A stretch of DNA of 64,000 nt from Apostichopus japonicus. Taxonomy: Eukaryota; Echinodermata; Holothuroidea; Aspidochirotida; Stichopodidae. Of this stretch, positions 1 through 64,000 are shown in pieces. The stretch spans positions 6,478,501 through 6,542,500 of the forward strand of contig NC_092562.1 in the NCBI RefSeq assembly GCF_037975245.1, read 5' to 3'. The position numbers were made by a program, and so were the translations under genes. A model generated the notes under the pieces. The model saw nothing but the letters and a program-made list of their open reading frames with translations. It did not search any database and had not been told where the DNA came from. How positions within the stretch are numbered: position 1 is the stretch's first letter; each line of letters starts with the position of its first letter.

Positions 1-124
1 TGAAAGGTCATCCTGCATTTTTCCATAATGTCTAGCAAGTTTCTTGGAAGATCATATATTGGGTAAGATGCCTTTCACAAACTTATCCTTTAGAAAGTCT
101 CTGTGGCGATCTGTAGATTGCACA

Positions 125-1040
125 ACATAAGCTGCTATCTGTCCCTCAAAATGTTACATCTTTATACAATGTTAGATTGTATTTATAACATGAGCTGCTA
201 TGTCAACCTCAGAATGTTACATCTTTTTACAATGTTAGATTGTATAACATAAGCTGCAGAATGTAACATCCTTATACAATGTTAGATTACATATATATAA
301 CATATAAGCTGCTATCTCTCCCTCAGAATGTTAAATCTTTATACAATGTTAGATTGTATAACATAAGCTGCAGAATGTAACATCCTTATACAATGTTAGA
401 TTGTATAACATAAGCTGCTATGTCTACCTCAGAATGTTACCTCTTTATGCAATGTTAGATTGTACAACATTAGCTGCTATCTCTCCTCCAAAATGTTACA
501 TCTTTATACAATGTTAGATTGTATAACATAAGCTGCTATCTCTCCCTCAGAATGTTAAATCTTTATACAATGTTAGATTGTATAACATAAGCTGCTATCT
601 CTCCCTCAGAATGTTAAATCTTTATACAATGTTAGATTGTACAACATTAGCTGCTATCTCTCCCTCAGAATGTAACATCTTTATACAATGTTAGATTGTA
701 TAACATAAGCTGCAGAATGTAACATCCTTATACAATGTTAGATTGTATAACATAAGCTGCTATGTCTACCTCAGAATGTAACATCTTTATACAATGTTAG
801 ATTGTATAACATAAGCTGCTCTCTCTCCCTCAGAATGTTAAATCTTTATACAATGTTAGATTGTATTTATAACATGAGCTGCTATCTCTACCTCAGAATG
901 TTACACCTTTATACAATGTTAGATTGTATTTATAACATGAGCTGCTATGTCTCCCTCAGAATGTAACATCCTTAAACAATGTTTGATTGTATAACATAAG
1001 CTGCTATGTCTGCCACAACATGTTACATCATTTTACAATA
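125..1040. repeat. 59-bp satellite-like tandem array
   Basis: About fifteen copies of a unit of roughly 59 bp, with the core words TACAATGTTAGATTGTATAA, CATAAGCTGCT and CTCCCTCAGAATGTTA. Some copies are shortened (AGCTGCAGAATGTAACATCC) and some carry a small insertion (TTGTATTTATAACATGAG). The array ends about 120 bp before the first recognised exon of the DNAJC14-like gene, so it is either in an upstream intron or in the 5' flank. No coding potential was seen. Confidence 0.9.
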
Positions 1041-1160
1041 GTTTTATGTTTGAGGTGCCACATCTTCTTCCAAACCGTAATTATGTCTTTTTACCTCTGC
1101 ATAGCTTACATGTTTCAACATGGTATTTCCAACCTGTTTTCTCACATCTTCAATCTATAG

Positions 1161-1263
1161 ACCATCTACAAGCCATGGTAAAGCTCTCTAAGGAAGGGGC
1201 TATCTTTGTCGTATGCTTACTACAGATAGTTGCTATGTGTCTGGCTGCTCATGCATATGCAAC
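1161..1263 (+). CDS. DNAJC14: DNAJC14-like first recognised exon: membrane segment
   Basis: Encodes MVKLSKEGAIFVVCLLQI and on to AAHAYA, a single hydrophobic helix. ATG 1175-1177 has a strong Kozak context (GCCATGG) and is the most upstream methionine that fits if the exon starts at 1161. The donor is AC|GTAAGT, phase 2. The reading frame is also open upstream to 1046, so the true 5' end is uncertain. Confidence 0.65.
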
Positions 1264-4200
1264 GTAAGTGAATCTTGAATATTGCTTCATGGACTTGTAA
1301 TTATATGTCCCATCATTTGTTCATTATTAGCGGATTTGTGTCATTTTTAGCCCCATCAATGTCAGTGATTCTGGCTGCTGTTGTTTCTCTAATGGGAAAA
1401 ATTCAACTCATGCTTACTTACAGTATGGAGAATTGTATTATCTGCTTTGTTTCCCAAAACAACACTTTTTATGTTGTCCTGCTTACACTCAGTTTGCTTA
1501 AAATGCACTAATCCTACTTATTGAAGTACAGTGTCTTTGTTGTCTTCCTTCTTGATCTGTTTTCTTTTTTTGGCTTAAATTATGCAGAACATGAAGGTCT
1601 CCTTCACTTCTCTAGGCCAGATATTGAATCCTTCTGCTGTTTCTTGCAGTATTGTCATGTGGTTTATTCAGAACAAAACTTTGCCCAATTTGGTTTTGAA
1701 CAAGTATATTTGTAGATGCCCATTGTTTGTAAAATATTTCGGTTGGTTTCAACAGGACTGATTTGATGTTAGTGAGCTCCTTCAGCATACATGCAATAAT
1801 ATTGGTGTATATGCTTATGTAGGTATCTTTATTGTACTTGAGAAGAGCTTTCGGTCCTTCATAAGTATATCATTATTCATTTTTCTTTTCTTTTTATAGG
1901 TTTGACTACTTCCAATACCTCATCATGGCCTTAGCATCGGATGCCATTGACTGCTGTCAAACTCTTGTACCATTCATGATCAATCTTTTTGTGAAACATT
2001 TATGGCCCTATGTCCTGAAACCAATTTGGTTCGTAGTAATACTTTTGGTGCTAATAGTTGTGCTTTGTGCAAAAGCCATATACCAATGTCTTCATTGGCT
2101 TGCTTGGTGTACGTTCAGAGTTTTCAGTCAAGAAGGCAAGTATGAAGCTAGCAGCAGCAGTCGTAATGAACAGTTCCAGCAAGACTTTGGCAGCTTTGGT
2201 CAAGGGAGAGACTTTCCTAACAAGTGCAATACAGACCAAGAGGGAACATTTCCTGGGTCAACATTCTCTGACATGGGTAGTCATGGCAACTCAACTGACA
2301 ATAATCAAGGATGGAATAGTGAAACCACAGACAATGGCTACAAGACTGGAGATCCAGGTACTGGAAATTCCAGGACCGGCACCAGTAGTGACGGTAATCA
2401 AAATAGTACTTCTTATATGTGATTTGTGTAAACCCACCTGTTTGCTTTCTTACGTACCCATTTACTTGCAGGCTGCATTACAGAATTACTGGCAATAATA
2501 TGTGAAGGCAAAAGTACCTGCCAGGAAGGTTACTTATTGGTTCTGTTGTTGACGGTGAAGAATAATGCATGTGACCACGTGTGTGTTTATGTTTGCATGA
2601 CACTGTGGAAAGTAGTAAAAGTATGCTGTGATTGAAACTTAGGTAAAACTTCAGTGACTGTGACGTCTTTCTTGGAGAAGTACACAATACCTTCCTATTG
2701 TTTTCTTGGATTTGAGATCAAAAGATGACGAACAAAGTATTTGTAAACACAAGAATGGCTGTGTGGTTGAACTTTAATACTTAAGTTGTAAGTTTCCATG
2801 TTAAATATTGGCCCGAAACATTCACAAAATTCCAGTATATATCTATGTAGATTTCCTTCTTCCTCGCCATCCACCCCCTCCCTCCCCCCCCCCCCCCCTC
2901 ATTACATATGTTCAGTGCCAATCATTCCTTGTATTCTCAGGGTCAGAATGAGAATATACTTATGCAAACTGTGTAACAACAGAACAGGTTAAAAAACGTG
3001 GCCTCAAGATAATGTAGTGGTCAGTGGTTGCTGTTAGTAGTCACCAACATGTCATCAGCTTTGCATGGGATAATCTTTGTATCTCTCTTTTTTTCATCAT
3101 CCTATTGTTGATCTCCAATCATTGATACATTTTAAATCTTGAGCTCATTATTCAGTTTTCTCTCTGGTAACTTTGTCCTTTGGCAGCTGATGAAGCCATT
3201 AGGAGCATACTGAATGCTGCAGATAGTCCGTTTGAAGTACTCGGTGTATCTGTGATCGATACACAGGAGGTGATAAAGAAGGAGTACAGAAGGCTGGCTA
3301 TCCTTGTCCATCCTGATAAGGTATGCTTGCAGTGGATCATCATTCTTGTTATGATATAAATATCAATTTAAATGTAGATGACACCAAGTCTTTAATTGTC
3401 GATGGTTTGTTAATGGTGTTTGCTTGCAGTGGATCATCATTCTAGTTATGATATAAATATCAATTTAAATGTAGTTGACACCAAATCTTCAATTGTCTAT
3501 GGTTTGTTAATGGTGTTTCCATTCATCAGAAGACTTGTCATATCACCTCAATGGATCAGTGTACCAACTTGGATAGCTTTCATGTGCCAAGAGCGTATAG
3601 ATAATTCAAATAAATAACCATTTTTAGAGGAGACACAAACCTGCTAATCATAACTTGTCTATTTGACAGAGATAACTGCCAAGAACAACTCCCCCCAAAC
3701 AGTTGTGAAAAATGTCTTTCTGGTAAAGTGGTATCAAAAGCTGAAATGTAACTTGACACACAAGGATGAAGACTTGGTCAAGTCTAAATATGACTTCACC
3801 GGGCCACATGCGCTTCAATGTTTAATGTCAATCTTTATTTAAATTACAGACTTTATTTTCTGCAATGGAGGTGGGGTTTGTAAATACTGAATCAAAGCTG
3901 TTGCAGCTTTTCACATGCCCTTATTGGTTCTTAATGGTTTGTATCCACACTGGTAGAATTCTACCGTGAAATACACAGACAAAGGGAAAGTAAAAGGTTT
4001 CAGATCCTAGTGACACTATAACATCACAGATTTACAAAATGACCACAGCTTCCAGTCACAACTTTTAAACTGGGGTACCTCCGGCACGGAACAAGATTTT
4101 GTTTAGCTGTATAAAATCTCTGTCATATATGCTAAAGATGCTGGTGCGGTATCTGTCCCCTTTAAATTTATGTGAAACTAATAGGATATCCTGTCTTTGA

Positions 4201-7200
4201 ACAAAAAATAAACTTTGTCATAAAACAGCTAATACTCTCACAATTTCTAACCTTTGCAATGCCATTACAGATACTGGTTGTTGAAACATGTCACAATGAA
4301 ATGGAAAATTTCACACAAAGTTGGACCCATTTCTCATATGAATTTTGACATCATGGGCATCACAGAAGTAGTTATTTTACCATTTTATCAAAAATATGTT
4401 TTTGATCTTTGTGAAAAATATAAAAACTTATGATGCAGATTGAAAGAGATATGTTTTTAAAGCATTTAAATTGTTTTCATAAACTCAGTGAAAATCTAGG
4501 TCTGAAACCTAATTGAAATGGACTTGATTTTTTGGTTTTCCTCTTGTGTGACAGAATAAACACCCAGATGCCCAGAGAGCTTTCCAAATACTCCAAGCTG
4601 CTCATGACAAGATTGGTGATGAGGTATGATACACCTACGGTTTTGAATTTTTCAATGTTAGACTGTGTACTCTACAAGTGTCATGTACAGACAATGTGTG
4701 TATTATTATTATTATTATTAATAACAAATTATGTTAACACCTGACACTCCAATGGTATTGAGTATATTGTGTTTACATACTAGTTTAAAAAAGCAAAATA
4801 TGTCGTATATATATATATATATAGTTTTATGCTAATAACTTAACCACTATACTAAGGCACTGATACTTTAACACATTTACCCACACAGGCCTTCTCTGTA
4901 ACAGCAGAGAATAATTTATCCAGTGTTGATCGCAAGATGCTATCCAAACTGTCTCAACTTTAGTGCAAATCGACTTTTTTTGTCTATAACTCCAAGAGGA
5001 AACATTGAATTGACATGGTACCATGGCAATGTCAAGTACTATCAAAACATGTGGTTGCCATGGGAACTGAGGTCAACGGTCACATGGTTAAATGTCAGCT
5101 GTATATTTTACACTCTTACCCATTCCTTAGGTACAGGCCCAGTGAAAGTGAGGAGCATAAACCTAGCCTAAGCTAAGCCTAGATCTAACTTAAGCTGCAC
5201 TAGCCTGAACCTTATTGTTATGGTAGGCCTTGGCAAATGATTAATTCAGCAAGGCTACAAAGTACAATTGTTGTGCCTGGCCTAGTCAAGTTATTTGAGA
5301 AAACTTGGCAAAATTGACATACTTTGGAATTTCCAAAAATTGTCTATGTGCCACACAGGTTTAGAACGTCAGTAACGGGAGACATGATGATAGCGCATTA
5401 AAGATGGGTATGGGGAAGTCACAGTTTTGCGACGCGGTTGACCTTTGCATCCTGGTCTAGCCTGTAACTTGTAAACGTGTGCGTGAGTACTCACGATATA
5501 GATACTGTAATGTGCCTAGGCACGTAGCCTAAGTATATTCCCAGCGTCAAAGAGCACAAGAGGACACAGTCAATCTTCTCGCAACATTAGAATTTCACTG
5601 ATTGACGATGAGTGGTAATCTTCCTAGTGTTAAATGTTAGTATAAAATAGACACACAAAAAAAGAACCTAAGTATATTCCCTGTGTTGAAACGTGCAAGA
5701 GGACAAAGTCAACCTTCTCTCAACATTAGAATTTCAGTGATTGACAATGAGTGGTTATCTTCCTAGTGGAAAATGTTTGTATAAAAGGGACACAAAAAAA
5801 GAAGGAAATTTCAATTCAATTTCAATTTGATCACTGTTAGAGGTATAATTCTGGAATCTGGACTCCCAGCCTAGTTGTATTCAGTGTAGGATTGTTACGG
5901 CAGAAAGAGTTTCCATGGGTGTTAACGCATAAAAGAAAAGATGGACGAGGTTTCGTGTGGTATTTTGAATAATATTTCTATAAGCAAAGAACCGTGTTAT
6001 TGGAACGGGGTGGGAGGCGATGGTTCCCCAACAACGGTGTATAAACCTCTGACTGGTATCCGGACGCGTTACTAGCGTGGACTGTTACGAGGGCTATGAC
6101 GTAGAGATCACGTCATCAGTAAATGTAGCATTGTAAATATGCAAGAGGTAAAGCATGCCCATAACAAGGATTCACAAAAGAATGTAGCCATGTTAACTTT
6201 ATAAAATTGTATTGCTGGATTGCACAGCTAATAATAAATTGGTTCATTTGAAATCAGTGTTTGCTGGTGAAGAGATATGCAACTCCATGGATTGCCCTCA
6301 TGTTGAAATCATTTTTAATTGTCAAACCGGAACTGCAGTGATGGAGAGTGTTTGTTCACGACCATCAGTATTTCCAAAAGTTGCTACCTTCAGTTTGTAC
6401 ACCAAGAATGGTAACTGGTTAAGAATGCATTCAACAACAGGTGAAGGTATGATACAGTCAAATAGTAAATGCAGTGTTCATCCACAATTCTCAATGACAG
6501 CTAATGTGGATGAACTGTATTGTCATATCGCTATTAACCTTAACTAAGTTAAGCTGAACCAATCATCTGTAAAATTAACCTTGACTTTCTAAAGAGAGAA
6601 TTGATAGAGTTAACACCCCCCCCACCACCACACACCCCACCCCACACCGGTAATCATATCATCTACATCTATGATGCGTGTTCGTTGTAGGATTATTGTT
6701 TCTAAATATCTTCTTTTTTTTTCTTATCTTGAAGGAGAGTCGACTGAAATATCAAAGAGAAAACGAGGACCTTGCATTTACTCAAAACATGGTAAGCTCT
6801 TCCTCTGTACTGAATTCCATAAGAGCGAGTTATGGTTTACAGAATTCAGTTTGTTCAGGACATCAAAGCTGTTTATCTGTTTGGGTATCAAGAGCACTGA
6901 AGCTGGCAGTTCAAACTCCATCAGTTGTCATTAGGATTTGTGTCACTTACTTGAAAGCACTTTGGTCAATAAAATAGGCACTAAAAAAAAAGACGAAGTT
7001 GATTGCTCCTTAATTACATCAATACCAGTCCCATGCCAAATACACACTGTATTATAAGTTATAACACCATGTTTATATGTAGAAATATCTCAGTTGTTTG
7101 GCAATGAAAGATCAGTTGATATATACACTTATATTTACTGATGTATAATTAGCTTAAAATGACTCAAATGCAAATGCATCATACATACCTACTGTATGCC

Positions 7201-10200
7201 TCATTGTCTATCTAATTAATGTCTGTCTAATTTATGTCTGTCTAAATAAGTATAGATTTCATAAGTTTTACCTTCTTACCGTAGGGGGCGGGGGGGGGGG
7301 GGGCTGCAGCCCCCAACCAAAAAAATTTGTGAAAATTCGGGCAATTTGCTGAGAATTTTTCGGACACCTACAGAAAGAAGAATAATTTGCAATGTGTTTT
7401 TCAACGGTTAAACTTATATCATTATTATCATGATTATTGTAATGACTTCCCCAATAATTCTAACCAATATCGAAGGATAATAACACGGAAAATGATTGTA
7501 TGATATTGGCATGTGATGTTATAACCGATGAATGGCAATATGATATGCACTTTGACAGATGCTAACAGATGATGAACGGTTATTTTGGTTATATTTTTCG
7601 GCCAAGTCGTAACAGCCCCCCAAATCAAATTAGGCTCCTACGCCTATGCGTCTTACATATGAAGACATAATAATAATATAATAATAATAATAATAGCTAT
7701 TTCTAATGCGCACATATATACGCCCTGCGGGGTGCTCAAGGCGCCAAAAAAAAGGGTATGGTAAAAGAAAAGAAAAACTTAAATGAAATCTAAATCACTG
7801 AAAGCTTCACGCATGAGATGAGTTTTAAGGAGTTCTTTGAAAGTCAAAATACTGGTGCACGACTTCAGGTTAAGTGGTACCTGTAGTGCATTCCAAAGAC
7901 ATGTAGGTTTAATACTGATAATAGTCTCAATCAATTAAAATGTTTTCCTCTCATTTATTTCTTTTGTAGGCGGATGAGTGTGAGAGATTGGTAAGACCAA
8001 AGATGAAGAATTTTTTTTTTTTCAAATGTTTCCCTTCTTTGATGACATCCTTTGGAAATTGAGTAAAATTAAAAGTGTTTTGTAGTCCTCAATTTGAGCC
8101 ACTTACATCTGCCTTAATATTACTAGGTTAATATCAGCCATGACTCAATATTTGTTAAATTTGGAATCAGGATTTGAACCAAGATTCATGTTATGATTTA
8201 TGCATTTATGATGATACTATCAGACACACTCTGTCTCTCAATTACAGAATATTTATAAGATAAATTATGAAGAAGTGGAAAAAAGGTTAAGATGGGACAT
8301 TACAGTATGTCAATAGACTATTGAAAACTTGTATTTGTTCTCACAAACCTGAAGTTTGACATAACATTTAATATATCAGGGTGTTTGGAACTACAATCTG
8401 GCACATGCTATCATAGATAAAAAAAAACACACTTTAAGTCAACTTCACATAGAGGAATTCAAGTGAAGACCACTGTTCTAGCCGAGTCCTGTATAATAGC
8501 ACCAAGTACTTGGGATGTTACAGTACTGAGCCATAACACAGTGTACTAATGGTTCTCTGTACTGAGTACCATGATACGGTACTGAGTACCCTGATCTAGT
8601 CAAGACCTTTTTATCATAATACCATGTAGTTAGGGTTATATGTATTGAGTACCCTGCTCTATTTGAGTCCTAGTATCATAGCATTTTATACTTAGGTTTA
8701 TTTGTACTGAGTACCCTGCTCTCATTGAGTCCTTGTATCATAGCACCATGTACTTTAGGTTTATTTGTATCCAGTACCACAGTGTGGGTTTATCTTCTGC
8801 CTAAACAGTTACGATCAACCATCCACTGTGAGTGTGGACTGTTTCATCAGATGGTTAAGACTGACAGATCACCACTTTTTGCCAGATTTTGTTCAGTTCA
8901 TGGAACCCACCACCAAGCATATGAGGTAAGTTTCTATCTTTTATCTGCTTTGATCATCCAAAACCTGATAAATGCTAATCATTGTCTTGATTAATGTGAC
9001 AGCTTTCATTAGCTAAATACAATATTACTGTCAATATTACAGTATAGATACATCTAAGGCATGCCTGCAACTGCCGAGAATCAAAATGAAAACTTAATGA
9101 AATAAAGTAAAGACTGTCAAACACATCATGATTATGGGGCATTAACATACAACTTCATGTTAATGGAAAATGCAGTGACCGGTTACAGCTGGTATTGTGT
9201 GTCTGAAACATTGTTACAAACATCCACATTAGCAAACAGACTTGCTTACACCTACAGTGATTTTCTTGTTACCACTGTTTTATTAGTACCATGGTAATTT
9301 TAATTGATATGCAAGGTTTGTAAGCATCTTTACATGAATTTGCATTCATGTACATGAATCCTTTCTCGTCTCCCAAATATATCCTCCTTTTCTTTTTATT
9401 ACAATGCAATTAAAATAAAAACTGGAACAGCTTACCTGAAAACATAAGATCCATCCTGCTGAAATACAATATTATAAAAGATGCCAAAGCCTACCTTTTA
9501 AATCATATGAATGTCTAGCTTGTAAATATCTTTCTTGCTTTTTATTTTTTACAGTGTTTGTTTGCATGTTTTAGATATTTTAATAGTCTATTTCTTATCT
9601 TTGTATTTTTATGGTTATAAGGACCCGTTTGGAAATAAGCTTTTAGCTTAAAGGGTTATCCTTGGCATGTTATTTTCTTTTTGATGCATTTAAGTATATT
9701 TCCATCTTGTATTTTAAACGTTTCTCTATATGTGCAATTTTTTTGTAGGTAGATGAAGAATGATTATTTACTGAATAAAATCAAATCAAATCCTCCTCAC
9801 GTTCTTCTCTGTCCTCTTGTCCGACAGTTCCTTTTCTTCATACACTCACTTCTATATTTAATACGTTAGTCTGTTGTGTAACTTTATGTTTTCTGTACTG
9901 ACAACAAAAAACCTTGGGCCACTTCATTGTTAACATTTGCTGATTCACTCTCAGACATTGTAGCAGTAGATAAGCAGTTTGCCTATCGCTCTTTCCTCTG
10001 TTTAATTTTTCTTTAAAGAAAGGAGCGTTATGAAAGGCAGTATACATATATATAGAACATTGCTGTAGTAAAGTCACATAACTTATAGAGGATCATAGTA
10101 ATGTTAAGAACTTAGTTAGTAGATGGTCAGTTTAAGAAAGCACCTGAACAGGTCAGTGTCCAAGATCATTTGGATAAAATATGATCACAAAGGACTAATA

Positions 10201-12889
10201 AACTTGCTTCTCATAGACATTTGTAAATATGTGTCAAAATTTTTTAATTTAAGACTTCAGTGCATTTCAGCCAGAACAAAGCTAATAATTTGGCTGAGAA
10301 TTGTTTAGAAAAGGTAAATTGCCTTGACACTTATATTGGTTGTTGCTTCACTAACTATATGAAAGTAATCTTTTTAATTCCATATCACTTTACAAGAAAT
10401 GTGTGAAAATTGATGTTTTGTAAAATGTTAGAACCAAGAGAAGATATGAAAATGAGAACATGTTGATTTCTTAGAGTTAGAGGCTAAATCTTGTTCTCTC
10501 CCTATTTCAGAATGATGTTTGGACAGAAACAAGCTGTCTGGGTCTGAAAGTCCACTGCTATCTATTGCAAAGTGGTGTAGTGTATGACGCAACAAATTGG
10601 GCGTCCTGTCAGGTAAGTGTAGGCTGACTGCAGAAGAATTACTAATTATGCACCCGACAGTATTAAAGAAGAGGGTACTTAATGAATCAATAATTTAATG
10701 GACGTGCTGGAATCCATGTTCTCTTAAAGACATTTCTTCAACAGCTGTGTCCTCTCCATGCACTTCGTAAGCCTGCTTGCTTTGTAAGATTCACCTTTGT
10801 GGTGTTAAGTTTGGGTAGAGGGGAATGGGGAAGTTTTTTTTCCCTTTCTCAATTTATCTTCTTAACACATTTATTGGCTAATGAACTTGTCTAAACAATT
10901 TTGTCAAGCATGATTTTCATACTCACAAAACAGAGATGGTGATGTTTTTTTTTTTTTTTTTTTTAATGTGAAGTACCGAATACCATTTAGCCTACCCATT
11001 ATCAGGCTTAGACCATACTATAATTCATCTTTTGTTTTCTCACCTTTCAGAAGTTGCTTGGTAAGTTGGAACCAAATGGCTGCAGAGTTCGTGTGAAAAT
11101 TGGGCCTACATCTCATTCACAGAAGTAAGTAAAGGCTTGCTATTGTGATTCAGGTCGGGTGGATTCACTTTGTACGCAGCTGGTTTCAAAGTAACGTTAA
11201 AACTCTGATTTGTAAAGGGAAGATAAACATGTTAATCAGATATATACCAAAGTTCCAAGTGAACTGAATGGCAAAATCTAGCAAAACTTAAAACTTTGGA
11301 AAAAGGATTAGAGCTCTTGAAAGGACTCGATGTCTCCACCAAACAGTCACCTAGTGTCACTCTTCTTCTTGTGTTGCAATCTTTCCCTCACTGAGAAATT
11401 CCCTGGCAGCATTGTTTGATCCTCCTGAATTTTTAAAGGGCTAGTCATATGGAGATATTTAGATGCCTCTTGTATGTTGTAAGAAGTTAATTCTGCCTCG
11501 GTTCTTTGACTCACTGTTAAACTCTCCTTCTTTGTTCGTACTTGAAACTTCATTTGCAATTCTATTGTTTGGTATTACAGAAGAAGTGACTGGTGAAAAC
11601 ATGATTGGAAAGTTATAGATTTGTATGGAATAGTAAGAGTTTGTATAAATTATAAATGAAAGAATAAGATTGAAAAGAGAGATTGATTAAAATAATGTAA
11701 GTAGCATAATTACATATGACTGCTTTAAGCTGGGTTTCACCTGATGGTTATGAGGGTATGATATTTCATTGAGACTTTTTTGTGTACAAATGTATTAATA
11801 GAAAATCACATTTGTGAACGTAATTACAGCTTTCTCCTGTCTTGATATGGTCCATTTTGTCCTGTCTTGACGTGGTCCATTTGTCCTGTCTTGACATGCT
11901 CCACTTTGTACTGTCATGAAATGGTCCATTTTGTCTTGACGTGGTCCATTTGTCCTGTCTTGATATGGTTCATTTTGTCATGACATGGTCCATTTTTCCT
12001 GTTTTGACATGGTCCATTTTGTCCTGTCATGAAATGGTCCAATTTGATATGACATGGTTCATTTTGTCCTGTCATGATATAGTCCAATTTGTCATGACAT
12101 GGTCCATTTTGTCCTGTCATGACATGGTCCATTTTGTCCTGTTTTGACATGGTCCGTTTTGTCCTGTCTTGATATGGTCCATTTTGTCATGAAATGGTCC
12201 AATTTGACATGACATGGTCTATTTTGTCCTGTCATGATATAGTCCAATTTGTCATGACATGGTCCATTTTGTCCTGTCATGACATGGTCCATTTTGTCCT
12301 TTCTTGACATGGTCCATTTTGTCCTGTCTTAATATGGTCCATTTTGTCCTGTTTTGACATGGTCCATTTTGTCCTGTCTTGACATGGTCCATTTTGTCCT
12401 GTCTTGACATGGTCCATTTTGTCCTGTCTTAATATGGTCCATTTTGTCATGACATGTTCCATTTTGTCCTGTCTTGACATGGTCCATTTTGTCCTGTCTT
12501 GACATGGTCCATTTTGTCATGACATGGTCCATTTTTGTCCTGTAATTACATGGTCCAGTTTGTCCTGTTATTACATGGTCCATTTTGTCCTGTTATAACA
12601 TGGTCCATTTTGTCCTCTTATGACTAGGCCCATTGTGTCCTGTCTTGACATGGTCCATTTTGTACTGTTATGACTTGGCCCATTGTATCCTGTCATAACA
12701 TGATCTATGCTGGCCTTGTTACTACATCTTTATGCGTTTTTTTTTTTATCCAACAGTAGCCATCCATCAGATTTTGAGGATTTCATGCATAGATTTGGGT
12801 CAGCACCACCGAGAGGGGGCAGAAGTCGGCAGAGTGGTAATCATTATCCAAACAAGAAGAAGAAGAACAAAAGAGGTGGTAAAAGGTGA
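1161..12889 (+). CDS. DNAJC14: DNAJC14-like J-domain membrane co-chaperone (gene span, ten exons)
   Basis: Exons are 1161-1263, 1900-2357, 3187-3320, 4555-4623, 6735-6791, 7970-7990, 8809-8925, 10511-10612, 11051-11124 and 12757-12889, all with GT/AG borders and consistent phase. Starting at ATG 1175 (context GCCATGG) the product is 417 aa. It has hydrophobic segments at about residues 8-28, 51-69 and 71-88, a Ser/Asn/Gly-rich linker, a J domain at about 193-250 with HPD at 224-226, a Jiv90-like Cys/His region at about 277-350, and a lysine/arginine-rich tail ending KKKKNKRGGKR. In vertebrates DNAJC14 (DRIP78) is an ER-membrane J protein that stimulates Hsp70 and assists receptor export; membrane segments before the J domain and Jiv90 after it are the family order. 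The vertebrate protein is near 700 aa with a long N-terminal region, so either this one is shorter or 5' exons lie before the window; 1160 also looks like a splice acceptor (CTATAG). The introns are filled with repeats. Confidence 0.85.
1900..2357 (+). CDS. DNAJC14: DNAJC14-like exon: membrane segments and Ser/Asn/Gly-rich linker
   Basis: The acceptor is TTTTTATAG|G, joining AC|G into Thr. The exon encodes hydrophobic stretches around VPFMINLFVKHLW and PIWFVVILLVLIVVLCA, then about 80 residues rich in Ser, Gly, Asn and Gln that look disordered. The donor chosen is CCAG|GTACTG (phase 1), which joins to exon 3 as Ala-Asp-Glu. A second phase-1 donor 39 bp downstream (GACG|GTAATC, exon end 2396) would lengthen the linker by 13 residues; cDNA must decide. 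The reading frame itself runs on to a stop at 2422. Confidence 0.75.
3187..3320 (+). CDS. DNAJC14: DNAJC14-like exon: J domain first half with HPD
   Basis: The acceptor is CCTTTGGCAG and the donor AAG|GTATGC. The exon encodes a J domain from SPFEVLGVSVIDTQE through KKEYRRLAILVHPDK, including helix II and the invariant HPD that activates Hsp70. A 97-bp tandem duplication begins four bases into the next intron. Confidence 0.92.
3325..3518. repeat. 97-bp tandem duplication in the intron after exon 3
   Basis: Two copies (3325-3421 and 3422-3518) with few differences, starting GCTTGCAGTGGATCATCATT and ending TTGTTAATGGTGTTT. The first copy starts four bases inside the intron, so the donor GT is just outside the unit. 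Confidence 0.9.
3625..4190 (+). repeat. Dispersed repeat family, copy A
   Basis: Shares an ordered series of words with 13745-14500: TTAGAGGAGA, GATAACTG or GATAGCTG, ACACACAAGGAT, TCTAAATATGA, then GCCACATG, ATTTTCTGCA and GCTAAAGATG. The two copies are diverged and differ by indels. The family is not recognised. It lies in the intron between the two J-domain exons. Confidence 0.7.
4555..4623 (+). CDS. DNAJC14: DNAJC14-like exon: J domain second half
   Basis: The acceptor is GTGTGACAG and the donor GAG|GTATGA, phase 0 to 0. It encodes NKHPDAQRAFQILQAAHDKI followed by GDE, the helix III sequence that follows HPDK in DNAJC14-type J domains. Confidence 0.92.
5531..5806. repeat. 138-bp tandem duplication
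   Basis: Two diverged copies, each beginning AAGTATATTCCC and containing CAACATTAGAATTTCA, GATTGACAATGAGTGG or a near match, and ATCTTCCTAGTG. It lies in the intron before the 6735 exon. Confidence 0.8.
6212..6547 (+). other. Unrecognised 111-codon ORF inside a DNAJC14-like intron
   Basis: Open frame of 111 codons, Cys-rich (CNSMDCPHVEI, FNCQTG, VCSRPSVFPKVATFSL, KCSVHPQFS). Composition and length look more protein-like than neighbouring chance ORFs, and an acceptor-like GATTGCACAG precedes it by a few codons. It does not belong to the DNAJC14 frame. It could be a captured exon, a transposon-derived domain or chance. No function is assigned. Confidence 0.3.
6735..6791 (+). CDS. DNAJC14: DNAJC14-like exon: charged linker helix
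   Basis: 57 nt, 19 codons (ESRLKYQRENEDLAFTQNM), phase 0 to 0, acceptor TTATCTTGAAG and donor ATG|GTAAGC. It matches in position and charge the helix after the J domain in DNAJC14. Confidence 0.8.
7284..7650. repeat. Possible dispersed element with G-run / C-run ends
   Basis: Starts GTAGGGGGC plus a long G run and CTGCAGCCCCC, and ends AACAGCCCCCCAAATCAAAT then GGCTCCTACGCCTATG. The roughly inverted ends (GTAGG..., ...CCTAC) suggest a MITE-like unit. The assignment is weak, and the G run may be mis-sized in the assembly. Confidence 0.35.
7664..7919 (-). mobile_element. CR1/L2-like LINE 3' end fragment
   Basis: On the - strand a frame encodes WNALQVPLNLKSCTSILTF, then KELLKTHLMREAFSDLDF and a stop at 7779. 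This is the typical C-terminus of CR1/L2-type LINE reverse transcriptases (WN-LP..., F K..LKTHL). A 3' UTR follows with GGCGCCTTGAGCACCCCGCA and an (ATT)n-like tail at the low-coordinate end. It is 5'-truncated and lies in a DNAJC14-like intron. Confidence 0.75.
7970..7990 (+). CDS. DNAJC14: DNAJC14-like 21-nt microexon
   Basis: Seven codons (ADECERL), phase 0 to 0, between a strong acceptor (ATTTCTTTTGTAG) and donor TTG|GTAAGA. It keeps frame with both neighbours and continues the amphipathic helix into the next exon (LRSTIHCEC). Skipping it would also keep frame, so it is a candidate alternative exon. Confidence 0.7.
8465..8775. repeat. Degenerate ~70-bp tandem repeats before the 8809 exon
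   Basis: Four diverged copies built from GAGTACCCTGCTCT, GAGTCCT(A/T)GTATCATAGCA and TAGGTTTATTTGTA. The last copy abuts the splice acceptor at 8808. Confidence 0.65.
8809..8925 (+). CDS. DNAJC14: DNAJC14-like exon: Jiv90-like Cys/His region
   Basis: 39 codons, phase 0 to 0, acceptor CTAAACAG and donor GAG|GTAAGT. It encodes IHCECGLFHQM, then ARFCSVHGTHHQ. The Cys-x-Cys plus Cys-x-x-His spacing resembles the Cys/His pattern of the Jiv90 region in vertebrate DNAJC14, likely metal binding (inference). Confidence 0.88.
9440..9790 (+). mobile_element. Probable LINE 3' UTR remnant
   Basis: Contains GACCCGTTTGGAAATAAGC, TTAAAGGGTTATCC, then a tail ACTGAATAAAATCAAATCAA. The 'CCC..TTGGAAATAAG.. AATGGGTTATCC' block is a familiar 3' UTR theme of CR1-like LINEs in marine invertebrates. 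No coding remnant was seen next to it. Confidence 0.4.
10511..10612 (+). CDS. DNAJC14: DNAJC14-like exon: Jiv90-like continuation
   Basis: 34 codons, phase 0 to 0, acceptor CCTATTTCAG and donor CAG|GTAAGT. It encodes NDVWTETSCLGLKVHCYLL and then GVVYDATNWASCQ, matching the family pattern of an FWAES-like motif, a GLK motif, VYD and a trailing Cys. Confidence 0.88.
11051..11124 (+). CDS. DNAJC14: DNAJC14-like exon 9
   Basis: Acceptor CACCTTTCAG, donor AA|GTAAGT, ends in phase 2. It encodes LEPNGCRVRVKIGPTSHSQ, equivalent to the stretch after the Jiv90 region that leads to the C-terminal tail. Confidence 0.82.
11835..12700. repeat. 25-bp minisatellite array in the last DNAJC14-like intron
   Basis: About 33 copies of a unit close to GACATGGTCCATTTTGTCCT plus GTCTT, with shortened variants and frequent GTCATGACATG self-complementary words. 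Both strands are nearly stop-free, which creates spurious ORFs. The array ends about 60 bp before the last coding exon. Confidence 0.93.
12757..12889 (+). CDS. DNAJC14: DNAJC14-like last coding exon: basic tail and stop
   Basis: Acceptor TTTTTATCCAACAG. It joins AA|T AGC as Asn-Ser and encodes SDFEDFMHRFGSAPPRGG, then a strongly basic end (KKKKNKRGGKR) and TGA at 12887-12889. Vertebrate DNAJC14 also has a DLQDFLSRIF-like motif followed by a basic C-terminus, which supports both the frame and the end. Confidence 0.88.
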
Positions 12890-13744
12890 AAGGCCCTCTA
12901 TTACAATGACATTGTCTAAAGCCACTTATGGAGGATGGTTATGTGTCTGAACAAAACTCTTGGTTGCCTTACCCCAAGAGGACTTCATCAATGACATGAT
13001 GGCAGAAATGTTTTTACGAAATGTTTCGTCTCAGGAAGCAAATGACTCTTTAAATTCAATTTCTTTAAAGGGAATGAGCAACTGTTTCACAGTATTACTT
13101 AAGAACAACTTATATTATTTTCAATGAAAGGTGAGAAAGAATTAAACAGAATGTTTAGATGATGTTACGTCATGTTATTGATTCATTAATGGGAAATAGT
13201 TTCAGATGTTTCCCCGACTAATTGAGAATGTATGGAATGGGTAAGTTACTAAGGTTACCATCTTCATACAAAATCAAGCGATAATCATTAATCTGGTAGT
13301 TGCAGAGTGAATCCATCAATTCGGAAGATGGTTGCCATTTTGATGATCATTTTCGCACTGCTGAAATTTAAAGTGGACATCATCCTAAAAATTCTTGAAA
13401 AGAAGTGATGATACTTCATAAGAAACTTTCAATCGTCATTTTAAGATGTATAACAAATCTTGAAAAGTTTCCCAAGTTTAGCATGTTTATATATTTTTTT
13501 CCCCACTTTTTTAAATTCATTTTCAAGTTTTGGTAGTTTGTAAGAGAACTAAGTTACTATCTGATCTTCCATATGATACAAGAGTAATTTAAATTTGTCT
13601 TTATCTTGTGTTTTTTTCCCCACTTTCTTTAATGTATTTTCATGATTAACTCATTGAGATGTGTCATAGTGCTATTTTAAGAAGAATGATATATACATGT
13701 ATATTATATTGTGAATTTCACATGGGTCATGGGCAAGTTCATTT
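12890..13744. other. 3' UTR / intergenic, no gene seen
   Basis: Follows the DNAJC14-like stop and probably includes its 3' UTR. No canonical AATAAA was seen in the first 250 bases. T-rich stretches with TTTTTTTCCCCACTTT occur twice (13495 and 13610). Confidence 0.5.
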
Positions 13745-14500
13745 TACTCTTAGAGGAGATGAAAACCACAACCATTATTAATATCAACCTATGTGATAGA
13801 GATAGCTGTCATGACAACTTCCCCAATGTCATAAAAATCTTAATCCATTTGTGAGATATCACAGGTTTCATATAACACACAAGGATAAAGGCTGGATCAG
13901 ATCTAAATATGATGTCATCAAGCCACATGTGCCTCTTTCTTTAAGTTTTTTCTGTATTTATTACAAGGTCTATTTTCTGCATTTGAAGGTGAGTTTTAGC
14001 AAATGCTGAATCCTAAAATATAAAGCTCTTAGCATCAGGCATGAGCTTTTCCCCCAAATTCGAGGATTATCCGTGATTTCTTTTCTACCTTGTGGACAAA
14101 AACTATTATCCTAACACACTGTAGCATACGCAAACTGGAGCCTATACCGCAAGTTTGGCAAAGTTCCGTGATTTTATTTTACCCCAGGCTCATCCCTGTA
14201 GAATGGCCTTATCGTGGCATTGGTTACAGTTCAAAACTTGAAAATATCTGACCATGAAAACTACAAGGACAAAATAAAGCAAAGAGAAAATGAAGAGGTT
14301 TCATCATATTCTGATGACATGGTGGCATTACAGACTTACAATATAACAGTTTGCAGACATCACTTTGAAGCTAGGATATCTCTCAAAGAGAACGTGGTTT
14401 TTCTTAGTTGTTTGGGAGTGTAATTAATCACAAATATCTCTATCATATAAGCTAAAGATGATGGTTTGGTTTTTGTGGCTCCTTTCATACACTGCTAGCT
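13745..14500 (+). repeat. Dispersed repeat family, copy B
   Basis: Diverged sister of 3625-4190, same orientation and same order of shared words (TTAGAGGAGA, ACACACAAGGATAAAG, TCTAAATATGA, GCCACATG, TATTTTCTGCAT, GCTAAAGATGATGG). Copy B is about 200 bp longer through internal insertions. Confidence 0.7.
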
Positions 14501-16570
14501 TATTCTGTTGCCATTCATTTCCATTGCATCACAGTTATGCAATTTTGCTTAAAAAGTTGGACAGTGACATAGAAAGTTTATAATAAAAGGTCCCATCAAT
14601 TTTTTCTTTAATTTCTTTTTATCATCTTTTTCAACTATAAGTGAAAGTGCATACATCTAAAGCATTAAGCACATGTTTGTATTCAGTCATTTCATATTTT
14701 ACTGTGACTCGATTATTGCATTTGTAAAATTTGATCAACCTGGATGGAAAGACTTCAAAGCAAAACCCATTAGCGTAAGTACTGTTCAATATTACTCTGT
14801 GAAAAATAGTTCTTGCCAGAATTCCCCCCTTTTTTCTTTTTTTTTTTCTTAGTCAGTCTGCTGTTGTTGATGGACTTAAAAATGACTTCACATTAATTTT
14901 GTTCTGCTTGACTCGATGATATGAAAAACTGTGCATTCTCATGCCAATGTGGAGTTTAGCATTAGTCAGTGCACAGTTTTGTGTGTACATATATATAAAG
15001 CTATGGCATTTTCTGTTATTAGCTGTTGTGTAGAACATGTTAATACATCCTACTGTGTCCTACTTCCTCGTAACTAAGTTTGAATCATGATAAAACTACT
15101 TCCTTTGTGTAAAACTTTCACTTTAATTCCTTATTCATGTAAGTTGTCAGCATGTTATTTCAAAACTTTTTGTTTCAAAGTTCATAGTTTCCTACGTAAA
15201 AGACTGGACAAAGGACATGGTATTTGTTTGGAAACGACATTTGCAAATTTGTTGGTAGCTAGGGGTAAGGGGAGAGGTTTGGGTGTAGGAGTAATTCAGA
15301 AAGACTCATTAGCAATAATAGTCAAATTGACAAGCCTATTGTATGATGCTTCATGCTTCTTGTGAGTTTAACTTATATATACAAGCAATTGCTTGTGGGA
15401 CAATGGGAGAGTCATTGAATTGTGCTAATGACAGGGAAAATTTGATTAGGAAATAGCAGCAGGGGTTTGGAGTTGTGTGGATCTTCTTGTCTGTACAATG
15501 TATGTCAAAAGGATTATCATTATATTATACACATCAGTGTAAGAAACTTATATATGTTAAGTATGCAAATATGTGAACTACTTTATTTAAGCTAGCATAT
15601 GTGTCAACTTGATGCAACTCAACATGGTTAAAAGCATATCACACAACATTGATCTTTTAAATATCTGGATATGTTCTCTATTTCACTGATAGACATCTTA
15701 TCAAATCCAAATCCAGCCTTTACATTTTCAAAGTATTAAAGTTGTAAATTAGTGCCGACATGAAATCTGTCTAATATCTTATATATTGGCAAGGAGCTTT
15801 GCACGATGAAATGTTGTTGCCATTTAGCTGAAATTTTACTGCCTTTTGCCAGAATTAAGTCTGTAAATGTGTTTGCTATGTAAATTTGAAGGAAACTTAA
15901 ACTAAGTAATCAGTAAATCATAGTTAACATATTAAGCTTGCTTGCCAGGAGATCTTTCAGAATGCAAAAGGGTTAAACTCTTGTAAATTTTTTTTTGTCT
16001 TTAGTTTGCTAGACATTATACAAATCAAACTTTTCCCTTTTGCTGGTGAAAGCTATATAAAATGGAGAAATATTTAACATGGTGTGTCAATACCTTTGTC
16101 ATTCTTGGTCTCCATTTGTAATTTACCATATTATGGAGAATGAAAGACAGACAATTGTTTTGAAGCTGTAATATCTGTTGGGTTCCAATACCATAATTCA
16201 GCTTCCAAAGAAAGTACAATTAGCAGGAATTGATGTCAACTGTCAATGAAAATAGCAATGGGTTCTTGTTGTATGTTCATTGATCGAACCGGGATTACCA
16301 TACCTGCTATGAAAGTGCCAGAGACAATCTAGGTTGGGAGATGAGAGAGGCTTGTAGGGGGGGGGGGGGTGTATTCCCCTCCATTTCAACCCCACACAAA
16401 GAATTACTAGTTATTAGCATGCTAACATATGGTCTAGATATGCCTCAGAATGCACAGTTTCTCATTTAAATTCCCCGGTTTGAGTCACTCCCAGATTAAT
16501 GTATGTCGTCCAGTTACAGAGTTGTTGACAATTAACAATTCATAATCATGGACGTTAAATATGAATGTAA
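14501..16570. other. Intergenic, no gene seen
   Basis: Only short chance ORFs. A poly-G run sits at about 16359. Nothing here has splice sites plus protein-like sequence. Confidence 0.5.
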
Positions 16571-16574
16571 GAGA

Positions 16575-16672
16575 CTGACTTCGGTCAGCTCGCGGCTTTG
16601 ATAAGCCAATTAGGCTTCTTCGCGAGTTCCTGCTCGCAGGAGGATCTAAAATACATACATACATACATACAT
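16575..16672 (+). mobile_element. Short retroelement 3' end with (CATA)n tail
   Basis: A structured segment with a stem CTCGCG/CGCGAG enclosing AAGCCAATTAGGCTT, then GCTCGCAGGAGGATCTAAAA and five or more CATA repeats. Hairpin plus microsatellite tail fits an RTE-type LINE or dependent SINE 3' end (inference). Confidence 0.4.
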
Positions 16673-17469
16673 AAATTGTTATCTGTGAGGAGAACCTTCA
16701 AAATTATTAAGGGTTCATATGAAAATGTTGTGACTTAACCTGTTCTGTCTTCAAATAATTCATTTTTGGTGTATTTTGATATTAAGGGATGTTAAACCGT
16801 ACTGTCATGTTTTCATCATGTTTTGATTAAGGCCTTTCGGAAGTCTTAATTTGTCAATTAATAGGGCCATTGTGGAAAAGGGCCCTTAACAGTACTCTCA
16901 TGAGAAAGAGGAATGAACCTTGCAAAGATCCTTCTACAATGGCACAAATGCGATGGACACCGTACAGAGGAGCCAACAGCAATGAAAAGAGGGGCTCTAA
17001 GAAGTCTAAAATTGGAACCAGGGGAGGGGAGGGGGGAGGGGGTTGGTTTTTGGGTGGGAGTGGGGTTGGTTATTGAAGAAGTTGATAAGAAAAAAGGCTA
17101 CAATAAGGCTGAAATAAATGTACAACAATAACTTGTATGGTAACCATATATATATTATAATTATTATATTTAAACAAGATGTACATATATTGTTAAGTTT
17201 GTCAATGACATCTACCTAGTCACACACCTTGGAGGAACTACATTTAGCTATGAAATTGTAATAGAAGCAATATTAAGCTAAAAACATCCTGTATCGGATC
17301 CGAAAATATTGAAATTGTTGAAATATTATTTGGAATAAAATAGCAAAAATATGTAATTCATATTAAATATTGTGTCCTGTGGCAAGTACACACTCCTGTA
17401 GACTAAGCCTCATTGTGATAAAATAATATTTGGTAGTATATATTAAAACTGACAAGTACACTGCATAGT

Positions 17470-17690
17470 TGAAAAGACAATAGGCTTACTACTACTAAAA
17501 AAGAAAAGACAATAGGCTTACTACTACTAAAAAAGAAAAGACAATAGGCTTACTACTACTAAAAAAGAAAAGACAATAGGCTTAATACTACTAAAAAAGA
17601 AAAGACAATAGGCTTAATACTACTAAAAAAGAAAAGACAATAGAAAAGAAAAGACAATAGACTTACTACTACCAAAGTAGAAAAGACAAA
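17470..17690. repeat. 32-bp tandem array
   Basis: Six to seven copies of GAAAAGACAATAGGCTTACT followed by ACTACTAAAAAA, nearly identical, with a short degenerate end. Confidence 0.93.
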
Positions 17691-17699
17691 AGAACTAAA

Positions 17700-19461
17700 C
17701 AATTAAATGATTTTCATCATAGTCCATTGATACTTCCTCTTTTTATTACAGCATAATTAGGCCTTTAGTGCACGAGGAGGGGTAGAACAAGTTCTGCCGA
17801 CCTACACACTGACTTTACTGTCTTTTCTCAAGTGCTTCCTTCCATTCATATGTTCTGCTATCTTATTTGACCTCAGCTTTGTGTTGAAATGTTCATGTTA
17901 TAAATCCTACTAGCAGTTTCCTTTGTTTTATTACGACAACAAAAATACCAGTCTTTTGAATCACAATCCTTGTACAGAAGGAGCTCCTAATAGAGCTGGA
18001 ACAGGATACACAACTGGCTCGCACACATTGATTCTAAGATTGGTATGAGTAAGACTTCGAAAGAACTAGTAAGTGAAAGTACTGAAAGGACTGAGAACTT
18101 GACATAAATAGACTTTGCAATTCATAACACAACCTGGATAAAACTATAATAACAAGTAAAATGAAATACATGTGGGGATGAAGTGCCCTGGCAATGCAAC
18201 TGATACATGCCTGTAAACATTACCTTGTGATAATAATGGTACTTATTGTAAAGTCACCCAAGATATGCTCATGGGCATGAAAACAAACAACTTTATCCTC
18301 TCTAAAGCTTTAGTTCCATCAAATTGAGACTTATGATCTGATCATTTTATGTCAAATGAAGCATCGCAAGTTCCCCTTGAAAGGAGGAAGAGAAACTACA
18401 TGTAAAGCATATTAATGCCTTTGTGCTTGAACATGAACAATGTACACAGTATCACACACTTGTCATTATTGATATTATTACTGTAGATAATGCCAATATT
18501 TTAATAGCAATAAAATTTGCAAACCAACATATATATATATATATACAAAAAACTGTTTTTCCAAATATAGATGTAAGAGAGTTTCCTAACAAATGAAAAT
18601 AAAACGAAAAAATTAAAATAACATTACTAAAACGAATGATTTTAAGAAAAAGACGTTGGAGAAAATGTGATCATGTGTCTGAAAGAAGATTGAAATAAAT
18701 GTATGAGATGTGAAAACCAAATAACAAAACAACCAAAGTATTCCAACTTAAAATGTACAAAGCAAAGTAAATTTAGGATTTCAAATTTTAATTTTAATTG
18801 TTTTGCAAATTTTAAAAAATGTTTCCAGAAATACTGAAATGATATAACTTATTTTACAATGTCTAGAAAACTAAACCTTAAAACTTTTCCTTATATAATT
18901 ATTTCCTTTGAATCAAGATATATATATTATTTCATGTTAAATCCACTTACACATGTCTGATACAACGTGACCATACAACTGGCCTATAATTTCCTCCTTA
19001 TACAGACACAGAATAATTTATGTATAGTTGTCATACTAGTGCCTGCTAAAACATTCTTATCAGTTTTAAAGTGTGTCCCTGAATTCAAAGGAAGAAACAG
19101 ATAAATACTGTTTGCACAGCAGATCACCATATTTACATCTTAAAATCTGGTAAAAAGTTGAATGTACTGGTTGCTATTAAGGAGAGAGTAAAAGGTAACT
19201 CCATATTGTAACCTGACTGCTTATGATACTGAAGCTGTGAGTAACACTTAATGGTTAGAATTGGAATGAACTTGACCTAGAGCACATTATACAACCATAC
19301 TGTCTGCTTCGTTCAAAACAGTTTTAGAATTGTAGTTGTTTCCATCAATCTAGTTCTATCCAACTAATGGTGAATTACATAGCAAATAGATGGTAGCGAT
19401 TGAACAATATTATTACTAAGAAAATTCCTTTGGACTCGCTTTTGCATTGAGCGAAGTTAGA

Positions 19462-19493
<32 letters not shown>

Positions 19494-19620
19494 CACATTA
19501 TAATGGTGGCAAATATTCACAAAGAGTGCTCTATGCCAAGGCAGAGCTAGAATATAATATACTTAATATATAATATACTTAACTAAAATACCATCATACT
19601 GCTATTCGGAGTTTCACAGG
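17700..19620. other. Intergenic between two convergent genes, no gene seen
   Basis: AT-rich sequence between the 3' ends of the DNAJC14-like and dehydratase genes. Holds (TA)n runs at about 18528 and 19465. No protein-like ORF. Confidence 0.5.
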
Positions 19621-19624
19621 TACG

Positions 19625-19850
19625 GCTCGCGCGCCGATCATCATTTCGAGCAAAACTAGCTCTATATACATATATATAGAGGAATTACGGAAAAACTGTT
19701 AAACAACTATGCTGCATTTAGAGAAAGGCTGGATCTTGAGTGAGATACAATAATTAAATTAAGTAAATGATTGGAGGTAGAACAGCCAAATGTTTGGTTT
19801 TTGCTGAGCTTTTGAGCAAACCTAGCTCTTCTTCAGTGAATGATCACCGA
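19625..19850 (-). mobile_element. Penelope-like element remnant with hammerhead-like motifs
   Basis: Read on the - strand, 19801-19840 contains CTGAAGA (fits CUGANGA), a stem GAGC...GCTC and then AAAAG where GAAA is expected. At 19637-19668 a related GAGC...GCTC stem is followed by an intact GAAA. Such paired hammerhead-like motifs mark the terminal repeats of Penelope-like retroelements; the family assignment is inference. A (TA)n run follows at about 19932. Confidence 0.4.
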
Positions 19851-19928
19851 AAGTGACAAGGAGTGGCAGAAATTGAAACTATTTGAAAGAGAATAGTGTC
19901 GGCATGGCAGTGAAGTTAATGCGACTTA

Positions 19929-19962
<34 letters not shown>

Positions 19963-20452
19963 AAGCTATATATATTTATGTATTGGACTGTTTTTGTACA
20001 TACACCTGTGCAATTCACTCTACACTACACAGCCCATATGATGATTGCAAATTTACAGAAAGAAACGTTTGTGCAACCGACAGAATAAACAGTCCACTTC
20101 AATTATTCATTAGTATGTTACTGATGCAAAGAAGTAACTCCGATACATGATGTTAATTCTGGATATTAGCTTATCATTATTACTTGATGCATATAACATC
20201 TTATAACCCACAAATTACTTAATATGTCGAAAGGTGTTACCATTCTTTGTCGTAAGTTGCTGAAGATTTGTGAATCTACCGTGTGCTTGAAAACTCCAAA
20301 CGGTTCAGGATACATATTCTCTTTGTAGTACTATACTATCCTATCTTTCTGAAGAGAGAGGGCTTCACAATGTTAGATAATTGGCCAGACGGCATCAAGT
20401 CAATGAAGTATTCCTGACAGAGAAACTCAGCCGGCAACTAACGAGAGGATAT

Positions 20453-20560
20453 TTAGAACTTTAAGGATGAACCCCAAAGAACCCTGTCATACTTCTCTCG
20501 AAGACGTCTTTCAATCTCAACGGAGTGCTCTGAATCTCTGGTTTCAACTACCACTTTAAC
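20453..20560 (-). CDS. Dehydratase last coding exon: ACT end and stop
   Basis: Encodes [20 protein letters not shown], then [12 protein letters not shown] and TAA (20455-20453). 'VETRD.EH..E...L' closes the ACT domain. Acceptor CTTCCAAATTAG. No clear polyadenylation signal was found in the next 500 bases. Confidence 0.92.
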   Translation of the reverse strand, partial: VKVVVETRDSEHSVEIERRLREKYDRVLWGSSLKF

Positions 20561-23500
20561 CTAATTTGGAAGAAAAATATGACAAATGTTTCAAAATGTA
20601 AGGTATATATAACTAAAAGGTAATGGTGCAGTGAGTTCTTAATGCAGTACATGTACACTTTGCAGCATTTCCATATCGAAGAAAAAGTGGAAATTTGCTA
20701 GGCCATACACGACATATTTTGCATTACCATGCATATACAACTAATATACGTTAAGCCTGCACACCTTAACTGCATAACACAAAGTGATCACCGAAAGCTT
20801 CCACAGTGAGTGGCAAATACAAATATATTTAAAATTTTTGACTTCAGTTTCCCTATTAGTACATGCAGCAAAGCTTACACTCGTTTAATATAAATTAACA
20901 GCTCTGTATGATATGATATTCAATGCCCTTAGACAGAACGACTAAATTACATAACATAAAGTCATTATGTTTGTTTCATTTACCATACATGACTTCAAAG
21001 TAAACTAAGATGCAAGCCACATGAATTGGGTGCTTTTTTATTTTTTGTTTATGGGACAGCTTTAGTCAACATGACAAAAACTTTTCAATTCAAATAAATG
21101 ATGATACATTGAAATTTAGTGTTCATACATTCTTGAGGCTGACAGCTCAAATAATATCATAAGTAAACAATTTCATGGCCACTGTAGTAGCAAATAGTAG
21201 CACTATGTAGGCTACATAGTGATAGGCTACAAACACTTTCTACCTGACTTCAGTTCCAATGGAGTGTCATTGTACACATTCACATATATATTGGACATAT
21301 TTTGGCAGAAAAGGCCTCTTTTTAAGTTGATCTTTCATTTACATTACAAGAAATTTCTGGATGAAGTAAAGCTCTGGGTAGAGGCAAGGATTGGGGGGTT
21401 TGCCCTCAGTTGTGGTTGAATAAATGTTAGAGTTATAGGCTACACAGCCCATCAATGACACAAATTTCTATCACTTCAAAAAATATAACTGTTACTAATT
21501 ACATTAAAGGAATAACGAAGGCAAAGGATCAAAGACAATTTATGTTATTCAGTAAGCTCAAAACTCTCTACTGTTCGATTTTTAAGTTCAACGCTTCCTG
21601 TATGAATGAATACGCTCGCTTTGAAAATTGGCTTCTAGGGCCTCACGAATGCACAGGAAGCCGCCATTGATAATTTAATATGCTTAAAATTTCATATTGA
21701 TGACGTCAGGGAGGAACAACTCACACGCTGTACTAAAGTGCAATCTGTGAACAAAAATTTTCATTAGAATTTCTGAACGAAAACGAAACAAATCAAAGAA
21801 GGTTTAATGGCAGAGTCGCAGCCTTATGATTTTGATTCTATATTAACAGCAGAGGAATTACAGACAAGGAAAACGAATAGTAAAGAGAGAAGAAGAGGAC
21901 TGTGTGTCAACTCAACTGTGCAAAGCTTCTTTCATCCCAGAAGGCTGTTTAACAGTCAATACAGACTTTGAAACCGTTTGCCAAAATAAAGCGATACTAA
22001 GAGCTACTTTAGTGATGAGGAACGACATTACGTGCCCACGTAAGGAACATTCCATTTGAATTGGATATGAAGTAAGCCTAAGTCTGGCAAGGCAGACTGT
22101 ATGCTTAATATTAGAAAGTTTTGAGGTTAAAGAATAAAATAAATTTTCTTTGATCCCTGCCTTTGTTTGTCCATCAATCTTAAGAGCCACAGGGAGAAAT
22201 GATGATAAGAAACTTCCAAGTATAAGCAACTTCTTCATCCGAAAAATGAAAACCTGTGTCCTAAAATATTTGTCTTTATATTTGAGCTTCAGAACAGACG
22301 AGCACACATGCACACTCCTACTGTAATGATGCATTTAATCTGGAGACTATTTCTAGAGTAGTTAGAGGTGAATGAAAGGATCACTTAAAGAATAAATGGA
22401 AAAAAATATCCCATAACAGAAGTTACCTGAACATGAAACACCTCACTCTTCAGCCATGCTCTTTCATGAAAGATATCTTTAATGCTGAGGAAGTAAAAAT
22501 TATGGAAAATTATCTCAAGGGTCGGACTGACTTTTAATTCTCAATTCCTCATTGCATTCTTAATAACTGAGGCTGTCAGCAAATTCAGTTTGATAGTTTT
22601 GAAGTGGCGTTTGTACCTGCATGGTCATGTGCAATGAATGCATGTCTTTTAATGCATTTATCGTTCAGAAGTCAATTCAATTTCTGATTCTAGTCTAACC
22701 ACAATAAAAATCAACTGAGAGAAGTTTTTTTTTAATGAAGGCATACACAAGTGGTACACAATGTATCCATAGCAACAAGCACACAAAGCACTATCAGTGA
22801 CAGTACTAGCTATAAATTGACATCGCACCATGCATTTACCAGGCCAGCATAACTCATTTGGTGGGAGAGTTATAACTTATAACTGTAAATTTCCTCTCAA
22901 CATGATTCATAATAGACAATAAATGACATAAGCATAAACTGAGATCATGTGCAAGCCTTGTTATATAGGCACTGTAATTGAGTACATAAAGTTGTCACAT
23001 ACACATGTAATCTTTCATTAAACTGCATTAAGTAATATGGCCTTTCATGAGCAATAATATGGCCCTTTCCAAAACCAAATGGTTGCACATCCAACTTTGT
23101 CTTTGCCATTTAATGTTCAATTACTAATTAAGCACGCTAAAAAATTTCATCAGTGCATCTTGAGAGGTTCTGATGCTGGAAAAACATCCCCATACTTGGA
23201 GGGTGGTTCACTTATGAGACACATGCTCTGCAAAAGGCAGTAAAATATCGTTAAAGTTTGAACACACGAGTGCCCATTATCTTGATTCCTATCATATTTG
23301 GGGACATATATTGATGAACTTTAAGTACAATAGGCTATACAGCCTACTACTCTAAATGCCATCAATGTGCTACTGGATTATAATGGCCACCTGCATGAGT
23401 CTAAAATTATATTTTACAATAAGTATGCATAACAATAAGTATGCTGTACATGTACAGCCCCCCCTGATGTACTCACCTAGCACCTTGGTCTGCTAACAAT

Positions 23501-26500
23501 CTAGTCAAGTCGGCGATACCTCCAGGTCGGTCACTTACAGTGACCACGAAACGACAGAGTCGTCCATCTGCTGCAAGCCCTCTCTCTAGAACACGGCCCA
23601 AAACTGTTGTGTCAATGTTGCCACCACAAAGAGGTATCGCTACCCTTAAATAGAACAAGACGTGATATGAGCCACAAAGGGTTAATTAATGTGTCTATAT
23701 TGTAAGCTATGGCTACACAGGACTAAAAGCAAGTAGTAGCCTGGGGAAAAAAAACTGAAGCCTTGTTCATCCATTAACAAAAGTTTATCATAAGCTAGTA
23801 AGCCACTAAAATACAGGCTAAATCTGCTCAGGGAGCACATTAGAGAATAAGAAGTGATACAAAAATTAATACTGCTATAAATTGTGGTGTAAGGGTACCC
23901 TGCCTCCTAGAGTGAGTATGAATCACAAGTCGCTAATAGCTAGGCTTCTCCTAGCTAATAGTCACTAACAGCAAGGCTTCTCTTAGCTACTTGTTGTTAA
24001 TAGCTGGGCTTCTCCTAGCTACTTGTCACTAATAGCTAGGCTCCTCGTAGCTACTAGTTCTAGTCACTAATATGTATAGGCTTCTCCTAGTTACTAATCA
24101 CTAATAGCTAGGCTTCTCTTAGCTACTAGTCACTAAAAGCTAGGCTCTTCCTAGCTACTAGTCTACAGTCACTAATAGCTATAGGATTCTCCTAGCTACT
24201 AGTCATTAATACCTAGGCTTCTGTCGCTAATAGCTAGCCTTCTCCTAGCTACTATGGGCACTAATAGCTAGGCTTTCCTATAGCTACTAGTGACTAATAG
24301 CTTTAAGCTACCTCTAGCTATGTTGGTTAAATATTAAGATCTCTGTAATGAAACATATATGATGCAGACCTATCAACTCTCCCGGTTTTACCGGGAGACT
24401 CCTGGTTTATACCCGAATCTCCCAGCCTCCAGGTTTCATATTCTATTCTCCCGATTTTTAATGTTTCACCACTTGCGAAATTTCTGAAAATAGCCAACAT
24501 TTAGTCCTATGCTTATTCGCGTAATAAGTGTAATCTTAAAACAGATTGATTGTTTACAAGTATGTTACAATTAACTGACACAGTGCTGTGCGGGACTCTC
24601 AACCAATATTAAGCTACTTTGTCAGTTCTCAGACTTCGCCCAATGTCGTTATTGTACGTTGGCCTTGGTCGAGTCCTGAATACAGTACAGTAGTACGGCG
24701 TGCACTGTGCATATGCCATGGTGCACAAGTTTAATAAACACAAGTTGTCACTTGTTTGTATATGCGGCATACCTAATGTGTGCAGTACGCATGTAGGCTA
24801 CTTGTATACGACAAAAAAACAGTTAAGTTCTATGCCGGCACACACTTTACCTGCGTCCTCTTCAATGCTAGGTAAATATCACGTCTTAAACTACGATTTA
24901 AGAAATGGCTGTTTCAAACATCTCACTAATTCTTTCGGCGACTTTAATCCCTATTCATTGAGCACAATAGCATAACCTGCTTATAAACTGGTACAGGGAT
25001 TATACGAGGTGTCTACACGGCAATTTATTTGTCAACGATTTTATACGCGATTGTATTTGTTTATACATCTTTATACGATCCTGTGCGCGTACACATGTCC
25101 AGTTATACATGAGCGGCACTATAGACTATTTATTTAGGAGTATTTATATAATTTCAGTTGAAAATTACCAACCTCCCTATTTTCTCCTTATTCTCCCGGT
25201 TTTTGGCCCTGAAAAATGTTATTCTCCCTATTTTGGGGTCAAACAGGTTGACAGGACACTGGCTATCATTTTAAAGGTTATTAAAATGCAGATGTGGAAT
25301 TAATGTTTACAGGACCGAGGCCTAGTTTATGTGAATTGACTATAGGGGGAATTGCACACAGACTAGCTGCTACACGGATTTTTTTCTTTATTCTAATTAT
25401 TTACAACCTTTGGCTTTAGCTACTCAGTCACTTTATTTTGTTCTTAAATGTAAATAAATTTGGATTAATAGTAAGGATATTGATATAGACATTGATATAC
25501 CTATGCGCAAACTGTACTACATTAAAGAGCAACAGCCATTCCAGGACCCCAACGTAATTAAGGTAAGAGTTGTTATAAGTTATTGGTTGAATCTCTTACT
25601 CCTGGCCTGGTTTTTTTAGCATTAAAGGCCTAGTATAATATAATATACTTACTTTTTGCCCTTCAACTCTGGTAGTTTATCTGACAATAATGCCGCCAGG
25701 GAGCAGGCGCCAGCACCTTCCACGACTGCTTTCTCGACCTCGATCAATCTCAAGATGGCCACAGCAATCAGGTCCTCACTGCCAGCAAATTAAATCAGGT
25801 CATATTTACATCATTTCATTTATATTTGTTTACAATTCAAATATGTGATTAATATGAATTCACAAACTTGTGCACACAAAACTGGAGAGGGATTATCAAT
25901 TAGGCAACATATAAAGGAAGGTACCAGGAATCGGTCATCATGTTGCCAAAGTCTATTTAGTGACATAGTAACAACAATAGCAAGTTTATTACACCTTACA
26001 AAATTACTTTAAGGGTGTGAAGACTCGCGCAAAAAGAAACGTGTAATGCAGGTAATTTGACCTAGTTTCGTATGAGGTGTAACAGAAGTGTTAAACACCA
26101 CCATCGATCCCAAAAAATACACACACAGCTTGTTACCGTCAGTAATTAGACACTAGTGTACAGTCAGTACATACAGATGAGGTCAATACCCACAGCAAAT
26201 ATCACAAACGGTACAGCAATGGACATCTCACGTCCAGCTAAAGAAAACAATTAAGGTATCACGTTTCATTACTGTCTGCATTTTGTAGCGACAAGAACAA
26301 AACCTCACTTGCAAGCAACAGAAAGTTAACTTATTCAGATGGCCGCACGCGGTTTGGGGCGAGTCTTCAATGCCGTTAACAATCTTTCTTTTTTTTCCAA
26401 TTTTTTTAATATATTGCACATGTTACCCAGAGCAAAGTTATAATGTAGATGTACTATTTTTATCAAACATTACCGGAAACACACAACAAGTTTCCGTTCA

Positions 26501-29500
26501 TGATACCACTACATTATTTTCAACTTCCATTACATTGACTCAGTTCTAAATTTCCTGTACATACAGACTTGGATAGTGCATATTGAAATCATTAGTGTGA
26601 ACAGGAAATACATAAGTATAGCTGCATTCTTGTCAAAATTATAGTGACTTTGACCTCAGTGACTTTCAAAGGACTTGCCTAAAGCCTACACTGCATTGTT
26701 GCTGTAATGTATTGCCCTGGGCTAGAAGAAATACCCCATAGTGTTCCTGTAGTAGGAGCCTCTAGGGGAACCCAACATTAAAGTGTTAAAACAAAACATC
26801 TATTAAAAATTTCAATTATAAATGCACAGGAGGGATGTGTGCATTACATGAAGGAAAGAAACTTATTCCTAACAAGAAGAATCAACAGTATCATTCAAGA
26901 GTTATTTTAACAAAAATAAATATTTTTGGAATATTTGACCATACAAAGTAGTGAATTTCCTTTGCAGCTAATGGTATTATTCCTTGTTGATAAAGAAAAA
27001 GTACAGCAACATAAATAAATCGATTGATTAAAAGTAGGTCAAATTTGTTACATAAATAATATAAGCTGTTAAAAGTATATTCCCGACAATTGACTTACCT
27101 CACAGTCACAACCTTGTCAACGATATCTCTAGCAGTAGCGAATGCATTCACACCTACCACTGGAACTGCAAGACCTGCATGTGTGTAAAAATGCAATAAA
27201 ATACTATTGTATAAAGGTAATATTTTAGAGTGAAACCAGAGCTCAACCGCATAAAACAGAATACTGAGAGGGCATCATAATTTGTCTGCAAGTATTGTTA
27301 AAGTCTTACATTTCAGAGTTCCCCAGGTATCTAACATCGATATTAGATTTTCACAGTGATGTCTGGATATGATGTAGTGGCTCGAAACATCAAGAAAAAG
27401 TAACAATCCTAAACTAAGCTTATTCAGTGAAAGGGTTTTCCAAGTGTTGAAACACTTTTGATATTTGAGTGCAATATTGATGACTGTCATCACATTGTTA
27501 ATATGAATTGACATGTTAAAATTAAAGTTCCATGTGTAAATTCACTTGCTAAATTAAACTCCTTATGTTTTTTGCTTTGTTATTATGACTAATATGTAAG
27601 GTAAACCTAGCTGGACTACATTTGCAATCAAAACGCTGTCCGACTATAACCTTTACACAATTTACACACACAAACATATCAGTAGATAACCAGTTACTGA
27701 AAACTACAATGCTCTAATTATCAAAATAACATACCATCAGCCAATGTAGGTGCTGATTTGGTGTAAGTTGGGTGACCAGCCTTCATTGCTGAAGAAAAGC
27801 TAGCACACTGCTCTGACTCAACACCCTGGAAAAGACGTGAATGAAACACTGAGAAGTTAGCTTGAGCAAGCATCATACAGATGACTGGGATCATTAATTT
27901 AAATATTGTATTATCACTTAGTATCAACCAGAGAAGAAATCAGAAAACCAAACACCTCGTTAACATTTTTAAATGTTACTGTAAACAGTAAGCATCTTGC
28001 AGATGACTGGGATCATCAATTTAAATATTGTATTATCACCTAGTATCAGCCAGAGCAGAAATCAGAAAACCAAACACCTTGTTAACATGTTGAAAAGTCA
28101 CTGTAAACAGTAAGCATCTTGCAGATGACTGGGATCATTAATTTAAATATTGTATTATCACTTATAGTATCAGCCAGAGTAGAAATCACCAAACCAAACA
28201 CCTTGTTAACATGTTGAAAAGTCACTGTAAACAGTAAGCATCTTGCAGATGACTGGGATCATTAATTTAAATATTGTATTATCACCTAGTATCAGCCAGA
28301 GCAGAAATTAGAAAACCAAGTACCTTGTTAACATGTTTAAAAGTCACTGTAAACAGTAAGCATCTTGCAGATCACTGGGATCATTAATTCAAATATTTTA
28401 TTATCACTTAGTATCAGCCAGGGCAGAAATCAGCAAACCCAAACACCTCGTTAACATGTTTAAAAGTCACTGTAAACAGTTTTCTTCAGGTCTCAGGCAC
28501 AACGTTTACATCGATATTAGATGTCACAGTAATATTCAATCCACATGTCTGACAATTTCATATTTTATAAAGCTTCTCCTAGCAGAAAGAAGATGGACAA
28601 CTGTACCAGCATGTACTTGCCATGTGAGGGAAACAAGAACATACTAACATTCATGGAGCATATCTGAAGCACTTTTTAATGGGATGTTTAATGCATTGTA
28701 AAATGAGTTGTTATCAAGGCCATGAAACTTTGTACTGATCCTACAGGGTACCCAGGCCACACCTTAAAATTCATATTTGATGTTTATAAATCTTGCCAAC
28801 TAGAACCTTTCAATTGATGAGAGCAATGAATCTTTTGCAACAGTGTATTATTCAGAGCCTTTGTTCTTGCCAACATGTTTTGTGATCAAAACAAAAACTA
28901 TTAATGCACACTGCAGAAGTGTATTTTGGGTTTTTTGTTTTGTATGTGCATACATTTTCAAGACTAAAGGTCTGTATAATTAATTATGAGTAGTCAGGCA
29001 TTAAGTTGTGATCCACCACATATTGGACCACTAAGTTGGTAACAGCTTATGAACCAGACCACCACCCTTCCCGCCCCCATACCTCCCCTGACTATGTTCT
29101 ACTGTATGCATACATATACTAAAGTTCATATTAGAAAAACTTCAAGTTACTCACAATGATAAGTGTTTTTGGGGACAGACTCTTAATAGCCAGTGCCATG
29201 CCAGCAATGAGTCCTCCACCACCAACAGGGATGACAACAGCATCCAAATCAGGGACCTGCTCAATAATCTCCAATCCTAATGTACCCTGACCTGCAATGA
29301 TGTTAGGATTGTCGTACCTGCAAAAAAAAGGGAATATCACAAAGTAGTCAAATATAAGTAAATAACATACAGTATTAATATAGCTCTGTACATCAATACC
29401 ATGGTAAGAGCTGCTCAAACAATTTCAGTCTTAAAGTGTCCTGACCAGCAACTATGCTTTCAATAAACCAGTAACAGCTGTTTATTTCTATAGGTACCAC

Positions 29501-32500
29501 ATAGCCTATACGTTTCATGTAGGGACCTGCTCAACAATTTGAATCCAACTCTACCATGACCAGCTCATATGTTAGGATTGTCTCAGCCCAAAGAAAATTA
29601 ACCCACCTCATTATCAACATTAAACATGAATAAAGTTTCTAACATGAATAATTCCGCATCTATGTGATGCAGGGACATGCTCAACAATTCCCAGTATTAA
29701 GGTGTCCTGACCATGCAAAGTAAATGGTATACTTCGGTAGATAGGTTCACCATTATAGGTACATTTCAGGTAGGGACCTGCTCAATTCTTTCCACATCAC
29801 ATTACAGATTTTCATGGAAATATTTCACGAAAGAACAAAATATCTCAATGGATACAATTCATTGCACAACTTAAACACCTGAAGCTAATGATACTTTATA
29901 AATCACTCAGCAATTGACCAAAACCATGTCAACATACCTACAAGAAATTCCCAACCGACTCTCATAACAGTAGATAATGGCTAGACGTGTATATTTCAGT
30001 TGCTGTTAATTCACTTCAATTGTAATCTCAATTTGTGTCAAATATTGACAATCCTCCTATTTTTAAAAATACTAAATGTATTTAAATATATTTTGACTGC
30101 AAGAAAAAACTCAACTGAATTGATTACTTGCTGTGAAAGATATTTCTTAATAAATCCATATCGATCCAATCATTTGGTTCACAAAGATACATCCATCTTA
30201 CCCATTGACATAAAGCAAGTGCTTCTCTTTGGCAAGTTTCATTGCATAGCTCTTGGACTAGAGTAAAGAAAGAAAATAGAAAAAGAACGAATAACGGCTG
30301 ACCTTAAGTCTTGTAATAGTACAGAAATGTTGTAAGCTTTCATAAAATTTTCAACTTATAATAGAATAATTGTGCAATCCCTGGGGGACTTCTCATAGGG
30401 TCCAGCCACAAACCGGTGCACACAACTATATTTACAAGTCCCCTTGCAGGTCCCTATTTATACACCTGGATGAAGTTGGGCCACAGAGATAAAGTGCCTG
30501 GCCAAAGGCATCAAGGTAATGATACGGCCAGGACACAAACCTGCAATCCTTTGATCACAAGTCCATTGCCTCAGAACATTTGGCAATGAGCAACGCCCTC
30601 CGCTGTAAAGGTGTGGTCCTGTAAGGAACACCTGAATTGGGCATTATGACTATTCCCCTTGCTCACTAGCTTCACTGTTGAAGATAAATCCTCCATCCAT
30701 TGAGGAAACTGATTGCGGTTCAAGTACAATACACATTTTTGAGGTAATAAGCATTGTCTCCTGTAATCTCAACTTGAAGGATACATGTACAGGTTTGCCA
30801 ATAATGTCTGACTTTGTATTGATGCAGCCAGTAATTATAATATCACTAAACTGAATTGTAAATATGACTGCAAAGTGCACTTAACCAAATTTATTCACCA
30901 TTCTATCAGCAGATCTTACAATCAAAACCAGTTACTACTATACCAGAATTCCGGAATTCTTCACTACAGTATTGCAGAGGGAGGGGGCAGCTGAGTGAGG
31001 AGGGGGGGAGGAGAAATACAGATCAGCTTCAATAACTCTTGCAAAAAACGTTACCACTGCTGAGCAAAATGAAAATCAAGTTTATCAATATGCTAAGTTC
31101 TAAGTTTTATTAAGATGAACATTTTGAAACACATCCAATGACCCACCCACCCACGCCAGGGAGTAATTGCAAGGAACACTAACCACTCCGATATCTTCTC
31201 CATGTATAATGACATTGGCACCGTACTGCTTGCACATACTGACTTTCATGATCGGAGCAATGAGAGGCATCACCACAAATATTGGTATACCAAGGTCCCT
31301 GCCATGGTAGCTGAGGGCCAAGGCATGGTTACCTGCAGAGGCAGCAATCACCCCATTTCTCCTTTGTTCCTGAAAGAAGAATATGAGCATTGTTGAATTG
31401 TTAATGAGAAATAGCTAAGTCTTCATAAAACAAACTTTTCTCACTTGCTCAGCATTCAAGTTCAATTTATGATGATTGACCCTCCATGTTTATTAAGTCA
31501 CCATCAGGGCACAACCAAGGATACTTGGCTCAGCCCCCTCCCCCCCCCACCCCCCACCGACAGACAGGTACATTACACATTTCAATGCTGTACAACCCAA
31601 ACAGTCAAAAACTTCTTGTTTCAAAAGGTACAAATATAGCACCATTTTGCATCTAAGCACCCATCTTTTTATCAAGATTTCTCACAGTGGGAGCAACACC
31701 CTTCTCCTAAGAACCCTCGCTTGCACATTGTAACACCTTGACCACCCTCCCCTGGCCCCAGTACTAAGCAGGTCGCTGCAATCTTGGTCACCATTGGTTT
31801 GCTAACCATCTTGCAGACATGATATGGCAAAACCCCATCAAGGAATAATTAAAGGTCTATTTTTGTGTAGCTTAAACTGGCTATGAATTTTGTCATTCAT
31901 AAAACACACTAGTTTCTGTGGGAACCACAACTGATTTATACCTCTTTGTACTTGTATAGCAAGTTATGGCCCAGAGTATTTTGTGATGAGATATCAGATA
32001 AATTGTTTCCTACCCATATCATACACAGTATCCTAATTCAACTTTACAACTGTTTTGCTTTCCCAATTAAGGTTTTGGGTAAAGTATAATATACTCACTC
32101 TAAGTTATTCAACCCTTCTTCTAGACCAGTTTTGCCCATGTAATGCACTATAATATATTGACCTTCTACTGGATGTACAGTAAGGTATGATAAAAATCAT
32201 AGGTACACTAGTTTATCCACCCTATCATCCATTAATGACCGAAGCATTGTCTTTACATGCCTAACCAGAATATATCATGATCTATCAGCTAAAACAGTTT
32301 TTTGCTTTCCCAATACAATTTACTTACACAACACAACATAAGAAGTGTGTTTATAACTCCCCTCTCTTTAATCACTTACCTCTGATAACATAAGAAGTGT
32401 GTTTCTAGCTCCCCTCTCTTTAATCAATTACCTCTGACAACATAAGAAGTGTGTTTATAACTCCCCTCTCTTTAATCACATACCTCTGATAACATAAGAA

Positions 32501-35262
32501 GTGTGTTTCTAGCTCCCCTCTCTTTAATCAATTACCTCTGACAACATAAGAAGTGTGTTTATAACTCCCCTCTCTCTAATCACTTACCTCTGATAACATA
32601 AGAAGTGTGTTTCTAGCTCCCCTCTCTTTAATCAATTACCTCTGATAACATAAGAAGTGTGTTTCTAGCTCCCCTCTCTTTAATTAATTACCTCTGACAA
32701 CATAAGAAGTGTGTTTATAACTCCCCTCTCTTTAATCACTTACCTCTGATAACATTAGAAGTGTCTTTATAGCTCCCTCTCTTTATTCACCTACCTCTGA
32801 CATCATAAGAAGAGTGTTTCTAGCTCCCCTCTCTTTAATCACTTACCTCTGACAACATAAGAAGTGTGTTTCTAGCTCCCCTTCATTTAATCACTTACCT
32901 CTGATAACATAAGAAGTGGGTTTATAGCTCCCCTCTCTTTAATCACTTACCTCTGATAACATAAGAAGTGTGTTTCTAGCTCCCCTTCATTTAATCACTT
33001 ACCTCTGATAACATAACAAGTGTGTTTCTAGCTCCCCTCTATTTACAGTATTCACTTACCTCTGACATCATAAGAAGAGTGTTTCTAGCGCCCCTCTCTT
33101 TAAAACTGCAACAATGAAAGGAAGGTGGAAAAGATAAAAACATAATAATTAAACCTTCAGAGTGGTTAGATGCCATAAATAAGGGAAGCTAAATCCAGCA
33201 TTAATAAGGTATATCTACATATAGTATGAAATTCACCATAGCTAGTAGATTCTGTTTACAAGACCTTCATAGTTTGACCTTATGGCCAATGATCTGCATA
33301 AAAATCTGAAAGGAGTCTTCTATTCACTAAGATGAATGCATAAATACCAAACATAAATAATAATGGTTTCTATATGCAGTGGCGCTTTAAAAAAAACACA
33401 ACCACACCCTAAAGCAGTACTAGTGAAATGCAACCCAGAACAGATGTGTTTTAAGTTTGCTCCTAAAACTTGTGAAGGAACAACACGACTGAATTTCAGT
33501 AGGTAAGCTGTTCCACTCCCTTGAACCTGCCACAGAATAAACCTGATCACCAAAGGTCTTAGTCCTAGTTTTCAGAACAACCTTATTAGTTCCAGACCTT
33601 TTCTTGTTAAGGATCAACTTGGCGGCAAAAATTTGACCTCTTTGCAATTTGAAAAGGGATGAATTAGGTTAACCAAACAGTTAAGTACAAGTAGTCCAGT
33701 TGGGATTAAAACCAATGAATGTATCACCTGTTCAAGAGATTTTCTGCTCCGATGCAAATTAACAATGGATCCAAGCTTTACTTCTAACCATTATTTTGTC
33801 TAGGTCTCTATTGTCAGTTTTGACATCTATAGGACACAAGTGTTCTATCACAACAACCATTTTCAATAGGGCGCTTGTGCACATTAACTTGGTTCTGTTG
33901 TACTATACTTGATCTAACAAATATGATAGTTCAACTACTAAGCTGCATGTTTTGTAAGGGATATATCTTGTCAACAGAATGTGATATATGCACACATACT
34001 GTAGACACAGACACGCACATGCACCCAAGGATCAGAAGCAACCATTTTAAATGATTTAAAACACCAAACAATAGCATTATAACATTCAATTTAGGCACAA
34101 GAAAGTTGTGAAAGCTTCTCAAACCATTGATAAAAATAACATATCTGAATGATAGAACTAAACCACACATGGCAAGATTATAGAGAGATTGTCATTACCA
34201 TTTTGTCCTTCAAATACACATTCGCTTTTGTAGCATTCAAGTTAACGTATCATCCTACTGTATATTGGGTAAGAAATATATTCAAGTGTTTACATTGACA
34301 CATGTAAAGCACATGACTGCTACATAAGGTTTCCGAGAATCTTCACTTACCTGCCAGTTATCTGTTGGAAATCACTCTTGATGTACAGTTCCAATCCTAA
34401 CATATCAGATAGTCGGGATTTCTAAGAGGAATCAGAGAGATAATATGCATCATAGATATAAAACTGAGACAATCAGACCCTGCCAACCTGAGAAAATCTA
34501 ACGTGCTCTGTGACAGCCATCGTTCACAATATGATACCACCAATACACCTCCAAGGGAATCTGGGTAAAAAAATTGCAAAATAGAAAGAGGACTTTGCAA
34601 CTTCAAATGTCCTGTCTTAGACCCCCCCCCCCCATATGCTTCCACTCTCTACACCTCCTTCCTCTATTCCTAAATTGTAGACAATTACCTCCAAGACTAT
34701 CTCACCCAGCTGTAAAACATCCACCTTACAAACTGACTCTTATTATTTAGAATAAAATGAAACTGTTAGCAAACTGCTTATCCACTAGAGAGCCTGTGTA
34801 GGAGAATGTGTTTAAAGTAAGTTGGCCTGACGTTTCGATCCTAGCAGGATCTTCTGCAAAGGCTAAATGACAAGTTACAGTAACAGAAGGGACAAAAAAC
34901 ACATTTTTTACACATGTTTCTTATTATTTAGCTAGTATTTCACTCCAGATTATACCTGGCAGGAGGTCCTTTGAACTCCATTCCGTATCTTGTAGGCTGC
35001 TGCACTAACGTCTTGAAATTTGACTTTGACTGGATTATCAGGATCACACGCCGGATCCTTTATCTCTTCCTCGTCCACCTTCGAGATTGTTAATTCATTC
35101 ATACTATGATCCATTCTACCATGATGGTCTGCTGATCCATTCACAGCAGGGTGATCTGATCCATTTGTCTGTGGTAAAGACGACCCCTTGACCTGGCTCG
35201 AAGATGATGATTTTGTCGGCGAGGGACGGTCTGAACTTTCGGTTTCTTGTGATGACGGCATT
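20453..35262 (-). CDS. PLP-dependent L-threonine/serine dehydratase with ACT domain (gene span, twelve coding exons)
   Basis: Coding exons in transcript order: 35262-34956 (ATG 35261), 34421-34351, 33105-33060, 31369-31184, 30257-30202, 29317-29155, 27825-27735, 27174-27099, 25778-25653, 23644-23477, 22484-22427, 20560-20453. All have GT/AG borders and matching phases, giving 484 aa. Fold-type II PLP enzyme: SFKERGARN with the Schiff-base lysine at residue 128, SAGNHA at 152-157, the PLP-phosphate loop GGGG at 254-257, and CGGN at 380-383. The ACT domain (about 405-476) contains the family motif DRPGGIADL. The likely reaction is L-threonine (or L-serine) to 2-oxobutyrate (or pyruvate) plus ammonia, in the cytosol. 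The ACT domain suggests allosteric control by an amino acid. The N-terminal 70 residues are Ser-rich and look disordered. It resembles the medium-length IlvA/TdcB-type enzymes with a C-terminal ACT, longer than serine racemase, which lacks ACT. Serine racemase activity cannot be excluded from sequence. Confidence 0.92.
21701..21708. promoter_or_regulatory. Perfect CRE (TGACGTCA)
   Basis: Palindromic CREB/ATF consensus about 100 bp upstream of the P2X7-tail-like pseudogene ATG. The spacing fits a promoter for that element, but function is inference. Confidence 0.35.
21807..22059 (+). pseudogene. P2X7 C-terminal-tail-like protein fragment (broken)
   Basis: Two frames together resemble the intracellular cysteine-rich domain found in P2X7 receptors and in many lineage-expanded invertebrate proteins. 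21807-21971 starts [20 protein letters not shown] and continues [11 protein letters not shown]; 21940-22059, in another frame, reads [20 protein letters not shown] then RATLVMRND, matching the 'C.T.H..F..VCL...VL..AL' part. The expected WC.C..C...PT..E..CC segment between them is missing and the frame shifts, so it is a decayed copy. It is antisense to the dehydratase, between coding exons 11 and 12. Confidence 0.55.
22427..22484 (-). CDS. Dehydratase coding exon 11: ACT domain
   Basis: Encodes [20 protein letters not shown]; together with the previous exon this gives '...[17 protein letters not shown]', a typical ACT helix-strand. Acceptor CTTCCTCAG, donor CAG|GTAACT. Confidence 0.92.
23477..23644 (-). 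CDS. Dehydratase coding exon 10: CGGN motif and start of ACT
   Basis: Encodes [20 protein letters not shown], then [19 protein letters not shown]. This is the end of the catalytic fold joined to the ACT domain. Acceptor TCTATTTAAG, donor AG|GTGAGT. Confidence 0.94.
23925..24320. repeat. ~32-bp tandem array with palindromic core
   Basis: About eleven copies around CACTAATAGCTAGGCTTCTC followed by CTAGCTACTAGT. Each copy can fold on AGCTAGG...CCTAGCT. Intronic in the dehydratase gene. Confidence 0.9.
24368..25262. mobile_element. Possible non-autonomous DNA element with CTCCCGGTTTT ends
   Basis: The left end reads ACCTATCAACTCTCCCGGTT; the right end, reverse complemented, reads TCCTGTCAACCTGTTTGACC with a nearby GGCCAAAAACCGGGAGAAT. 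Related but imperfect inverted ends around a 0.9-kb unit without a real ORF. Target-site duplication not resolved. Confidence 0.4.
25653..25778 (-). CDS. Dehydratase coding exon 9
   Basis: Encodes [20 protein letters not shown], then [19 protein letters not shown]. The 'VSE..I..A...L...EK.V.EGAGA..LAA' run is conserved in threonine dehydratases. Acceptor TTGCTGGCAG, donor AA|GTAAGT. Confidence 0.93.
26009..26379. mobile_element. TTAA-bounded MITE, copy 1
   Basis: TTAA flanks both ends. The left end reads GGGTGTGAAGACTCGCGC; the right end, reverse complemented, reads CGGCATTGAAGACTCGCCCC. The interior is shared in order with 43716-44060 (GAGGTGTAACAGAAGTGTTA, ACCATCGATCCCA, GGTATCACGTTTCATTACT, TGCATTTTGTAGCGACAA). 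A TTAA target is typical of piggyBac-type transposases. Intronic in the dehydratase gene. Confidence 0.75.
27099..27174 (-). CDS. Dehydratase coding exon 8
   Basis: Encodes [20 protein letters not shown] then KVVTV. GLAV completes the TLADGLAV signature shared with the previous exon. Acceptor CACACATGCAG, donor AG|GTAAGT, phase 1 to 2. Confidence 0.92.
27735..27825 (-). CDS. Dehydratase coding exon 7
   Basis: Encodes [19 protein letters not shown] then [11 protein letters not shown]. The first residues follow ...KTLII as in 'IIGVE', with A.S...A...G...., and TLADG is a family signature. Acceptor CTTTTCCAG, donor GATG|GTATGT, ends in phase 1. Confidence 0.92.
27881..28480. repeat. 122-bp tandem array
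   Basis: About five copies starting at 27881, 28003, 28125, about 28249 and about 28371, each ATGACTGGGATCATTAATTT, then ATTGTATTATCAC and AACACCTTGTTAACATG. It starts 55 bp upstream (in transcript sense) of coding exon 7's acceptor and extends into the intron. Confidence 0.9.
29155..29317 (-). CDS. Dehydratase coding exon 6: GQGT and PLP-phosphate loop
   Basis: Encodes [17 protein letters not shown], then [24 protein letters not shown] binds the PLP phosphate. Acceptor TTTTTTTTGCAG, donor ATT|GTGAGT. Degenerate echoes of its first half lie just upstream, at 29405-29800. Confidence 0.94.
29405..29800 (-). repeat. Degenerate exon-derived echoes in the intron before coding exon 6
   Basis: Four fragments resemble the exon segment around 29251-29315 (AGGGACCTGCTCAATAATCT, ATCCTAATGTACCCTGACC, ATGTTAGGATTGTC on the + strand): at about 29405, 29521 (AGGGACCTGCTCAACAATTT ... 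ATGTTAGGATTGTC), 29671 (AGGGACATGCTCAACAATTC) and 29772 (AGGGACCTGCTCAATT). Spacing is irregular (101-154 bp) and frames are broken. Confidence 0.6.
30202..30257 (-). CDS. Dehydratase coding exon 5
   Basis: Encodes [19 protein letters not shown], the 'EA...A..LA.E.GL.YVNG' helix. Acceptor CTTTACTCTAG, donor GG|GTAAGA, phase 0 to 2. Confidence 0.9.
30373..30620 (-). mobile_element. tRNA-derived SINE, - strand
   Basis: On the - strand the head contains AGGCAATGGACTTGTGATCA, then AAAGGATTGCAGGTTTGTGT with a box-B-like GGTTTGTGTCC. The body is GGCACTTTATCTC, CCAGGTGTATAAATAGG, GACCTGCAAGGGGACTTG, CACCGGTTTGTGGCTGG and GAAGTCCCCAGGGATTG. The box A region is decayed. It lies between coding exons 4 and 5 of the dehydratase. 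Confidence 0.65.
31184..31369 (-). CDS. Dehydratase coding exon 4: SAGNHA motif
   Basis: 62 codons, phase 0 to 0, acceptor TTCTTCTTTCAG. Encodes [19 protein letters not shown], then [15 protein letters not shown] and [13 protein letters not shown]. The donor is GTG|GTTAGT, a less common GTTAGT but the only one that keeps phase with the next exon. Confidence 0.93.
31400..32320. other. Dehydratase intron sequence between coding exons 3 and 4
   Basis: A C-run at 31536-31548 and otherwise unremarkable AT-rich sequence. No ORF here has both splice sites and protein-like sequence. Confidence 0.5.
32320..33059 (-). repeat. 52-bp array made of the PLP-lysine exon plus its 5' splice site
   Basis: Fourteen tandem copies directly after the true exon in transcript sense. 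Each unit is about 44 bp of exon (AAAGAGAGGGGAGCTAGAAA, then CACACTTCTTATGTTATCAG and AG) plus GTAAGTGATT or GTAATTGATT. Many copies still read [14 protein letters not shown]. Copies 1-8 alternate two subtypes (CTAGCTCC / ATAACTCC on the + strand), so a 104-bp higher-order unit was amplified. No copy has a polypyrimidine acceptor. Reading through a donor gives an in-frame TAA (GTA AGT GAT TAA). Confidence 0.92.
33060..33105 (-). CDS. Dehydratase coding exon 3 (PLP-lysine exon, source of the array)
   Basis: 46 nt, acceptor GTTGCAG|T and donor GAG|GTAAGT. Encodes [16 protein letters not shown], with the lysine that forms the Schiff base with PLP. Fourteen degenerate copies of this exon plus donor follow in the downstream intron. 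Only this copy has an acceptor and joins both neighbours in frame. In the findings it is called exon 4 when the 5' UTR exon is counted. Confidence 0.93.
33420..33660 (-). mobile_element. CR1/Jockey-like LINE reverse transcriptase C-terminal fragment
   Basis: The - strand frame reads [20 protein letters not shown], then [20 protein letters not shown] and HLFWVAF before a stop. 'FG...FSVA..R.WNSLP..I.....F...LKTHLF' is the usual C-terminal end of CR1/L2/Jockey-group ORF2 proteins. 5'-truncated. Intronic in the dehydratase gene. Confidence 0.8.
33661..34350. other. Dehydratase intron, nothing specific seen
   Basis: No ORF with conserved-looking sequence and no clear repeat copies within the window. 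Confidence 0.45.
34351..34421 (-). CDS. Dehydratase coding exon 2
   Basis: Encodes [20 protein letters not shown] then ITG, the 'TP...S..LS...G..LY.K.E..Q.TGSFK' lead-in to the PLP lysine. Acceptor TCCTCTTAG, donor AG|GTAAGT, ends in phase 2. Confidence 0.92.
34800..34910 (-). mobile_element. Penelope-like terminal fragment with hammerhead-like hairpin
   Basis: On the - strand 34860-34825 reads TTTGCAGAAGATCCTGCTAG, then GATCGAAACGTCAGG. This is a GATCC/GGATC stem followed by GAAAC, as in a hammerhead stem II and the following GAAA. The upstream CUGANGA half is degraded (GCAGAAG). Confidence 0.4.
34956..35262 (-). CDS. Dehydratase coding exon 1: start and disordered N-terminus
   Basis: Acceptor ATTTCCACAG, then A-ATG. 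Encodes [20 protein letters not shown], a polar tail, then [20 protein letters not shown], the entry helix of the PLP fold, ending at CAG|GTATAA in phase 0. This is the first ATG after the acceptor. Confidence 0.9.
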
Positions 35263-35718
35263 CTGTGGAAATAATGAATATATAGTACAAATTAGCATTG
35301 TTTCATTTGAAATATTTACTATCTGCCCAGCTCTATCAACAACTGGAGTTTGAATTAGAATATATGTCATGAACACTCATGATCAATTGACTTTAGTATC
35401 CTGCACCTTAGGTAACAATTACATACATGTGCAGACATCATGAGACATGTCTATAACTTTTTTCTTGTGTTGCTGTGAAATAACCCGAAACAATTATCCG
35501 GACGCATATTTTCCTAATGGTTCATTGGATAACTCAAAGTAACTATTTGCTTTAATTGCACATGAGAAAATTTATGACAGGAATCGACTTCATCATGAAA
35601 AGATTAGAAAAAATTACAATTAAAGGAATTATTCGCAGGCAATGCATGCATGGCTAATCCTTTTCACAACTCCACTAAAAAAGAGCACAAAACACTAGAG
35701 CCTACACATATCATGCCT

Positions 35719-35905
35719 GCAGCTGGTTGGGTTGAAAATATTGTGGATTACCTCTCCAATGTGGTGCAGCTGGTAGGGTTGAAATTATTGTGGATAACTT
35801 CTCCAATGTGGTGCGGCTGGTACTGTTGAAATTATTGTAGATGACCTCTCCAATGTGGTGCAGCTGGTAGGGTAGAAATTATTGTGGATAACGTCTCCAA
35901 TGTGG
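35719..35905. repeat. 47-bp tandem array, four copies
   Basis: Unit GCAGCTGGTAGGGTTGAAAT, then TATTGTGGATAACTTCTCCA and ATGTGGT. Lies in the dehydratase 5' UTR intron. Confidence 0.9.
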
Positions 35906-36864
35906 TTTACATTACTAGCAACTGACCCCAAAACTGATAGTGAGCTGAATACATGTACTGACCAGTGGAGTCCCTTAAGTTAGCCAAATATCTGAACAAA
36001 CCTTTTCGGGGATAATATCAGACATCTCAACCCTCGGAATATGCTCTTAGATACTCTTACTCAAAACAATTGAAACTAATATACTACATATACAGGAGAA
36101 CAGTGGCTTGTACTATATGGTGTCATAGTAAATACCAGTTATATCAAATTTGGAAAAGTCCCAGCAATGTACGTGTACACAAAATGGGCTACTTGATGAA
36201 AATTAATGTGCATGTCAATATATGAATTTGTACACAATTCTTGCAATAAGATTACAACAATGGACAATGTTAATGTGATTTCATTGATTTCAACTAATTT
36301 GTTGGAACTTGATGACGTAGAATTGAAATAACACGTTTTGCAATCTGATACCCAAGCCAAACCAAACAAACAGGACGAATATATAAATTTAACTTAAACT
36401 TGTATTGGTATAGACTAAAAGCTACTGCGTATATTATGAAGGAATTAATGCATATTTACATTTATGTGAATGCTTTATAAATGACATGAGAAAAAATTAT
36501 GTATTATATGCTGACTGTTTTGTATTGAAAAGAGGAAGAGTATAAATGGAGGGGGCAATTATAGCCCTTTAGGCTATAGTACTACTGTACAATAACCTAA
36601 GCATAAATACTTCCACGGTCTGGCTGACATTAACTTCTGGTTGTGAAAGTAGGTGTTAAATGGCATGTTGTGAAAACTTTATATGCGATACTTAGTGAAG
36701 AGTAACACACTCAGGTACATTTCGAGCCAATCTAGTCAGTTGACGCAATCATGAACACAAATGCACAATGTGCACATCAGCCTTGTACGACTCACTCAAA
36801 CAAACACAGGATATAACTATTTTATAGAAAGCACGACACTTCATGTAAACAACAATTTTCTCAC

Positions 36865-36960
36865 CTCATCATATGGAATTTTCAAGAATTTAATAAAGAT
36901 GATCGTTTGAATTCGTATTGGTTCCGTCTCTCAACTATCCGTTCCGTTAACTCTCGAAAA
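36865..36960 (-). other. Probable dehydratase 5' UTR exon (5' limit unknown)
   Basis: On the - strand a donor GATGAG|GTGAGA at 36865 precedes the coding exon acceptor at 35263 by 1.6 kb. It is the best donor close upstream. No in-frame ATG is needed, because translation starts in the next exon. Transcription start is not defined; sequence above about 37100 becomes less AT-rich. Confidence 0.4.
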
Positions 36961-37099
36961 CGACGATAACACATACAGTAAATATTACCAAAAGCTGTCT
37001 AAGCTACTGGTACTAACGTATTCATCTCTGGACTATTGTTGTGGTTTAACAACGTAGCTCTACTAAGGAGGCGCGGTTAAAAAAAAAAAAAAAGGTGTG

Positions 37100-38550
37100 T
37101 GCGTTTTAGTGGACTGTGATTGGCTCTACGCCTACACGCCTTCTTGTGGGAACTGGTTGAAACTGGTTTGTCCCAATTTCTATGGATTTGTCACACATAA
37201 AAGGTCAAGCAAAGTGCACTGGTAGTTTGTTATGGAAGCCGTTTAATAACCAACGGCCTTCACTGTCTTGTACGTCGTGCCTAGCAGAAGTACAATTTAA
37301 GATGTTATGTCGTCTCAGCGGAATCCAACAACATTGTACGCCGGATTTTGCGTGACGTCACAGCTTTCTCTTTTCTGAAGTTCGATTGAGATCCGATGAT
37401 AGTTAAAATATGGATGTATAAACCAATAAAACAGCGCAGTAACGATGAGAACTAGTTACGGAAACAACGTACGTGGAAAATATGGTGTCGGTCATCATCG
37501 TTTATAGCAAAATAAATTGTTGATTCAGCAATACAAAACTGCCGAGTCCTCATATTTACACTTCTATAACTGAGGCGCAACCACAATTTTTGTTGTGGTT
37601 AGGATGTTTATGTCGTCCGGGTTCGAATCTCGATTAGATGAAAATTGGTGCTATGTTTTGCAAGTTTTGAAGAATTTCAACTGATGTAGGTGTATCTTTC
37701 ATGTTGCACCATTGGAACTCAATAGAAATTTTTTGGAGGATAATTTTTTCAGAGGGTGGCAGGGCGGGGTCGTCTTGATTTCTAGCTTACGGGGTGTTTT
37801 AAGTTTGAATTTAACATCGTTTTCAGAAATTCAATTTATTCCATGTAGCGTTTCCTTGGTTTTGATAAAGTTTCAATACTATAGAAACCTCCCATGATAC
37901 AGCAATTCATTACCATAGTTTGTTAGAACAAGTTTTATTTGAAATGTAATTTTTATAAAGTGAAAGTGTATTTTTTTTTTTCCAGTATGCCCTTTGAATT
38001 TGAAGAATAATAATTCATAATATGTATATAAAGCTTCTGGGGGACCAAATATGTTGAGAACCGAAGATAATCATGTAGTGCTTGATGGTTAAGCTTATTT
38101 GCTGAAAAATATTCTACTTGACTGTCTAAATAATGATTTAATTTTTGGTTTCCTTAGTTGTCGTCAGTGGTTAACATGAATATTGAAATAATAAAAAGAA
38201 ATGGAAAAAGTGTGATGGACACAACTGTTTTGTTTGAATGATCTGCGATCGTTGTGTTATGGACAAAAAATCTTAGTAAACAATGCATTTCCAACTATAT
38301 ATACCTATGACTATTTTGCAGTTCATTTTCTTCTATATGGTGAACTAGTCAAAGCATTTTGACCTTTCTATTTTAATATTGTTTATATTGATTAATTAGG
38401 CCTGCAGCTGTTTGTTTTTCATCATTATTTGTTGGTCTATTGTTAATTTTTTTTTTCCTTTCCAGTCGAATGCCTCATTTGTGATAGGCTAATTGTTTAA
38501 TTGGAAAATTAGTTTATAGTTCGTATGTCATAGTTTCTTTGTAAACCTGT
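37100..38550. other. Intergenic, no gene seen
   Basis: Probably includes the dehydratase promoter near 37000-37400 (GTGACGTCACAG at about 37351 holds a perfect TGACGTCA). The rest is AT-rich with no supported ORF. Confidence 0.4.
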
Positions 38551-38562
38551 AGGACGATTTAG

Positions 38563-39151
38563 GTTACAGGCCACGAGACCGAAGCTCTGCGAGACCGAAG
38601 CTCCGCGAGACCGAAATTAATAAAGGTCCGCGAGACCTAAGGTCTTCGAGACCGAGGTCCGCGAGATCGAAGGGCCGGGAGACCGAAACTATTACTGCGT
38701 AATGTGTGTGTTTGTGCTACAAAATGTACAAATTTAATGAAGTGAATTAGACGTTTGGTTATTATGAGAAAATTGTGTCAACTGTTACAGGCTAGAGGTT
38801 AAAAGTCGACCCCTAATTAAGTCTGATTTCATAGTAAAATGGGATGATATATATGACAGTATACGCTATAACAAGGGAACATGTTGCGGTTTTCGGTTCT
38901 ATAAGGAGTCAAAATTCTTTAGACTGCTCGAATTTCAAATAATATTATTGTAATGTAATGTGGCAATGATAAAAAAGTGTTTTAAAATGGTTCAAATCGC
39001 CCGTTTTCCTTACCTCTTCAGATTTTAGGTGGGGGGGGGGGGGGTCCACCAGTGAAAATTTAGTAGGACGCTCTCGCGGACCACCGGTTCGTGGAACTTC
39101 GGTCTCGGGGACCTTCGGTCTCGTGGACCTTCGGTCTCGTGGAAATCGCCC
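38563..39151. mobile_element. MULE-like fold-back element with repeat-rich inverted ends
   Basis: Flanked by a perfect 10-bp direct repeat GACGATTTAG (38553-38562 and 39152-39161). Both ends carry CCACGAGACCGAAG in inverted orientation. The left arm has about seven ~16-bp copies of GCGAGACCGAAGCTCC (38571-38690); the right arm has about four inverted copies (CTTCGGTCTCGTGGAC, 39080-39145). The middle has no coding capacity and contains a G run near 39030. Confidence 0.8.
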
Positions 39152-39474
39152 GACGATTTAGTTAAGATCGATGCTAGTACAGTCACTACGTACTTATGAA
39201 TACTGAATTCCTACTAATTCGTCTGTCCGCGGTCAACTCACGGTCAACTTTACCACTGAAACCAAGATTACAATTCAGTGAGTATATAGCATCAACACAC
39301 CCGATCCTATATTACAGGAAGTACTGTACACAACTATGGTTAATATAGCTCTCACAGAAAAATTGCCCACAAACTGTGATTGGTTAATATAGCTCTCATA
39401 GACAAACAGCGATGCATATCTTTACGGTCACCTATATACATTCTGGAGTTCATTGACTGACGTCTGCCGGGAAG

Positions 39475-40463
39475 CGAATTTTTTTTCCCAAACAGGTTTG
39501 CAAGTGTGCGTAAATAGTCAATCATGATTGGTCGGAAAAGTTACGTCATCACCATAGAAACCTTCACTTCGAGGTTCTGCATCCATTTGTTGCAACGAAG
39601 ATATACCCGTTCAAAATTACCCGTAGCTTTTCGTACATATATTTAGATATGTTTGGAATTGGTTTAGACATATTTAGCACACTAGTATTGTATGATCTAC
39701 TTTGATCGAAGTTTTCTGTGAAGGCATTAATCGATAACATCGCACAGTGAAAGTTTCGTACAGGGTACATCACACATGCGCTGTAGGCCTATATGTATTA
39801 CAACTCTGTACACAGTGCAGTGACGGAAATATATCATACTATACGCTATACTGTTTTGCGTAGGCTATATTTACTCAAGACTCGCGTCGTGAAGTTGCTT
39901 TTAGTGTAGGCCTACCCATTCCACTAAACGAATTCTGATTTCAATAGAACGGCTCACGAATCGTGGATAACGTTAACACGAACCAAATAGAAGGTAGCGT
40001 ATGTATCATAAGTGAGGTCAACATGTAATCCAATCATTAAACTCTGTACACAGTGCAGTGACGGAAATATATCACACTATACACTATACTGTTTTGCGTA
40101 TATTCACTCAAGACTCGTAGTGAATTCACGTCGTGAAGTTGTTTTTAGTGTAGGCCTACCCATTACACGAAACGAATTCTGATTTCAATAGAACGGCTCA
40201 CGAATCGTGGATAACGTAAACACGAACCAAATAGAATGTAGCGTATGTATCATAAGTGAGGTCAACATGTAATCCAATCTTTACAAGTAAAGTTAGTGCG
40301 TTTGAAGGGAACCCCCTTAACTAGACTCAATCAAGTGTCAGTGTGTAACCCAGTATATGTCTTCGAACTTCCAAGCGATGGCTATTATTTATGCTGACGT
40401 CACGAGCAATCTGATTGGCTGAAAACTCCGTAATTGCAAACCTGTTTGGGAAAAAAAATTTCG
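39475..40463. mobile_element. Intact 989-bp MULE-like non-autonomous element
   Basis: Flanked by a perfect 11-bp target-site duplication CTGCCGGGAAG (39464-39474 and 40464-40474). The terminal inverted repeats begin CGAATTTTTTTTCCCAAACA and GGTTTGCAA at the left; the right end, reverse complemented, differs by one inserted A. Subterminal regions also mirror each other (ATTGG boxes, TGACGTCA). Most of the interior is a 238-bp tandem duplication. No transposase ORF. TSD length 11 with TIRs suggests mobilisation by a Mutator-superfamily enzyme. Confidence 0.88.
39804..40279. repeat. 238-bp tandem duplication inside the MULE-like element
   Basis: Copies start CTCTGTACACAGTGCAGTGA at 39804 and 40042 and stay highly similar through GGTCAACATGTAATCCAATC. 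The first copy has a few extra bases around TAGGCTATA. Confidence 0.92.
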
Positions 40464-40945
40464 CTGCCGGGAAGCTGTGACTGACAAGGGGAGGAAAACA
40501 ATACTCATTGTTCTCTGGATGACCTGTCCGCCTCTACCACAAGACCTACCTCCATATATGAGTCAAGGTTCCTTTGCGGTGCGTATGTCGAAACAACGGA
40601 TTAGGGTACAAACATTGCCATGAGTGTAATAGACAACATCACCGGCGCCAAATAATAACAATAATAATAATAATTGACAAAAACAAATAATTATAATATT
40701 AATAATATAATATTAATTAAATATATAATATTATTCTCGACGTTGAAATGAAATAACTTAACAAGCAGTTCTTTTTGACAAAGCAGGTATAATTTTTTCC
40801 GGTATAAAATAAACTTTGTTATCCTTATAATTTCCATATCCTTAATATGAAATAATTCATATTTTGCTGTAAGCAGAAAAAACAAGAACAACCATCCTTT
40901 AATTAATGTCTTCTTTTGCAAATAAAAATTTATTCTACAAGTTGA

Positions 40946-40951
<6 letters not shown>

Positions 40952-40992
<41 letters not shown>
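40952..40992. repeat. (TA)n microsatellite
   Basis: About twenty TA dinucleotides without interruption. Confidence 0.95.
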
Positions 40993-40994
<2 letters not shown>

Positions 40995-42030
40995 GAAATA
41001 TGTATAAAAACTCAAAGAAATTTGTTGCTCTTCTGCTTTTATCATATTAATCGTTTTATATCAGTTTGTTAAGATTAAGGTTTACTATACCCAGACATCA
41101 GAACTGCAGTGTGGTTTCGATGATGCTATATGCATAATCTTATATGAATGTGACACACTAGACATACTATGTTTACCAAAATGACAGATAATCGCGTCAT
41201 TGTGGATTTTTTTTTCTGCAGATCAACTTTAAAGGGGTCTTGTGTCATTAACTTATGAATTTTAATATCGCGAAACTCGGAATAAAGCGTTTAGCCTACA
41301 ACTTGTTAAAGTTTGTTTATTAGGCTATGGTAATTTAATGCTCTTATATGTAAACTTCAGATGGGGATGTCCCTTGTTTATTGTTAGTATAGTCTACTTG
41401 GGTCGCTAGTACTATACTTTAATGTATAGGGGTTGTCTGCGCATAACCAATCCGTCGTGATATCGATGTTGAGTAAACTTTTTTAATTGGTTGAGAAATT
41501 AATATATGAACCCGACTTATTTATGAATGCCTTTAAAACACATTACGTACTTCGTAAGCTTAACTGTTCCTTGTAATAAATTGTTATTTTAGATTTTTAA
41601 TATGCTTTCGCTTTATGTTTATAAATGCGCCATGAAGTTTGTGAACAATCTCCGCACATGAAAACTTCCCGTACAAAATGCAGATAGCGAACCATTTTAC
41701 ATAGTTAATTCGCATACGTAAACGGTACCTGGTCATTTCCCCCAACGTATCTACATCCAAACCTGAAGTTTTTATTTGGCACTGAATCTCGCCAATTGCG
41801 AAATACGACGGTAACTTCAACAACGGAAGCAAAAATATACCGTAGGCCTAATTCAATTATTCACATCGGTATTGTTCACTCCAATAGCAACGTCGTATGT
41901 ACAAAGAGAATACCTTTGTACGCAACGACGTATGTAGTGAGCGACACAGTATATAGCTATAGGCAATATGTTCACTTCTGAATTCGGATTCTACGGATGC
42001 CCATTAGCTAGTTACGGTAAATACGGTAGC
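40993..42030. other. Intergenic, no gene seen
   Basis: Only chance ORFs. No splice-bounded protein-like segment was found. Confidence 0.45.
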
Positions 42031-42039
42031 TTATATAAC

Positions 42040-42415
42040 AAGGTTTCCACAATTTGGCGTCTGGTGACTCCAAATCACCTTTCACTTCCATAAAAAACGA
42101 TATGCTTCTTGAACTGAACGTGTTACAACTATATCTCCACAAAAAATAGGCTCCTTCTTCCTTATGTGGTACTCCTTCACTTGAAATACGAGATTGATCC
42201 AAGCTTTCCTTGTTGAGATATCGTGTTTAAAGGGTTTCACATTCTGACCCCTAGTGACCTCCAAATGACATTTGACCTCCACTAAAAACAATAGTCTCCT
42301 TCTCCTAAATGTGGTTATCTCGTACACACGAAGTATGAGCTTGGTCCAAGCTTCCCTTCTTGAGATATCGTGTTTACAAGGTTTTCACAATTTGACTCCT
42401 GGTGACATCGAAACC
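42040..42415. repeat. ~147-bp repeat family, cluster 1
   Basis: About 2.5 units with TTGAGATATCGTGTTTA, AAGGTTTTCACAATTTGAC, TCTGGTGAC and GATTGATCCAAGCTT-like words. The same family recurs at 42850-43025 and 44700-45120. Confidence 0.75.
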
Positions 42416-42849
42416 AAAAAGGGTAAATGGTAATTGTTTGAAACCCATTACCAGCAAACAGACGAAGGCTGTTACGTTATTGACACGATTTAGTTTACAT
42501 TGGTTCGAGGAACTCATTTTAGCTCTATCTGTTCTTTATAAGGCATTATCATCTTTGTACTTCGTATTTGATATGTAGTGATATTTTTTACTGAAGCTTC
42601 AAGTTAAAAGAAGGGTAACTTCTCATTGTATTCTATAACTAAAATGCAAAATGCATTTGAAGTTTCGATGACTTCCGTGCACCATACTTCTGGTTGTTAG
42701 TATAATAACCAGAACTCGCTGTTACAATAACACTATGGCATGATAACACAGGCCAGTCTACTGTACGTGGCTATACACGCCTCCACCAAAACAATAGGGA
42801 TACTGTACTCAATGTTATAAATCCACACACCAAGCATTAGAGGTGTCCA

Positions 42850-43025
42850 CGATTTCCATCGTTTGATATCATGTAAAAAGTGTTTTCCAAGTTTGACCTC
42901 TGGTGACCTCAAAGGAAATTTGACCTCACAAGCAACATGATTCTTGTACTCTATATAGCAAATCTATATACCATGTATGAAAATATTCATGATTTCTACC
43001 ATGAGAAATCATGTTTGCAAGATGT
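42850..43025. repeat. ~147-bp repeat family, cluster 2
   Basis: About one diverged unit: GTTTTCCAAGTTTGACCTCT, GGTGACCTCAAAGG, and AGAAATCATGTTTGCAAGA at its end. Confidence 0.6.
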
Positions 43026-43715
43026 TCAGGCCTCAAAAATATTTTGAAAAGTACTCGCTATTAGGCGACCGTGACTAAAAATCTACTCGCCAAATTTCGC
43101 TCGCCACTAGGCCTATGATTGCTGTTCAAGTCTCCATAATACAACCTACAACATCAATACTTTTTGTGAAGAAAGATTATGCACTTGGGCAGATGCGTTG
43201 TGCTACGTAATTGCACATTGGACAATTATGTTTCTGTGCAGTATGAAATTTAACCTTATTCCACCAAAAGTAAGTAATGATCAAAGTAAACCATGACTCA
43301 GAATCATAAATAGGCAGCTATGCCTACTGCAGTATCTCAAACAATTAATCATTAATCATCTGCAAACTAGTATACCTACGAAGATAGCTTGGCTTCTGTT
43401 ACATGAGGGCTCCTCTAATTTACTAGGCATATACTATACAGAAACTGGGTGTGCGGGAGTCCTAAGCATATACAGTACCTCACTGCTACTTTGAACCGCT
43501 GCTCGATTAGAGCGACTTCGTAAATTTTCCCAATTATTTATTTTTCCTTTTAGCTGCAGATTGATGCGCAAAAAATATCGCTATTACTCCATTACACTGC
43601 CTAAAATCAAAGCGATCTTCTACGCAACGAAAAGCAACAACAGCAAACTTGTCTCAAACTCCTTAAATTGTTCTATACTTTGCGAATTATGACTGATAGC
43701 CAGTAGGAAAATGCC

Positions 43716-44060
43716 TTAAAGGAAGTGAAGATTCGCGCACGAAGCAACGTTTGATGCCGGTAATCTGACCTTGTTTCGAATGAGGTGTAACAGAAGTGTT
43801 AGACAACACCATCGATCCCAGAAAATTAGACACTATGTATAGTGCACAGTCAATACATGCAGCTACGGTCAATACCCATGCACAACACAGTGTACATAGC
43901 AGCGATGGACATCTCAGGTCCAGATAAAAGATAACAAGGTATCACGTTTCATTACTTTCTGCATTTTGTAGCGACAAAAAACCAATTTAACTTGCAAGCA
44001 ACAGAAAATTAACTTTTCAGAGGGCGGCACTCGGTTTGGGGCGAGTCTTCAATGCCTTTA
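43716..44060. mobile_element. TTAA-bounded MITE, copy 2
   Basis: Sister of 26009-26379. Left end TTAAAGGAAGTGAAGATTCG; right end GGCGAGTCTTCAATGCCTTTA, so the right TTAA has decayed to TTTA. The interior words match in order, with a deletion relative to copy 1 after CATCGATCCCA. Confidence 0.72.
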
Positions 44061-44699
44061 GAAATAATTAAGGAGATGTTTTGCCATCTTAAGTTGATTT
44101 GTATTCTGACTGGTATTCTTCACGTTGTTGTGTTAACAAACTCTATTCTACCCAACCGTTGCTGGCCTAGACAACATAAAATTGCTCACAGGCCTAGCCA
44201 GGTCACATGATCATAAACGTGACGAAAGTCGAACGTTACTTTTAAGACCTAGCTATGCAGAAACTGATGGAAGAGACTACACAAATTGAGATCAACAGCT
44301 GATCCAGACAAAGCTCGTGAACTCACTGCCAAACTAAGACCGTTTTACACAATTATTTCGCATTGAGATTGGTCATAGTAATAAATCTAACTAGACGAAC
44401 TGTTAAGTTTCATAAACGCTGCCTGGTCACAACGAAACTGCATCCAACCTGAAATAACTAAAACGAATAACGGCCAATAGAACCGCTCTACTACCAAAAA
44501 AGTACACATTTTTGCACGCAATGTAAGGCTTCCGAGCGGCACGTTGAAGCCAAAGCAAATATGTTCGAGTTTTCAGTTTTGAGTTTTGGATTCTGCAGAT
44601 GCCCATAAGCTCATTTTCAATTGCCAATGGCCTCCTATTCGTATGAGGCGCGTAACGCACATGTTATCTGACAGGCTGGTCGGTGGGAGATACGGTAGC

Positions 44700-45120
44700 T
44701 TATAAACAAGGTTTCCGCAATTTGGCGTCTGGTGACTCAAAATCCCCTTTAACCTCAATACAATCTTATACTGAACGTGTACCAACTACATACTAAATAT
44801 GAAATTCATCCAACCTTCCCTTCTTGAGTTATCGTGTTTACAAAGTTTTAACAATTTGACCTCTAGTGACCCCAAATGGAAATGGACACCTCCACCAAAA
44901 ACAATAGGGATCTTGAACTCACATATTAATCCTTCACACGAAATACGAGATTGATCCAAGCTTGCTTTCTTGAGATAACGTGTTGACAAGGTTTACAAAA
45001 TTTGACCCCTGGTGACCCCAAATGACTTTGACCTCCATACAAAACTAAAAGCTTTTGCTCCTAAATGTGGTCCTTCTACTAAAGAAATATGAGATTGGTC
45101 CAAGCTTCCCTTCTTTAGAA
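44700..45120. repeat. ~147-bp repeat family, cluster 3
   Basis: About three units, starting AACAAGGTTTCCGCAATTTG, with TTGAGTTATCGTGTTTACAA and GAGATTGATCCAAGCTTGCT. Near-identical in opening to cluster 1 (AACAAGGTTTCCACAATTTG). Confidence 0.75.
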
Positions 45121-45323
45121 GCACCCAGTCCTCACGTGACAGTATTTCTCAAGAAAACCGTTTTGCACACAGTTTAGTATCTCGAGAGATGTTATCATGT
45201 ATGATACTACCCAATGGATGACGTATCTTGTAGACATGGGAAACCCCGCGAACTTTTGAGGTATTACTCGTACGGCGGTACGGAGGTTGTACACAAACCA
45301 TATCGTGTGTAAACAACCAGGTA
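45121..45323 (+). promoter_or_regulatory. Possible promoter and 5' UTR exon of a weak + strand locus
   Basis: Contains an E-box palindrome TCACGTGA (45133) and a stretch less AT-rich than its surroundings, ending in a good donor AACAACCAG|GTAAGC (45320). It would feed the candidate exons at 47-52 kb. Inference only. Confidence 0.25.
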
Positions 45324-45614
45324 AGCAACAGGCCTGATATTTTGGCCATGATAAAATTTGAATTTATAGAGCTTTTCAATATAGTTCCATCACTTTTATT
45401 GAAAATTAATAACTAAGGTAGAATTCATTTAGGAAACTGAAGAGCAAAGTACGTAAATGTAAAAAGAAAGTAATTACTATAATAAGTAATACTAGGCTAG
45501 GCTAGTTTAACTAAGTTAAGGCCTAGGCCCTAGGCCTACATTACATTTACAGCCCAGCCTATATGCCGGCTATGTGAGCTACTTCTATTATTTAAGTAGA
45601 TACTAAGCCTGCGA

Positions 45615-45692
45615 ATAATAGTTTAAAGACCTAAGGATAGCAAAGGACCCCTTATTACGTAGCTTATTTGAAACCCTATCCGTGTTAGATCA
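45615..45692 (+). repeat. Short shared segment, copy 1
   Basis: Shares AAGGAT, AGCTTA and then TGAAACCCTATCCGTGTTAG (20 bp identical) with 54465-54530, same strand. Confidence 0.6.
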
Positions 45693-47220
45693 TGAAGGAA
45701 CATCGGGTAATTCATGCCTTCTGTTTTCGATAAGTGTTCAACAGATGTCAGTATAGGGCCTAGCATAACTTCATAATGTAAATTGTACTTCAGCCATATA
45801 TAGGCTATCTATTCTGACTGTAATGACCAATTTTAGTCTGTGCTAATATTACTGCTATAGCAGCATTATATCCCAATTATAGGTCATGCACTAGCCTTAC
45901 TGGCAAAGTGCAACAGCTATAGCATGGCGAGAATAAGTCCATTAACCATAGGTTGCATTTTTCAGCTCTCTTGACCTCAACTTACTGAAACTTTATGTCT
46001 TCTGCAAACAGACTGGTTAGTTTGGAAGAGTTGATTTGTTCACACCTTGCCATGTCTGCCTTAATCTGATAGTGATTTGGCTACTAGCTGTGTGAAGAGT
46101 TGCATAATAGATGAATATAGGCAGCTCAACTAAGGTGCGAAAAGATGGGACTGATTACTCAGCTAACCAACTGGAAAAAACCTGCCATTCAGTACAAACG
46201 GCGGGTTTTTGGATGCAACCTATAGCTAATGGACACTTTCGTGGCATGGGCCTTTAGAGCCATATGACTCAACCCAAGTCTTTTAAATACTCTAGGCCTA
46301 GAGGTCCTATAGAGTAAGACTAGGAATAATGGACGAGGCACATGCATATGGATTGGGCACTGATCTTCATAAACTTTGATGCAAGTTCATAGATGTTCAG
46401 GAAGGGGAACCCCTTTGGTTGGAGTGTCTTCTCACAACCAGGAAAGTGGCTCGGGCCTACTGTAGACAGATTGTGGCATAGTATCTTCCCTGATTGTTAA
46501 ATTAATACGAACTTGTGCAACATTTACATTGCTCAAACCAATAAAAGAGCTGGTGAATCTGAAGGAAAAGATTGGATTGTATTTTGATTATTTTCAGGTT
46601 TTACATCATTCAATTTGAAAAGAAAAAAAGCCAGAACCTATATTGACATTTAATGAACATGTGATGCCAGTATGTTCTAAGACTATGCCATCTGTATATT
46701 GTAGCTCAAATTGGCCAGTTTTCTTTAGCTAGGTCTGCATTAAGTAATAGACCTATTCGTAAACTATAGTTCCAGTTGTGCAGTACAGCTGGTCTGTTCC
46801 AGCCTGATGGATTTGTGAGCAGAAACAGAATTTGAAGCACTGCAGTCATCTTCTTGTCCAATCACTATTCATCATTATTTCTGAATGCATTGCATGACTA
46901 CCTCAACTATTGTGTCCTGTTTATTTTGTGTATCAAATCAATGACAGTTAATCATACTTAAGCTCTGTGTATATCTTAGAAATAAAATGACCCCAAAATA
47001 TTTTTCCTTCTGTTCCAACAAAACAAACAGTTAACATACATTAAAGGAAGCTTATGGTTTCCTAGGCCTACACGCTTTATAAGATTTCAGTGTTTCCAAA
47101 ACATATTAACATTGTGAGTACTGAAAAAGTAGAAAGAAAGGAATATTGATTTTAAACAAATGTCATTATTGATGGGTAAAATTAGAGAGCTTTAATTTTG
47201 TTGACATTACAGAATCAATT

Positions 47221-47529
47221 GTGAAATATTTCAACCACAAAATTGTGAAATACAGTCATTTTATCAAGTTCTTTAAACTTATTGAACAATTGGGTACCGT
47301 TGTTTTAAAGGTTGAATTTATTTTGTCCCCTTCTTCATTTACATTTATTGAAGAGTTTAAACACCTTACCAGAAGCAAGAGACTTCAGAGATTTGGAAAG
47401 AGCTGGAGGACCTTAGGTAAGGATCAGAGGGCGCTGTTTAGAGCCAGGGCCAGAAGCCTCCCAATACCCACATACCAGAAATGGAGGAAGAAAGAATGGA
47501 CGCAGACCACATAAAACATACTATCAATG
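47221..47529 (+). other. Possible exon(s), HMG-box-like or basic ORF
   Basis: One frame (to TAA at 47514) ends KHLTRSKRLQRFGKSWRTLG then KDQRALFRARARS, faintly like helices of an HMG box. A second frame opens with ATG 47481 in good context, MEEERMDADHIKHTIN, and runs to a donor AATG|GTAAAT at 47529. They cannot both be coding here. The downstream candidate exon does not join either in an open phase, so an exon is missing or this is transposon debris. Confidence 0.25.
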
Positions 47530-48588
47530 GTAAATATTCATGCTTTCAATATGCCAAAAAATTCTTGATTTTAATATGAGAAATCCTATCCCATTGCCAT
47601 AAACTACTGATTTGTACTTCAAACTGTGTTTGCTTTAGAAATGAAATGTGTCCTAGGTATAGTGTCAGCAGCTGTAGTGTTAGCTGTACTATCATTGCAC
47701 TCCCTATAAAAACGTTATCAGTACATCCCTGTACTGTGTCCAATGCACCAAAAATGTTGGTGAAAATGTGATAATTCAAAGTTAGCCAATCAAGTTCCAA
47801 ACAATTGTTGTTTCATTTCACATTACCATTTTACCTATTATACAGTACCCTTCAAAAAATCCATATAAGCAATGCAACTGTGTCACGTAATATGTTATAT
47901 TTGTGGCTTGTACAGTTGTTGGATAACTTCAAGTATTTAACACCTTGGCACTGAATGTGGGATACAATACATTCAACTTGCTTTAAGTTTTAGCCAAATG
48001 GGAAAATGTACGACTACATTCTAATATGTATGCATGCAGAGGAAAATATTGCATCTTGACACAGATAATGTCAGACAGGTCTATTTACATACTGTACTGT
48101 ACATGACATAAAATTTAAATATAAGGTCAGATAAGAATTCAAGATAAAATTCGCTTAGTTCATTGGCTTTGTTTATCAACGTACAATGTATATCAACGTA
48201 CTCAACAAGCATCATACAGCCTATTGGCTAGCCTTTCTCCACAGTCAGCTGGCAGATGTGTTATTGGATAGGTTATTATAATTACTGTATAATTAAGCAT
48301 AGTAGTAACATGTTAACAGGATACTTTTTAATCTGAGCTCTGCTTCCTGATCAAAATGAAAAGAAAATTATGGTAATTATTAGTCATGCAAGTATGACAA
48401 ATGCATTTCATGGAAGTCTTACCAAAGAAACTTTGGTGGGCTCATCCTACTGTATGAAGCACTTTGCCTTTTACTTTCCCTGTCATATTACTTGCAATAT
48501 TTGTGCAGAAATTCCTAAAGTTATAAATCTCATGAGATGTAACATAAATTGAACATTATCAGATATCAATTATTTTATTGAACTACAG

Positions 48589-48741
48589 ATTGACAAACTA
48601 AAAGAAATATACCAACCACTGAGGGATATTTGGTCCTGAGTACCGGAAGTGAGATGATGTCCTACGGAACATCAAAAGGAACAATGTTCCTTAACGAGTA
48701 CCCTGGACTGGCCAAAGAGTCATTCAGAGCTTTCCTTAATT
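48589..48741 (+). other. Probable coding exon of unknown protein
   Basis: Between an acceptor TTTTATTGAACTACAG and a donor AATT|GTAAGT. Frame from 48594 gives 49 codons of protein-like sequence (EGYLVLSTGSEMMSYGTSKG, then TMFLNEYPGLAKESFRAFLN). In that frame a TGA sits just after the acceptor, so the true acceptor may be a few bases further in. No family recognised. Confidence 0.4.
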
Positions 48742-49770
48742 GTAAGTGATACATTGAGAAAGCATTTGGGGTAGCGAGAAAGTCCATCACTCACAATATT
48801 TGAAGGCTTGATAAGAGTACAGATGGACCAAGGTACACTATTGATATTGAACAAGGAAGAAAATTAACTTTGCAGTGTAACTGTTGGCATGTACACATGT
48901 AATTATACCAAATATAATTGGTACCATATTATGCCACCGAATTTAAATATTAAATGCAGTGAAATCCAAGAATCCACCTATTTGTACATAGTTATGCCGT
49001 TTGAAAGGACAGTCTTGGATCACCTATTTGCTTAAAACGTTGAATTTGAATGATTTTTAAACCTGATTTGTTTGAAACCATTCACTTTGGAATATGTTGG
49101 AATCTGGGTCATATCGCCAGTATGATAATGATATCATTTCATTAGTGCAGAATTATTTTTAAGTATGAATCCATTTATAAGTTTTAATTACTGATACCGG
49201 AAGTTTTCTTCCAGCTTTAATTGAACAGACTAAAGAATGAAGGTTTCCAAAACCATTCATTTTTGTGACAAGTTGTAATGCATTTCAAATATGTTACTCA
49301 AGACTACAAAGGTAAAAGTTATTGCATTGAGTTTCACCTAGTTTGTGAAGAGCTCATTTAGTATGTAACACCAGGTAGTCCAGTCAACTTAGTTAACAAG
49401 CAACCCCTCCAACCCCCCTCCCTTTCCATTTGACCCCACAGTATTGAAATGTAACCTGTTCTTGGAGAAGTTTTTCTTATTTTATGATTTTTTGGGTCTA
49501 TAGCAAATTTAATGTAATGCTGCATTGGCCCCAAATATGCTAGACTCTCAAATATGGTCACCTTTAGTCAAAATTCCTTAACTGTTTTTTTTACCACCCT
49601 TGATGAAATTTACCACACCGGGCATTCAGTCATCTTGTGTGTGCATGTAGAATGTCTGAGAACAATTTGGAAGTAAAGACCTCCAGAAAAGTACTTTTTA
49701 AAAGTTCTAGCAATTGTAGCATGCTATAATTTGGGGCCAATACAGACTACCTTTAAATTACAATTATTAA
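48742..49770. other. Intron or intergenic, nothing specific
   Basis: No protein-like ORF or repeat copy recognised. Confidence 0.4.
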
Positions 49771-49778
49771 AATTGACC

Positions 49779-50082
49779 GGTGCTGTGGCCGAATGGATAA
49801 AGGCGGTGGCATTTGAAGCAATGAGGCTTAGCAATCGGGAGGTTCGGGTTCGATTCCCGGCTGGGTCATATAAGGTGGGTTTTTCATCCAAGAGCAATCT
49901 ACGGTTTACCCATCTGAAATGACTTTCTAAATTGAAAAAATTCCAAATTTGAGTTAAAATGTTGAATTGGAAACAACTCGACGTTAAAGTTGTAATCCAT
50001 AAGCCCCTGTAGGTTTCTCCCATATTTGTGGTTGCTTAAGCGTCGTAAAAATAACTGCTGATTATTATCATTATTATTATTC
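49779..50082 (+). mobile_element. tRNA-derived SINE
   Basis: The head resembles a class II (Leu/Ser-type) tRNA: box A TGGCCGAATGG (49786-49796), an extra arm, and box B GGTTCGATTCC (49847-49857). It is followed by an unrelated body (CATCTGAAATGACTTTC, GTAATCCATAAGCCCCTG) and an (ATT)n-like tail to 50082. The 5' end lacks a clean acceptor stem match at the body junction, so it is a SINE rather than a tRNA gene. Confidence 0.82.
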
Positions 50083-51600
50083 AAAAACACAATACTGATT
50101 ATAGTACTTGGGAATTGTGCCATAATCATACCAATTTCCTAAAATATTACTTTGTTAGTTAAACCACAATACTTGCTATGAACTGGAGTTGTATGTCCAT
50201 ACATTAACCTCTGTCCTTGGTCACATATATAATTTCACAATTATTGAACTTAACGAGAAGGGTTGCTGCCTTACATGCATGTGTGGATGTGTTTCGAGAG
50301 AATTAAATTTTCATTAGTGACCTTGCAGCTGTTTCCTTAAACTATTTCCACATGTTTCTTGATTTTCTTTACCGACCAGGGTTTTCCATCCAGTGCTCTT
50401 GGAACAGAAAAGGTGACAATCAATGTCATACAACCAATTTTTAATGAGAAATATTGTAAGTTTCTTATGAGATTGTACAAACACTGTTAGAACATTCTTA
50501 TTTCTAAGTGATCTTGCCATTCATTTTCAACAAAATATGTTAATCAAATAACTGATAGTTTCAATTCTGAACAAAGAGAGTTACAGTGACATGTCAGTGG
50601 TATATATATGCTATATTGTTTTATACTCAAGTCATGTCTGTCACAAAATTATACATAATTAGACAGGTGTTTGCTCAGCTGGTGTCTTGTTTAGGTGTAC
50701 CACCTATGTTCTTGATGAATTCCTTAGAAAGGACACTGACTACTCCTAGGCTGCAGATGCAGTCTGCAGCCTAGAAAACATGATTTTTAATGCTTTTTAC
50801 ATATGACATCAGTGCATAAATGGACAGATGTACTTTAGGTTAATTACCTTATAAATAAAATGAGATATCACATTGTAAAATTAATTGTGTTTTTTGAAAT
50901 CACTTGCACATGGCTACAGCACACATTTTAATATGGCATGAAATGACATATCACATAATATGGAAACTTCATATTATTTTCTTTATGCAGGTTTTTTTTT
51001 TTTCTTCAACAGCAGGTTGTTGGTTAGGTGCGGCCCAATCAATTGTTTACTCCTTCTATCTGGCCCATTCATTCAAAAAGGTTGCCCACCCCTGTCATAG
51101 GCTATAATATGAGATTTTTCATTGGTTTCCTGTATGAAAATGTGGAGCCTATAAAATTGATTGCATTCAACAAGCTGGTGTTCAAGAGCACAGTATGTCA
51201 TTTTTTATGCATATCCACAATAATCCATATTCTAATAATATGCTAATGCTATGGAGTTTCATTGGGTTATAATTTTCGACACATTTGCAACAAACAAGTA
51301 CACAGCTTTGTTTCAGTAAGGTTTAAGTCTTATGATTAAGTAAGACTTATGGCCACCTCATGCTTTTACATTATTTCAATATCAAACAATAGTGCAACTA
51401 ATTAGCAAAAACAAATATTCATTCTTTGTTTTACATTGTATTCAAATATTTATGGGTGTTATGTATATCATCAATTTATTTAGAATTATTTCTTTAGTGT
51501 CAATGTTAACATAAAAGGAATGAAAATTAGTATGCATGGCCCTTGCAATGTGATGATTTCAGTACTTTACTTAAACAAAATTATTGAAAATTTGTATTTG
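50083..51600. other. No gene seen
   Basis: AT-rich. A 50983-51003 T run precedes AACAGCAGGTTGTTGG; nothing supports a gene. Confidence 0.4.
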
Positions 51601-51625
51601 TATTTCCATTTCTCCACCTGTGCAG

Positions 51626-51727
51626 ATCAACATGGACAACCGGACGGGTCCTATTGATTGTATTATCGTACCAGAGATATGTTTAAGGTCCATGGAAATT
51701 CAGCCACCAGTTTTAATTGTTCTATAA
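51626..51727 (+). other. Possible terminal coding exon of unknown protein
   Basis: After a good acceptor (TTTCTCCACCTGTGCAG) a frame reads INMDNRTGPIDCIIVPEICL, then RSMEIQPPVLIVL and TAA. If joined in phase 1 to the 48741 donor the frame changes and stops after about ten residues. The connection is unresolved and no family is recognised. Confidence 0.35.
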
Positions 51728-52298
51728 ATACGATATCTCAAGAAGAGGAGCATGGACAAATCTCATATTTATTAGGTAGATGTTAATTACAAGAAGCCTA
51801 TTGCTTTTGTGGAGGTCATTGGACATTTGGTTACTAGGGCTCAAATTAATGAAACCTTGTAAACACAGGTGTAATTTTATAGCTGCAGACAAAAATGTAT
51901 ACATTTACCTCAACAATTACCTACCTCAGCTACCTATCTTCTCCCCTGGCCACTTACTACATGTTAAGAGGCAGATTATTGGCTGACCAGAATTTTTCTT
52001 GCCATTTGATAATTGATTGATGCTACGTTTACCTTGCCAATCTGTCATCTATTATAGTGTAAAGGTATATTTTCCTTTAGGTATTTAGTATTGGTTTTCA
52101 TTTATACTGTTGTTACTATTATGTTTCAAAATTAACATCCATCCATTTTATACATATTATACATATGTTTTATACATACTTAATTGATTTATGGAGTAAA
52201 CAAATTATATATATTGAACATGTTGATCCTCCTGGACCTTTCTCAACAAATGTGCAGTACGACAGTGTCAGTTCATCGTCCATAAAGGGTCTCATTTC

Positions 52299-52923
52299 TT
52301 AAAGCAGCATTTTGAGTCCTTTTCTATGATTTTTCTCAACCTCACTTACTCCACTATGTCATAACGACATACATAACTAGCTTATCTATTTAAATCTTAC
52401 TTCAAATGGTGGCATAAAAGTCGAAAAATTGCAACTTTAAACTTTGTTTTTCACAAGATATTTCCGTTAGAACCCAAGAAACCTCGCCCATAATATGAAT
52501 ATTTAAACACTACGAACTTCATTGACCAATAGGTCTATGTAATACAACACCATTCTTTATTTGTGTACAGTCTATATGACAGTTGTACCAGGGAGCTCCA
52601 TACATCTCCCTGGTTGTACCAACACAAAGTCTTAAATCTATTTTTAGCAATGCCTCATAACTAAACCTGCATCTCTGATTGGTTGAATTCAAACTAGTGG
52701 GTTTTGGGGGAACTGTATGTGATTAATTTTAACTGTGGAATTTGTCGTGGACACTCTTCTCATTATCTGCAAATATCCTTAATTACTCGCCAATTAACGT
52801 TGTTGGCAGGGAAAAACTTGGCTAATATCTTAGTTTGCTGTTTTGTGATTGATATATGTAAAAAACTTGATAGACATGTCAAAAAAGTAGAAAACGGCGA
52901 CCAAACGCAAAATGCTGCTTTAA
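52299..52923. mobile_element. TTAA-bounded MITE, second family
   Basis: TTAA at both ends with perfect 12-bp terminal inverted repeats AGCAGCATTTTG / CAAAATGCTGCT. 625 bp, no transposase. It contains a hairpin at about 52583-52620 (GTACCAGGGAG ... CTCCCTGGTTGTAC). piggyBac-type mobilisation is inferred from the TTAA. Confidence 0.82.
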
Positions 52924-53639
52924 GGTGTTTGTTGGAAGATTATTTTCTTGCCATTTGATATGGGAGTGTGGTTACACACCTTGCCAATCTTTCATATTTA
53001 ATATTGCTCTTTCATACAGGTATGGAACTATATTCTTTTACATGGTTTCCTTATATTACAGCACAATTGAGGAGTACTGCCTGTTCTATAAATTTATGTT
53101 TATATCCAGAACTACCGTCCGATTTTAAATTCAGTGATATAAATACATATTATGCCCTTTGATGTATTATTGCAGCTCGATACTTTGCCAGACTTTCATA
53201 TTTGTTTTTATTACAAATTTATAAGATATCATTCAAACATATATTTATGAAACTCTCAGCATATTAAACAAAAGTTTATTTCACAATATGAATTGGTTGT
53301 CTCTGCCAACTTGCAGTTGTTTTTTCAGTGTTTGAGTTTCTCATTTATTATCACTATTAAATGCAAATGATGACCATCAATGGTCTGATATCCTGACTAA
53401 ACATGGTGAAGAATGTAGAGTGAAGACTGACTGTAATGGATGTTATAATGGAACAAAGCCCACAGACAATAAAAGTAACAATGTTGATACAATCCATTGT
53501 GAGGAACCAACTGCAGAATGATCAACGTTAACAATACTAATTTAATAAAATAGTATCGTGCGACAGATATATTTCAGGGGAAAAAAATAGTAGGTAATTA
53601 TTTAAGAAAAGAAAAATAAGGCTATGATTTACATATTCA

Positions 53640-54080
53640 ATACATGGTAGTTTCACCTCTCAAATTTGAAAAAAAGTGAACTAATTTTGATTTCATAGAC
53701 TAATTTTAGTTTAAAACACAATTTTGGGTTGAAACAGTGTACCACACTAAGATTTCTGTTCATATATGGCACGATTGATATCACATTCCAATACCCATAT
53801 TAAAATAGAACATTCTGATAATATAGTAATCGGCGTAGTTTCACCTCTCAAATTGAAGAAAAAGTAACAATTATTGACTTCAAAGGTTTATCTTAGTTAA
53901 AACCCACAATTTTGAGGACAACAAGAACTGTTTGATGTACCACATGTAGAATTCAGTTTGTAGGGCCCAAATTATAACCATGTCCCTGCTTTTCGAGAGA
54001 ACATACTGATAGCAGAAAGTTTCACCCCTCAAATTTAGGAAAAGGCGACAAATTTCTACTTGAAAGATTACTTTTCCTAA
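53640..54080. repeat. ~183-bp degenerate tandem repeat, three units
   Basis: Each unit begins GTTTCACC(T/C)CTCAAATT, followed by an A-rich GAAAAAGTGA-like run and, further on, GTACCAC. Starts at about 53649, 53833 and 54019. Confidence 0.7.
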
Positions 54081-54331
54081 ACACAAACGTTTTCAAATTG
54101 AAATAGTAAATATGATTGGATGTACCACGTGGTAATTGCATTACCACATTATTATGAATTGCTTCCCCCACACGGAGTTCTAATCGAGTGACCCATGCAC
54201 GCTAACTATGCTTGCAAAGCTTTCTTCAAGTAAAGTTTGTTAAAGGATTCTGTACATTGTTTGAAACGTCACACCATTAAGCTAGTACCGACCAAAACAC
54301 GGCATTGGGAGGGCGTTAACGTGGGCGGGGT

Positions 54332-54359
54332 CAGAGCCGTATACAGAGATACGGCTCTG
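54332..54359. other. Perfect 11-bp stem hairpin
   Basis: CAGAGCCGTAT, loop ACAGAG, ATACGGCTCTG. Sits in a locally GC-rich patch (GTGGGCGGGG ... GGGCGGGGTTAA). Confidence 0.9.
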
Positions 54360-54464
54360 GGCGGGGTTAATTAAAATCCGTTCTGATTGGATAGCGGTGA
54401 GTTTTTAATGTACGGTAGCCGAGAATTACCATTTCAGAGATGCGAAATCAACAGTTCAAGTTTA

Positions 54465-54530
54465 GTTTAGAGACCCAAGGATCAGAAAGCCTTACAGTAG
54501 CTTAATTGAAACCCTATCCGTGTTAGATCG
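54465..54530 (+). repeat. Short shared segment, copy 2
   Basis: Counterpart of 45615-45692 (AGAGACCCAAGGATCAG, AGCTTAATTGAAACCCTATC, CGTGTTAGATC). Confidence 0.6.
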
Positions 54531-54719
54531 TTATCTTAAGTGTTTAAGTAAATACCAGTGTTATGTAATCAAAATGTTGCAGAAAGTTAATCCTAATTTT
54601 TGGCAGTTTTACTGTCATCATATTTTTTATGATAGCCTTGTTATATGTATGAAAGGGAATGAACTATTCAAATACAGGGTTATATGCAATTTTAAACAAG
54701 TCAGTGCTTGTGTATTATA

Positions 54720-57700
54720 GAGTAGGCTACACTTATTTTGGTATGTGTTTTACGAAGAAGGAACTGCAACTGTATCATCCTCGTTGGAGTGAAACTTAAT
54801 AATTGCTAACTGTTTGGATTTTTTTTTCTAAAAATGACATAACAAAGACAATCAATTTGGGAACAAGATTTAGTGATGAGACGATTGTCTATACTCTCAC
54901 GTCCATAGTGTATTTTGAATGGCAATCTCAAAAATTGGGGGGTCGGGAGGTCCAATATATTGTCCGGGGTGGGTCTGATGTTATTGTACACTCCCCCAAC
55001 AGTTTCGGTCACTTCCGGTCACATGACTCTTTTATAAAGTAAAAAACTGAATGTGAACTACTATACTACTTGTAAATCTAATTTTTTAGTTGACTAACCT
55101 AGAGTTAAGGTCGAAAATCGTAACCTTTGATCTTTGACCTCCAAGTTTTTTTTGGGTTCTGAGGGTCAATAAGGCACTAACATATCCAAAGTGGAAGTAT
55201 ATATGATTTCCGGTTCAGGAGTTATATTGGGTCAAAGGTCAAAAGTGTCGTTTTTTCAAAGATATGTTAAAACGCGTAGGAGTGACCGATTTTCACGAAA
55301 CTTGCAACGATGACGTGTGACGTCATAACTTAAGAAACAGTCACGTGAAAAAGTTCGGCGATGAGGTCATCGGTTCAAAGGTCAATCAGAGGTAAAATAT
55401 GAAAGTCCCCCAACAATTCAAATTTCTATAGGAGATAATAATTCGGACCTCCAAAAACGGTCAAAAAGTTTCATTTTGACATAAGGTCATACCAAATCAA
55501 GATGGCGGCCACTCAAAGTTAACCCTAACCCTTGGGTTAGCTAGGATTAGCTGAGGGTTAGCATATTCGACTCCTGTGTGTACACGAAATAATTTTTCGT
55601 GATACAAATTGGTGTCGTGATGTAACTTGATCCGTACTATTACGTGATACCTTTAAACTTGTTTCAAGTCGTTTACTCTGGGAATGAGGGCGCTGTAAAA
55701 AATGTTCTAGGGGTGCGTTTTTGAGAGCGGAGGAATGTGTTATAACCCTGTAACTTACACTGAAGACTTATCACGTTATGATGTACAAAATATGTGCCGT
55801 TTGTTTTTGCCAATTTGTTCTGGCCGGAAGTGACGCCATCATAAGCGTTATTATTAATTTCTACAAAACTAAATCATCAATCACCTCATAAATAGCAGTA
55901 AAATTACTTCTAGACATTGCCAATCGACTCTCTGAGTTTTAATTTTGTTCCTTTACATTTGACAAAATGGCGGCGTAACTTATATATTCATAAAAAAATA
56001 CTATTTTTTTTTTATTAAAAACCAACCAAAGACCGGAAGCAGCTCAAACAGCCTTTACATAATCTCTTATTATCAGTTCTAACTAAATCTTTAATTTAAA
56101 GCAACTTGGCTAAATTATTTTTTCCAGCTGAAAATAGCGCCCCGCCAGACGACGTCATAAATTCGACCTCGCGCAAACTCAATGAAAATATTGTTCCTAA
56201 TAGATTCGGACATGCTGAATCCATTACTGAGGTATGAGTGAAAGGATGTGAAAAAGGCGGTCACTTTGATGTCACGCTACATCGACAGGGGGATCCGATG
56301 GGAACGGGACTTCCGATAATAGAAGACATACACCATTGCGGTGGTGCCCTGAAAAGAACTGCGTAATCGAACCACCCAAGTAACCATGGTAATGCTCCAA
56401 AGTTTAAAAGTCGGCTTTTAACCATATATGATAACAGTATTACCGGTGAAAACACCTATTTTTTTTGGGGGGGGGGGGAGCCTCGGAAACGTATAGGCTA
56501 TACTCCCTTCCCGAGAATTAATGTAACAGTATGAGGTGTCTACAACCAACTGAACCTCTTGTCTACCACATATGAAAAATGCAACTCCGTTAGATACCCT
56601 CAGTGGATAGGAGGGGGTTCCAAAAGAGGTACTTTTTTATAGTTTTCAATACAAAAACACCTATTTTGGGGTGAATAGAAATGATATAGACAAAATACCT
56701 TTCCTGACCAGATAATGACAGGTAATTGGTAAATATCAAAGACATGCGTCTCTTCTACTCCACCTAAAATTGGGAAGTCGATGGGTCTTTCAGATGGGAC
56801 AGGAGGAGGGGTCAAAAAGAGGGGGTTTCCCGAATTTGCACTAAATATAGAATTTAGAACACGTATGTTTACAGGGGTCTTTGGGACCCATACCTACTAA
56901 ACTGAAGCAGATATGGACCTGGGAGCTGCGGATTCGGGCTCCTGGGAATCGATTAATCCCTGTGACGTCGTTTGGGCGAGTATATTTTTTAGCCAATTTT
57001 GACCAAAACTGCAAGGTTTTTTAGGTCAAAAACCCTTTTGTCGCAAAAACGGGCAATGTGTATCTTATCTGGTAGTGCTCGACACGGAGTTTATTTTTGC
57101 ATTAGGACGTGAGGGGCAAAAAACATTGGGGGGGGGGCAGGGACCCAAGTAGGGGTGTCTCCAAAAACGAACAAATTACACCTCATCCGGTACACTTTAA
57201 ATAAAAATCGTAAACGTTTACTTGAAAATGGTTTTAAGTTGCTGCAACCAAAAGTCGGGTTTCCTCAGGTTAATCCATGAGATGTTAACCTTATCTTGGT
57301 AAAACGTTCATCCTGTTTTGCGTGTTTCATCACGAGTTGCTGCAACCGTAAACGGTGTTTTCTCCTTAAAAACGCAAGTGTTTCCTGAAATATTACCACT
57401 TTTGGAGTTACCTTCAACGGATTCAGTTTTAGTCTTCCTAATTATAGAATTTAGAGATCATCTTTCAATTATCTGTTCAGAATACTATTTACACAGTACA
57501 TATATTTGCGTGGAAAATTATGAATATGATGGAATTCTCTGCCTTTCAAGATTAATGTACAGAATAATAACAAAGAATAGTAAGAGCTGTGAGACTGAAA
57601 ATGATTCAAACTTGATTTTAAAGTAAGAAATATTTATTAAAACCCAACAAATAATACCATGCAAAGATAATCAATGAAAATTTAAAAATGTACAGTTAAG

Positions 57701-58230
57701 TATTGTATATGTATCACTAAAGATAACAACACATGAAACAAGCACCTATATGTGGAAAAGGGTGGGCTGCTTTTACAAGTGAAACTTAGAGAGTGAGTTT
57801 GAAACTGACAAAATTGGTCTCCAATACTTTTGTCCTTATTTTAACTCCGACCACCTTTAGCTCTAACACCCATCTTATATACATGACTGAGTAAAATCGT
57901 TCTAATGACATCATTTCATGCCTTGGCAGTGTCAGAATGAAGGGACTGTTAGCATTACACCCCTCACCCATAAAGAAAAAAAAAACGAATTCAAACAAGT
58001 TAAACATAATCAACTACAAATTATAAAGATAAGAAGAGATAAATCAATTTCAATTTAATAATATACAAACATTTACGTCTAGTACTATATAAAATAAAAA
58101 TACAGCATGAAAAATCTCTCAAAATGCGGTGTAGGATGCGGTGACCATACAATCAAGAATTCAAAAGAGCTTCTCGATATATAACATTGATTCATATCAG
58201 GTCACCTTATTACAACCAAATCTCCCATCT
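54720..58230. other. Repeat-like intergenic sequence, no gene seen
   Basis: Contains short fragments typical of dispersed repeats (GGTCAAAGGTCAAAAGTG, CACGTGAAAAAGTTCGGCGA, CCTAACCCTTGGGTTAG) and several G or C runs. ORFs of 60-100 codons here have no recognisable domain. Confidence 0.45.
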
Positions 58231-58239
58231 AAACACCTA

Positions 58240-58620
58240 CAATAGCACGTCATGCCTAACCAACAATTTTTTTCTTATTTACCCAAGGCTACATATAAAC
58301 AAACACTATCATTTGAAGCAAGAACAAACAATCAATTACAATTAAAACATTCACAAAGATTATATGTTAAGCATTATTTAATTAATAAACAAAATGAAAA
58401 GCTGAAAAAATGACAATACCACCGAAAACCTTTTAAATACCACCTGTCTACTCGCAACAATTTTCCTAATTTAACCAAGCTTACACCTTCTCCCCATAGA
58501 CAAAATAGGTGTTTACAACAAGTGTCATATGAATCAAGAACAAGCAATCAATAACAATTTAAAAATATATACAAATATTATATGTCACCATTATTTGAAA
58601 TAATTAATCGCAACACCACA
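58240..58620. repeat. ~210-bp degenerate tandem duplication
   Basis: Two diverged units sharing CAACAATTTT, ACCAAGCTTACA or a near match, ATCAAGAACAAGCAATCAAT and ATATTATATGT...CATTATTT. Confidence 0.6.
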
Positions 58621-59214
58621 TAGCATCCCATGTGTACTGTCAGTCGACAAGCAACGATTTTCCTAGTGATCCAACATCTCTATCATATATTATTTCAAAT
58701 AGCTGGGGGCAACCTGATGAATGACCACAGTTTTTTCTTTTCTCACAGTTCATTATATGATAACTTTGCAATTAAAGGGCTTTTCCCCTGGAGGAATATA
58801 TTTCAACAAAATACAAATTTGCTACCCTCTCACCCCCTCAAAAAATGTTTTAAAATTTCATTTTTCAATGCATTACTTTTTTATCAGTCACTCCCAACCT
58901 AATGAACAATGCTGAATCTACACCAGGCCTAGCAAAGAATTCCAAAACTTTAAAAAAAACTTTCTTTGAAGAAAAACATGCAGTTAGATTGTGCTTCCAA
59001 GCTTTTGTATAGTCACTTTTACATGCTAATTCTCTTTCCTGCTATCGTATAGTAGCTGTGCTGGATTTGCTTAATGTTGCATGTTCATGTGAGACCGCTT
59101 GGGAAAATTTTGGCTGAAAATGCCTCCCAGATCGCGGGATATGGCACTTCCCAGGAATGGAAGTTGCATCTTAGCATTTCTCTTTTGAATATACTAGCGA
59201 TATCATAAAAACAT

Positions 59215-59290
59215 TAAAAAAAAAAAAAATGCTCAAGGAGGGGGGGGCGGCTGCCCCGTTCGCCCCCCCTTGGCTTCGCGCCTGGTTGTC
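59215..59290. mobile_element. Fragment of a dispersed element with G/C-run terminus
   Basis: On the - strand: CAGGCGCGAAGCCAAGGGGG, GGCGAACGGGGCAGCCGCCC and a C run then poly-T. This is a recurrent terminal theme of DNA transposons in marine invertebrates. It interrupts the companion-gene frame directly after FEITD. Confidence 0.45.
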
Positions 59291-59606
59291 AGTGATTTCA
59301 AAAATCTCTTTTTGTACATATGTAAATGTACAGTTACATGATCTCGGGTATTCAATATTTACACAATAAAACATACTACTGAGATGAATGAGACTGTCCA
59401 CAGAATCACCTTCCTTGACCACTTTGGAACTCAGCAGCAATGGCACATGTACTTTCACTGATTAGAATTTTTGGGGTTGACACTGACTCTGCAATCTTTT
59501 GAAATTCGTTTGAAGTCTGAAATGAATAAAAACAATACATACATACAAAATGTCATAATGCAACAGGTTTATAATGACAGGATAAGACATGTCTTTCTCT
59601 TTGCAG

Positions 59607-59694
59607 TGCATTACATTTGATCCATGCGTGGACAATTGTCCTAACCCATACCCTATATGTGCGCATCCCTATATGACTCATTGGTGCTTCTATG
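59607..59694 (+). CDS. Isolated Cys-rich exon, + strand, unknown gene
   Basis: Acceptor TCTTTCTCTTTGCAG and donor TATG|GTAAGT, both near-consensus. 29 open codons read CITFDPCVDNCPNPYPICAH, then PYMTHWCFY, with five cysteines. It looks like part of a small extracellular disulfide-rich repeat. No partner exon was found nearby. It sits inside an intron of the - strand companion gene, about 90 bp from that gene's exon. Could also be chance. Confidence 0.35.
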
Positions 59695-60947
59695 GTAAGT
59701 TTTACCCATAGTAATGATATATACAACCAACTAAACTTTAATCATAAAATGGGATGTTGTTCTTGTTGTCATGCTGGAAGACTATTAATAAAGAATACAC
59801 AAGAAAGGTTATGATTTACACACAAACACTTTAAGTCCTTGAGGAGTTGACTACAATGGATGCAATAAGTATATTGTAATCTTTGATAACAACAGGAGCA
59901 ACACATTGGCTACAGTTGCAAAACATAAATCTCATAAATATTACTTGCTAACTCATCTCGCTGTAAGGAATAAGATGAGAGACAAAATCCCTTCTGTAAA
60001 GATTCAGTTTGCTTTGCTTTGATAATTGCTAATGGCAATTTGAGTAGGCCTGCTCTTAATAGGTGGCAGAGACCATCTGCAGACCACTGGAACAGCACAA
60101 CAAGTGGCAGCCTAATCAAAATTAACATAGCTGGGCTTTCCACCAATCAGCGTTGAAGTCTTCAACGATCAATAGATTCACAATACATTGGGATATTAAA
60201 TATAAACTAAATAAGATAATTAAATAAAGATGATCACTTAAGTGAGTAATATTGAGCTAACATCACTACAAGATAGATTGTTACCTCAAATGATCAAATG
60301 ACATCTACTACAATACTGTACATGTGTTCAAGTTATATACACTTTTGTATAATCTGGTATATTTTTTCAGCCCTGCTGACAAAGAACACTGTACATGTAC
60401 CCTATACATATCATCAGATGCACAAAGTTGACACTGGCGTAAAGCCTATATGCTTAGGTTTGAGATACTTCAAAGATTTCATGTTGAAAACTGTTAAATG
60501 CAATAAGACTAAACATGCCCTAAAATGAACCTGTAAATTAAATTCTGCATCCATTAATGCATCATACTTGATTTCACCTATAACTACAAGCATGACATGA
60601 CACTTGACATGACACACGTTAGAGGCAGGTTCTGTAGAAAGTGGTGGGTGGCCAAAAGAGCACCGAAGACTTGCCTGTTATCTATGTCCTGTGAGTCTTC
60701 TGCCAGAATTTTGAAACTAAAGAAGCCCATTTTATATGCAATTTCCTGGATACTGACTCATAATCATAATCAGGATAATGAAATTTTGAGCATTTTCATC
60801 AGCATGTGAAGGTGGAAGGGGCTTCGGATGATTAATCACACCCTGAATCTACACCTGCATAAGATATGCTATTTTACTCAGAACATGAAAACAGGTGATA
60901 CCAAACATGCCAAGATCACAAATATTCTTTTCAAACTTTGATCTTAC

Positions 60948-61059
60948 ATTTGTGAAGGAAACAAAGTCTTCTTCATTTTCCCGTAGCAGCAATGGTAGCA
61001 ACTGTAATCCTGCTTTATTCTGTTCCTCTCTTCTGTCTACCTCAGAGCTTCTAATATTC
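60948..61059 (-). CDS. Companion gene, best-preserved exon
   Basis: 37 codons plus one base, acceptor TTATTCCAG|G, donor AAT|GTAAGA. Reads RNIRSSEVDRREEQNKAGLQ, then LLPLLLRENEEDFVSFTN. Phase matches the exon on each side. Confidence 0.5.
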
Positions 61060-62046
61060 CTGGAATAATAACAATGGTGAAGAACACAATATGATAGTTT
61101 GCATCATGCATAGATTAACGTTTGATACACGATTCATGATTTTAAGAAGGGTAAAAAATGTCATAAGTACACGCAATGAACAGAGCAACAGGTCGGCCCA
61201 CGAAATAAAGAAATGTGGTCTTTGCGTTTGAAACGTTTTGGATTTCCTCAATCGCAACAAAACAAAAACATTTTTGCACCCTTAGGGGACTAATATTTTA
61301 TATAAGGGATAATAGGTTTTTGAAAGGTACTAGATCTGTTTGTGATTTAAAAGATAAAAATGAACACAAAAGAACACTCTATTACGCATTCCTATTTATT
61401 TACCTTTGAACGATTTCTTGGGGTCTGTGGGGGAATAGTCTGTCCATACTGGAGTGGGGATCGTTGGGAGCGTAAAGCTTTTGAAGGGGGCATAAGGCTA
61501 AACACCCAAGCCTCCTAGTAGGTCTAGAACACTGGTAGAGATTTAAACTGACTGAAATTAAAGTTGAAGACTTACCTGTCACACCTGTGTAGAATTTCTT
61601 TGATCTTGTCATGTTTATTACCATTCTTGACACTCTTGAGGTAGCATCTTCCCAGTAAGGTGATACTTTTGGCCAATCTAGGAAACTTTGGTTCCAAGCT
61701 CAAGGTCAACCCATGACTTAAAATCCTCATCAAAGTACTGGAAAAAATGTTTCTTCTGATGAAAATGGAACACTCATCATTATGCAGAGAGTATTGTATA
61801 ATGACTCAGAGAACAGTGTATCTTCATTTTCTAGTTCAATTACTTTCCTAGAATGACCATACTCAACAAGAATTTTCATGGTGGTGGGTGATGTTAAAGT
61901 GGTGATAGTTTTAGCTCCAACACCTGTTTTGGGAAACAAAATAAAACACCAAATTTTGAAATATACCTTGGCAAACTGACACCTCATGAAATACCAGCAG
62001 AAAGTCAATTCTTGAACAAATTTCTCTAGTCAGATTTTACTTTGAT

Positions 62047-62778
62047 TTACTCCAAGCATATTCTATGTTTTAGGACCACAAAACACTGGCCAAAAACATT
62101 GTAAATGCTTAAAGGATAAAAATCTTTCAGATCTTCTATTCCTACAAAGCACAAACCTTTCCTTTGTACCAGTTTTTGAATATGTTGGACTGCATACTTT
62201 TCAACAATTAACCACATATCTTCTCCTATTGCCAGCAACACCCTGATTAGACCAATGTCAAATCGTTCTTGTTGTCTCCATTCATAACAACTGCCATATG
62301 CTTGATAGTCAACACCACTAATCTTAATAGACTGACAAATTTCAAAGTCATCAACCTTTATATCTTGTATTGATACCCATTGAGTGATATCCTTTTCTAA
62401 GCAGCAATTTTTGGAAGCTACTTTGATTTCAAGTTCTGGCTTTAAGAAATTTTCAGCAAACAGATAACATGCCTGCTTCATTTGAACTCTGCTTGCAACT
62501 GTTAAGCAAATATTTTTAAAATTCTTGGAAATAGTGGCATACGATTTCAGCTCTTGGTGCTTTGCTTCAAACCGCATACACCAGATTGCTTTTAATTGGC
62601 CGGTCAGCATAATGCAAAAGGTAGTGTTGCTTTGGCTTTAACCTTTCCTCTGGGAATAACTCCTTAAAAAGTAAGAAGTGATCAGCTATTGTACTATCTA
62701 GTACTGCTAGCATTTCAACAGAAATAACTGGAGCAAAGGCCAAATCAACTATATCTTTTAGAATTAATGCCAAAATTA
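62047..62778 (-). pseudogene. Truncated, frameshifted transposase-like C-terminus
   Basis: Frame 1 (62773-62567) reads LKDIVDLAFAPVISVEMLAV, FKELFPEERLKPKQHYLLHY. Frame 2 (62610-62047) continues QLKAIWCMRFEAKHQELKSY, then ISKNFKNICLTVASRVQMKQ and a 120-residue end to a stop. 'FP...L.PK.HYL.HYP....GPL...W.MRFEAKH..FK......NFKN...TLA.R.Q' is a common animal transposase-type signature that I associate with CMC/EnSpm-like elements. The frame shift falls inside HYLLHYA/D. The 5' side is cut at a G run (62780-62798), so the N-terminal and catalytic part is missing. Confidence 0.6.
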
Positions 62779-63149
62779 GTGGGGGGGGGGGGGGGGAGGT
62801 GGAAAAAGCTTTAAAGAAAACACAATTTGTTCGTCATGTGGCATATGCCCCTGAAATGGATTCAACATTTCAATCTCATGAAATATGTAACTGCTTCGCT
62901 GCAAAAAGGTTTAGGTTGCCTGCTGTATCAATGCTATGGTACAATCTAGCAGTAGGCCTAGTAATATTTGAAGGTTCGTCAATTATGAAGCCTTTACTAT
63001 ATTAACTATAGTAAAAGTATTAGTAGGCTACTAGAGTACTCAGTAGTACTAGGCCAGGCAGTACTATTATCTTCGACTTTAGGCCTATGCCACTTTAAGT
63101 TAGCTATTTTAGTTCAGATGATACGGCATGAGTATTTTGGTTACTTACA

Positions 63150-63300
63150 ACAGAAATCGGGCGATTTTTACCAATAAGGCACACTGTTTTACGCTGTTGT
63201 GTGATCACGGTACAATCGTTCGAAGAAGCCGCCGTAAAAATAATACCCCAGTTGCGCAAGTACAGTGAGGTCCATGCTTGGTTACGCCCATTCGATGGTT
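63150..63300 (-). promoter_or_regulatory. Possible promoter and 5' UTR exon of the transposon companion gene
   Basis: - strand donor TCTGTT|GTAAGT at 63150. The upstream sequence has a TGACGTAACCATCG near-CRE at about 63300 and is less AT-rich. The first good ATG downstream is at 61879 in the next exon, so this would be untranslated. Confidence 0.3.
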
Positions 63301-63309
63301 ACGTCACAG

Positions 63310-64000
63310 CTTTCTACGTGTACGTCACTTGTCATGTAGTATCATGCAATACCGTACTTCTCGAGGCAATGCAACTTGCCACATTATAACTTGTCTTGAG
63401 AGATGAAAAAAACTTGAGGTCTTGGTGTTAGAAGTACGGTACTCATTAATATTCATAATAATCAAGTAGGGCCCAACCAGGTGGGACAATTTCCTAATGC
63501 TAATACCTCTCTAAACTGTCCTACCATGCTTCAAAGCACTCGTATTGACAGTACAAACAGTTCCTAGCCTTTATCTGATGGATACATGATATTCATACTG
63601 CTCATACTTACACTATACGAGTGTTCTGAAGTACGGTACAGAAACTATTGTCCCAACTGGGTGGGTGTATGGTCAAATGAGAACATGGACATTTTATACA
63701 TCCTCACTGAAGCTTTTAATAGACTGTCAAGATGCAGATAGACAAGCTTGTTCATTAAAATCAGTAGATATGTACGTAGACAACAAAAATATATTTCATA
63801 AGCAGATGACTTCATGACTTTTCTTCGAACTTCCAAACAAAAAGTGGCGCCCTTTTATAATTTCGTTTGGATTCTAAGAAAGAGTGTCGTGTGACGTTTA
63901 GTCAGACTGCGGTTTAAAATGTTATTTTTGTTCAGACGGATAACGTAAGCGACTCGATTAGCAAGAATTCAACCGTCTGATGGAACATTAAACGAATCGG
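63310..64000. other. No gene seen
   Basis: Only chance ORFs; a repeated 'CCCAA(C)CAGGTGGGACAAT'-like word occurs once on each strand (63473 and 63645). Confidence 0.4.

Follow-up and report, generated by a model that had tools for sequence, protein, structure and literature searches.

An array of exon-plus-donor copies at the start of an intron in a predicted threonine ammonia-lyase gene of the sea cucumber Apostichopus japonicus

Intron 3 of a predicted threonine ammonia-lyase gene in Apostichopus japonicus opens with 14 tandem copies of a 52-bp unit in which almost all of exon 3 is joined to its 5′ splice site. The gene lies in a 64,000-nucleotide stretch of contig NC_092562.1, here called the window, whose first letter is position 1 in the numbering used below. 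The sequence organization is that of the boundary minisatellites termed 'mirages' in amphioxus, and the array is most probably (with a probability of about 0.75) a young, essentially neutral minisatellite that is lost along with intron 3 upon splicing from the first donor.

The host gene and the anatomy of the array

The host gene is an intact 12-exon gene on the minus strand (35261–20453; Table 1), with a spliced coding sequence of 1452 nt encoding 483 residues. The protein matches the PALP domain of Pfam (262 bits, 7.9 × 10−78) and the ACT domain (27.9 bits against a cut-off of 27, 2 × 10−6), and its PDB matches are threonine dehydratases and serine racemases (best E about 6 × 10−64; 2gn0, 6.3 × 10−64). 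By these matches the predicted product is a threonine ammonia-lyase with a fold-II PALP domain, which carries the SFK lysine, and a C-terminal ACT domain. The best bacterial matches of the enzyme, obtained with a 116-residue N-terminal query, are from Planctomycetota (54–60% identity). Exon 3 encodes the motif SFKERGARN, the lysine of which is the PLP lysine; the exon is bounded by the acceptor ttgttgcag and the donor GAG/GTAAGTGA at 33059, and its length of 46 nt does not permit in-frame skipping. Upstream of exon 3, intron 2 holds an open reading frame (33420–33668, minus strand) whose translation presumably resembles the C terminus of a LINE reverse transcriptase.

The original prediction of 14 tandem 52-bp copies of the end of exon 3 with its donor was confirmed by TRF (32335–33103, period 52, 14.7 copies, 89% matches, score 1209) and by reading of the minus strand. 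The unit takes in nearly the whole of exon 3 (44 of its 46 nt, nucleotides 3–46) together with 8 nt of intron 3. The authentic exon, with its acceptor, sits at the 5′ end of the cluster, and the gene model is intact. Successive donors are spaced 52 bp apart with the exception of the first (57) and one other (51), and the copies match exon 3 at 81–98%. The GT is retained in all 14, within the hexamers GTAAGT (eight copies), GTAATT (four), GTATGT and GTAGGT (one each), and the authentic 11-nt donor is reproduced exactly in seven copies. The last copy has lost the exonic TCAGAG and kept GTAAGT.

Table 1. Positions in the window of the host-gene exons, the exon 3 array and the exon 6 copies in intron 5
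Feature	Position	Strand	Remark
Exon 1	35261–34956	−	
Exon 2	34421–34351	−	
Exon 3	33105–33060	−	46 nt; PLP-lysine motif; family profile match
Array of 14 exon-plus-donor copies	32318–33059	−	Start of intron 3
Copy 1	32993–33044	−	GTAAGT; donor 57 nt past authentic donor
Copy 2	32941–32992	−	GTAAGT
Copy 3	32889–32940	−	GTAAGT
Copy 4	32837–32888	−	GTAAGT
Copy 5	32785–32836	−	GTAGGT; nearest to exon 3
Copy 6	32734–32785	−	GTAAGT; 1-nt deletion; one base in common with copy 5 (fixed-width listing)
Copy 7	32682–32733	−	GTAATT
Copy 8	32630–32681	−	GTAATT
Copy 9	32578–32629	−	GTAAGT; identical to copy 13
Copy 10	32526–32577	−	GTAATT
Copy 11	32474–32525	−	GTATGT
Copy 12	32422–32473	−	GTAATT
Copy 13	32370–32421	−	GTAAGT
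Copy 14	32318–32369	−	Diverged boundary copy, TTGT/GTAAGT
Exon 4	31369–31187	−	
Exon 5	30257–30202	−	
Short exon 6 fragment	29772–29794	−	E 0.028
Decayed partial exon 6 copy	29670–29718	−	
Decayed copy of exon 6 5′ part	29521–29582	−	Intron 5; 79% over 63 nt
Decayed partial exon 6 copy, weak	29408–29451	−	E 0.096
Exon 6	29317–29155	−	
Exon 7	27825–27735	−	
Exon 8	27174–27099	−	
Exon 9	25778–25653	−	
Exon 10	23644–23477	−	
Exon 11	22484–22427	−	
Exon 12	20560–20453	−	

Alignment of the exons of the host gene with their own flanking introns gave a score of 83 for exon 3 with intron 3 and of 62 for exon 6 with intron 5, versus at most 24 for the other 20 alignments and at most 26 for 300 shuffles of intron 5 aligned with exon 6. 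Within intron 5 the 5′ part of exon 6 recurs four times in partial, decayed form; two of these copies are weak, and one may, by alignment, reach across the acceptor region (71% over 56 nt). Three further repeats were observed in the window. Intron 6 carries five copies of a 122-bp unit (27868–28480) that end about 42 nt before exon 7, and a second match to exon 7 was looked for within that repeat region and not found. Upstream of the first coding exon are four copies of a 47-bp unit (35718–35906), and at 114–1039 lies a minisatellite whose units, each about 59 bp long, form higher-order rows.

Source and history of the copies

A DNA search of the 671.6-Mb genome with a 208-base piece of the array returned six matches, all at the array locus. 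This type of search skips very common words and is alone no proof of rarity, which is supported by a pattern search: a 33-mer with up to three mismatches matched 14 times genome-wide, in every case in exon 3 or the array, and the reversed 33-mer, searched in the same way, gave no match. An open reading frame with the exon 3 motif was extracted from 33 of 80 loci taken from bacterial relatives. The enzyme family is widespread and its bacterial relatives share the motif, and no match to the unit was found at any other genomic site; these comparisons support exon 3 as the source of the repeat unit. Occurrence of the unit elsewhere, which had been named in advance as evidence against an exon origin, was looked for, and none was found outside exon 3 and the array. 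Between the two options originally offered, a device that tunes splicing and a young satellite born from an exon, the latter is the better supported. Of 13 exon segments compared with the paralogous PALP genes (L090–L093) at E 0.01, 12 gave no further copies; a single 24-nt exon-segment match (87.5%) was present in L093.

Pairwise differences among the copies range from 0 to 17 of 52 nt (ungapped). The 104-bp higher-order alternation described earlier is real, but is found mainly in the distal half, where copies 7–14 represent two mostly alternating types. Over the first 40 unit positions these copies differ by a mean of 1.83 at lag 2 versus 3.29 at lag 1, the pattern that recent expansion in blocks of two units would be expected to leave. 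The nearest relative of exon 3 is copy 5, with two differences in 52 (one among the 44 exon nucleotides and one in the donor) versus 5–14 for the remaining copies. That this relative is copy 5 and not copy 1 is not predicted by simple outward growth, and gene conversion may account for it. The second methionine of LLMM in exon 3 is likewise methionine in copy 5; a leucine codon occupies this position in 12 of the 13 other copies, the same triplet for Leu is present in copy 6, which is frameshifted, and the corresponding residue in the bacterial set (n = 33) is leucine in 29 and methionine in four. These counts hint, weakly, that the copies may preserve an older leucine state of exon 3.

According to the available text of two studies of amphioxus (PMC3087553, PMC3902484), mirages are tandem duplications of exon–intron boundaries, arise at either boundary and are unstable in length, with haplotypes that differ in copy number. 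The cases given there are Adh3, the globins BflGb6 and BflGb9 and troponin C, with similar repeats in PGBD5; the cluster has the authentic exon at one of its ends, concerted evolution operates inside it with the boundary copies excluded, and splicing is reported not to be disturbed, RT-PCR having suggested regular splicing. The sea cucumber array resembles mirages in that its units span an exon–intron boundary and carry splice signals and in that the authentic exon stands at one end, whereas its echinoderm host (mirages being from cephalochordates) and the inclusion of nearly a whole exon in the unit set it apart. With respect to concerted evolution, the distal copies are homogenized and copy 14 has diverged, a pattern seen in tandem turnover, yet exon 3 is closest to the fifth copy. 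Judged by its boundary-spanning units, their splice signals and the authentic exon at one end, the exon 3 array is a boundary minisatellite of the mirage kind.

A minisatellite built of repeated donor sites where an exon ends was reportedly described in human IFI6 in 1995; by the title of that paper the repeated donors are provided in the transcript, whereas the sea cucumber array was analysed as DNA. Repeats at human exon–intron boundaries have been described (PMC2812944, in the part available). In rainbow trout irak3, the accessible text reports coding-sequence repeats in introns, among them four repeats of 15–17 nt from exon 5 that immediately precede this exon (PMC6763605); this is a different gene in a vertebrate, and its exon 7 repeats have both splice signals at their flanks. 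Intron gain through tandem copying of an AGGT-containing exon segment, described for ATP2A1, fission yeast and potato RdRp in the available portion of PMC4974935, likewise involves tandem duplication of sequence with AG/GT, but there the new intron forms inside an exon, whereas here the copies lengthen an existing intron. A search of the open-licence literature found no report of such boundary arrays in echinoderms.

Exon-anchored arrays elsewhere in the genome

The genome was searched for three occurrences of AGGTAAGT at short spacing, and arrays were taken from the matches listed, which cover the first few chromosomes. Excluding the host array and one at C1:2475062 (its unit is the same as that of another array), this sample comprises 18 separable arrays. 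An open reading frame of at least 25 codons ends at the first donor in 13 of them, and all 13 were scanned against Pfam; the edges of L097, L100, L105, L107 and L110 were left out of the scan. Six of the 18 have an exon over the Pfam cut-off that ends at the first donor: Aa_trans (L094), Kri1_C of KRI1 (L099), TIL (L102), Glyco_transf_21 (L103), Y_phosphatase (L104) and GDA1_CD39 (L111). The arrays at the KRI1 and GDA1/CD39 genes comprise about 27 and 57 copies, respectively. A 7tm_3 match at L101 (E 0.077) is below the cut-off, L096 and L098 are exon-like by eye only, and the reading frames of L095, L106, L108 and L109 have no Pfam match. In L098 (G000:C2:13555000-13556500), where the exon is identified by eye only, the 33-bp unit is open in frame and its period is divisible by 3; distal donors there would add peptide repeats instead of a stop.

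Replication with AGGTGAGT gave nine arrays among the matches listed, with each of two pairs of neighbouring arrays that had a unit in common counted as one. Eight were scanned, and three of the nine are over the Pfam cut-off at an exon ending at the first donor, namely Saf4_Yju2 of YJU2 (L152), FACT-Spt16_Nlob of SPT16 (L158) and Peptidase_M18 (L160); L157 appears to be coding by eye, without a Pfam match. In total, nine of the 27 sampled donor-motif arrays thus have a Pfam-supported exon that ends at the first donor. Before the second donor of these nine arrays, 8–33 nt of the exon recur; the distance from the donor to the first in-frame stop is 1–6 nt in seven of them, 33 nt in L160 and 36 nt in L152.

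On the acceptor side, 13 arrays were picked by eye from 21 listed in a search with TTTNCAGG, a selection that yields no rate. Five of the 13 were scanned (L142 and L148 had open reading frames but were left out). L149 has a Patched exon at its 3′ edge (1.5 × 10−32); the repeated part there is only a short exon-like start, present three times if the exon is counted. L139 (G000:C8:6646900-6648900) has at its 3′ edge a RhoGEF exon below the cut-off (1.1 × 10−4; 22.8 bits against 27.6), and the 54-nt start of this exon occurs in nine places, of which the last is the exon itself and eight have CAG. No Pfam match was found for L143, L144 and L145.

As a control for adjacency, the longest open reading frame at each of the 19 edges of ten distinct reversed-motif arrays (among the matches listed, in one gap range) was scanned against Pfam on either strand. 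One edge was over the cut-off (L129, a TLC domain); this array ends 17 nt before an acceptor, and its unit is unlike the exon start (best 11/20). The difference from the donor arrays is significant by Fisher's test when edges are counted (9/27 versus 1/19, p = 0.031) and not when arrays are counted (versus 1/10, p = 0.23); with only boundary-derived control arrays considered, the values are p = 0.006 (versus 0/19) and p = 0.079 (versus 0/10). In these comparisons the test frames are those ending at the first donor whereas the control frames are the longest at an edge, and several control arrays are simple-sequence-like. The difference in exon-adjacency rate between donor and reversed motifs is thus weakly supported; the individual arrays are independent of it.

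Enrichment of AGGTAAGT arrays over the reversed motif was expected and was not seen (203 + 85 and 209 + 40 places versus 263 + 184 and 276 + 122), whereas AGGTGAGT is commoner than its reverse (243 + 323 versus 156 + 141); for TTTNCAGG the counts are 190 + 189 versus 228 + 293. Such places are not equivalent to arrays, one big array yielding many places. Since these counts are mixed, no claim is made that donors attract arrays. Exon-anchored donor arrays do exist in number, and the existence of several exon-end arrays in this genome is supported by the loci above. The singularity implied by the original emphasis on a catalytic exon is not supported: the same kind of array lies at the exon ends of unrelated genes, and the catalytic nature of exon 3 is incidental.

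Splice signals and their predicted use

Energies of pairing with U1 were calculated for the donors of the gene. Among the 121 GT sites of exon 3 and intron 3, the nine best pairings are those of the authentic donor and of copies 1–6, 9 and 13. Seven array donors are identical to the authentic donor over 11 nt and equal to it in U1 pairing (−11.5 kcal/mol), so that nothing local favours the first donor. Separately, the donor of exon 4 (31187), GGA/GTGGTTAG, pairs very poorly (−3.5 kcal/mol) and is the weakest of the 11 donors of the gene; exon 4 comes after the array-bearing intron.

Use of a distal donor is predicted to give an exon 3 of 103–778 nt, that is, an extension of 57–732 nt, which would in every case include an in-frame TAG 18 nt past the authentic junction; the predicted read-through product has 147 residues versus 483. 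A premature stop had been foreseen and exists, but the first is this TAG and not the TAA originally named, which occurs in the later 52-bp units.

The favoured reading of the array as a neutral boundary minisatellite would begin with a short tandem duplication, from 2 nt inside exon 3 to about 8 nt into intron 3, that created a second exon end with its donor. Unequal exchange or replication slippage would then have expanded this to 14 copies, the distal half latest and as two-unit blocks. The first donor, transcribed first and 46 nt from a good acceptor, would mostly be used, and the array would be removed with intron 3; an occasional distal donor would bring in the TAG at +18 and the 147-residue product, with the message an expected target of nonsense-mediated decay. 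We infer in this way the duplication and growth, the use of the first donor, the decay and the near-neutrality.

Foremost among the alternatives, though itself unlikely, is a regulatory decoy array in which U1 is contested by identical donors and the fraction of message that is unproductive and decayed depends on copy number, as in a splicing rheostat. That the nine best U1 matches of 121 comprise the authentic and eight array donors, that every distal donor leads to the same stop and that the array RNA is unusually unstructured would suit such a role; it is opposed by the loss of GTAAGT in six of the 14 copies, by the same architecture at unrelated genes, by amphioxus mirages, which in the text available are reported without splicing change (PMC3087553, PMC3902484), and by the donors themselves, whose conservation does not exceed that of the remaining unit. 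Ranked by exact conservation against all 52 octamers in the unit, the donor octamer lies at percentile 0.27; the variable columns of the exon and copies 1–13 (2/9 in the donor, 14/39 in the exon part) are too few to argue from. On this sequence evidence, a putative regulatory decoy role gains no support from donor conservation. In six of nine other arrays measured, the donor octamer ranks with the best-conserved octamers of its unit (percentile 0.82–0.96), but all were selected by motif, which may explain these values; function there may also be possible. Two other ideas were rejected: masking of the array donors by RNA structure, since the 788-nt strand folds less than all 20 of its shuffles (z = +5.47), and coding constraint on the copies, given an in-phase stop in copies 1, 2 and 4 and a frameshift in copy 6.

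A further reading, in which boundary arrays form a genome-wide class at the exon ends of core genes and some of them are length-dependent splicing switches, copy number setting the share of message that ends at a built-in stop, is improbable as a whole, although the existence of several such arrays is supported. Recruitment of U1, with the donors holding it on the intron and so suppressing premature polyadenylation or raising transcription, is highly improbable: eight array donors with authentic or near-authentic U1 pairing lie within about 0.7 kb, but the array donors erode.

The original prediction further held that no copy has an acceptor. This is true of a full exon, but 13 of the 14 copies read CAGAG/GT behind a tract of 58–74% pyrimidine, and the 11 real acceptors of the gene have tracts of 58–89%, spanning the range of the copies. 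Stepwise removal of the intron with CAGAG/GTAAGT copies as zero-length exons, which would leave the protein unchanged and might represent an intermediate of AGGT intron gain, could build on these signals and on the duplication model described in the available part of PMC4974935. The pyrimidine tract, set against this, is simply the coding end of the exon. The 52-nt steps, moreover, are near or below the usual minimum intron size, and such ratcheting has a remote likelihood. An assembly artefact, or a collapsed or expanded repeat, is scarcely credible: tandem repeats are difficult to assemble, but most copies carry distinguishing variants, and the probable source assembly is of PacBio HiFi reads with, in the text available, a mean length of 14.7 kb, far beyond the 0.77-kb array (PMC10344927). 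A pre-existing satellite that supplied exon 3 has a negligible probability, the unit being found nowhere else in the genome and the exon encoding a conserved motif of a widespread enzyme family.

Whichever reading applies, the array offers a natural experiment, with eight extra donors of equal or nearly equal U1 pairing behind one acceptor, on what else picks a 5′ splice site. If the switch reading were true, fast-changing copy number would permit heritable or somatic tuning of gene output. The present results suggest that echinoderms, too, have boundary minisatellites, which the literature searched describes mainly from amphioxus; the contribution of such arrays to transcript variation and to intron change among deuterostomes may be underestimated.
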